This document shows, one piece after another, positions 1-48,941 of a DNA stretch of 48,941 nucleotides. The first letter of the stretch is position 1, and every line of letters begins with the position of its first letter. The translations under genes were made by a program, and so were the position numbers. Source of the DNA: Nitrospinota bacterium (GTDB lineage: Bacteria > Nitrospinota_A > UBA7883 > JACRGQ01); the NCBI GenBank assembly GCA_016200345.1, contig JACQEX010000020.1, positions 1 to 48,941 of the forward strand, read 5' to 3'. Below the pieces are notes generated by a model. It saw nothing but the letters and a program-made list of their open reading frames with translations. It was not told where the DNA came from and did no database searches.

Positions 1-1
1 G

Positions 2-949
2 GCGGATTTCAAGGCGATTTCAAAATTGGACGAGAAAAAACGGAGGGAGGACGGAATGCGGCTTTTCTACGTCGGATGCACCAGGGCCGAGGAGAGGCTT
101 GTACTCAGCGGTTGTTACATGGCGCGAAAATCCGTGGGCATCGCCGCCAAGGCGGACGCGCTCGCCCAAAACGAGCCAAACCTATTTTGCAAAGGCGAAC
201 CCTTAACCCCGGCCTCTTTCGCAAGCCAGGATTTTTTGACGCCGTACGACGTTCTTAGCAAGGAGCCGTCCGACGGGGCGGAAGGAAAATCCGATGCGTC
301 CCCGGAACAAAAGCGCGCGCCCAGCGTTGTCAAAGGATATGTAAGCGTCGGAGATTTGACCACGTTTTCCAGATGCAAACGAAAATACCTTTTCAACAAC
401 CTGATGAAAATTCCCGCCCCGATTATAAAGACGACCGCAAAAAAATCTTCACTTTTACCACCTGCGGAGTTCGGCTCGGTCGCCCACTCTATCATTGAGG
501 ACGCCGACATGGAGGCAAGCCACACGGCATTTAAAAAATTCGTGCGTAAGGAATCCGCCGAAAGGCTCTCCCATTACCCCCCTTCGGACAGAAACGCGGT
601 GGCCCGGTGCGTGCTAAACGTCCTCGAATTCGACGTCATCAAAAAGCTTCGAGAGGGGAGGTTAAAACTTGTCGGGCGTGAAATTCCATTTGCATGCAAA
701 TTTGACGACGGTTCGATTATGGAGGGGAAAATTGACCTGCTCTTACGCGATGAAAAGGGAAACCCGGTGGTGGCGGATTATAAATTTTCCCTAAAACAAC
801 TTAGCCTATCCACGGTGGAAATCACTAATTTTGAACGGCAATGCCGGGACGATAAAATGACCTCGACCTTTGCCGGGAGCGATGGCCTAAAATGCCCCGA
901 CCCGACCTGCGCGTACTCCGCGTATTGCCACGCCGCCGTAAAACTCTGA
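2..949 (+). CDS. AddA/UvrD-like helicase-nuclease, C-terminal part (5' truncated by window edge)
   Basis: Frame is open to the window start (ADFKAISKLDEKKRREDGMRLFYVGCTRAEERLVLSG, the UvrD-family motif VI region), followed by a PD-(D/E)XK-like segment (GKIDLLLRDEKGNPVVADYKFS) and a Cys-rich end (KCPDPTCAYSAYC). Confidence 0.8.
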   Translation, partial: ADFKAISKLDEKKRREDGMRLFYVGCTRAEERLVLSGCYMARKSVGIAAKADALAQNEPNLFCKGEPLTPASFASQDFLTPYDVLSKEPSDGAEGKSDASPEQKRAPSVVKGYVSVGDLTTFSRCKRKYLFNNLMKIPAPIIKTTAKKSSLLPPAEFGSVAHSIIEDADMEASHTAFKKFVRKESAERLSHYPPSDRNAVARCVLNVLEFDVIKKLREGRLKLVGREIPFACKFDDGSIMEGKIDLLLRDEKGNPVVADYKFSLKQLSLSTVEITNFERQCRDDKMTSTFAGSDGLKCPDPTCAYSAYCHAAVKL

Positions 950-1008
950 AATGCCCGAAAACTTGAATGAGCGCCTTTTTTATGGTACAAATCGGTACTA
1001 GGAGTCAG

Positions 1009-1218
1009 ATGAACAAGAAAAGAAAAGATAACGACACGCAGAGGATTTTTTTGGCCAAAGAGGTGGCCGAAATCATCATAAGCCGCTATTCGCACCTCTC
1101 CCTTTACGACGTGAAGGGGGCGTTGATGAGCGCGGAGGAGTTCGTAATCGGCTCCATGTTCAACCACCAACAGGCCGAGGAAGACGACCTTCAAAACCCT
1201 TTCCACGACCAGGCTTAA
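1009..1218 (+). CDS. small hypothetical protein
   Basis: ATG at 1009 preceded by ctaGGAGtcag (SD). Upstream TTGAAT-17-TACAAA promoter-like pair with a TGG extended -10. No family recognised. Confidence 0.5.
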   Translation: MNKKRKDNDTQRIFLAKEVAEIIISRYSHLSLYDVKGALMSAEEFVIGSMFNHQQAEEDDLQNPFHDQA

Positions 1219-1226
1219 TTTCTAAG

Positions 1227-1255
1227 TTGGTTTCTCACCCCTTTTTGTAGATAAT
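1227..1255 (+). promoter_or_regulatory. putative sigma70 promoter of tRNA-Gln (TTGGTT-17-GATAAT)
   Basis: -35 at 1227-1232 and -10 at 1250-1255, 17-bp spacer, about 40 nt upstream of the tRNA. Confidence 0.5.
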
Positions 1256-1294
1256 AGTCCGATTCGTCTTGTTCTTTCGAGACGTTTAAACGGA

Positions 1295-1368
1295 TGGCCA
1301 CTCGTCTAATGGTAGGACAGCAGATTCTGGATCTGCCTATCGAGGTTCGAATCCTTGGTGGCCAGCCA
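1295..1368 (+). tRNA. tRNA-Gln (anticodon CTG)
   Basis: Acceptor TGGCCAC/GTGGCCA, anticodon stem GCAGA/TCTGC with loop TTCTGGA, T-arm with GGTTCGAATCC, encoded CCA at 1366-1368. Confidence 0.93.
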
Positions 1369-1405
1369 AAATAAAACCGCCCCATAATCGGGGCTGTTTT
1401 ATTTT
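1368..1405 (+). terminator. intrinsic-terminator-like hairpin after tRNA-Gln
   Basis: AAAATAAAACcGCCCC-ataatc-GGGGCtGTTTTATTTT; stem followed by a T-rich tract. Confidence 0.7.
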
Positions 1406-1597
1406 GGTCTCCCGCCCACAAGGATTCGAAACTGAGCCGACGGCGTGAGCGATTAGCGAACGCATTTCGCACGTGATGTGCGGAATAGTCGGCGAATGGC
1501 GCCCGCTGGAGCCGAACAGGACGTTCGGCGAGAGGGGGCTTCCACCATCAGCCAGCCAAATTAAATTCATTCGGCTATTACCCGCCGACACTTTTAA

Positions 1598-2020
1598 TTA
1601 ATCCGCGATTTCCCAGGCGGGATTCCACACTATTTCCCAAAGATGGCCGTCGGGGTCTTGGAAGTAGCCGGAATACCCTCCCCAGAACGTCTCGTGCGCG
1701 GGTTTGATTATTTTAGCGCCGGCTTTTTTCGCAAGCGCCATTACTTCGTCAACTTCCTTTTTGGAGTTTAAGTTGTGACCGATTGAAATTTCCGTGGAAC
1801 TTGGATTTTGCAGAGAAACCCCGGAATCGTTGGAAAGACTTTTTCGCGGCCAAAGCTCCAGTTTAAATCCGTTTTGCAAATCAAAAAATACGACCGCGCC
1901 ATTCTCAAATTCCTTGCCGATTATTCCCTCGGTCTTAAATCCCAGTCCGTCGCGATAAAAATTTAGCGACACCTCCAAGTCTTCTACGCCCAAAGTAATT
2001 ACCGTTATCCGCGCCTTCAC
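1598..2020 (-). CDS. glyoxalase/VOC superfamily protein
   Basis: 140 aa; VEDLEVSLNFYRDGLGF and GYSGYFQDPDGHLWEIVWNP are typical VOC-fold motifs. Confidence 0.85.
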   Translation of the reverse strand: MKARITVITLGVEDLEVSLNFYRDGLGFKTEGIIGKEFENGAVVFFDLQNGFKLELWPRKSLSNDSGVSLQNPSSTEISIGHNLNSKKEVDEVMALAKKAGAKIIKPAHETFWGGYSGYFQDPDGHLWEIVWNPAWEIAD

Positions 2021-2021
2021 G

Positions 2022-2567
2022 TCATGCCCCTTTCAACATCTCCGGTTCGACGAACACGTTGTTAGTTCCGTCACCTGGCCATATCTGGCCGTCCTGTATC
2101 GTGCAGTTTAAAGAAATTGTCCTTTGCGCCAATTCCGCCAACTGTTTGGTCGCGGGTTGGGGAAGGACAATGACTTTCAGGTTTTTGTGCCGAGACAAGT
2201 TTTCGGAAATCGGTTGCCACCACATCGGCACCGCCCGTCCGCCGTACGCGTAAACAAAAACATTTTTTGCCCGGTTGCAGGCCTTCTTGATCCGTTTCTC
2301 GTCAGGCAGTCCGATGTCAATCCACGTCTCAATCTCACCCGTGTGGGATTTCCCCCAAATGTCCGGCTCGTCCTCCTCGGCGGAAATCCCCTCGGTAAAC
2401 TTCAGCCCATCGGATGCATGTAGCAAAAACGCCACAAGACGCACCATAATCCGCTCGTCCGTCTCGGACGGGTGTTGGGCGATTGTAAGCGTAAGCTCGT
2501 CGTAAAAGTTCCTGTCCATGTCAGACACTTGGACTTTGAATTTATATATCGTAGGTTTTGTCGCCAT
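2022..2567 (-). CDS. yaeQ: YaeQ family protein
   Basis: 181 aa; KPTIYKFKVQVSDMDRNFYDELTLTIAQHPSETDERIMVRLVAFLLHA is characteristic of YaeQ. Confidence 0.88.
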   Translation of the reverse strand: MATKPTIYKFKVQVSDMDRNFYDELTLTIAQHPSETDERIMVRLVAFLLHASDGLKFTEGISAEEDEPDIWGKSHTGEIETWIDIGLPDEKRIKKACNRAKNVFVYAYGGRAVPMWWQPISENLSRHKNLKVIVLPQPATKQLAELAQRTISLNCTIQDGQIWPGDGTNNVFVEPEMLKGA

Positions 2568-2580
2568 CTCGCCAACCGGG

Positions 2581-3495
2581 TTAGGCGATTTTCAGGGAGC
2601 CGGTGACGGTTGTTATATCGGAAACTCCCTCGGCGACGCACCATGCCGAAAGCTCCCCGGCAATGCGTTGGCAAATTTCCGGCTCCACGAAATTCATGGT
2701 GCCAATCTGAACGGCGGTGGCCCCGGCCATTAAAAATTCCAGCGCGTCGTTCAGCGACGCTATCCCGCCTATCCCTATCACCGGTATTTTTACGGTATTG
2801 CAACATTCGTAAACCATCCTCAGAGCCACCGGTTTTATCGCTGGGCCGGACAGACCGCCGAACACGCGCTTTATCTTCGGCGTGCGCGACTTTACGTCTA
2901 TGCTCATCCCCTTTAGCGTGTTGATTGCGCTTATCGCGTCGCCGCCGCCGTTTTCCACCGCCGAGGCAAAGGGGCGGATGTCGGCCACGTTCGGCGAGAG
3001 TTTTACGATTAGCGGTTTTTTGACTACTTTTTTTACAGCCTTTGTCAGCTTTTCCAAAAACGCGGGGTCGGAGCCGAACTCTATCCCCCCCTTCTCCACG
3101 TTGGGGCAGGAGACGTTCATCTCTAGCGCGTGGACACCGTCCATCGCCTCCAGCCTGCGCGCTGACTCCACATATTCTTCCTCCGTCTCGCCGAAAAAGT
3201 TTGCCATCACGACCGCCCCGGTTTTGTGAATCAACGGAAGTTTTTCGGTTTCAAACGCGTCCATGCCGACGTTTTCCAAACCGATGGAGTTAATCATTCC
3301 CGCCGGGGTCTCGCAGATGCGCGGCATCTGGTTCCCAAGCCGTTTTTTGAGCGAAAGCCCCTTTGTCACAAACGCACCAATTTTTTTCAAATCCAACTTG
3401 TCGGCAAATTCCAGCCCGTAGCCGAACGTGCCGCTTGCCGACATTATCGGGTTGGAAAGCTCCAGCGAGCCGATTCGCACTTTCAAGTTCACCAC
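2581..3495 (-). CDS. pyrD: dihydroorotate dehydrogenase, class 1B catalytic subunit
   Basis: 304 aa; MNVSCPNVEKGG, KLSPNVADI, IPVIGIGGI motifs; adjacent to pyrK. Confidence 0.95.
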   Translation of the reverse strand: MVNLKVRIGSLELSNPIMSASGTFGYGLEFADKLDLKKIGAFVTKGLSLKKRLGNQMPRICETPAGMINSIGLENVGMDAFETEKLPLIHKTGAVVMANFFGETEEEYVESARRLEAMDGVHALEMNVSCPNVEKGGIEFGSDPAFLEKLTKAVKKVVKKPLIVKLSPNVADIRPFASAVENGGGDAISAINTLKGMSIDVKSRTPKIKRVFGGLSGPAIKPVALRMVYECCNTVKIPVIGIGGIASLNDALEFLMAGATAVQIGTMNFVEPEICQRIAGELSAWCVAEGVSDITTVTGSLKIA

Positions 3496-4220
3496 TTGAC
3501 CGTCCCCGCCTTGAACACGGGCCCCTCCACGCAGACCCTTTTATTTCCCTCGTCCGTCTCGACCATGCAACCGAGGCACACGCCAAACCCGCACCCCATT
3601 CTCTCCTCCAGCGAAAGCTCGCCTTGGATTTTTTCCCTAACGCAGATCTGGTCAACCGCCTTTAACATTCCCTTCGGGCCGCACGCCAGGAGAAATGCGT
3701 TTTTATTTTTGATTTCCGGATGCGCCAGTAAAATATCGGTAACAAGTCCCTTCGTCCCGACGGAGCCGTCCACGGTGGAGAAGTGCATCTCATCAAATTT
3801 GGTCTGTATCCCCAGCCCGTCTTTGTCGGCGGCGCCGTAGAAGGCGATTATTTTTTTATTGCTTCTACTCTTAAGAAAAAGGAACGGCGCCGTTCCGACC
3901 CCGCCCATAACGCACAATAACGCAGTCTCGCTTTCCGGCGGATTGAAGCCAACCCCGTATGGGCCGGTGACGTCCAAAAAATCCCCCTCGCTTTTTTCCG
4001 AAAGGATTGCGGTTCCCTTGCCGAGCACCGCGCAAACGATGCTCATTCTTCCGTTGGCAAGCCCGGCTATGCTCATCGGCCTTCTAAGTAAAGGGTCAAC
4101 CGAATCCGTGACCCTAATCATGACGAACTGGCCCGGTTGTGCGTTGTCGTCCGGCCACTCGAAATCTATCATGCGATATCTTTTGCCCATCGGGACGTTT
4201 CGTAAAATTTTAGGTTTCAT
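3489..4220 (-). CDS. pyrK: dihydroorotate dehydrogenase electron-transfer subunit
   Basis: Ferredoxin-reductase-like fold with C-terminal CGFGVCLGCMVE [2Fe-2S] ligands. Start taken at MKPKILRNV (4220), inside the longer called ORF. Confidence 0.9.
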   Translation of the reverse strand: MKPKILRNVPMGKRYRMIDFEWPDDNAQPGQFVMIRVTDSVDPLLRRPMSIAGLANGRMSIVCAVLGKGTAILSEKSEGDFLDVTGPYGVGFNPPESETALLCVMGGVGTAPFLFLKSRSNKKIIAFYGAADKDGLGIQTKFDEMHFSTVDGSVGTKGLVTDILLAHPEIKNKNAFLLACGPKGMLKAVDQICVREKIQGELSLEERMGCGFGVCLGCMVETDEGNKRVCVEGPVFKAGTVKW

Positions 4221-4225
4221 GTCCG

Positions 4226-5692
4226 CTAACGCTCCACATGAAGAATTTCCATCCTGATTTTTCCCAAAAACTCGAAGAGTTGCAGTTGGGTTCCCAGCTC
4301 GCCGCTTAAAAGCTTTATGTGCGTCGCGTCGGCGACCTCCTGCCCGAAGGTTGGGTCCATCGCCACCCACTCCCCGGCGTAAACCTCCGGCCAGGCGTGG
4401 TAAAGAAAACCGTTGAACCCCTCGGCGTAAACAATTCCCGAAACGGTGCGCGTGGGTATCCCCACCGAACGGGCTAGCGCCGTAAAGAGATTCGTGTGCG
4501 CCTGGCACTCCCCCTCCATCGTTTTAAGCGTCTCCACCGCCGAGAAGGTGTCTAAATATTTTTTCTCCACATGCTCGTAAACCCATCTGTTTATTTTTAA
4601 CGCCGCGCGAAACAGGTCGGTTTCGTCGCCGATTATTTTTTTCGCCTGCTCCTTTATCGCCGGGTCGTCGGACTGCGCCTCCAGCGACGGGGCCATCTCC
4701 GCCGCGAATTTAGTCGCGGACGCGGGTAGCCCCGCCTTGATAATTTTTGCGCGGTTGTTTTTTTGCACGGAAAGCTCAACGGAGAACTCGCCACCGTTTT
4801 TTCCGGACTTTTCCTCCTTGGTAATTTTTTGTCTGTCGTCCTGCGGCAGAAGCCCCTTTGAACCAAGCCCCGAGAGGCGAACCTTGAACGAGGTTATTTT
4901 ATCCGCCTTCTCCAGCGGTTTTTCGAGCGGAATCAGGCTGAAGGAGAGCAAGGTGGTGAACGACATCACGCCGCCGGAAAAATTCACCGCACGCGCCTCG
5001 TCCACCTCGTCCGACACAAACCCCATGGGGGAGATTTCCCTGACTATTCTCCCCTCGTCCGAAAAATACGAGACCGTGAGAAAATTCTTGAATCGCATCG
5101 TAACAGGGGTCACCGGAATTTTCTTCCCGCCAATCTCCAACTCCGTCCTCTTGCCCGTCTCCACTGAAATGGCCTCGGTCGCAAGCAACGGCTCTATGAA
5201 AACTCGGTATTCGAATTTTTTCCCCTCCTCCAGCTTTTTTTGGCCGAGCAACAACCCCATCGCGTCGGAGATGTAAACCTGGTCCCCGAAATCCACCGTT
5301 TTTTGGGACGTGTTGCCGCCGGATTTGACGGTGACGTTAATTTTCTTTCCCTCGACCACGCCGTCGAAAAACTGTTGGTGGTTGAGCTCCTTTTGCATGT
5401 AGGTAAACCGAAGCGGGCGGAATGATTTGTCCAGAAAGGAGCTTTGACTCGCCGAAATTTCCACGGCGGAACCGCCGACGTCCAGCCTCATAACGGATTT
5501 GCTGTTCATCGAATAGCCCGCGTCGGTTGCCGTGGCCTCCATGTGCGAGAATCCTATTTTTTGGCCGTTCATGAAAACTTCCATCCACTGGTCGTAGAGA
5601 AGTTTGTCCGCCGACGCGGACAATGGCGCAAACGTCGTGAATAAAAGAAAAAGTGAAAGAAACCGCACCGCCCTTAAAACGGGCTTACGCAT
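4226..5692 (-). CDS. transglutaminase-like domain protein, probably exported
   Basis: Start at [28 protein letters not shown] (signal peptide), overlapping the carB stop. C-terminal [31 protein letters not shown]...[21 protein letters not shown] is a transglutaminase core. Confidence 0.88.
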
Positions 5693-8600
5693 TGTATTCC
5701 TGAATGGAGCAGACCCCAAGCTCGCCGTCCCTAAGCGTCTCCACCGCCTCAACAAGCGCGTTGGCCGCCGCCATGGTGGTGGTGTACGGAATTCCCAAGT
5801 TAAGCGCGGTTCTGCGTAGGGACTGTGAGTCAAATATGGACTGCTTCCCCATGCTGGTGTTGATTACCACCGCAATCTCCCCCTTCTCCATCATGTCCAC
5901 GGCGTGCGGGGAACCTTCCTTGACCTTGTTGATGTTTTTAACCTCCAGCCCCACAGCCCTCAGCGCGTCCGCCGTTCCCTTGGTGGCGACAAGATTAAAA
6001 CCCAACGCCGAAAGTCTTTTTGCAAACCCCACCGCGTGGCGCTTGTCGTTGTCCGATATCGAAATAAAGGCTGTTCCTTTGGTCGGCAGTTTGGAGCCGG
6101 AGGCGAGCGTTGCGCGGGCGAACGCCCTGCCGAATTTTGTGTCTATACCCATCACCTCGCCGGTTGACTTCATCTCGGGGCCCAAAATCGGGTCCACCCC
6201 CTGAAATTTTATGAACGGGAACACCGCCTCTTTCACCGACACGTGGGCCGGGATTTTCTGGCTTATGAAATCAAGCTCCACCAACGATTTCCCGGCCATG
6301 ATTCGCGCCGCATATTTGGCAAGCGGTTCGCCGATTGCCTTTGATACAAACGGAACGGTGCGCGACGCGCGCGGATTAACCTCTAGGACGTAAACGACTC
6401 CGTCCTTGACGGCAAACTGAATGTTCAACAGGCCGACCACGTTGAGTTCGTCCGCGAGCCTTTTTGTCTGGATGTTTATTTCGTCCAGAACATTTTGGGA
6501 GAGGTCGCGCGGCGGAAGCGAGCAGGCGCTGTCGCCGGAGTGTATGCCGGCCTCCTCGATGTGTTGCATTATTCCGCCTATCACGGTTAGTTTGCCGTCG
6601 CGCAGTGCGTCCACGTCCACCTCCGTGCTGTCGCTTAAAAATCTGTCCACCAGCACGGGCCTATCATGCGAAACCATCATGGCGCGCGCCATGTATCCGC
6701 GAAGGGCCTCGTCGTCGTACACAACCTCCATGGCCCTTCCGCCAAGCACGTACGACGGCCTGACCATGACGGGATACCCTATGGCGTTGGCGATCTCCAG
6801 CGCCTGCTCCGCGTTGACGGCGGTTCCGTTTTCCGGCTGTTTTAGGCCGAGCTTGGTTACGACCTGTTTGAATCTTTCCCTGTCCTCGGCGCGGTCAATG
6901 GCGTCCGGCGACGTTCCGATGATTGGAGCCCCGGCCTTTTCAAGGGCCATCGCAAGCTTTAATGGCGTCTGCCCGCCGAACTGCACGATAATCCCCTGCG
7001 GTTTTTCAAGACGGACTATCCCCAGCACGTCCTCCAGCGTAAGCGGCTCGAAATAGAGCCTGTCGGACGAGTCGAAATCCGTGCTGACCGTCTCCGGGTT
7101 GCAGTTGACCATTATGGTCTCGTATCCGGCGTCGCGAAGCGCATACAGCCCGTGCACGCAACAGTAATCGAACTCTATCCCCTGCCCTATCCTGTTGGGG
7201 CCGCCGCCGAGAATCATTATTTTTTTCTTTGACGTCGGCTGGGACTCGCACTCCTCCTCGTATGTGGAGTACATGTACGGCGTCGGCGCCTCGAACTCAG
7301 CCGCGCAGGTGTCGATCCGTTTATACACCGGGAGAACGCCTAGCGAGGCGCGCCTTTCCCTTACGGCGTCCTCGTTTGTGCCGCAAAGCTTGGCGAGCCT
7401 TCTATCCGAAAAGCCCATCCGCTTGAAGGCCAGCATTTTTTCCTTTGTGCCGGGAAGCCCGGCCTTGGAAATATTTTTTTCCGTCTCCACGATTTCCCGG
7501 ATGTTTTCCAAAAACCAGGGGTCTATGAAAGAAAGGGCGTGAATTTTTTCAACGCTCCAGCCGAGCCGAAACGCCTGCCCCACGTGCCATATCCTGTCCG
7601 GCCTCGGAGTTTTTAGTTTTTCCGCGATCTCAGTTTCGGAGGCTCCGGTCTCGTCCAGCCCGTCCGCGCCGGTCTCCAGCGAGCGAAGCGCTTTTTGGAA
7701 CGACTCCTTAAAGGTGCGCCCGATTGCCATGACCTCGCCCACCGACTTCATTTGCGAGGTGAGCGACTTGTCCGCCTGCGGGAACTTGTCAAAATCGAAC
7801 CTCGGTATTTTTGTTACGCAATAATCTATAGTCGGCTCGAACGAGGCCGGGGTTTTTTTTGTGATGTCGTTGGGTATTTCGTCCAGCGTGTATCCGATGG
7901 CAAGTTTTGCCGCGATGCGGGCTATTGGAAAGCCCGTGGCCTTCGACGCGAGGGCGGAGGAGCGCGAGACCCTTGGGTTCATCTCTATTATCTGCAATTC
8001 GCCCGTCTCCGGGCTCACCGCGAACTGGATGTTGGAACCGCCGGTGTCGACGCCGATTTTTCGGATTATTCTCAGCGCGGCGTCGCGCATCATTTGGTAT
8101 TCCCTGTCGGTCAGTGTTTGGGCCGGGGCCACGGTTATGCTGTCGCCCGTGTGCACCCCCATCGCGTCGAGGTTTTCTATGGAGCAGACGATGACGACGT
8201 TGTCCTTGTTGTCCCTCATCACCTCCAGCTCGAACTCCTTCCAGCCGAGGAGCGACTGCTCTATCATTATCTCGCTTACCGGGCTTTGGGCCAGGCCCCA
8301 CGCGGCCTTGCCCATGATTCCCTTCGACTTGTCGCCGAAAAATTCCTCGGCCGTGTCAACGACCCCGCCGCCCGCCCCGCCGAGCGTGAACGAAGGGCGG
8401 ATGATGCACGGCAGACCGACGAACTCCAGCACCGCCTTCGCGTCGTCCATGTTTTTTGCGAATCCGCTTCGAGGAACGTTAAGCCCGATTTCTATCATCG
8501 CCTGTTTGAAGCGGGACCTGTCCTCAGCCATTTTTATCGCAGTAAGGTTCGCCCCTATCATTTTGACGCCGTACTTTTCCAGTACGCCGTTTTCCGCAAG

Positions 8601-8903
8601 GCCGACCGCAAGATTGAGCGCCGTCTGGCCGCCGACCGTGGGCAACACCGCGTCGGGCCTTTCTTTGGCGATAATTTTTTCGAGTATTTCAAGCGTCAGA
8701 GGCTCGATGTAGGTGCGCGTGGCAAACCCGGGGTCGGTCATAATGGTCGCCGGGTTGGAGTTTACCAACACCACCCGCAGTCCCTCCTCCAACAACGCCT
8801 TTGCCGCCTGTGTTCCTGAGTAGTCGAACTCACAGGCCTGGCCTATCACAATCGGGCCGGCGCCAATTATCAGGACGCTTCTAATGTCAGTTCGTTTTGG
8901 CAC
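5685..8903 (-). CDS. carB: carbamoyl-phosphate synthase large subunit
   Basis: 1072 aa with two ATP-grasp halves ([48 protein letters not shown]). Confidence 0.97.
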
Positions 8904-8905
8904 GC

Positions 8906-9577
8906 CTACATCCTGTAAATGTCGTCAATGCTTATCTGCCTAAATCGGCGCCACTTAAGTTGCATCCCCTGCAACTTGAAAAAAAAGTCCTCGTCCAACG
9001 CCGCCCCCTTACGTTTTTTTATCTCCGACTTGATTTGCTTCAACGCCTGCTTCGGATGCAGACAATACGTGGAGGTTATAAAACAGCCTTTGCCTAAAGT
9101 TATGACGCGGGTTTCCAAAATGTCCTTCGGCTCCAGAGTGTCGTCGTCCGTCACGAGATAGGAATTTTTTCCCGCCAGATCCTTTAACACTAAAACCCCG
9201 TTTCCGCTGGATTTTACGCGAAAGATGGAATGATAGTTTTTGGACGCGGCTATGCGCAACACCAGGTTCTCGGCGGATAAGGAAGGCAGTTTTTCCGCAA
9301 GATAGTGGTCGAAAAGGCTCTTTCCCCCGGCCCCCTCGGGCCGATAGTCGAACACAAACCATTCCAAAAATGTGTTCATTCTTTGAATGAACTGCTTGTC
9401 GTCGTCGTTTGTCTTTCCTGCCTTAAAGAAATAATACGCCCTCGCCTCGTCGAGCTTGGCTTGAAACCTTTCCTCTGAGGCGTAGGCGATTAGGTCGTCC
9501 AGCACTTTGCGTACTTTGGCCCTTCCATCAGCATCCGGCTCCCCGTACGTCTTCCCAAAAATCTGCTCAAACCCCAC
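8906..9577 (-). CDS. conserved protein between carA and carB; resembles the YecA/SEC-C-associated domain but lacks a SEC-C motif
   Basis: 223 aa; [58 protein letters not shown] resembles domains next to SEC-C motifs. Judged by eye only. Confidence 0.5.
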
Positions 9578-10700
9578 GAGTCGCGCCCCCTTCCATAAGC
9601 TTTATAAACTGGTCAAAATGAACCGACGTGTCGTGCGGCCCCGGCGCGGCCTCCGGATGGTATTGAACCGAAAACGCCGCCTGTTTTTTATGGCGAACCC
9701 CCTCGACCGTTCCATCGTAGAGGCTGTAGTGCGTCAGCTCCAAATCCGCAGGCAGAGTCTCTTTGTCCACCGCGAACCCGTGGTTTTGCGACGTTATGCG
9801 GACGATGTTGCCCGTAAATATGTCCATCACCGGGTGGTTGAGGCCGCGATGGCCGAATTTCAACTTGAACGTTTTTGCGCCCAGCGCAAGACACATTATT
9901 TGGTGTCCCAGGCATATTCCAAACATCGGTATTTTGCCAACCAGTCCCCGGACCGTCTCCATTGCGTATGACACCGCGGATGGGTCGCCCGGCCCGTTTG
10001 AGAGAAACACCCCGTCCGGTTTCGCGCCCAAAATCTCATTGGCCGTGGTTTTTGCCGGATAGACCGTAACTTTGCATCCGCGCTCCACGAGGTGCCGAAG
10101 GATGTTTCGCTTGATTCCAAAATCCAACGCGGCCACCTCGTAGGTTTTTCCCGTCGGCGCCTTGCCAAATCCCTTCCCGAGATTCCAAAGCCCCTCGCCC
10201 CACGAATATTTTTTTGTCGTTGTTACGACGGATGCGAGGTCGGCGCCGTTCATACTCTCGCTCGCACGCGCCCTTTCGACAAGTGTTTCGGGCGAAACGT
10301 CGGCGGTGGAAATAACGCCCCTCATAGCCCCTTTGCTTCGTATGTGCCTCGTCAGCGCCCTTGTGTCCAGTCCGCAAATTGCCGACACGTTTTGCGATTT
10401 GAGATAGTCGCCCAAGCTTTGCTCGCTTCTGAAATTACTGGAGATTGAGCTAGGCTCCTTGACGACAAAGGCGCGCACCTGAATTTTTGCGGATTCGCCG
10501 TCCTCTTTGTTCACGCCGTAGTTTCCAATCAAGGGGTAGGTCATGACGACAATTTGACCGTGGTAGGAGGGGTCGGTGAGAACCTCCTGGTACCCGCTCA
10601 TCCCGGTGTTAAAAACAACCTCCCCTATGGCGTCCGCCGAGGCCCCGAAGGAGACCCCCTCGAAAATTCTTCCGTCCTCAAGCGCCAACACTGCTTTCAT
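9567..10700 (-). CDS. carA: carbamoyl-phosphate synthase small subunit
   Basis: 377 aa; GICLGHQIMCLALGAKTFKLKFGHRGLNHPV glutaminase motif. Confidence 0.96.
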   Translation of the reverse strand: MKAVLALEDGRIFEGVSFGASADAIGEVVFNTGMSGYQEVLTDPSYHGQIVVMTYPLIGNYGVNKEDGESAKIQVRAFVVKEPSSISSNFRSEQSLGDYLKSQNVSAICGLDTRALTRHIRSKGAMRGVISTADVSPETLVERARASESMNGADLASVVTTTKKYSWGEGLWNLGKGFGKAPTGKTYEVAALDFGIKRNILRHLVERGCKVTVYPAKTTANEILGAKPDGVFLSNGPGDPSAVSYAMETVRGLVGKIPMFGICLGHQIMCLALGAKTFKLKFGHRGLNHPVMDIFTGNIVRITSQNHGFAVDKETLPADLELTHYSLYDGTVEGVRHKKQAAFSVQYHPEAAPGPHDTSVHFDQFIKLMEGGATRGV

Positions 10701-11986
10701 AGGGTTTCGGGATTATACACAATCTCCCCCCCCACGATTGTAAGGAGGGTCTTGCCCTTTAATTCCATTCCGGCAAACGGGGTGTTTCTTCCCTTGCTAA
10801 AAAATGCTGACGGGTTGACCGTCCATTTTTTTTCCGGGTCGAAGGCCGTAAGGTCCGCCGGCGAGCCGACGCGCAACGAACCGCCCGGCAGGCCGAACGC
10901 GGCCGCAGGACGGCTTGTGAACAGCGCAATCAGCGCGGGAAGTCCGAGTACGCCGTCCTCCACAAGCTTCATGGAAACGCCAAGCGCGGTCTCCAGCCCA
11001 ACCACTCCGTTGGGGGCGCGGTCAATCTCCAGCTCCTTTTCCCATTGCAGATGCGGCGCGTGGTCCGTGGCGATGCAGTCAATCGTTCCGTCCGCCAGAC
11101 CCGCCCTTACCGCGTCCACGTCCTCCTTGGCGCGCAACGGGGGGTTCATCTTAAAATTCGCGTCAAATCCCTCGAGCATTTTTTCCGTAAGGGTAAAATG
11201 ATGCGGCGCGGCCTCGCAGGTGACCTTGATCCCATTCGCCTTTGCCGTTCGCACCGCGTCCACCGTCTCTTTTGCCGAGATGTGCGCCAGGTGAACCTTG
11301 CATCCTGTATAACCCGCTATGTCCGCGTCCCGACGCGCGATTACGGTTTCCGCCGGGGCCGGTATTCCCTTTATCCCAAGACGGGCGGAAACCTCCCCCT
11401 CGTTAATCACGCCGTCCTTCGCCAGCATTTCGTCCTCACAATGCTCCACCACGGTAAGGTCGAACATGTAGGCGTATCTGATGGCGTTTTGAAAAAGCCG
11501 AGCGTCCATGATGCACCGTCCGTCGTCCGAAAGGGCCACGACGCCCGCCTGTTTCATCTCGCCAATTTCGGCCAGCTCCTTGCCGGCAAGCCCCTTCGTC
11601 GCCGCGCCAATCGGATAAACCCGCGCCCCCTTCGCCAAAGACGCCCTCTCCAATATGTGCCTTGTTATGCTTCCGTTGTCGTTGACCGGCTGTGTGTTCG
11701 CCATGCAACAGACGGCCGTGAAGCCGCCCGCCGCGCCGGCCATTGCGCCGGTCTGTATCGTTTCCTTGTACTCGTAGCCCGGCTCGCGCAAATGCACGTG
11801 CAGGTCTATAAATCCGGGCGATACAACAAGCCCCTTGGCGTTGATGATTTTGGCGCCGTCCGAATCCAGTCCTTTTGCGACTTTCGTTATCTTGCCGTTT
11901 TCAATCATAACGTCCATCAGGCCGTCAATCCCCTGGGCCGGGTCAATCACCCGCCCCCCTTTTATCAAAATCTTCTCACAGCTCAA
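10697..11986 (-). CDS. pyrC: dihydroorotase
   Basis: PGFIDLHVHLREPGYEYKETI and DCIATDHAPH motifs. Likely TTG start at 11986, with GGAGG 6 nt upstream and TTGA overlap with the pyrB stop. Confidence 0.93.
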   Translation of the reverse strand: MSCEKILIKGGRVIDPAQGIDGLMDVMIENGKITKVAKGLDSDGAKIINAKGLVVSPGFIDLHVHLREPGYEYKETIQTGAMAGAAGGFTAVCCMANTQPVNDNGSITRHILERASLAKGARVYPIGAATKGLAGKELAEIGEMKQAGVVALSDDGRCIMDARLFQNAIRYAYMFDLTVVEHCEDEMLAKDGVINEGEVSARLGIKGIPAPAETVIARRDADIAGYTGCKVHLAHISAKETVDAVRTAKANGIKVTCEAAPHHFTLTEKMLEGFDANFKMNPPLRAKEDVDAVRAGLADGTIDCIATDHAPHLQWEKELEIDRAPNGVVGLETALGVSMKLVEDGVLGLPALIALFTSRPAAAFGLPGGSLRVGSPADLTAFDPEKKWTVNPSAFFSKGRNTPFAGMELKGKTLLTIVGGEIVYNPETL

Positions 11987-12924
11987 TCGGCACCTCCGCA
12001 AAGCAGATAAAGCACGGCCATTCGCATGGCGACGCCGTGCGTCACCTGGTCAAGTATCACCGAGTATTTTCCGTCCGCAACCTCGGAGGAAATCTCTATC
12101 CCCCTGTTTATCGGGCCCGGATGCGTCACTATCGCGTCCGGCTTAGCCTTTTTCATGACCTTTGAGTCCAGGCAAAAGCGGGACGAGTACTCCCTAAGCG
12201 ACGGGAAAAGCCCCTGCGCCATCCGCTCCGTCTGAATGCGCAACATCATAATGACGTCGGCCCCCTCCACCGCCTCGTAAATATCGTGCGTCACGCGCAC
12301 GCCGAAATTATCCATGTGCGCCGGCATAAGCGTCTTGGGGCCGCACACCGTTATATTCGCGTCGAACCTCTTAAACGCGCTTATGTTGGAGCGCGCCACG
12401 CGCGAATGAAGCACGTCCCCAATTATCGCGACGTTGAGGTTTTTAAGGCTCTTTCGGCGCTCCATAATCGTCATCATGTCCAGCAACGCCTGGGTTGGGT
12501 GCGCATGCGCGCCGTCGCCGCCGTTGATGACGGGACAACCGGCGAACTTGGATGCGTAAAGCGGCGTGCCCGGTGATGGGTGGCGGATTACAAGCGCGTC
12601 CGGCCTCATGGAGGCCAGGTTTAAGACCGTGTCCTTAAAAGTTTCGCCTTTAACCACGCTCGAGGACTGGGCGGAAATGTTTATGACGTCCGCCGAGAGC
12701 CTTTTGCCCGCAATTTCAAACGACGTTCTGGTGCGAGTGCTCGGCTCGAAAAAAAGGTTCACCACCGTCTTACCCCGAAGGGTCGGCAGTTTTTTTATCT
12801 CCCTTTCCGACACCTCCACGAACCTGTTTGCCGTGTTGACCAGCCCGATAATTTCGTCCGCGCTAAGGTCGTCTATTCCCAAAAGATGCCGGCCCTTAAA
12901 ATTTACGAGGGGTGAATCAACCAT
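11983..12924 (-). CDS. pyrB: aspartate carbamoyltransferase catalytic subunit
   Basis: 313 aa; [19 protein letters not shown] motif. Confidence 0.95.
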
Positions 12925-13474
12925 TTTCGGCCCCCGTCACGAACACCGCGTCCTCCCCGTCCACCTCGCGCAATTTCACCATTACCCGTTCGTCGCGGGA
13001 GGTCGGGATGTTTTTCCCTATGTAGTCCGCCCTAATCGGAAGCTCCCTGTGCCCCCTGTCCAATAGCGCGGCGAGTTGTATCTTACCCGGCCTGCCGAGA
13101 TCCATTATGGCGTCGATGGCGGCGCGGATTGATCGTCCCGTGAACAGCACGTCGTCCACCAATATCACCGTCTTTCCGGTTATGTCGAAGGTGATGTTTG
13201 TAGGCGAGGCGTTTAGGTTCGGCCCTTTGCGGGCGAGGTCGTCGCGGTAAAAAGTGACGTCCAGCGCCCCCACCGGAATCTCGATTCCGTTTATTTCTTT
13301 AATCTTTTCCGAAAGGCGCGCGGCAAGCGGCACCCCGCGGGTGATTATGCCTACAAGAACCAGGTTGGAGCAATCCGGGTTTTTCTCCGTTATTTCGTGG
13401 GCCAGACGCGCCAGCGTTCTGCCGATGTCCGGCGCGGAAAGAACGACTTTGGCGGACGCGCCGTCGTTTTTCAT
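12917..13474 (-). CDS. pyrR: bifunctional pyr operon regulator / uracil phosphoribosyltransferase
   Basis: 185 aa; [27 protein letters not shown] PRTase motif and PyrR family sequence; first gene of the pyr operon. Confidence 0.93.
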
Positions 13475-13497
13475 GATTTGAATACAAGCAGGTACAT
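13471..13497 (-). CDS. putative leader peptide MYLLVFKS upstream of pyrR
   Basis: ATG TAC CTG CTT GTA TTC AAA TCA TGA with GAGGAG 9 nt upstream; its TGA overlaps the pyrR ATG (ATGA). Confidence 0.5.
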
Positions 13498-13501
13498 GTT
13501 T

Positions 13502-13548
13502 CGTTTCTCCTCTTTTGGGCCTCTCTGGACCCTCTTAAAAAGGCTTTC
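13502..13548 (-). promoter_or_regulatory. PyrR-binding hairpin in the pyr leader
   Basis: Minus strand CCTTTTTAAGAGGGTCCAGAGAGGCCCAAAAGAGGAG. GGTCCAGAGAGGCC (13518-13531) matches the PyrR-binding loop consensus ARUCCNGNGAGGYU. Lower stem CCUUUUU/AAAGAGG. Confidence 0.8.
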
Positions 13549-13594
13549 TAACGCTTGCCCGCCGACATCGCGGGCGACTCCATCAGCGAACGAG

Positions 13595-13622
13595 ACTTTA
13601 CCACACCACGCGCGGATTGCAA
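13595..13622 (-). promoter_or_regulatory. putative pyr operon promoter (TTGCAA-16-TAAAGT)
   Basis: -35 at 13617-13622 and -10 at 13595-13600 on the minus strand; predicted leader about 110 nt. Confidence 0.5.
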
Positions 13623-13650
13623 GAAAAATTGAAAAATGTGGCGCAAAAAG

Positions 13651-13679
13651 TTGTTAGGCGGACGGGAGTGATATACAAT
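13651..13679 (+). promoter_or_regulatory. putative sigma70 promoter of HIT gene (TTGTTA-17-TACAAT), 7 nt before ATG
   Basis: -35 at 13651-13656, -10 at 13674-13679, ATG at 13687. Confidence 0.65.
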
Positions 13680-13686
13680 CGGGCGT

Positions 13687-14034
13687 ATGCATGACTGTAT
13701 TTTTTGTAAAATTATCAATTCCTTATCGCCCGCCGACAAGGTTTACGAGACCGAACACGTGGTGGTGATAGAGGACAGGCACCCGCAGGCGCCAAAACAT
13801 TACCTGGTCATTCCCAAAAAACATATTAGCGACCTGCTGTCGCTCGGAGAAGGGGAGTCTTCCATCATGGTCGAAATGACAAAGGCCGTGCAGGAGGTCG
13901 CAAAAATTAAGAAGGGGCTCGCGGAGCACGGCTTTCGCACCGTCGTCAATAACGGACACCACGGCGGCCAGACGATTTTTCACCTTCACATGCACATACT
14001 CGGCGGCAGACAAATGACCTGGCCCCCGGGCTGA
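13687..14034 (+). CDS. HIT family protein
   Basis: 115 aa; CIFCKI zinc-binding start and histidine triad HLHMH. Confidence 0.95.
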   Translation: MHDCIFCKIINSLSPADKVYETEHVVVIEDRHPQAPKHYLVIPKKHISDLLSLGEGESSIMVEMTKAVQEVAKIKKGLAEHGFRTVVNNGHHGGQTIFHLHMHILGGRQMTWPPG

Positions 14035-14076
14035 AGCCTGGAAAAGCCCCGTCGCGCCAAGCCGCAAAAATCTCCA

Positions 14077-15408
14077 ATGAACGTAAGAACGGCCGCGCTA
14101 AAACTACTTCAAAGAACCTACAAAGAGGAAGGATTTTCAAATTATCTGTATGAATCGTCCGTGGAAAATAATCGCGAATGGAGCGATGCGGATCGGCACT
14201 TTTTAAAAGCGCTATATTTTGGTGTTTTAAGGCAAACTATCTTCCTAGACCACGTTATTTCCACCCTCTACGACAAGGATGCCTCAAAAATACCTGAAAC
14301 GATACGAATTATACTTCAAATTGGTTTATATCAAATTATATCTATGGACAAGGTGCCTGATTATGCGGCCATAAACGAATCGGTTAAAATGACCAAAAAA
14401 TTCGGCCATCAGGGGACTGCCGGGCTGGTAAATGCCCTTTTACGCAAAGCAACTAGGGAAATGGATTCGATAAAGAGTCGGCTTAATATTTCAAAATATA
14501 CTGCTATTTCAATGATTTCAACTGCAACTTCCCATCCTGACTGGTTGGTTAATAAATATCTGGCTGAATTTGGAACTGAAACCACCATACAACTCCTACT
14601 GGGAAACAATGAGGTGCCGCCTGGTAATTTCCGGGTAAGGGATTGGGAAAACCTTAAGAAGGAGCATGCGGTCACAAACCTAACCATAGAAAAAAATCTA
14701 TTTAATCGTTTTGGGGTTTCCTTTGGTGATACCCCAAATGACACAATCGAGTTTTTAAAGTTTAAAAACCTTATTGCATCGCAAGACCAGTCGTCTCTTG
14801 TCGCCGTTTCCCTACTTGAAGGGGCCGAGGGGAAAATTCTCGAGCTTTGCTGTGGCAGAGGAAATAAAACTGACGTTATGGTCAACTATTTAAATAATAA
14901 GGCTATAATCCTTTCAACTGACCATTCGATAAATAAAATTAGAATCTTAAAAGCGAACCTTCGAAAAACTAGCTCCAGGTGCCTCCCCGTGGTCTGCGAT
15001 ATTTTATCGCCTCTTCCATTCATAGAAATTTTCGAATACATATTCCTTGATGCCCCTTGTAGCGGACTTGGAGTCATAAGAAGACACCCGGAAATTCGGT
15101 ATAGGCTTTCCAACGAGAAAATTAATGAACTGGGCGAGATTCAACTAAAGGGCTTAACCAACGCCTCAAAATGCCTAAAAAAAGGCGGCAAAATCATATA
15201 TTGCGTATGCACTTTTGAGCGCGAAGAAACAACGGACGTCATCTCCAAATTTTTAAGCTCAAATCTAGGTTTCACCAAGCTAGACATAGGCACAATAAGA
15301 CCCGACCTTCTTTCCGCAGGACTTATAAACGAGGGGTTTTTAAGAATTCTCCCCGGCGTGCACGGCATGGACGGTTTTTTTGCCGCCATGCTCACAAAAA
15401 TATCCTGA
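14077..15408 (+). CDS. rsmB: 16S rRNA (cytosine-967-C5) methyltransferase
   Basis: 443 aa; N-terminal NusB-like domain; C-terminal DAPCSGLGVIRRHPEIRYR and YCVCTFEREE motifs. Confidence 0.9.
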   Translation: MNVRTAALKLLQRTYKEEGFSNYLYESSVENNREWSDADRHFLKALYFGVLRQTIFLDHVISTLYDKDASKIPETIRIILQIGLYQIISMDKVPDYAAINESVKMTKKFGHQGTAGLVNALLRKATREMDSIKSRLNISKYTAISMISTATSHPDWLVNKYLAEFGTETTIQLLLGNNEVPPGNFRVRDWENLKKEHAVTNLTIEKNLFNRFGVSFGDTPNDTIEFLKFKNLIASQDQSSLVAVSLLEGAEGKILELCCGRGNKTDVMVNYLNNKAIILSTDHSINKIRILKANLRKTSSRCLPVVCDILSPLPFIEIFEYIFLDAPCSGLGVIRRHPEIRYRLSNEKINELGEIQLKGLTNASKCLKKGGKIIYCVCTFEREETTDVISKFLSSNLGFTKLDIGTIRPDLLSAGLINEGFLRILPGVHGMDGFFAAMLTKIS

Positions 15409-15430
15409 ACCAAACACGCCGAAAAGTGGG

Positions 15431-16075
15431 TTAAACCCCGCGTTTGTCGCCCCAGATGATTTTGTGCAGTTGCAGGTTCAATCGAACGCCTCTTCCGCTT
15501 TCGAGTATCCAACGCGCGACCTCCTGACCGTCAATGGAATGGGAGGCGGGGGAGATATTAACCGTGCAAACAGAGGAGAGATTTTTTTCGTCAATAAGCG
15601 ACAACGCCCAGTCAAAATCCTCCCTTGTCGTCAAGACAAATTTTAACTCGTCGTTGCTGGAAAGGTATTTTAAGTTGCTCCATAAAAACTTTCCGCTCTC
15701 GCCGCTGGACGGGCATTTAATGTCAACGATTTTAACGACTGCCGGCGGCAACGTGGACACGTCGAAAGTTCCATTCGTCTCCACCATCACCGAAAAACCA
15801 AGCTCGACGAGTTTTTGGCATAGTTCATAGGCCTCCGCCTGGGCCATCGGTTCGCCCCCCGTCAACTCCACGCGGTTGCAATTATATTTTCTTACTCTTT
15901 CCAACACGTCCGAAACGGACATTTTTTCGCCCGGTTCCCAGGCATATTTTGTGTCGCAGTATTTGCAGGCTAGATTACAGCCGGCGAGTCGCACGAAGAC
16001 GGTGGGAAACCCGGCCCTTGTTGTTTCCCCCTGCAATGAATGGAATATTTCGCAGACGTCCAGCATGTTATGCAA
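15431..16075 (-). CDS. queE: 7-carboxy-7-deazaguanine synthase (radical SAM)
   Basis: 214 aa; FHSLQGETTRAGFPTVFVRLAGCNLACKYCDTKYAW. Confidence 0.93.
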   Translation of the reverse strand: MHNMLDVCEIFHSLQGETTRAGFPTVFVRLAGCNLACKYCDTKYAWEPGEKMSVSDVLERVRKYNCNRVELTGGEPMAQAEAYELCQKLVELGFSVMVETNGTFDVSTLPPAVVKIVDIKCPSSGESGKFLWSNLKYLSSNDELKFVLTTREDFDWALSLIDEKNLSSVCTVNISPASHSIDGQEVARWILESGRGVRLNLQLHKIIWGDKRGV

Positions 16076-16086
16076 CGCCGGGATTA

Positions 16087-16923
16087 TTAGTTGGACTGCG
16101 GTTTATTTGCGCCCCACTTGTTGCGGCGGGATCTTTTTTTTGAGCCGTTTTCAAAGGCCTCCGGGTGCGAGGTTCTGAACTCCTCGCTTTCGAAATAGCG
16201 TATGCTCTGCGACGCCGCGCTCTGCTCCGCCTCTTTTTTTGATTTTCCCTTGCCGGAGCCGAGCTTTACGTTGGCGGACCAGACCTCCATCTCGAATTTT
16301 CTGGAATGGGACGGCCCGACCTCGCCGACAACGCGATAGTTGGGGTCGGAATGAAGGTACGTTTGGCAGTATTTCTGCAACCTTCCCTTATAGTTGGACG
16401 ACTCCCTGTCCGGCGGGTGGATTACTATGTCGTCCCGCGAGAATTTCAGGAGGTAGGCGTCCGCCTTTTGGTAGCCGCCGTCGAGGAAAATCGCGCCAAG
16501 GACGGACTCGAACGCGTTGGCCAGAATCGAGCTTTTTTTTCTCCCCCCCGTGCGGGCCTCCCCGGCGCCAAACCTGATGTACTTTCCCAATTCCATTCTC
16601 TTTGAAATGTTTGCCAGATGTTTTTCGCTCACGACGTGGCTTTTAATGTCCGACAGCTCCCCTTCGGCGTATTCCGGAAACTGGCAGTAAAGATGCTTGC
16701 ACACAATGAGTCCCAACACCGAGTCCCCGAGAAACTCCATCCTTTCGTAGTGATATTCGTCCGTTATCTGGTTTTCGTGTAGATAAGAAGGATGCGTCAG
16801 CGCGGCGTTGAGAATGTTGAGGTTTTTAAATTTGTAGCCGATTATTTTTTCAAATTCGCCGAGGATTTTCTCCCGCTCGGCGTCGGGTTTTGCAAGTCTT
16901 TTTCTGCGGAAAAATGAAATCAT
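16087..16923 (-). CDS. rnc: ribonuclease III
   Basis: 278 aa; ERMEFLGDSVLGLIV signature and C-terminal dsRBD (GSGKGKSKKEAEQSAA). Confidence 0.95.
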   Translation of the reverse strand: MISFFRRKRLAKPDAEREKILGEFEKIIGYKFKNLNILNAALTHPSYLHENQITDEYHYERMEFLGDSVLGLIVCKHLYCQFPEYAEGELSDIKSHVVSEKHLANISKRMELGKYIRFGAGEARTGGRKKSSILANAFESVLGAIFLDGGYQKADAYLLKFSRDDIVIHPPDRESSNYKGRLQKYCQTYLHSDPNYRVVGEVGPSHSRKFEMEVWSANVKLGSGKGKSKKEAEQSAASQSIRYFESEEFRTSHPEAFENGSKKRSRRNKWGANKPQSN

Positions 16924-18158
16924 CCAGTAATTTTGCTCATGACAATTGTTGCGTTTGTCCCCCCAAAACCGAAGGAGTTGGAAAGGGCGGCTTTAATCTC
17001 CCTGCGCTCCATTTTGTTGGGCACGTAATAAAGATCGCATTCCGGGTCCTGGTTATCAAGGTTGATGGTCGGCGGAAGAATCCCTTCCTCGAGGGCTTTG
17101 ACGGTGAACACCGCCTCCACCCCGCCGGCGGCGCCAAGTAAGTGGCCGGTCATTGACTTCGTGCTGGAGACCGCAAGCTTGTAGGCGTGGTCGCCAAACA
17201 CGGCCTTTATCGCCTTTGTCTCTATGGCGTCCGCTATCGTGGAGGTGCCGTGCGCGTTTATATATCCTATGGCCTCGGGTGGAAGTCCCGCGTCCTTAAT
17301 CGCCTTTTGCATGCACCGGCTCGCTCCCGCGCCGTCGGGCGACGGCGAGGTCATGTGGTACGCGTCGCCTGTCATGGCGTAGCCGACCGCCTCGCAATAT
17401 ATTTTCGCGCCCCTGTTTTTTGCGCGTTCATATTCCTCCAACACCAGAACCCCGGAGCCTTCGCCGAGGACGAATCCATCCCTGTCCCGGTCGAACGGCC
17501 TTGAGGCGCGTGTCGGGTCGTCGTTCCTGCTCGAAAGCGTCTTCGCGGCCGCGAATCCGGCCATGGCCGTGGGGCAGACCACCGCCTCCGCGCCGCCGCA
17601 TATCATAACGTCCGCCTCGCCGCGCGCGATAATCCGCATGGAGTCGCCGATGGCGTGGGAGCCGGTCGCGCAAGCCGTCGCCACGCAGGAGTTTGGCCCC
17701 TTTGCGCCAATCATTATCGAGAGGTTGCCGCTCGCCATGTTGCCGATGAGCATCGGTATGAAAAACGGCGTCACGCGCCTCGGCCCTTTTTCGAGTAGAA
17801 CCTGGTGGTATTCCTCTATGGAGCTAAGCCCGCCTATGCCGGAGCCGACTAAAACGCCGACATTTTCCGCGTTTATTTCGTCAATTTTTACGCCGGAGTC
17901 CTCCAGCGCCATCAGCCCCGCGGCTATGGCGTACTGGATGAAGAGGTTCATTTTTTTTATTTCTTTTTTGGAAATCCACTTGAGCGGGTCGAATCCCTTG
18001 ACCTCCGCCGCGAATGTGGTGGGGTATTGCGAGGCGTCAAAATGTGTAATTTGACCGGCCCCGCTTCTGCCGGCCTTGATTCCTTCCCAAGACTCTGCCA
18101 CGGAAAGGCCCAAAGGGGACACCATTCCAAGGCCGGTGACAACGACTCTGCGACGCAT
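16920..18158 (-). CDS. fabF: beta-ketoacyl-ACP synthase II
   Basis: 412 aa; VATACATGSHAIGDS active-site Cys, HGTST, STKSMTGHLLGAAGG motifs. Confidence 0.96.
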   Translation of the reverse strand: MRRRVVVTGLGMVSPLGLSVAESWEGIKAGRSGAGQITHFDASQYPTTFAAEVKGFDPLKWISKKEIKKMNLFIQYAIAAGLMALEDSGVKIDEINAENVGVLVGSGIGGLSSIEEYHQVLLEKGPRRVTPFFIPMLIGNMASGNLSIMIGAKGPNSCVATACATGSHAIGDSMRIIARGEADVMICGGAEAVVCPTAMAGFAAAKTLSSRNDDPTRASRPFDRDRDGFVLGEGSGVLVLEEYERAKNRGAKIYCEAVGYAMTGDAYHMTSPSPDGAGASRCMQKAIKDAGLPPEAIGYINAHGTSTIADAIETKAIKAVFGDHAYKLAVSSTKSMTGHLLGAAGGVEAVFTVKALEEGILPPTINLDNQDPECDLYYVPNKMERREIKAALSNSFGFGGTNATIVMSKITG

Positions 18159-18169
18159 AGGACGGGCTG

Positions 18170-18406
18170 TTATGCCTTCTTTAACTTCTTTATGAACTCT
18201 ACCGCGTCCTTGACCTTGAGGATTTTTTCCGCGTCGTCGTCCGAAATTTCTATGTCGAAGGCCTCCTCGAACGCCATGACCAGCTCGGCCGTGTCCAAGG
18301 AATCGGCGCCAAGGTCCTCTATGAAGGAGGCGTCGGCAACGACCTCTTCGGCGTCCACGTCCAACTGCTCGACAATAATCTCTTTTACTTTTGCTTCTAT
18401 GTCCAT
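18170..18406 (-). CDS. acpP: acyl carrier protein
   Basis: 78 aa; [27 protein letters not shown] phosphopantetheine site. Confidence 0.97.
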
Positions 18407-18517
18407 CGGTCGAAATCTCCTATTAAATTAAGTGCGCTCTCATCCAACTCAAGCGGTTGCTCATTTTATTCTTTTTTTTTCCGATTTAGAAGCGTTTTTT
18501 CGCAGACTCGCCGGAAA

Positions 18518-19096
18518 TCACCGCTCCCTGTTGATGACGATTTTTACCCCGGTCGAGCCGACCGCAATCGGCGCGTCCGTGGCTCCGACCACGTCGCCGG
18601 GAGTTTTTATCGAGGGGTCGCTGTTTTTGTCCAGCCTAGCCTCGATCATCAACCCCGCGCCGGGCTGTGGAAAATCTCCGCTCATGAGGTCGTTCGAATC
18701 CAGCCTGTACGAAATCGGAAACTTTGGGGTGGAAAATCGCGCGGCGGCGATTGGCATTCCCTTTAATTCCTTCGGCCAGGCGATTACGTAAAGGGTGTAT
18801 CCTGCAAAATCTTTTTTCATCTGCTCAGGCCCGAGTTCGACCGTGCCGTTGACAAGAAGCTGAACCGGCCCGGCGGGCGCAGACGGCTTCTCCTTCTGAC
18901 GTTGCCTTTCGGTGACCGTCTCCATAGTTTTGCCGGGGCCGGTGGCGCCGGTGTCGTTGCCCGGAAGCTTTAACGAGTCGGCCTTTTCAATCGGCACAAA
19001 GTGGTGGTCCTGGCAGGCCGTTTGAGAAAGCGCCGCCGCGACGACAAACATCGCAATAACCGGGCCGCGCAGAATATTTTTATGTGAAATTTTCAT
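18518..19096 (-). CDS. lipoprotein with a CcmI/CycH C-terminal-like domain
   Basis: Signal and lipobox-like ALSQTAC; PIAAARFSTPKFPISYRLDSNDLM..IEARLDKNSDPSIKTPGDVVG resembles the C-terminal domain of c-type cytochrome biogenesis CcmI. Confidence 0.55.
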   Translation of the reverse strand: MKISHKNILRGPVIAMFVVAAALSQTACQDHHFVPIEKADSLKLPGNDTGATGPGKTMETVTERQRQKEKPSAPAGPVQLLVNGTVELGPEQMKKDFAGYTLYVIAWPKELKGMPIAAARFSTPKFPISYRLDSNDLMSGDFPQPGAGLMIEARLDKNSDPSIKTPGDVVGATDAPIAVGSTGVKIVINRER

Positions 19097-20187
19097 TTGT
19101 TGTTTTCCTTATGCTTCGTCTTCAGTTGTTCCAACAGTTCCGTTCTGCGGTCATAGAGCCTTTTAAGCTTTCTCGGCTTGCATCTTGCCATCACATAGGC
19201 GGTTATCAAGGGAATGGCTATGGTGGAGTCCACGTACGCCACGACTGCGTTTGGCAACATGTCGGGGTTCACCTTTCCCCAGCTCACCGCCTCCGACGGC
19301 GTGGCGCCGGAAAGACCGCCGGTGTCGGGCCTTGCGTCCGTGATCTGCATAAAAAAATCGTGCCCCCTGACGGGGATGTTCAACACCTCGCTTAGTTGAG
19401 GCTCGGTCTGAAGCAGGAAGTTCTTAGGGCTTCCGCCGCCGAAAATGAGCACACCACTTTTACCGTTTAGCATGGAGTCCAAAACTATCGCGGCCGTCTC
19501 GTTCACGTCCGCCGTCACGTCTATCACCACCTCGCCCCGCCCGGTAAGGGCTATGGCGGCTATGTTCATGCCCAGCGTGCTGTCCCCCGGAGAGGGACAA
19601 TAAACCGGCACCCCGGCCCTGTACGCCGCGCCCAACACCGTGGAGCCATGCGTCCCGTGCTTTTCCTCCGCCTCCGACACGTGTTTTCCGATAAGGTGGT
19701 GAAGCTCGCTCGTGGAGAGTTTTTTCTGAAATTCCTTGCCCGACATCACCTCGAGAACGTATTTGTCGGACTTCAACAGAACGTCGAAATCAAAAATAAT
19801 GTCGTAAATTCGGATGAGTTGTTTCTTCCTTAGCTCCGTGTCGTCCACAAACGGCGAACTTTTGTGCATCGCAAGCCCCAGCCCGTAATGGACGTCGTGG
19901 TAAAGGTTGGCCCCGGTGCTGACTATGTAGTCAATAAACCCGTTTTCTATAAGCGGGACAATGGCGCTTGCGCCAAGACCTGCCGGGGTAAGCGCGCCGG
20001 TTAGCGAAACGCCGAGGGTGACGTTTTGTTCGTTGAGGATTTTAAGCTCCAACAGTCTGCATATTTCGGCGACCCTGGCGCCGTTGTATGCGTTGAAGAA
20101 CTTTTCTACAAGATCCGCGGCGGAAAGGCCCGCGTTTATCCTTTCCGCCCCGATTCGCGCGCCCTTATAACCGTGGTGATTATGCAT
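19093..20187 (-). CDS. deoxyhypusine synthase family protein
   Basis: 364 aa; GALTPAGLGASAIVPLIENGFIDYIVSTGANLYHD and PSEAVSWGK, with the catalytic Lys context of DHS. Confidence 0.9.
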   Translation of the reverse strand: MHNHHGYKGARIGAERINAGLSAADLVEKFFNAYNGARVAEICRLLELKILNEQNVTLGVSLTGALTPAGLGASAIVPLIENGFIDYIVSTGANLYHDVHYGLGLAMHKSSPFVDDTELRKKQLIRIYDIIFDFDVLLKSDKYVLEVMSGKEFQKKLSTSELHHLIGKHVSEAEEKHGTHGSTVLGAAYRAGVPVYCPSPGDSTLGMNIAAIALTGRGEVVIDVTADVNETAAIVLDSMLNGKSGVLIFGGGSPKNFLLQTEPQLSEVLNIPVRGHDFFMQITDARPDTGGLSGATPSEAVSWGKVNPDMLPNAVVAYVDSTIAIPLITAYVMARCKPRKLKRLYDRRTELLEQLKTKHKENNK

Positions 20188-20198
20188 GGCACTTTAGC

Positions 20199-22639
<2,441 letters not shown>

Positions 22640-22681
22640 TAAAATCTCCTAAAAAATAAATTGGTTTTTTTGTATCTTAAT

Positions 22682-22710
22682 AGAATACCGAAATATGTAC
22701 CGAAGTACAA
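22682..22710 (-). promoter_or_regulatory. putative metK promoter (TTGTAC-17-TATTCT) overlapped by TGTAC-TTCG-GTACA palindrome
   Basis: -35 at 22705-22710, -10 at 22682-22687; palindrome at 22696-22709. Confidence 0.5.
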
Positions 22711-22738
22711 GCAAAATACCGGCATTTTTGACCGACAT

Positions 22739-23653
22739 TTACTCAACTCCGGCAAAATCCGAGCAGTGTGTTGACCCGTGAACAAGGCAGTCCTTTTCTC
22801 CAAATTCGACCTCAATCGTGGCGTGATTTATTGAATATTTTGACGTTATCTCCCTTACTCGGGTTTTTATTTCCAAAGTTTCGATAACATCCAGCGGTTT
22901 TTCGACCACTATATGTAAAGAGGCAATGTGGTGTACCCCGTCCAAAGACCAGATGTGTAAATCGTGCAAACCCTTAACTCCGTCCAATGCCAGCACGCTC
23001 TTTTCAATCTCGCCAATGTTGATGGAACTTGGAACAACCTGCATGAAAATCGCCATTGTCGTTTTTAGGTTTTTATAGGCGTTATATAAGATGAAAATCG
23101 TTATAAGAATCGCCAGTATAGGATCCAACTGAGGAACTTTTAAAAAATACATCACGATACCCGCCAAAAATACGGCGGCCCAACCTAGAACATCCTCCAT
23201 GAGATGCAACATCATCATCCGTTCGTTCATGGTGTGCCCCCCTTTGAGCCGGAAAGCGGCAAGGCCGTTTACCAGAAGTCCAATGATGGCAAAAACCAAC
23301 ATTCCCCCGGGGTTGGCTTCCGTCGGGTTAAGTACTCGCGGGATGGCGTTATATAGAATAATCACCGAGCCGAAAAATAGGAAAATACCGCTAAAAAGAG
23401 CCGAAAGTAACGAAAAACGTCTATATCCATACGAAAAAACCCTATTTCTCTCTTTTTCCGAAACTGTGGAAAAGTACCATGAAAGTCCAAGCGCAACGGA
23501 ATCCCCCATATCATGTATTGCGTTAGAAATGACCGCCATACTACCTATGTAAAATCCGCCCAAAGCCTCGACAAAGGCAAAAATTAGGTTTAGTCCAAAG
23601 GCGAGCCTAATGTTTTCCGCCTCGGTATGTTTGTGGTGGTGGGTATGGCCCAT
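22739..23653 (-). CDS. cation diffusion facilitator (CDF) family transporter
   Basis: Start at MGHTHHHKHTEAENIRLAFGLNLIFAFVEALGGFYIGSMAVISNAIHDMGD; 4 nt after the thiG stop. Confidence 0.93.
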   Translation of the reverse strand: MGHTHHHKHTEAENIRLAFGLNLIFAFVEALGGFYIGSMAVISNAIHDMGDSVALGLSWYFSTVSEKERNRVFSYGYRRFSLLSALFSGIFLFFGSVIILYNAIPRVLNPTEANPGGMLVFAIIGLLVNGLAAFRLKGGHTMNERMMMLHLMEDVLGWAAVFLAGIVMYFLKVPQLDPILAILITIFILYNAYKNLKTTMAIFMQVVPSSINIGEIEKSVLALDGVKGLHDLHIWSLDGVHHIASLHIVVEKPLDVIETLEIKTRVREITSKYSINHATIEVEFGEKDCLVHGSTHCSDFAGVE

Positions 23654-23657
23654 AAAT

Positions 23658-24437
23658 TTACTTGCCGTGCCAAAATGGGGTGCCCACCACCGGCGTGGAA
23701 GGCTCCGCAAAATTTCTTGGGGGCATGAGACCGGCCTCGAATCCGCTTCGGCCCCCCTCAACCGCAAGGGCAAAAGCTCTGGCCATGTGAATAGAATCCT
23801 CCGCGAGGGCAACCGCGGTGTTTAGTAAAACTCCGTCGAACCCCATCTCCATCGCCTCCGCGGCGTGGGAGGGTTTTCCAAGACCCGCGTCCACTATGAT
23901 TGGCACCCCCAAAAATCGTTGTCGAAGCGTCGCCAGCGCGCCGGGGTTGACAATCCCCTGCCCCGAGCCAATCGGCGAGGCCCAAGGCATCAAAAGCTTG
24001 CAACCGGCGTCGAGCAATTTTTCGGCCAACACAAGGTCGTCCGTCATGTACGGAAACACCTCGAACCCGTCTTCCGAAAGAATCCGCGCCGCCTCCACAA
24101 GCCCGAACGGATCCGGCTGGAGGTTGTAGTCGTCCCCTATCACCTCCAGCTTTATCCAGTTGGTGTCGAAAAGCTCCCTTGCCATTTTTGCCGTTGCAAC
24201 CGCCTCTTTCACCGAATGGCATCCGGCGGTGTTCGGCAAAAGCCTGACCGACAGCGTGCGAAGGGCGTCCCAAAAAACGCTTTGAACGGACGGGTTAGAG
24301 CCGTGCCTTCTAAGCGAAACCGTGACGACCGACGCGCCAGAGGCCAAAATTGAGGCGCGCATTATTTCCGGCGAAGAATACCTGGCGGTCCCTATAAGGA
24401 GCCGGCTTTCCAATTCAACCCCAGCGAGTTTCCACAT
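23658..24437 (-). CDS. thiG: thiazole synthase
   Basis: 259 aa; [53 protein letters not shown]. Confidence 0.96.
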
Positions 24438-24439
24438 GG

Positions 24440-24643
24440 TCAGCCGCCCGCCTGGGGCGACACAACCTCAACGTCGTCCCCCTCTTTGAGTGCAAATGCT
24501 TCGTATTCGGAGCGCGGGACAAAGTTAAGGTTCACCGCCACGGCCATATGACCCGTCTCCGACTTAAAAATTTCGCCAAGCATTTTTTTTATGGTCGCCC
24601 CGTCGGCAATCATTTTTTTTTCGCCGTTGACCATAATTTTCAT
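24440..24643 (-). CDS. thiS: sulfur carrier protein ThiS
   Basis: 67 aa; [36 protein letters not shown]-terminus. Confidence 0.94.
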
Positions 24644-24646
24644 TTT

Positions 24647-25735
24647 TTAAACAGCCTCGTAAATTGACTCGAATCCGGCCTCTATTTTACCACCTGCTAC
24701 CATCCCGGCGGTCAATTTTGCGAGCATGGGGGATGCAAGGAACCCGTGGCGGAAAAGGCCGTTAGCCCTGCAAAGTCCGCCTTTGTAAATAATCTTCGGT
24801 GCGTTGTCCAAAAACGCCGGTCGTAGCTGTGTCGCCGTCTCCATAATTCTCGCCTCCGAAAAACCCGAGCTTAACGAATAAAGGGCGGAAAGCAACTCAA
24901 GCGCCCCCCTTACGGAGACGGTTGATAAATCCTCGCTCTCTATCGAGGTCGCCCCTATGATGTAGTCGTGGTTCGGGCGCGGAACGACGTAAATTGGATA
25001 GCGCGGGTGGATTAACCTGACCGGTCTTCGAAACGAAACATCCGGGGCGTTAACCCTAAACACCTCGCCGCGAACACCCCTTAGGTTTTTTAAATCCGCC
25101 TTTGCTCCCATGCCACGGCAATCAACCACGCAGTCGAAATCAAACGACCCTTTGGCCGTGGTAATTTTTTTCGGAGTCGGATTCTCCGCTTTTGTGTCAA
25201 AGTTTATTGTGGCGCCGTTTTTTTTCAAATGCACGGAAAGCGCCCGCATAATCGCGCCCGTGTCTATCTGCCCCTCGTGCGGGAAAAAAAGTCCGTCCGA
25301 TATTTTTGGGTCAACGTCCGGCTCGCATTCCCTTATCTCGTCCCTCTTTAACTGTTTCATCACCGGCTCGGAAGTGAAATGCTCGACCGCGCGCTTTAGG
25401 CGCAAAAACTCGTTTTTGTCGTTTTGGTGGGCCACAACGAGGCTCCCCTCGCGCTGATAGAAAACGTCACCGCCGACGGTTTTTACAACCGACTCCCAAA
25501 TTGGGAAAGAGGCGACCCCGAGCTTTACGACGATGGGTTCCGCATATTCAAGCTCGCAATACGGGGCGAGCATTCCCGCCGCCGTGTAGCTGGGCGAGAA
25601 AGAAGAGTTGGCCGGCGTCTCCGGCCCCTCCTCGAAAAGGGCGACCTCCCAGCCAAGTTCGATGAGAAAGTACGCCGTTAGTCTGCCAAGTATCCCGGCG
25701 CCAATTATTCCGGCGCGTCCCGCCTTATTTCCCAT
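24647..25735 (-). CDS. thiO: glycine oxidase (FAD-dependent)
   Basis: 362 aa; IIGAGILGRLTAYFL FAD fold; adjacent to thiS and thiG. Confidence 0.9.
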   Translation of the reverse strand: MGNKAGRAGIIGAGILGRLTAYFLIELGWEVALFEEGPETPANSSFSPSYTAAGMLAPYCELEYAEPIVVKLGVASFPIWESVVKTVGGDVFYQREGSLVVAHQNDKNEFLRLKRAVEHFTSEPVMKQLKRDEIRECEPDVDPKISDGLFFPHEGQIDTGAIMRALSVHLKKNGATINFDTKAENPTPKKITTAKGSFDFDCVVDCRGMGAKADLKNLRGVRGEVFRVNAPDVSFRRPVRLIHPRYPIYVVPRPNHDYIIGATSIESEDLSTVSVRGALELLSALYSLSSGFSEARIMETATQLRPAFLDNAPKIIYKGGLCRANGLFRHGFLASPMLAKLTAGMVAGGKIEAGFESIYEAV

Positions 25736-25742
25736 CCGGTTA

Positions 25743-25806
25743 GTTTACACCGATACCGCCAATTCCCGGAATTGTACCGGTCATGCCGATACATCGGTGC
25801 TAAACG
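25743..25806. repeat. nested inverted repeats in the thiO upstream intergenic region
   Basis: Outer arms GTTTAcACCGAT / ATCGGTgcTAAAC; inner palindromes CAATTCCcGGAATTG (25760-25774) and CCGATacATCGG (25786-25797). Confidence 0.75.
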
Positions 25807-26339
25807 GTTATGAGCAGTAAGCCGTTTGCGAAGTACCAGACGCCAACGACGCCGACCCCGACGCCAAGCAACCAAACCAACTTTTTCTTAAGCAGGGCGG
25901 CAATGGAGGAAAGGAGTATGGCTATCTGCAGATAAATCACCGCCATTCCAAACACGCGGGAGTGCTTTTGCGAATCGTCCCGGACCCCCTCCAGCTTTTT
26001 GGCCTCCGCCTGAATCGCCGTTTTTTCCGTCTCGTACTTCTCCACTTTTTTGGAGTAGTCCTCTATCTTCTTCTTGTAGGCGTCCATCAGCGGCTTTTGG
26101 GTTTTCTCGTTTAACGCCGAAAGCTCGACCTGGATTTTTTCCCGCTGTATTTCGTACAGATTAAGCTTGATGCTTTTCGCCTGGTAATAGGCCCATTGGT
26201 CGGATGCCTGCGACTGACTCATCACCGCCTTGGTGGAATGTCCGCCCCCCTTAAAGGTGGAAAGCGTCGCGCACACGGCGAGTATCACGGTTGTTAACGC
26301 CAAATAATTCAACCAAGGCTCTTTTTTATCGTCCGCCAT
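25800..26339 (-). CDS. DUF4337-like membrane protein
   Basis: 179 aa; LNYLALTTVILAVCATLSTFKGGGHSTKAVMSQSQASDQWAYYQAKSIK with a coiled-coil and two C-terminal TM segments. Confidence 0.75.
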   Translation of the reverse strand: MADDKKEPWLNYLALTTVILAVCATLSTFKGGGHSTKAVMSQSQASDQWAYYQAKSIKLNLYEIQREKIQVELSALNEKTQKPLMDAYKKKIEDYSKKVEKYETEKTAIQAEAKKLEGVRDDSQKHSRVFGMAVIYLQIAILLSSIAALLKKKLVWLLGVGVGVVGVWYFANGLLLITV

Positions 26340-26410
26340 ATTTTTCTCCTAATTAAACTTTTTTCAGATTTTACACTTTTTACCCGTCTGCGTCATGTTA
26401 AAAAAATAAA

Positions 26411-26439
26411 TTGCTCTGAATATGTTTGCGTGTGAGAAT
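26411..26439 (+). promoter_or_regulatory. putative ispH promoter (TTGCTC-17-GAGAAT), 6 nt before ATG
   Basis: -35 at 26411-26416, -10 at 26434-26439 with TGT extended -10; ATG at 26446. Confidence 0.45.
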
Positions 26440-26445
26440 CAAGGG

Positions 26446-28155
26446 ATGGCTAATATAAAGCTTGCAAGCACGGCCGGTTTCTGTTGGGGCGTAAAACGTG
26501 CCATTGACCTGACGTTGGAGGCATCCAACGGAAAAACCGAAACTGTTTACACGTTTGGCCCTCTTATCCATAATCCACAAATAATCAATCTGTTAGAGAG
26601 TAAAAACATTCGTGTAAAAAAGGACGTCGACGATATGACCGGAGGCGAGATAATCATCCGCACCCACGGCATTAGCCCCAAACAACGCTCGTTGATTAAG
26701 GAAAAGGGGATACACATAACCGACGCCACCTGTCCGTTGGTCGCCAAGGTGCAGGCGATGATAAAGAAATACTCCCACAAGGGATATGCAATCGTCATTG
26801 TGGGTAGCGCGGATCACGCTGAGGTTGTCGGCCTTAAAGGGTTCGCCACCACGCCTGTCCACATCATCTCCAAAGCTGAGGAGGTCGCGCCCCTTCCAAA
26901 TTACAAGGACGTTTTTGTTTGCGCCCAAACCACCCAGAACGTGGAGGGGTATTCGACCATCGTGAAACTACTCGGTGAAAAATACGAAAATCTTGTCGTA
27001 GGCGACACGATATGCGACGCCACGACGGACAGGCAGGGAGAGGTAATCGCCCTTGCGCGCGAAGTCGAGGCCATGGTCGTGGTCGGCGGAAAGGAGTCGG
27101 CCAACACGGCGCGGCTGGCGTCCATCGCCGAGGAACGAGGGTTGCCGACCTTTCTTATAGAGACGCAAGACGAACTGAACCTTGAACAACTAAGCAGGTT
27201 TGAAAACATTGGCGTGACTGCGGGCGCCTCGACCCCCAAATGGGTGATAGACGACGTTGTTACGAAACTTAGCCAATTAAAACCCCTGGACCGGCCGTGG
27301 TCTTTTAAAATACGTAGCGCCACCGGATTTATGGTGAAAAGCGAGCTTTATCTTTCACTTGGCGCTGTAGCCATGACCTACGCGAACATGATGGTCATGA
27401 TGATGGAGCCGTCCTTGCACCTATTTGGCATTGCCTTTTGCGCGATACTTTCGACCTATTTGCTCAACCAACTTCTGCGCCCGGAGGAGTTTAAAAGAAG
27501 CCATATTCGAAAATATAACTACTTGATTGAACATCGGCGGACATTTAAAACAATCGCGATTTCTTCCGCCGTTCTTGGCGCCATTCTGTCCTTTACCGCC
27601 AAGCCGGTTATCGGGGGCATTTACGCCATCTTGTTGCTTTTTGGGGGGACTTACGGGGTCAACAGACCGGCGTTTGAAAAGTTATTTGGAAAATTTTCTC
27701 GACTTAAGAGCATCCCGGCCTCCAAGGATTTTTTTGTAGGGCTAGCCTGGGGGATTGTCACTGTGGCGATTCCTTATATAGCCTTCGGGAAAGGGGCGTA
27801 TTTTATTCTTCCCTTTGCAATCACCTTTATGATGGCCTACGTTCGAGCCGTTTTGTTGGATCTTCAGGACATATATTCCGACAGGATGATGGGGAAAGAG
27901 GTTTTGCCGATTTTGATGGGGGAAAAAAAATCGGTGACGACGATTTACGGGGTGCTTATAACCGGCTTGGTGTTCCTAACCGGCTTTTTGCTTAGCGGCG
28001 GCCTCCTGTCATCTGTTGCGCCTTATTACTTGGGAATCGCCTACCTCCTCGGGTTTACCTTTTTCCATCAAAAATGGGGGGGCTCCTCAAAATTTAACTT
28101 TTTCTTGGATACGCACTACTTTGTGATGGCATTGTCGGCCCTTTTAATTCGTTAA
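26446..28155 (+). CDS. ispH: IspH (HMBPP reductase) fused to a UbiA-type prenyltransferase-like membrane domain
   Basis: N-terminus: GFCWGVKRA, DATCPLV, ICDATTDRQGE (three Fe-S Cys). C-terminus: about 280 aa hydrophobic with DLQDIYSDRMMGKEVLP (DxxDxxxD UbiA motif). Confidence 0.88.
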   Translation: MANIKLASTAGFCWGVKRAIDLTLEASNGKTETVYTFGPLIHNPQIINLLESKNIRVKKDVDDMTGGEIIIRTHGISPKQRSLIKEKGIHITDATCPLVAKVQAMIKKYSHKGYAIVIVGSADHAEVVGLKGFATTPVHIISKAEEVAPLPNYKDVFVCAQTTQNVEGYSTIVKLLGEKYENLVVGDTICDATTDRQGEVIALAREVEAMVVVGGKESANTARLASIAEERGLPTFLIETQDELNLEQLSRFENIGVTAGASTPKWVIDDVVTKLSQLKPLDRPWSFKIRSATGFMVKSELYLSLGAVAMTYANMMVMMMEPSLHLFGIAFCAILSTYLLNQLLRPEEFKRSHIRKYNYLIEHRRTFKTIAISSAVLGAILSFTAKPVIGGIYAILLLFGGTYGVNRPAFEKLFGKFSRLKSIPASKDFFVGLAWGIVTVAIPYIAFGKGAYFILPFAITFMMAYVRAVLLDLQDIYSDRMMGKEVLPILMGEKKSVTTIYGVLITGLVFLTGFLLSGGLLSSVAPYYLGIAYLLGFTFFHQKWGGSSKFNFFLDTHYFVMALSALLIR

Positions 28156-28162
28156 TTTGGCC

Positions 28163-28178
28163 TGTTCCACATGGAACA
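28163..28178. promoter_or_regulatory. parS site (variant)
   Basis: TGTTCCACATGGAACA; near-palindrome similar to parS, upstream of parAB. Confidence 0.75.
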
Positions 28179-28218
28179 ATTGGAGCCACGTTCTATTTTC
28201 TGCCCTTAGTTTTAAAAT

Positions 28219-28234
28219 TGTTCCACGTGGAACA
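28219..28234. promoter_or_regulatory. parS site (perfect palindrome)
   Basis: TGTTCCACGTGGAACA; 16-bp perfect palindrome, one T/A-to-C/G variant pair relative to TGTTTCACGTGAAACA. Confidence 0.9.
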
Positions 28235-28298
28235 ACGAACAAACTTCCCTAATTTTATGCTTGCCCCGCCACATTTCGCCTGATAAACTCCCCGATGC

Positions 28299-29090
28299 AT
28301 GAAGAGGACTATTGCGATTTCAAACCAAAAGGGGGGAGTTGGGAAAACAACCACCGCCATAAACCTTGGGGCGTGCCTCGCCATGGCCGGAAAAAGCACC
28401 CTCATCATAGACGCTGACCCGCAGGCCAACACAACCTCCGGCTTGGGATTACCCACAAACCTTGAAAACACAATTTATTCCGCACTAATGAACGAAAAAC
28501 TTGAAGCGGATACGATAAGACCAACCGTTATTGACTCCCTTTTTGTGTTGCCGTCGGACATCAATCTTTCCGGGGCCGAACTGGAACTTGTTTCCGCGAC
28601 CAACAGGGAATTTAGACTAAAAAATATCATCGCCTCCTTTGACTCAAAATATGATTTTATACTTATTGACTGCCCCCCCTCCCTCGGGTTGCTCACCATC
28701 AACTCGCTCTCGGCGGCGGATTCCGTAATAATTCCACTGCAGACGGAATATTTTGCGTTGGAGGCTCTGGGGAAACTCATGAACACCATCAATTCGATAA
28801 GAGACACATTTAACCCGTCATTGGAGGTCGAAGGGCTTTTATTCACAATGTTCGACAAGCGCACTTCCCTGTCGAACCAAATAGTCGAAGAGATTGCCCA
28901 AAATTATAAAAGCCATGTTTTTGGGACTGTCATCCCGCGCAATATAAAGCTCTCCGAAGCTCCGAGCCACGGCCTCCCCATAGTGCTCTACGACACAAAA
29001 TCAAAGGGGGCGGACGCCTATGTGGATCTAGCGAGGGAGCTAATTAACAAACACAAGAATGCGTTTGAAGATTCAGGGAGAAAAAAATGA
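28299..29090 (+). CDS. parA: ParA family chromosome-partitioning ATPase
   Basis: 263 aa; AISNQKGGVGKTTTAINLGACLA deviant Walker A. Confidence 0.96.
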   Translation: MKRTIAISNQKGGVGKTTTAINLGACLAMAGKSTLIIDADPQANTTSGLGLPTNLENTIYSALMNEKLEADTIRPTVIDSLFVLPSDINLSGAELELVSATNREFRLKNIIASFDSKYDFILIDCPPSLGLLTINSLSAADSVIIPLQTEYFALEALGKLMNTINSIRDTFNPSLEVEGLLFTMFDKRTSLSNQIVEEIAQNYKSHVFGTVIPRNIKLSEAPSHGLPIVLYDTKSKGADAYVDLARELINKHKNAFEDSGRKK

Positions 29091-29920
29091 CGGTAAAAAA
29101 GGCTTTGGGGAGGGGGCTTGGCGCACTGTTGCCAGATCAGGGCAAGGTGATGCCTCGGATCATGGATGTCCCGCTTAATCAGATAGTTCGAAACAGATAT
29201 CAGCCGAGATTGCACTTTAACGACGAGTCCATCAAGGAGCTAGCCGCGTCAATAAAAGAAAACGGAGTAATTCAGCCGATTATTTTGCACAAGGTGGACG
29301 ACGGCTACGAACTTATCGCCGGAGAAAGAAGATTTAGGGCCGTCAAGTCACTTGGCATGGAGGCCGTCCCGGCGATTGTCAGGACGGTTCAACGCGCCGA
29401 GGCGCTTGAGTTTGCAATTATAGAGAATATACAGAGGGAAGATTTAAACCCGTTGGAGCAGGCGAAGGCTTTCAAACTGCTTATGGACGACTTCAATCTC
29501 ACCCAGGAGGACGTGGCCAAAAAGGTCGGCAAAGAGCGTTCGACGGTCGCCAATTTTTTAAGGCTCCTGAAACTTCCCGAAGAGATTCAACGAGACGTGG
29601 AAACAGGCAGGCTTACGATGGGCCACGCGCGGGCACTACTGGCCTGCGCGGGCAAGCCTGCGATGATGGAGATGCGCGCAAAAATTCTCAGCCTGGGCCT
29701 GAACGTGAGAGACGCCGAGGCGCACGTAAAAAAGAAATCACCCGCAAAAAAGAAAATGGAAAAAAACGCGTTCGTCCGAGACGTGGAGGAAAAGTTGCAA
29801 AAAAAACTTTCGACCAAGGTTGCAATCACCGCCTCAAAAAAGGGGCGCGGGGTTATAACAATAAATTATTATTCAGACGAAGACCTCGAGAGGCTCTCGG
29901 AAATATTCGGCGCGCTTTAG
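29087..29920 (+). CDS. parB: ParB chromosome-partitioning protein
   Basis: 277 aa; RNRYQPR, YELIAGERRFRAVKSLG, ENIQREDLNPLEQAKAF; ATGA overlap with parA. Confidence 0.96.
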   Translation: MTVKKALGRGLGALLPDQGKVMPRIMDVPLNQIVRNRYQPRLHFNDESIKELAASIKENGVIQPIILHKVDDGYELIAGERRFRAVKSLGMEAVPAIVRTVQRAEALEFAIIENIQREDLNPLEQAKAFKLLMDDFNLTQEDVAKKVGKERSTVANFLRLLKLPEEIQRDVETGRLTMGHARALLACAGKPAMMEMRAKILSLGLNVRDAEAHVKKKSPAKKKMEKNAFVRDVEEKLQKKLSTKVAITASKKGRGVITINYYSDEDLERLSEIFGAL

Positions 29921-30798
29921 CCCCTCGCCGAGTGGCGAGTGGAAACCCCGTTGTTTTGCGTAACGGGTCCGGTTTCTCGCAACTGGTTCCCATAGAAAAA
30001 ATCAACGGATATATATTTTTTATCCACTTTACCGTCCTTGACCGGAAGCGAGAAGTCCTCGGGGAAAATGGCGATAGGGGTGCTTTTATGAACCCATTCG
30101 TCCAGACGCAGGAGGTTTTGATTGTCCAAAACCACACATCCGTGCGAATCAGGGTTCCGCTTTCCGGTTTTGCTTCCATGCAACCATATCCCGCCGCCGC
30201 CCCTGCCACTTGCAACGTCAAAACTATTTGGGTAATTGGTTACAAATGCCTTGGGACCATAAATATCGGGTAATTCCCTACCAGATTTAATTTCAATGAT
30301 TTGATATAGACCGGATGGAGTTTTTAAATCCCCTTCGGTCTGTTTATCCCCAATCTTGCGTCCTAATGATATGTCGTAGTTCCTGACCACATGGTAAGAA
30401 TCTCCAATTTCCCTCAATACAAACAGCATTTTTCGTGATTTATCAACGGCCAAGACATAATTATCCGAAACAACCCCGTTCGGTTGAGTTAGCATTGATT
30501 CCAGAGACCGTGGCGGGGTTCCTTGTGAAATGACGTCCCTCCCGCTTTCCACAATAGTCTTTGAACCGACAAATGCTATTGGCCCCACCTTATGAGGTTG
30601 TCTCCTTACGTCAAAATGTGAAACCACCGCAACCAAAGAAAGCGCTATCAGGAATGATATGACAACCGCACCGACCATCGGGAGCTTGTCCAGCGACGGA
30701 TAGCGCCCGAACGTCCTATTAATCTTAAAGTTTGAATAGGCGACGGATACGCGGATTTTAAGGACATAAACCAAGCGCCTCAGTACGTTTTTAAGCAT
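29917..30798 (-). CDS. L,D-transpeptidase (YkuD/ErfK family)
   Basis: 293 aa; N-terminal TM; IWLHGSKTGKRNPDSHGCVVL catalytic motif. Confidence 0.93.
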   Translation of the reverse strand: MLKNVLRRLVYVLKIRVSVAYSNFKINRTFGRYPSLDKLPMVGAVVISFLIALSLVAVVSHFDVRRQPHKVGPIAFVGSKTIVESGRDVISQGTPPRSLESMLTQPNGVVSDNYVLAVDKSRKMLFVLREIGDSYHVVRNYDISLGRKIGDKQTEGDLKTPSGLYQIIEIKSGRELPDIYGPKAFVTNYPNSFDVASGRGGGGIWLHGSKTGKRNPDSHGCVVLDNQNLLRLDEWVHKSTPIAIFPEDFSLPVKDGKVDKKYISVDFFYGNQLRETGPVTQNNGVSTRHSARG

Positions 30799-30806
30799 GG
30801 CATGAT

Positions 30807-30834
30807 TTTATAATCAATGGGGGCCTTCGGGCAA
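30807..30834 (-). promoter_or_regulatory. putative L,D-transpeptidase promoter (TTGCCC-16-TATAAA), 8 nt before ATG
   Basis: -35 at 30829-30834, -10 at 30807-30812, ATG at 30798-30796. Confidence 0.55.
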
Positions 30835-30979
30835 GAAGGAAAGCTAATACTCAATCCGGGCTAAGCCGGTGGTTGAATCCATGGAAAACCGACCATGGCG
30901 GTTATAGACCTTGAATCCTTGGTGGTCGAATTCCACGAGTTCATGGCCTATGGCGCAACCTGAAAAAACCGGCCGGATA

Positions 30980-31180
30980 TTAATCCTGGGAGGTCGGATT
31001 CTTAATGCAATCCTCGAACCATGCGCATTTTTCGTTGGTGCAGTCGTTGCTCCTTCTAAAGCAGTCGGAAAACCCCTCCGCAAGCTGTATCGTCCAAACT
31101 AGCTCCTCTTTCCGCTCGAATCTATGGAGGGACTGAATACCGTGCACTTGGGCGATTTCCCTAATCTCATCCAGCGTCAT
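30980..31180 (-). CDS. small SAP/Rho-N-like domain protein with Cys-rich tail
   Basis: MTLDEIREIAQVHGIQSLHRFERKEELVWTIQLAEGFSDCFRRSNDCTNEKCAWFEDCIK; SD GAGGA 9 nt before ATG. Confidence 0.65.
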   Translation of the reverse strand: MTLDEIREIAQVHGIQSLHRFERKEELVWTIQLAEGFSDCFRRSNDCTNEKCAWFEDCIKNPTSQD

Positions 31181-31221
31181 GACAAGCAATCCTCAACTAA
31201 GCCCATCCCCCCATTGTAAAC

Positions 31222-32295
31222 CTACCGCCTTAGTTTATCCAGCGATTGTTCAAAGGGGGCCGTGGCGACACCGCGCTCGGTGATAATTGCCGCGATGTTT
31301 TCGTTTGGAGTAACGTCAAAAGCGGGATTAAAGATTTTTATTCCGTCCGGGGCGAGTTGCCTGTTTCCAACGTGGGTGACCTCCCGCAGGTCTCGTTCCT
31401 CAATCGGAATGTGATCCCCGTTTGGGATGTTATAGTCAATCGTCGAAATCGGGGCCGCCACGTAAAAAGGAATTCCGTGCGCCTTTGCGAGAATTGAAAG
31501 AGAGTACGTGCCGATTTTGTTAGCCGCGTCCCCGTTGCGCGCTATTCTGTCCGCGCCGACGACGATTTTTTGAACCAGCCCCTTTTTCATGCAGTAACCG
31601 GCCATGTTGTCGGTTATCAACGTAACGTCAATGCCTTCCTTCTTTAACTCCCATGCGGTAAGCCTGGCCCCCTGTAAAAATGGGCGCGTTTCGTCGGCGA
31701 ACACGCTTATGCGCTTCCCCTGCAGGTGGGCGGCCTTAATAACACCAAGCGCGGTGCCGAAAGCGGCCTTAATAACACCAAGCGCGGTGCCGAAATGTCC
31801 GGCCGTGGCCAGCGCCCCCGCGTTGCAATGGGTGAGCACCGTTTCGCCGTCGCCGATGAAGTCCGCCCCGTTTTTACCAAGCGTTTCGTTTATGAGCAAA
31901 TCCTCGGCCAATATTTTTTTTGCCTCGTTCGCGGCTCTCCCCTTTAATTCCTCAACACCCGCGCCGGTCGCGCCTAGCACCGCCCCACGCATTCTCTCCA
32001 CCGCCCAAAATAAATTAACCGCGGTCGGTCTTGTGCCGCCGATTACATCGCAGATTTTTTCAAACTCCGCCTTAAACTTGCCAATGTCCGTCGTTGTAAT
32101 TTCCCGCGCGCCCAGCGCAACCCCGCCCGCCGCCGCGACCCCTATCGCCGGAGCTCCGCGGACGGTCATGTTTTTTATCGCCTCCGCCAGCTCCAGATAA
32201 TTTTTACAGTCCACAACTACCTCCTCCGTCGGAAGAAGACGCTGGTCAATAAGCCTTACGATTCCATTTTCCAAAAATTCAACGGTTTTAATCAT
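31222..32295 (-). CDS. mtnA: S-methyl-5-thioribose-1-phosphate isomerase
   Basis: 357 aa; TVRGAPAIGVAAAGGVALGAR, VLTHCNAGALATAG, VFADETRPFLQGARLTAWEL, NGDAANKIGTY. Confidence 0.95.
   Translation of the reverse strand: MIKTVEFLENGIVRLIDQRLLPTEEVVVDCKNYLELAEAIKNMTVRGAPAIGVAAAGGVALGAREITTTDIGKFKAEFEKICDVIGGTRPTAVNLFWAVERMRGAVLGATGAGVEELKGRAANEAKKILAEDLLINETLGKNGADFIGDGETVLTHCNAGALATAGHFGTALGVIKAAFGTALGVIKAAHLQGKRISVFADETRPFLQGARLTAWELKKEGIDVTLITDNMAGYCMKKGLVQKIVVGADRIARNGDAANKIGTYSLSILAKAHGIPFYVAAPISTIDYNIPNGDHIPIEERDLREVTHVGNRQLAPDGIKIFNPAFDVTPNENIAAIITERGVATAPFEQSLDKLRR
31730..31795. repeat. perfect 33-bp tandem duplication (2 copies) inside mtnA
   Basis: gcggccttaataacaccaagcgcggtgccgaaa twice in direct succession; encodes FGTALGVIKAA x2. 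Confidence 0.98.
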
Positions 32296-32609
32296 TTTGC
32301 ACCCGATTTAAGTATCCTTGTCGCCTCGTCGGCACCAAGCCCGGCGATAAGAACGGTTTTGTTTTTATTCGACTCCCCTTTGATAATTTGGACGGCGCTT
32401 TTTGACACGCCAAAAAGTTTTGAGAAAAATCTGGTAAGTTCCTTGTTCGCCTTGCCGTCAACCGGCGGCGCGGCAATTCGAACCCGCAGGCCCCCCTCCC
32501 CCATTTCGGCAATTTCGCTTTTAGAGGCGGAAGGCACAATCTTGCAGGTCACGACCGCCCCGTTGGCGGATTGTGAAACCGGCGACATTCTGGAGTGTGT
32601 TAAGGGCAT
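32292..32609 (-). CDS. yggU: DUF167/YggU family protein
   Basis: 105 aa; KIVPSASKSEI..LRVRIAAPPVDGKANKELTRFFSKLFGVSKSAVQIIKGESNKNK. Confidence 0.9.
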   Translation of the reverse strand: MPLTHSRMSPVSQSANGAVVTCKIVPSASKSEIAEMGEGGLRVRIAAPPVDGKANKELTRFFSKLFGVSKSAVQIIKGESNKNKTVLIAGLGADEATRILKSGAK

Positions 32610-32632
32610 AACCGATAAGGCTCGTGAAAAGT

Positions 32633-32929
32633 TTAGCCGAGCCTATAGGCGATGTCGTGAAGCGTCTTGACCAAAAAAGCCTGCAAGAAATATATGCCGA
32701 AAATCGCGATTAGAGGCGAGAGATCAAGCCCCGAAAAAGGCGGGACAATTCTTTGAATCGGCCTGAGCACTGGCTCCGTGGCCCGTATAAGAAACTGAAC
32801 TATTGGATTGTAAGGGTCGGGCGAGACCCAGGAAATCAGGGCGCGGATTATTATCAGCCAAAGAAAAAATTGAAGCACCAAATCCAGCACCATGGCTATC
32901 GCGTTCACAAGGTTTCCGACCGCGAACAT
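32633..32929 (-). CDS. yggT: YggT family membrane protein
   Basis: 98 aa; FLWLIIIRALISWVSPDPYNPIVQFLIRATEPVLRPIQRIVPPFSGLDLSPLIAIFGI. Confidence 0.93.
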   Translation of the reverse strand: MFAVGNLVNAIAMVLDLVLQFFLWLIIIRALISWVSPDPYNPIVQFLIRATEPVLRPIQRIVPPFSGLDLSPLIAIFGIYFLQAFLVKTLHDIAYRLG

Positions 32930-33756
32930 CAGCCCAAATCCCTCGAGCGCTGGACGGCCGCGGAAATCGCGTCCAAAAACGCGCCCCTAACGCCGTGCGA
33001 CTCGAGCCTATGGAGCGCCGCGGCGGTGGTGCCGTTTGGCGAGGTTATCTTTTCCCTTAATTCGGCGGGCGTCCCGCCAAGTTCCAAAAGGGCCGACGCG
33101 CCCCTGAAGGTCTGCCTTACAAGCTCTTTCGCCTGCGCTAGCGGCAGACCGGCCTCGACGCCTCCCTGCGTCATCGCCTCCATGACGAGGTATATGTACG
33201 CCGGCCCGGAGCCAGATATGGCGGTGACGGCGTCCATCTTCGACTCGTCAACCCAAATCGTCTTCCCCGTGGACTCGAAGAATTTTTGCACCATGGCGAG
33301 GTCGTCCTCGCTCAAGTTCGGCGTGTGCGACAGCGCGGTCATGCCCTCCCCCGCCTGGGTGCAAATGTTTGGCATGGCCCGCACGACCTTGGCCTTGGCG
33401 TACCAGGTGAGCGAGGCCAGCTTCACCCCGGCGGCGATGCTGATGACTATCATATGTTCCCTTATGTTCGGGGCTATCTCCTTCAACAGCTCGGAAATCG
33501 CGTCCGGCTTTACCGCCAAAAGCAATATCTCGGAGGATTCCGCGACCTCGTTGTTGTCGCCGGTCGCCTTCACCCCGTGCTTCTTCCTCATGTGTTCGAG
33601 CCGTGCCGCGGACTCGTCCGACACGGTTAGGTCGCCTGCGGCGCAGAACCCGGATTTCAAAAGGCCGGCGGTAAACGCCTCTCCCATGACGCCGGATCCT
33701 ATGATTCCAATTTTCTTGCTCTTTGTTTTATCGTTCACCAAATATTCCCCTTCCAA
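32929..33756 (-). CDS. proC: pyrroline-5-carboxylate reductase
   Basis: 275 aa; KKIGIIGSGVMGEAFTAGLLKSG, VRAMPNICTQAGEGMTAL, SGSGPAYIYLVMEAMTQGGVEAGL. Confidence 0.95.
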   Translation of the reverse strand: MEGEYLVNDKTKSKKIGIIGSGVMGEAFTAGLLKSGFCAAGDLTVSDESAARLEHMRKKHGVKATGDNNEVAESSEILLLAVKPDAISELLKEIAPNIREHMIVISIAAGVKLASLTWYAKAKVVRAMPNICTQAGEGMTALSHTPNLSEDDLAMVQKFFESTGKTIWVDESKMDAVTAISGSGPAYIYLVMEAMTQGGVEAGLPLAQAKELVRQTFRGASALLELGGTPAELREKITSPNGTTAAALHRLESHGVRGAFLDAISAAVQRSRDLG

Positions 33757-34279
33757 TTCTCAGGTGGGTGGCGCCTTCCTCGACCGCCACTACATAATCG
33801 TCCGTCATCCCGAATGATAGTATATCGAACGTGGCATTTTCCAGCCCTAATAACGAAAGGGACTCCACGCCATGTTTGCTATTTTCACCGGCAATGTTTA
33901 TCTCCAACAACACCGGCACCACCCTACCCCCGGCCCTTCTACCTAACTCGGCGGCGATTTCATGGGAGTCCACCGAATGAACGAGCGAGAACAGCCTAGG
34001 AATAAACTTGGCCTTGTTTTTTTGAAGCGGACCGATGAAATGCCATTCCACCAAGTCACCGATTTCCTCGTGCTTTTTAACCGCCTCCTGTACCCTGCTC
34101 TCGCCGATAATTTTTACGCCGTGCTCAATAGCCGTCCTAATCTCCGGCACTCCCACCGTTTTTGTGACGGCGACTATGGTGATGTCGGACAAGCGCCTGC
34201 CGGAGCGAAACGCGGCCTTTTCAACGTTGGCCCTGACGACGTCCAGATTTTTTTTGATGAACGAGTATTTATTTTGCAC
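33728..34279 (-). CDS. yggS: YggS-family PLP-binding protein, apparently internally shortened
   Basis: 183 aa with GTG start; AVTKTV, GESRVQEAVKKH, WHFIGPLQKNK, NIAGENSKHGV and SFGMTDDY...GATHLRIGRGIFG. Typical family members are about 225-235 aa. Confidence 0.88.
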   Translation of the reverse strand: MQNKYSFIKKNLDVVRANVEKAAFRSGRRLSDITIVAVTKTVGVPEIRTAIEHGVKIIGESRVQEAVKKHEEIGDLVEWHFIGPLQKNKAKFIPRLFSLVHSVDSHEIAAELGRRAGGRVVPVLLEINIAGENSKHGVESLSLLGLENATFDILSFGMTDDYVVAVEEGATHLRIGRGIFGER

Positions 34280-34286
34280 GGTGGGA

Positions 34287-34320
34287 ATTGTAACCCGCTT
34301 TACCTTTTTGATAAAGCGGG
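34287..34320 (-). promoter_or_regulatory. putative yggS promoter (TTATCA-16-TACAAT) embedded in a 9-bp inverted repeat
   Basis: Inverted repeat CCCGCTTTA-N9-TAAAGCGGG at 34294-34320; -10 TACAAT at 34287-34292; GTG start at 34279. Confidence 0.5.
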
Positions 34321-34410
34321 TGTGCGTTGTGAAAAAATTGCGATTTACTTAAAGGGAGGTGGGAGCGGCGACCGGGAGGAGGTGCTCTCCCTAAATCGCC
34401 GCTCCAGGTA

Positions 34411-35955
34411 CTACGACTTCACTATCTGGATGGTCTGTTGCATCAGCGTGTCGGCCATGGTTATTATTTTCGAGTTCGCCACGTACGCGCTCTGGGTTTT
34501 AACCATCGCGACGAATTCCGAGGCAAGATCCACGTTCGAAAGCTCCAGGGAGTTGCCGAGAATCGTGCCCAAACCGCCCGCGCCGGCGGTGCCGGTTAGG
34601 GCCTGGCCGGAAGCTTGCGTGGCGGCATAAAGCGAACCGCCTTTCCTGGTCAACCCCGATGTATTCGGGAAATTCGCAAGTTGAAACTGATACAGTTTTT
34701 GCGTCTGGCCGTTCGAGAAGGAACCGGTTATCACGCCTTTGGTGTCCACAGAGAGGCCCGTGAGGTTGCCGGCGGAATATCCGTCCTGGGTAAGGCTCAG
34801 CGTGGCCGAGGGGGAGGAGTAACTGGTGAGGGACGGGGCGCCCGCGCTGTCAAAGGTGCTCCAAGATAGGCTAAGCGGGTTTGCGCCTCCGGGTGCTTCC
34901 GTTATCGTTATTCCCGTGGGGTTTGTCGTGCCTAACGTCCCGCCGGTGCTGTTCACGCCAACCAACGTTCCCGTGCCGTTAAACTCGAGTGTTCCAGACC
35001 CTCCCGTGACCGTCATTCCGGTCGGAGGCACGATTTGGTATATAAAGTCGGTGGACACGTTGGCCGCCGTAATGTTGGACGGCACGGCGGTTTTAAAGAA
35101 ATTCATGGTCGTATTTACGGAGTTTCCCTGGGCGTCGTAAAGCGTAATCGTGGTGCTGTACGCCGGTGCCGGGGGAGGAGAGCTAATTATGGAGTTGGTT
35201 TTGGTTCCGGCGGAGGTCACTGTAATTGCCGCCCCTCCTTGGGTCGCGGAAACCTGGATTGTCGGCGTGGCGCCGCCAGAATTGCTCACCACATAGTAAG
35301 GGGTGTTTGGCGAGAGGCCGCCCGGCATTGCCCCGCTCGATAAAAATTGAATCGAGGAGCCGACGGCGTAGGTGGTGCCGTTGCTTCCGAGGGTAATGTT
35401 GGCGGAACCCGCCGTGGTGGTTATATTGGCGGCCGGGGTTATTGTCGCGTTGGTGTTAAGGTTTGCGCCAAGGGTGAAGTTTGTGGAGGCCTTTGGTGCG
35501 TTCGAAAGCATGTTGGTAAAGCTTATGTTGCTGGACACTCCTGTTGGCGCGACCATGTTGTACCCTTGGATTATGTCGCCGGAACTGTCCACAAGGTTGT
35601 TGCTTTTGTCTTGTATTAACTGCCCGTCCCTCGAATAGTACGGGGTGCCGCTGTTCGGGTCTTTAACCACGAAAAATCCAGCACCCTGAACCGCCACATC
35701 CGTCGAGTTGCCGGTGGTCTGAAAGGAACCCTGCGACCAAGCGGTGTTCACTCCTGCCATGGACGTTCCACGGCCCAACTGCATTGATCCGCCGCCGCTT
35801 GTGAGGGAGGCCGACAGTATGTCGGCAAATTGCGCGGTGGAACCTTTGAAACCGTAGGTGTTCACGTTGGCGATGTTGTCGCCAATAACGTTCATCGCGT
35901 TTCCAAAGGCGTTTATTCCGCTTACGCCAGTTAACATTGCAACATCTAGACTCAT
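34411..35955 (-). CDS. flgE: flagellar hook protein FlgE
   Basis: 514 aa; N-terminal GVSGINAFGNAMNVIGDNIANVNTYGFKGS and C-terminal ELSNVDLASEFVAMVKTQSAYVANSKII; SD AGGAGG. Confidence 0.95.
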   Translation of the reverse strand: MSLDVAMLTGVSGINAFGNAMNVIGDNIANVNTYGFKGSTAQFADILSASLTSGGGSMQLGRGTSMAGVNTAWSQGSFQTTGNSTDVAVQGAGFFVVKDPNSGTPYYSRDGQLIQDKSNNLVDSSGDIIQGYNMVAPTGVSSNISFTNMLSNAPKASTNFTLGANLNTNATITPAANITTTAGSANITLGSNGTTYAVGSSIQFLSSGAMPGGLSPNTPYYVVSNSGGATPTIQVSATQGGAAITVTSAGTKTNSIISSPPPAPAYSTTITLYDAQGNSVNTTMNFFKTAVPSNITAANVSTDFIYQIVPPTGMTVTGGSGTLEFNGTGTLVGVNSTGGTLGTTNPTGITITEAPGGANPLSLSWSTFDSAGAPSLTSYSSPSATLSLTQDGYSAGNLTGLSVDTKGVITGSFSNGQTQKLYQFQLANFPNTSGLTRKGGSLYAATQASGQALTGTAGAGGLGTILGNSLELSNVDLASEFVAMVKTQSAYVANSKIITMADTLMQQTIQIVKS

Positions 35956-35993
35956 AGTATCCTCCTAACAAAATTAAATTTTTTCACTAACGC

Positions 35994-36689
35994 CTATTTA
36001 ACATTCATAACGCTACCTAGGGAAACCTGCTGGTTGCCCACGTTCAAACTTGTGGTTCCGTTTAACACCGAAACGGAGCTTACGACTCCGGTCATGTAAG
36101 TGGTGGACAAAACGGGGTTTCCCGAGGCGTCCGCCGCGTTGACCGTGTACGTGTACGTGCCGTCCGGCAGTAGGTTCCCGTTGGAATCCTTCCCGTCCCA
36201 GGGCACCGTCTGGTTGCCCGCGCCGAGAGCGCCCTGCGGCAAAACGTTGACCACCTGGCCCTGCGAGTTTGATATTGCCACTGTGGTCGTATGCGATGCA
36301 TCGGCAAGATTGAAGTTTACGGAAGTCGCCTTGCCGTTGGTAATGCTGACGGAGTTTCCGGCCGCCTGTATGGTTCTACCTATCATGCCCATGGCCTCGG
36401 AGTTGTTCACCGCGTTCTGAACGTTGGCAAGGCCGCCGAGGTTGGTGTTGATGTTGGTCAATTGCTCCAAGGAGCTGAACTGCGCCATCTCAGAGGTGAA
36501 GGCGTCGCTGTTCATCGGGTTTAGCGGATCCTGGTGTTTTAGCTGTGCAATCAACAATTTTAAAAAGTCCGCCTGCCCCATCGTGGCGTTCGGATTTTTG
36601 CTTGTCAGGGTTCCGGTCGTCGTTCCGGTTGCCCCGGCGGTCGCCGGCGACGTGCCCTGGGTGTTTTGGGCTGTTCCTATGGTTGACAT
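35994..36689 (-). CDS. flgD: flagellar hook assembly protein FlgD
   Basis: 231 aa; ADFLKLLIAQLKHQDPLNPMNSDAFTSEMAQFSSLEQLTNIN and FlgD Ig-like VPWDGKDSNGNLLPDGTYTYTV. Confidence 0.96.
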   Translation of the reverse strand: MSTIGTAQNTQGTSPATAGATGTTTGTLTSKNPNATMGQADFLKLLIAQLKHQDPLNPMNSDAFTSEMAQFSSLEQLTNINTNLGGLANVQNAVNNSEAMGMIGRTIQAAGNSVSITNGKATSVNFNLADASHTTTVAISNSQGQVVNVLPQGALGAGNQTVPWDGKDSNGNLLPDGTYTYTVNAADASGNPVLSTTYMTGVVSSVSVLNGTTSLNVGNQQVSLGSVMNVK

Positions 36690-36701
36690 CTCATCCTCCT
36701 T

Positions 36702-38075
36702 TTATGCGGTCAGATCAACAAGTGTGTTTAGTGTTTTTCGCGCACCAGCATGAGTAACAACCGGTTGATGTTCAACAACATGGGTCGGAACGGGGGTGCC
36801 GGTCTGGTCGGGATTTTGCCCGGAAAACGCATTTCCAAAATTCTGGTTCCCCTGCTGGCCAACCGAAACGTTGATTTGGTCAACCATTATTCCCTGTTGG
36901 TTAAGGGCCGTTTTAAGCTGGTCAATATTCTGGTCAACAATCTGTTTTACCGCGTTGGACGCAACAACGATTGAGGCCTTAACGCTTGAATCGGTCATCG
37001 AAAGCTGGATATTCACCGATCCCAAGGTTTCGGGGGAAAGGGTAATTTTGGTTTCAGTGGAATTTGGGAGTTGCAAAATAGAGGCTTTTTCAACGATTTG
37101 CCCCATTATCCTGTCCGAGTTCATTTTCTCAAAATTAAGTGGAACTGGGGCTAATTCCGCCGCATTAGCGGTCGGGGTGGAACCAAATTTAAGGGCTGAA
37201 ACGTCCAACACATTGTTAAAATTCGCCGAACCAATCTCAACACTCGTCTGCTGGACAATGGGTGCCCCCTGCCCAAACTGTCCGCCGAACCCAGCCCCGC
37301 CACCGTTTCCCATTTCGGACTGGAGCGTTTGTGCCAAATTTGAGACAATCATCGGGGTTGATAACGAGGAAGTGACCGATTGAATTGCTTGGTTTCCCAA
37401 CTCGCTGTTTCCACTGGTCTGTGGATTTACAGTTATTCCCAAGGCGGACATATTCAAGGACGAAAACATCTCGTTTGCCTGCGCGTTGGTAAGGTTTAGT
37501 GCCTGCGAAATTTTATTTAGCACCGTTGTGGCGTCGAGCACCCCACCCTGAGCGCCATTTATCGAAACTTGCAAATTTCCCAATTGGTCAGCGGTTGTTC
37601 CAAAGGCCCGCGCAACTTTGTCAACTTGGTCTGACGACAAATTTAAACTTTTCACCAAGTTCCCCATACTTATCGTTTGGGCAGACTGTGTGCCATCAGT
37701 GGAACTTGTTGAGTTTACACTCTTTAATTTTGGTTTTGCGGTGACCTGGGTGTTGGTCGTTATTGCTTGGTTGTCATTTGAGGTATTTTGCACCGACATC
37801 GGATCCGAAGCTTGATTTTGTACTGAATTCTGAGCCGAAGGACTTTGGGTGCTATTCACATTCTGCGAAAATGGGCTTGAATTTGAAGATGCGCCGCCGA
37901 ATGAGGCGGAATTGTGTGTCTGAGCGTCGAATGATGCACTTACAGAATTTAATATGGAGACGAAGGAGGACGTATTGCTGGCCGATTGGTCGGCGTTCGT
38001 AACTGCCGACTTGGCACTGTTGCCAAGGGAGGCCGTCAGCTCCGATACCAAGTTTAAAGCTAAGTTCATAGTCAC
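36702..38075 (-). CDS. fliK: flagellar hook-length control protein FliK
   Basis: 457 aa; C-terminal LQLPNSTETKITLSPETLGSVNIQLSMTDSSVKASIVV..QNIDQLKTALNQQGIMVDQINVSV; upstream of flgD and flgE. Confidence 0.85.
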   Translation of the reverse strand: MTMNLALNLVSELTASLGNSAKSAVTNADQSASNTSSFVSILNSVSASFDAQTHNSASFGGASSNSSPFSQNVNSTQSPSAQNSVQNQASDPMSVQNTSNDNQAITTNTQVTAKPKLKSVNSTSSTDGTQSAQTISMGNLVKSLNLSSDQVDKVARAFGTTADQLGNLQVSINGAQGGVLDATTVLNKISQALNLTNAQANEMFSSLNMSALGITVNPQTSGNSELGNQAIQSVTSSLSTPMIVSNLAQTLQSEMGNGGGAGFGGQFGQGAPIVQQTSVEIGSANFNNVLDVSALKFGSTPTANAAELAPVPLNFEKMNSDRIMGQIVEKASILQLPNSTETKITLSPETLGSVNIQLSMTDSSVKASIVVASNAVKQIVDQNIDQLKTALNQQGIMVDQINVSVGQQGNQNFGNAFSGQNPDQTGTPVPTHVVEHQPVVTHAGARKTLNTLVDLTA

Positions 38076-38129
38076 CTCTATTTTTCCTTTTTAAATCTGC
38101 TTACATTTACAGTTTCGCAAATACTAAGT

Positions 38130-38145
38130 TCAATAGTCATGCCAC
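38130..38145 (-). promoter_or_regulatory. sigma54-like promoter for fliK-flgD-flgE
   Basis: Minus strand GTGGCATGACTATTGA: GG to GA 12-bp spacing; -12 element TTGA rather than TTGC. Confidence 0.5.
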
Positions 38146-38355
38146 GTTTTATGCGTCAGTTTTTTCAATGCGTTATCAGATTATCCTCAGATTCCTAGGA
38201 AAAAACTCCCCGCCTGTCTTACCGAACGGGCAATTTATGCCTACCCCAAGTTTGAAAAGTTCGAGTGGCTTTTCAAGCAAAATTATGACGGTGTTAATAC
38301 GAAGGAACGTGGAAGGAAAATTGCTTATGTACTATTGAAAGGCATCACTTTTTGA
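38137..38355 (+). pseudogene. startless reading frame, possible decayed gene remnant
   Basis: Open frame without ATG/GTG/TTG start near its 5' end, reading ...SDYPQIPRKKLPACLTERAIYAYPKFEKFEWLFKQNYDGVNTKERGRKIAYVLLKGITF*. Not in the ORF track. Confidence 0.45.
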
Positions 38356-38427
38356 CGTTAAACAGCAAGAAATGCAAATTTTAGAAAATTACAAGAATAA
38401 CTATTTGTTTTATAAGGATGAATTAGT

Positions 38428-38445
38428 TTGGCATATCTATTGCTT
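38428..38445 (+). promoter_or_regulatory. sigma54 promoter for the flgB operon
   Basis: TTGGCATATCTATTGCTT matches YTGGCAY-N5-TTGCW with correct GG/GC spacing (12 bp); ATG at 38499. Confidence 0.75.
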
Positions 38446-38498
38446 TTACTTGGGCAGGAATAGTTTTATAAACAACATTTGACGGGAATTTTGACGGC

Positions 38499-38915
38499 AT
38501 GAAAATTTTTGGATTGACGACGAGTAAGCTAGAGTTGGCTTCGAAGTCTCTCGACTTCCTGACCAATTCGGCGGTGTCAACCTCGGTCAATATAGCCAAT
38601 GTGGCGACACCCGGGTATAAAGCCGTTGAATCAAAAGATTTTAAAATGGCTTTGGCCGATTCACTTAATGATTTGGCGGGCAAAGGCATAACAAGGACAA
38701 ACGTAAGGCATTTTTCAACCTCAACAGCCTACAATCTGCAACCGATCAAAGTGTCAAGCGAGGAAGGGTCGCTTAAACTCGATGGAAACAACGTGAACAT
38801 GGACGAGGAATTGCTCCGACAGAGTGAAACCAGGACCGAATATTCCAAATATTCCTCAATGGCCGGAAACGAAATTGCCGCCATGAGGAGAGCGATAAGT
38901 CTTTCTGCATTGTAA
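38499..38915 (+). CDS. flgB: flagellar basal-body rod protein FlgB
   Basis: 138 aa; STSVNIANVATPGYKAVESKDFKMAL and MDEELLRQSETRTEYSKYSSM. Confidence 0.93.
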   Translation: MKIFGLTTSKLELASKSLDFLTNSAVSTSVNIANVATPGYKAVESKDFKMALADSLNDLAGKGITRTNVRHFSTSTAYNLQPIKVSSEEGSLKLDGNNVNMDEELLRQSETRTEYSKYSSMAGNEIAAMRRAISLSAL

Positions 38916-38932
38916 AAAACAGGAGAATTAGC

Positions 38933-39361
38933 ATGGATTTATTATCGTCAATGAAAATCAGCGCCGCTGGCATGAGCGCGCAACGGACAAGGATGAACGT
39001 GGTTTCAAGCAACTTGGCGAACATCAACACGACCCGAACCCCGGAGGGGGGACCCTACAGGCGACAGGTAGTTGTGATGACCGCCGAGCCCACTGCGGAC
39101 GCGTTTGGAAAAATGTTGGACGGCAACATAAGCTCCCCCAAAGTGGTCACAGTTGCCAACGACCCGTCGGATTTCCAAAGAGTATACGACCCCTCGCATC
39201 CCGACGCGGATAAAAGCGGTTATGTTTCAATGCCAAACGTGAATTTGATGAAAGAAATGGTGGATATGCTTTCGGCCCAACGGGCGTACGAGGCGAACAC
39301 CACGGTAATCAGCTCGATAAAGGCGATGGCCCAACAGGCCATTGACATCGGAAACAAGTAA
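38933..39361 (+). CDS. flgC: flagellar basal-body rod protein FlgC
   Basis: 142 aa; MKISAAGMSAQRTRMNVVSSNLANINTTRTPEGGPYRRQ and SAQRAYEANTTVISSIKAM. Confidence 0.96.
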   Translation: MDLLSSMKISAAGMSAQRTRMNVVSSNLANINTTRTPEGGPYRRQVVVMTAEPTADAFGKMLDGNISSPKVVTVANDPSDFQRVYDPSHPDADKSGYVSMPNVNLMKEMVDMLSAQRAYEANTTVISSIKAMAQQAIDIGNK

Positions 39362-39405
39362 TGGGATCCGGGGCGAGGGAATAAAGGAAAGATTGGGGAG
39401 GAAAA

Positions 39406-41016
39406 ATGTTTAAACAGCTAAAAGACGCAATGGGCCAGTTCGCCAATATGTTCGGCGACCTGCCGGCCGGCAAAAAAATAGGGATAATCGCCTTCGGCGT
39501 CTTGATTCTGGCCGGGATACTAATCACCGGTTATTTCTCCGGCGCGGAGGACAACACCCTTCTTTACGCCAACCTTTCCCAGGAGGACGCACTTTCGATA
39601 TCCGAAAAATTAAAGGAGCGGAAAATCCAGTATAAATTGGAAAACGGCGGCAACGCCATTAGCGTCCCGGCAAAAGACGTCTATCAACTCAGGCTGGAGC
39701 TGGCCGGGGAGGGGCTTCCCTCCGGCGGCGGAGTCGGATTTGAAATTTTTGACAAGGCCTCGTTCGGCATGACCGAGTTCGTACAAAAACTAAATTACCG
39801 AAGGGCGCTCCAAGGAGAGTTGCAAAGGACCATAAATTCCATCGGAACCGTACAGTCCTCCAGGGTTCACATCTCCATTCCCGCAAAAACGCTTTTTGAC
39901 GAGGAGAAACAAAAGGCCACGGCGTCAGTTGTCCTTAAACTTAAGGGAAACAAAAAACTTTCGAAACAGCAGGTGGACGGAATCGCGCACCTCGTCGCGT
40001 CGTCGGTCGAGGGGCTTAACTCCTCCGACATAACGATTGTGGACACAAGCGGCTCCATCCTCAGCATCCCCGAGGAGGGGGAGGACGAGGCGACAAAACT
40101 GTCCAACAAGCAGATGGACTTCAGAAAGAATTACGAGTCCGACGTTGAGAGAAGAATTAGGACGATGCTGGAAAAAGTCGTCGGCGCCGGAAAGGCCATT
40201 GTCAGGGTAAGCGCCTCCATGGACTTCAAGCAGGAACAAAGAACAGAGGAAAGTTACGACCCGGACGGCCAGGTGGCTAGAAGCGAGCAAAGAAACGAGG
40301 AGAAGACCACCGGCGCCGCCTCCCCCGTAGGCGTGGCGGGCGTCTCGTCCAATCTGCCGGAGACCGCCGGAGCCCAGGCGTCGGCCGTCGGCAAACCGGC
40401 CGAATCCACAAAAACCAACGAGACCATAAACTATGAAATCAACAAGGTCGTCAAAACCATAGTGGAACCGACCTCGCAGGTTAAGAAACTTAGCGTTGCG
40501 GTCATGGTGGACGGAAAATACAAGGAGACCAAGGCGCAGGACGGGAAAATCTCCAAGGAGTTCCAGCCTATTAGCACGGAGGAAAAGAACACGATTCAAA
40601 ACTTGGTTAGAACCGCGATAGGGTTCGACGGCAACAGGCAGGATTTGGTGACCGTTGAAAGCATGCAGTTTGACGAGGCCCCGCTGGCCGAAGAGGCGCA
40701 AAAAATGGACGTGGACGCCCAAAGGGAATACACGCTTACGATGGTCAAATACGCCGGCATAACGGTGGCGGCGCTGGCGATATTTCTCTTCATCCTGCGC
40801 CCGCTCATGAAGAGCATGACGCAGGCCAACGTGGAGGCCGAGGAGCTTCGGGCGCTTCCGCAGAACATCGTCAAGATGGAAGGGGAGATTAACAAGCTGG
40901 GCGTCGTCAAGGAGGAAAACGTTGACTACCGCAAGCGGGTCACGGAGGTTATCTCCGACAATCCCCAGCAAGCCGCCGAATTGATTCGTTCTTGGATGAG
41001 AAAGGCAAAGGCCTAA
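39406..41016 (+). CDS. fliF: flagellar M-ring protein FliF
   Basis: 536 aa; LYANLSQEDALSISEKLKERKIQYKLENGGNAISVPAKDVYQLRLELAGEGLPSGGGVGFEIFD. Confidence 0.97.
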   Translation: MFKQLKDAMGQFANMFGDLPAGKKIGIIAFGVLILAGILITGYFSGAEDNTLLYANLSQEDALSISEKLKERKIQYKLENGGNAISVPAKDVYQLRLELAGEGLPSGGGVGFEIFDKASFGMTEFVQKLNYRRALQGELQRTINSIGTVQSSRVHISIPAKTLFDEEKQKATASVVLKLKGNKKLSKQQVDGIAHLVASSVEGLNSSDITIVDTSGSILSIPEEGEDEATKLSNKQMDFRKNYESDVERRIRTMLEKVVGAGKAIVRVSASMDFKQEQRTEESYDPDGQVARSEQRNEEKTTGAASPVGVAGVSSNLPETAGAQASAVGKPAESTKTNETINYEINKVVKTIVEPTSQVKKLSVAVMVDGKYKETKAQDGKISKEFQPISTEEKNTIQNLVRTAIGFDGNRQDLVTVESMQFDEAPLAEEAQKMDVDAQREYTLTMVKYAGITVAALAIFLFILRPLMKSMTQANVEAEELRALPQNIVKMEGEINKLGVVKEENVDYRKRVTEVISDNPQQAAELIRSWMRKAKA

Positions 41017-41054
41017 AAAAGGCGTAAAATGAATTCGAAGAGAGGAAACTAATA

Positions 41055-42083
41055 ATGGCGCGCAAGAATCCGACGCAAAATCTGCTGGGACCGGAAAAGG
41101 TGGCGATACTTATGATATCGCTGGGTGACGCCGTCGCGTCCAAGGTTCTAAGCCAGCTGTCCGACAAGGAAATTCAGCAGGTCGGAAACTATATGTCGTT
41201 CATGGACAGCGTGGAACCCGAGGTGCTGGACGGCGTGGTGCGCGAATTCTACTCGGCTTTGGAGTCCGGCGAGGGCGGAATGCTATCCGGCGGACGAGAC
41301 TATCTTAAAAAACTTCTTGAAAAGTCAATGGATCCGGCCAAGGTCGCCGATGTTCTTTCAAAAATTGCGACTCCCGGCCAAACCGAGGAGCTTGGCGGCG
41401 GACTGGAGGCCATTCGTCACCTGGATCCCAAAACGGTGGCTAATTTTCTGCGAAACGAATATCCCCAGACGGTCGCCATCATACTGGCCCATCTGGACTC
41501 CGCACAGGGCGCCGAAATATTAAAAAATCTGCCGGAGCGGTTCCGCTCGGAAATTGTTTTTAGAATCGCCACCATGGAAAGGGTCAACCCCTCCGTCGTG
41601 GCCGATTTGGACAGGGCGCTCGCAAACGAGTTCCAAAGCGCCGGTGCCATGGAGGGTAGCAGGCTCGGCGGCGTTGACACCGTCGCGGAGCTTGTGAACA
41701 ATCTGGACCACAATATGGAGTCGGCGATTCTTTCGGAAATTGAGTCCACCCACCCGGAGTTGGCGGACGAAATAAGAAGCCTTATGTTCGTGTTCGAGGA
41801 TCTCGTGGACGTGGACGACAAGGGACTGCAGGCCATTCTGAAGGAAGTCGGCAAGGACGACCTCGTGCTGTCCTTAAAGACGGCCTCGGAAGTTTTGAAG
41901 ACGAAGATTTTCAAGAACCTCTCAAAACGCGCCGCCGACATGTTAAAGGACGATTTGGAGGCGATGGGCCCGGTAAAACTGTCGGACGTCGAAAAAGCGC
42001 AACAAGGCGTCATACGCACCGTGAAGAAGCTGGAGGAGGAAGGGAAGGTCATCCTGGCCGGCGGAGGAGAAGAACTTGTATAA
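41055..42083 (+). CDS. fliG: flagellar motor switch protein FliG
   Basis: 342 aa; GPEKVAILMISLGDAVASKVLSQL, LRNEYPQTVAIILAHL, MFVFEDLVDVDDKGLQAILKEV. Confidence 0.97.
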   Translation: MARKNPTQNLLGPEKVAILMISLGDAVASKVLSQLSDKEIQQVGNYMSFMDSVEPEVLDGVVREFYSALESGEGGMLSGGRDYLKKLLEKSMDPAKVADVLSKIATPGQTEELGGGLEAIRHLDPKTVANFLRNEYPQTVAIILAHLDSAQGAEILKNLPERFRSEIVFRIATMERVNPSVVADLDRALANEFQSAGAMEGSRLGGVDTVAELVNNLDHNMESAILSEIESTHPELADEIRSLMFVFEDLVDVDDKGLQAILKEVGKDDLVLSLKTASEVLKTKIFKNLSKRAADMLKDDLEAMGPVKLSDVEKAQQGVIRTVKKLEEEGKVILAGGGEELV

Positions 42084-42858
42084 AGTCCTTACCGGCAAGG
42101 AAGCCGAAAATGTCAAGGGATTCACCCTTGCCAGTTTTCCGGAGGTCGCGGCGGCGGCGGAGGAAAGAAAAAAAAAGATCGAGGTGGAGTTCAAGCCCGA
42201 CCACGAGAAGGCGGAATTGCACGGAAAAAAAGTGGCGGAATTCGTGCTCGGCGGGTTCGATTTCGAATACGGCGGGGGATACCGCAGGGACGAGATTCTA
42301 AAGAAGACAACGGACGAGGCCGAGGCCATAATCGCCGAGGCGAAAAACAAGGCCTCCGACATCGAGCGGGCGGCTTTTGAAAAAGGGCACGCTCTCGGAA
42401 GGGAGCAGGGAAGGGCCGAAAGCGCGGCGGAGATTACCTACCTAGTCTCGGCGCTGAATGAGGGCGCGACAAAGCTCACCGGCGCGCGCGACGAATACTA
42501 CGCGAACGCGGAAAAAGAAATGGTGGATCTAGTAGTGCTCATCGCATCCGAGATAATTGCCAGGGAAATCAAGCAGGACAAAAATATAATTACTGACGTC
42601 ATCCGAAAATCCGTGGCAGAACTGCACTCGAAGCAAAACGTGTTAATCCGCCTGAACAGCGCGGACATGGCCAACGCCGTCTCAATCCGCGAGGATCTTT
42701 TAAAGGAAATGGAAACCCTCGAAAACGTGGACTTCACCTCGGACAATTCCGTCACCCCCGGCGGATGCTTCATAAAAACAGGCATCGGAATGATAGACGC
42801 CACCGTGGAGGGGCGCCTGGCCGACATGCATAGAAACCTCAAAGGGCACTTGGAGTAA
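42076..42858 (+). CDS. fliH: flagellar assembly protein FliH
   Basis: 260 aa; between fliG and fliI; FEKGHALGREQGRAESAAE...VDLVVLIASEIIAREI...SDNSVTPGGCFIKTGIGMIDATVEGRL. Confidence 0.88.
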   Translation: MYKVLTGKEAENVKGFTLASFPEVAAAAEERKKKIEVEFKPDHEKAELHGKKVAEFVLGGFDFEYGGGYRRDEILKKTTDEAEAIIAEAKNKASDIERAAFEKGHALGREQGRAESAAEITYLVSALNEGATKLTGARDEYYANAEKEMVDLVVLIASEIIAREIKQDKNIITDVIRKSVAELHSKQNVLIRLNSADMANAVSIREDLLKEMETLENVDFTSDNSVTPGGCFIKTGIGMIDATVEGRLADMHRNLKGHLE

Positions 42859-42864
42859 ACGCGC

Positions 42865-44178
42865 ATGACCTTGGACATAGCAAAATATAAGGAATCACTT
42901 AGCGTCTCCAGAAAGGCGGTGCCGATAGGCCACGTGGAGAGAATCATCGGCCTGGTCATGGAGGGGGACGGCCCAGACGTGCCGGTCGGCTCCATGTGCA
43001 GGGTCTACCCGCGCGACGGCGGCGACCCGGTCGAGGTCGAGGTCGTTGGATTTCGCGACGGACGCATATTGATGATGCCGCTTTCCCCGCTTCACGGAAT
43101 TTCCCCCAGGTGCAAGATAGAGGCAATTTCACACAGGGCGGTCGTCAAAGTGGACGAAACAGTTTTGGGCAGAATTTTGGACGGCATGGGCAGACCCATA
43201 GACGGGCTTGGCCCGTTGAAATGTAAGGATGAGATGCCCCTTTACGCGGAACCGATAAACCCGGTGAGCAGAAAACGAATTACAAAACCGCTCGATTTGG
43301 GAGTCCGGGCCATAAACGGACTTTTAACCTGCGGGCGAGGACAGCGTATCGGAATCATGGCCGGCACGGGGGTGGGAAAATCCGTGCTCCTAGGGATGAT
43401 GGCGAAGTTCACCGACGCAGACGTGGCGGTTATAAGCTTCATCGGCGAACGCGGAAGGGAAGTAAAAGAGTTCATAGAAAAAAATCTCGGGCCGGAGGGC
43501 TTAAAACGTTCGGTTTTAATCACGGCGACGTCCGACAACACGCCGCTCGTCCGCCTTAGGGCGGCGTACACGGCGACGGCCATCGCCGAATATTTCCGTA
43601 AAAAAGGGAAGGACGTGCTCCTTCTTATGGACTCGCTGACAAGGTTTGCAATGGCGCAAAGGGAGATAGGACTTTCAATCGGCGAGCCTCCGGCGACAAA
43701 AGGATACACGCCGTCCGTCTTCGCGCTTTTACCGCGCCTCTTGGAAAGGGCCGGCACCGGCACCGAGTCCGAGGGCTCAATCACGGGCCTTTATACGGTT
43801 TTGGTGGAGGGGGACGACATAAACGAGCCGATATCGGACGCCTCGCGCGCAATTTTAGACGGACACATCATTCTCTCGCGGACGCTCGCGTCGCGCGGAC
43901 ACTATCCGGCCGTGGACGTGCTTCAGTCCATCAGCAGGGTGATGATAGACGTCGCCTCCAAGGAACACATGGAGCTCGCCAAAAAACTTTTCCGAACCCT
44001 TTCGGTTTACAAAGAGGCGGAGGATTTAATAAACATCGGGGCGTACGTTGCCGGCTCAAACCCGGACATAGACTACGCGCTCCAGAAAATAAAGGCGATA
44101 AACGCGTTCTTGGAGCAGGACATCGGCGAAAAGGCGGACATGGAAACGACGTTCAAACGACTCGGGGAGATATTTTAG
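42865..44178 (+). CDS. fliI: flagellum-specific ATP synthase FliI
   Basis: 437 aa; GIMAGTGVGKSVLLGMM Walker A, LLLMDSLTRFAMAQREIGLSIGEPPATKGYTPSVFALLPRLLERAG. Confidence 0.97.
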   Translation: MTLDIAKYKESLSVSRKAVPIGHVERIIGLVMEGDGPDVPVGSMCRVYPRDGGDPVEVEVVGFRDGRILMMPLSPLHGISPRCKIEAISHRAVVKVDETVLGRILDGMGRPIDGLGPLKCKDEMPLYAEPINPVSRKRITKPLDLGVRAINGLLTCGRGQRIGIMAGTGVGKSVLLGMMAKFTDADVAVISFIGERGREVKEFIEKNLGPEGLKRSVLITATSDNTPLVRLRAAYTATAIAEYFRKKGKDVLLLMDSLTRFAMAQREIGLSIGEPPATKGYTPSVFALLPRLLERAGTGTESEGSITGLYTVLVEGDDINEPISDASRAILDGHIILSRTLASRGHYPAVDVLQSISRVMIDVASKEHMELAKKLFRTLSVYKEAEDLINIGAYVAGSNPDIDYALQKIKAINAFLEQDIGEKADMETTFKRLGEIF

Positions 44179-44180
44179 CC

Positions 44181-44621
44181 GTGTTTAAGTTCAAACTTCA
44201 GACACTGCTTGGATATAGAAAAACCCAGGAAGAGGGAAAACAAAGGGAGCTCGCGGTGGTAAACATGGAGCAAAAGGCCCTTGGGGAGCAATTGTCAGCG
44301 CTTGCCTCGGCAAGGGAGGCAAAGTCTGCAGAACTGGCGGAGCTTGGCAAACACGCCACCGACGTAAGAATCATCAGGCTCTACACCGATTTCATGGACG
44401 GATGCGACGCGGACATAACGTGGAAACATCAGGAGATTTTCGCCTGCTCCGAAAGGGTGAAACAAAAACAGTTGGAGCTTCAGGAGTACGTAAAAAGAAA
44501 AAGAATCCTGGAAGTTTATAGGGAGCGCATGTTGTCCGCCTATACATTGCGCGAAGGCCGCAAAGAACGGGCCTTTACGGACGAAACAGCAACAAATATT
44601 TGGTACAGGGAGGCAAGATGA
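44181..44621 (+). CDS. fliJ: flagellar export protein FliJ
   Basis: 146 aa coiled-coil, FKFKLQTLLGYRKTQEEGKQRELAVV; position after fliI. Confidence 0.85.
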   Translation: MFKFKLQTLLGYRKTQEEGKQRELAVVNMEQKALGEQLSALASAREAKSAELAELGKHATDVRIIRLYTDFMDGCDADITWKHQEIFACSERVKQKQLELQEYVKRKRILEVYRERMLSAYTLREGRKERAFTDETATNIWYREAR

Positions 44622-45160
44622 GAACCAAAATTATAATCGCCATTCCCTTGGTCGTGGCGTTCACATTCGTTATTTTTGGGTTGGCCGGCGGCGGACAGAG
44701 GTTCGCGCAGGCCGCTGAACAGCAGGCGAGAGAATCGCTGAACATAAACAAGAACGCAAATGAGGCCATACGCATTGATTTGGCAAAAGACCTTAAGAAA
44801 AAACAGGACGAACTCGACAGAAGAGAGGAGCTGTTAAACAGCAGGGAAGGGCACCTTCACGTCGTCGAACAGGAGATTGACAAAAAAATTGAGGAGTTGA
44901 AGCGGGTACAGCAAAAACTGGAGGAATTGGTCAAATTCAGGGACGACCTAGAGATAAAAAATCTGGCGAACCTGACCAAGGCCTACTCCGTTATGGCCCC
45001 GGCGGAGGCCGCCCAAAGGTTAAAGGCGATGGACAGGGCCATAGCACTGAAAATACTCACGGCCCTTAAGCCGAAAATCTCCTCCAAAATACTGGCGAGC
45101 CTGGACGCACCGACCGCGGCACAGTTGACGGAGCAATTGGCAAAACGCCCGATGGAGTAG
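44618..45160 (+). CDS. MotE/MgtE-N-like flagellar-associated coiled-coil protein
   Basis: Start MRTKIIIAIPLVVAFTF; coiled-coil; C-terminal YSVMAPAEAAQRLKAMDRAIALKILTALKPKISSKILASLDAPTAAQLTEQL is MgtE-N-like. ATGA overlap with fliJ. Confidence 0.75.
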   Translation: MRTKIIIAIPLVVAFTFVIFGLAGGGQRFAQAAEQQARESLNINKNANEAIRIDLAKDLKKKQDELDRREELLNSREGHLHVVEQEIDKKIEELKRVQQKLEELVKFRDDLEIKNLANLTKAYSVMAPAEAAQRLKAMDRAIALKILTALKPKISSKILASLDAPTAAQLTEQLAKRPME

Positions 45161-45218
45161 CTGGGATTACCTAAACAGTTAATTTTTCGAACCCCGGATT
45201 TGTTTGGTTCTTTCGGGT

Positions 45219-45224
45219 TATAAT
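45219..45224 (+). promoter_or_regulatory. -10 element TATAAT 7 nt before the lolD ATG
   Basis: gggtTATAATtcgcacgATG; -35 is weak. Confidence 0.45.
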
Positions 45225-45231
45225 TCGCACG

Positions 45232-45912
45232 ATGGGTGCAGTATTGTCCGCTGTTGCGGTAGAAAAAAGCTTCGTCGCCGAATCAAGGCGGCTTGATATT
45301 CTTCGCGGGGTGGATCTCGTGGTAAAACCGGGCGCCCTTGCAGGCATCGTCGGCGCGTCCGGCGCCGGAAAATCCACACTGCTTCACGTCTTTGGCGGGC
45401 TGGACAAGCCGACCTCCGGCACAGTGGCCGTAAACGGCGAGAATATTTTTAGCTTAAGCGACGACGACAGATCGCGCTTCAGGGGTAAAAACACCGGGTT
45501 TGTGTTTCAATTTCACCATCTTTTGCCGGAGTTCACGGCGTTGGAAAACATCATGATACCGACCATGATAGCAAAGGCCAATCCGACGACGGCGCGAGAA
45601 AAAGCGGAAGGGCTTTTGGAGTCCGTGGGATTGAAGGATAGAATCCACCACCGCCCCGGCAAGCTTTCGGGCGGAGAGCAACAAAGGGTGGCCATAGTGC
45701 GCGCGCTGATTAACGACCCGACCCTCTTTTTGGCGGACGAGCCGACCGGAAATCTGGACGAAAGAACCGCCGCCGAGGTTTTCACCATGATGGCGGAACT
45801 GGTTAAAAAAAGACAAATCGCCGGCGTCATAGTCACCCACAACATGAAGCTGGCCGGACTTTTGGACGCGGTGTACGAGTTGCATGACGGGCGTTTAAAT
45901 GCCAAAGCCTAA
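45232..45912 (+). CDS. lolD: LolD-like ABC transporter ATP-binding protein
   Basis: 226 aa; GASGAGKSTLLHVFGGLDKPTSGTV, FQFHHLLPEFTALENIMIP, LSGGEQQRVAIVRAL, FLADEPTGNLD. Confidence 0.85.
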   Translation: MGAVLSAVAVEKSFVAESRRLDILRGVDLVVKPGALAGIVGASGAGKSTLLHVFGGLDKPTSGTVAVNGENIFSLSDDDRSRFRGKNTGFVFQFHHLLPEFTALENIMIPTMIAKANPTTAREKAEGLLESVGLKDRIHHRPGKLSGGEQQRVAIVRALINDPTLFLADEPTGNLDERTAAEVFTMMAELVKKRQIAGVIVTHNMKLAGLLDAVYELHDGRLNAKA

Positions 45913-46216
45913 AACCCGTTCGATTCCAAAACCGGAAACGTATTCCATGCCCAAAACTTCCGTGGTTCCCCCCTATAGGGTGATATTGCACAACGACGAC
46001 GTGACCCCGATGGATTTCGTGGCGGACACGCTGGTCAGGTTTTTTATTTCCGACCGACATCACGCAATTGAAATAATGATGAGGGCGCACAACGACGGCA
46101 TGGCGATTGTGGCCTTTATGCCGCTGGAATACGCGGAGTCCAAGGTCCAGGGGGCACACGCCCACGCCCGCGCAAACGGCTACCCGCTGACTTTTTCCGT
46201 CGAACGCGCCGATTAA
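45899..46216 (+). CDS. clpS: ATP-dependent Clp protease adaptor ClpS
   Basis: 105 aa; PPYRVILHNDDVTPMDFVADTLVRFF...A.IMMRAHNDGMAIVAFMPLEYAESKVQGAHAHARANGYPL. Confidence 0.95.
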   Translation: MPKPKTRSIPKPETYSMPKTSVVPPYRVILHNDDVTPMDFVADTLVRFFISDRHHAIEIMMRAHNDGMAIVAFMPLEYAESKVQGAHAHARANGYPLTFSVERAD

Positions 46217-46236
46217 ACCGCGCAATTAAGAAAAAT

Positions 46237-47538
46237 TTACAGGCCGTCCTCAAGGCGGATTAGCATCGTCCTTGCTTGGCTCGTGGAGAGTCGGTCAATT
46301 TTATTAATTGCCTTTTTCACGCTCTTTTCCACCGCCTCGTGCGTTAGTATCACAAGCGGCACAATCCCGCCGGTGCGTCCTTTTTGAATCACCGAGTCAA
46401 TGCTTATCCCGTTGTCTCCGAGAATCCCCGCCATTTTTGCGAGCACGCCCGGCTTGTCGTCCACCGTAAACCGAAGGTAATAGCCGCCCTTAATCGAATC
46501 AATATTTTTTAGCGGAAGCCTTTTTCTTGAATGCGGCAAAAACCCGGTGGGGCTTACCCGGGCTGAAGAACAATGCGCCATGTCCCTCGCGATGTCCACC
46601 AAATCGGCAATCACCGCGCTCGCCGTTGCGTCGCCCCCCGCGCCCGGTCCAATCAACATCAGGCGGCCGGCGTCGGATACGTCCACCTCCACCGCGTTCG
46701 TAACCCCGTCAATTCTTGCAATCGGCATGTTCGCCGGCACCATGGCCGGATGCACCCTGATGTCCAGTTTTCCATCGTCGTTTTTGGCGGTCGCCAATAA
46801 CTTTATGACCCTGCCGAACTGTCTGGCAAAAATAAAATCATCCGGGGTCAGGAGTCCAATCCCCTCTATATGAACGTCTTTAAGCTTTACCGGCGTTCCA
46901 AACGCGAGATTGGCCAAAATTGTAAGCTTGTGCGCCGCGTCTATCCCCGCCACGTCGAAGGTAGGATCCGCCTCGGCATAACCGAGGTTTTGGGCCTCTT
47001 CAAGCGCGTCCGCAAAAGTCGTTTGTCTCTCCATCATGCTGGAAAGAATAAAGTTGGACGTGCCGTTTATTATTCCAAAAACGGACTTAATCTTGCCGGA
47101 TGCAATCGCCTCCTTTATGGTTCGAATAACCGGCACGGCCCCGGCTACGCTCGCCTCGAAACCGATTTTCACCCCGGCCTTTTGAGCCAGGTCAAAAATT
47201 TCCTCCCCCCTTTTTGCCAAGAGAAGTTTATTGGCGGTGACGACGTGTTTTTTGAGTTTGAGCGCGGTGGTAACGGCGGTAAAGGCGTCTTCCTCGCCCC
47301 CCATCAACTCCACAACGATATCAACGCCGGGCGCTTGCACGACCTCCATATATTTTTTGGTCAAAAGACCGCCGCTTACCCCGACTCTTTTTTTAGAGAT
47401 GTTATTAACGGCAATCTTTTTAACGTCGAATTGAAACCCGCATCTGGCCGATATCGCCTTTGCATTTTCAGCAAGACCGCGATAAACGGCCTCGCCGACA
47501 ACCCCGCACCCGAGGAGACCTACTCCTATTTTTTTCAA
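46237..47538 (-). CDS. hom: homoserine dehydrogenase (with C-terminal ACT domain)
   Basis: 433 aa; [102 protein letters not shown]. Confidence 0.96.
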
Positions 47539-48707
47539 CTTATCACTCCCTTTATTCCGCGCACCGCCTGTCTTGTTCGGTGCTCGTTTTCAACCAACGC
47601 GAACCGCACATGGCCGTCCCCCTCCCGGCCAAAACCTATGCCGGGGGAAACGGCGACCTTCGCCTCCTTGAGCAACAGCTTGCTGAACTCTATCGAGCCG
47701 AGAGACTGGAATTTTTCGGGGATTTTCGCCCAGGCAAACATCGTGGCCTTCGGTTTCTCAATCTCCCACCCAATCCTGTTCAGCCCGTCTACCAGCGCGT
47801 CGCGCCGTCCTCTGTATAGCTCCGCTATTTCGTGAACCACCGAATCGTCGCTGTTAAGCGCGATGATGCTCGCTATCTGTATCGGTTGGAACATTCCGTA
47901 GTCCAAGTACCCCTTAAGGTGGGTCAGCGCCTGCACCATCTCCTTGTTGCCGCACACGAACCCGACGCGCCAGCCCGGCATATTGTAACTTTTGGAGAGA
48001 GTGAAAATTTCCACGCCCACGTCCTTCGCCCCCGGGGTCGCCAAAAAACTCGGCGCTTTGTATCCGTCAAAGACTATGTCGGCGTAAGCGATGTCGTGGA
48101 TTATCATGACCTCGTTTTTCTTCGCGAAATCCACGACCTTCTCGAAAAAACCCTGCTCCACGCACGCGGTGGTGGGGTTGTGCGGGAAGTTGATTATCAA
48201 CCCTTTCGGCCTCGGCCAGGTTCTGTTGTAGGCCTCCAACGCACTTTCAAAAAAATCCTTGTCGCCCGTCAGCGGCACGCTTATCACGTCGGCGTTCGCA
48301 ATTATGACCGCGTAGGTGTGGATGGAATACGTCGGGGTGGGAACAAGCACGTTGTCGCCGGAGCCAAACACCGCAAGGGCCAGATGGGAAATGCCCTCCT
48401 TGGAGCCGATTGTCACGACGGTTTCGGTGTCCGGATTTAAATCCACGTCGTATCGTCTCTTGTACCAGTTGGCTATGGCGAGGCGGAGCTTTTTAATCCC
48501 CTTCGAGGCGGAATAGCGGTGGTTTTGGGCCTTTTCGGTTGCCTCGATCATCTTGTGAACGATAAAGTCCGGCGTCGCCTGGTCCGGATTTCCCATTCCG
48601 AAATCAATGATGTCCTCTCCCCGCTGTCGGGCCTCGGTCTTAAGGCGGGTCACCTCGGCCAGCATGTATGGTGGAAGCCTCTGTATCCTGGGAAATGTAA
48701 AGTTCAT
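47535..48707 (-). CDS. class I/II aminotransferase (AlaC-like)
   Basis: 390 aa; [58 protein letters not shown]-Lys motif. Confidence 0.92.
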
Positions 48708-48941
48708 ATGGCGTCCGCCATATAGGAGCTCCTAACCAAAGGCCCTGAAAACACCTTGTCAAAGCCAATTTTTTTGCCGACCTCTGCAATCATCACAAAA
48801 AATTCCTCCGTGTAATATTTTGCCACCGGCGCGTGCCGTAGGGACGGGGCAAGGTACTGCCCCACGGTCAATATACGCGCCCCGGCGCTCCGAACGGCCG
48901 TCATCGTCCGCACCAATTCGTCCTCGGTCTCACCAAGGCCC
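48704..48941 (-). CDS. lipA: lipoyl synthase, C-terminal part (5' truncated by window edge)
   Basis: [48 protein letters not shown]...[18 protein letters not shown], a conserved LipA C-terminus; frame is open to the window end. Confidence 0.93.

Follow-up and report, generated by a model that had tools for sequence, protein, structure and literature searches.

IspH fused to a UbiA-fold membrane domain with a degenerate first aspartate motif in Nitrospinota

IspH is the HMBPP reductase of the MEP pathway, which makes IPP/DMAPP and is essential and otherwise soluble. Its occurrence in a single chain with a membrane domain resembling UbiA prenyltransferases, one of whose aspartate motifs appears degenerate, raises the question of what such a domain contributes to the enzyme. 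The case examined here lies in a stretch of 48,941 nucleotides from a Nitrospinota bacterium (contig JACQEX010000020.1), hereafter the window (Table 1). A first-pass annotation, made from the sequence alone, had read one open frame as a complete IspH followed by a UbiA-like domain, and both the continuity of the frame and its composition stand: LYTB and UbiA (E 3.4e-13) were the only Pfam domains above threshold in the 569-aa protein, with IspH N-terminal and UbiA C-terminal, which is the architecture of the IspH-UbiA family. An alternative in-frame ATG at 26422 could lengthen the product by 8 residues. AlphaFold modelled the full-length fusion with pLDDT 86 and pTM 0.56, the latter value leaving the relative placement of the two halves uncertain.

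Table 1. Features of the fusion gene and its surroundings, in window positions
Feature	Position	Strand	Details
DUF4337 protein	25803-26339	-	divergent, upstream of fusion gene
ispH-ubiA fusion gene	26446..28155	+	single uninterrupted frame, 569 codons + stop
IspH (LYTB) domain	26455..27270	+	PF02401 E 4.9e-89; Foldseek to 3dnf, 3ke8, others
UbiA-fold membrane domain, nine transmembrane helices	27286..28152	+	PF01040; AlphaFold; Foldseek
Degenerate first Asp motif NQLLRPEEF	27466..27492	+	N341-F349; AfUbiA N68 kept, D72 -> R345, D76 -> F349
Tyr403	27652..27654	+	nearly invariant in fusion family; candidate equivalent of AfUbiA Y139
Family motif RLKSIPASKD	27700..27729	+	Lys427 invariant in alignment A3
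Intact second Asp motif DLQDIYSD	27859..27882	+	D472, D475, D479; DxxxD = D475-IYS-D479
parS-like palindromes (two)	28163-28178; 28219-28234
parA/parB	28299-29920
Initiation-factor-2B-like protein	31222-32295	-	PF01008

The N-terminal half is a complete IspH. The LYTB domain (residues 4-275) is full-length, matching positions 1-266 of the 267 in the PF02401 profile, and the NCBIfam model for IspH, TIGR00216, scored 289.6 bits against a cut-off of 187.85. The best NCBIfam bit score went to NF000907, the IspH-RPS1 fusion of clostridia, which is likewise an IspH with a C-terminal extension; however, that extension consists of ribosomal protein S1 repeats, which are absent here, and the match falls in the IspH part of the model. 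All three cluster cysteine motifs are present as first annotated, C13, C96 and C190 being invariant among 22 aligned fusions, as are H42, H74, H124, E126, T162/T163, S218, N220 and S262, all of them residues established in E. coli IspH. The canonical enzymes of E. coli (3ke8), Aquifex (3dnf) and P. falciparum (4n7b) have the same fold, cluster cysteines and catalytic residues at 30-37% identity; these lack a C-terminal membrane domain, whereas the fusion carries an extra ~290 aa. This is the sole LYTB gene found in the window's genome (93% complete), and IspG is also present, so that the organism probably runs the MEP pathway. Judged by its sequence, the IspH half would work normally.

The C-terminal half proved to be a genuine UbiA fold, as had been proposed for this membrane-spanning tail. 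The Pfam match (residues 364-543, 49.9 bits against a cut-off of 34.2) covers only positions 66-235 of the 250 in the profile, and the structure predicted for this half with 57 relatives reached pLDDT 93.1 and pTM 0.92. Foldseek aligned it with 6m31, 7bpu, 4od4, 4od5 and 4tq3-4tq6, all at probability 1.00, with TM scores to UbiA structures of 0.57-0.73 (~0.7 to Aeropyrum UbiA; 4od5, 0.69/0.73), which disposes of the concern that the C-terminus might adopt some other fold. The domain shares fold, motif positions and the second aspartate motif with the solved prenyltransferases (ApUbiA, 4od4/4od5; AfUbiA, 4tq3-4tq6; DGGGP synthase, 6m31), but differs from them in its low identity (11-17%), the loss of the first aspartate motif, its attachment to IspH and its IPASKD motif. 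Its best Foldseek match was DGGGP synthase, and NCBIfam returned weak, sub-cut-off matches of the tail to geranylgeranylglycerol-phosphate geranylgeranyltransferases (GGGP). When the PDB was searched with profiles, chlorophyll synthase and AfUbiA were matched weakly and nothing better was returned, and the counterparts of AfUbiA K146 and R22 can for that reason not be fixed by sequence. A PDB entry sharing 'KDIPxSKD', 7sez, was set aside as a chance resemblance.

Used alone as a query of contigs, the window sequence yielded no matches, and the distribution given here comes from an alignment-based search, which succeeded. The fused UbiA domain was found in 23 of 24 sampled Nitrospinota genomes, the single miss being a genome that is 73% complete, and each Nitrospinota genome of at least 90% completeness has one IspH, in the fused frame except at contig breaks. 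Strong matches occurred in 42 of 386 sampled genomes, 27 of the 42 lying outside Nitrospinota, so that the survey called for in the first-pass annotation reveals a recurrent fusion, found in some 27 genomes of other bacterial families as well. Named records that carry it are labelled Nitrospinota, Nitrospinaceae, Planctomycetota, candidate division B38 and, among binned genomes, Pseudomonadota or Nitrospirae. Practically all matches sit in frames of ~560-640 aa, which argues that the subfamily scarcely exists outside the fusion. That two genes were joined by an assembly or frameshift artefact, for which nothing was found in favour, is excluded for all practical purposes by this recurrence throughout the phylum, the same architecture being seen across independent genomes, assemblies and phyla and in published fusions. 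On contig 6 of genome G061, the fusion gene is split within its IspH part into two overlapping frames (L075/L076), probably through a sequencing frameshift.

In a tree of IspH sequences, one branch with 100/100 support parts the fused rows from 19 unfused ones, once L157, a truncated copy of gene L014 from the window's own family that had been scored as unfused, is set aside. Given a small, score-picked sample of 19 unfused sequences, the tree is consistent with few origins of the fused IspH, perhaps one.

The fusion itself is not new. Rao et al. 2015 (Chem Sci, PMC4746011) described 47 IspH-UbiA 'Rosetta stone' fusions, all stated to come from anaerobic sulfate reducers and to contain two DXXXD motifs. 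They suggested membrane localisation and a local supply of IPP/DMAPP, which is the same channelling and anchoring idea as in the first-pass annotation, and failed in an attempt to express active IspH-UbiA. One later paper using the term was found, and it does no more than cite that work. Those fusions have in common with the present one an N-terminal IspH with three cysteines, a C-terminal UbiA-like domain of about nine transmembrane helices and a separate UbiA/MenA in the genome. By their published description, however, they belong to sulfate reducers and have two DXXXD motifs, whereas here, in Nitrospinota, both aspartates of motif 1 are lost and motif 2 alone is intact; the repeated DXXXD is an observation by Rao et al. 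rather than a requirement for membership by architecture. Two findings go beyond that work. The family reaches Nitrospinota, Planctomycetota and others, which corrects the view of these fusions as confined to sulfate reducers, and its first aspartate motif is eroded, to the point of complete loss in the window's family. A whole phylum has its sole IspH tied to a UbiA fold, within a natural series running from a motif 1 that is (almost) complete to one that is fully lost. Such a series makes testable the question posed by Rao et al., why IspH should be fused to UbiA at all, since the residues still conserved once canonical catalysis is lost indicate the purpose of the fusion.

The functional weight of these residues is known from structures and mutants. 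In AfUbiA, two Mg2+ are held by N68 and D72 of motif 1 and by D198 and D202 of motif 2, and D76 makes no direct contact with metal; N68A, D72A, R22A and K146A abolished GPP binding and D198A and D202A weakened it, and E. coli MenA requires the equivalents of N68, D72, D198 and D202, and also of Y139 (PMC4106721). We tallied the corresponding positions in the window's own family (f1, 11 sequences), in a class comprising f1 and 11 others, and in 48 further aligned fusions, the tallies being counts and not evolutionary events, as the rows are not phylogenetically independent. No member of f1 has an acid at the D72 position (R in 7, N in 3, L in 1 of the 11) or at the D76 position (I, L, F or V; 0/11), in agreement with the degeneracy of motif 1 first noticed in the window. 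The same pattern in independent genomes argues that this is neither sequencing error nor chance. Some f1 members carry a Glu close by (RPEE, RPKE), none of them conserved family-wide. The 11 class members outside f1 always keep D72 and never D76; among the 48 further fusions, an acid occupies the D72 position in 42 (31 D and 11 E) and the D76 position in 11. Outside f1, the D72 position is thus acidic in 53 of 59 aligned domains, and a complete NxxxDxxxD is found in 9 of 71 fused domains. The second motif, annotated as intact, is so throughout the class: equivalents of D475 and D479 are kept in the whole class and in all 10 f1 members that reach motif 2. The lysine of IPASKD (SK) is present in 69 of 70 sequences, Lys427 in 11/11 of f1, and equivalents of N68 are largely conserved among the fusions. 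With R at the D72 position in only 7 of the 11 f1 members, the idea that this Arg generally substitutes for magnesium in binding the diphosphate was abandoned. A further degenerate branch is formed by very divergent fused relatives from the phylum of genome G026 (L087-L100), in which little of the IPASKD motif is left and motif 1 reads DWQG or EWQG.

The loss of motif 1 has not been followed by decay. Between f1 species, all of which lack it, dN/dS is 0.065-0.093 in the UbiA half and 0.070-0.090 in the IspH half, values that are approximate because dS is high; the UbiA half is under strong purifying selection and is being maintained. It is also the faster-evolving half (48% identity between the window and L006, against 68% for the IspH half), as might befit a bare membrane anchor that binds no ligand and in which motif 2 is an ancestral leftover. 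We consider this explanation improbable, however, in view of a dN/dS below 0.1 and the unbroken conservation in f1 of the motif 2 DxxxD and of Lys427; a pure anchor would need neither these nor the tyrosine, which argues that some ligand chemistry remains.

These observations are most easily reconciled with a UbiA-fold module that serves as the anchor of IspH and has kept its ligand binding but, in this lineage, has given up canonical prenyl transfer, a reading to which we assign a probability of roughly 0.6. The UbiA half would position IspH on the cytoplasmic side of the membrane. Its second aspartate motif, the lysine of IPASKD and the conserved tyrosine may still bind a ligand, which could be a prenyl lipid, a diphosphate or a quinone-like head group. 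Canonical two-metal prenyl transfer has probably been lost from it in the f1 lineage, making this half probably a pseudo-enzyme, which as an anchor or ligand-holding module would keep IPP/DMAPP production beside its membrane-bound users. Ordinary prenyl transfer would fall to the separate, canonical UbiA encoded on another contig of the same genome, in which both aspartate motifs are intact (NRLTDAKFD and DVEHD) and whose best PDB match is ApUbiA. Of the two roles originally offered for the tail, membrane anchoring or scaffolding is thereby supported as a reading, and prenyl transfer is weakened in this lineage, since all 11 members have lost the match to D72, a residue that AfUbiA needs to bind GPP and MenA needs to be active (PMC4106721).

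As proposed by Rao et al. 2015, the UbiA half would instead be an active prenyltransferase with a modified first metal site, acting in the synthesis of menaquinone, an archaeal-type ether lipid or another prenylated lipid, and the fusion a means of channelling fresh IPP/DMAPP into prenyl diphosphate use. The large conservation of motif 2, the lysine, the tyrosine and the Asn68 equivalents speaks for it, as do the acid that prevails at the D72 position outside f1 and the resemblances to GGGP geranylgeranyltransferases and DGGGP synthase; for fusions outside f1 that keep D72 or a Glu, it stays open. In f1, we regard it as unlikely though deserving serious attention, in that neither D72 nor D76 survives in any member and a canonical UbiA already exists in the genome (shown for genome G000 only). 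Moreover, IspH yields C5 products and UbiA enzymes take longer prenyl diphosphates, so that direct channelling would need an intervening prenyl diphosphate synthase. Somewhat more doubtfully, the UbiA half in f1 might be a non-catalytic receptor. Motif 2 and the lysine of IPASKD would then recognise a quinol, a prenyl lipid or a prenyl diphosphate, and IspH would be adjusted in response, by feedback sensing or by electron or substrate supply at the membrane; if true, the final step of the MEP pathway would contain a regulatory pseudo-prenyltransferase.

Nothing in the neighbouring genes (DUF4337, thiO-like, thiG, parA and parB) connects the locus functionally with isoprenoids. Two parS-like palindromes, TGTTCCACATGGAACA and TGTTCCACGTGGAACA, lie in the interval from the fusion gene to parA/parB, where none is expected by chance; they probably represent a chromosome-partition site, and the locus would therefore lie near the replication origin. 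Farther downstream, the initiation-factor-2B-like protein resembles methylthioribose-1-phosphate isomerase and contains a short internal direct repeat, 'FGTALGVIKAAFGTALGVIKAA'.
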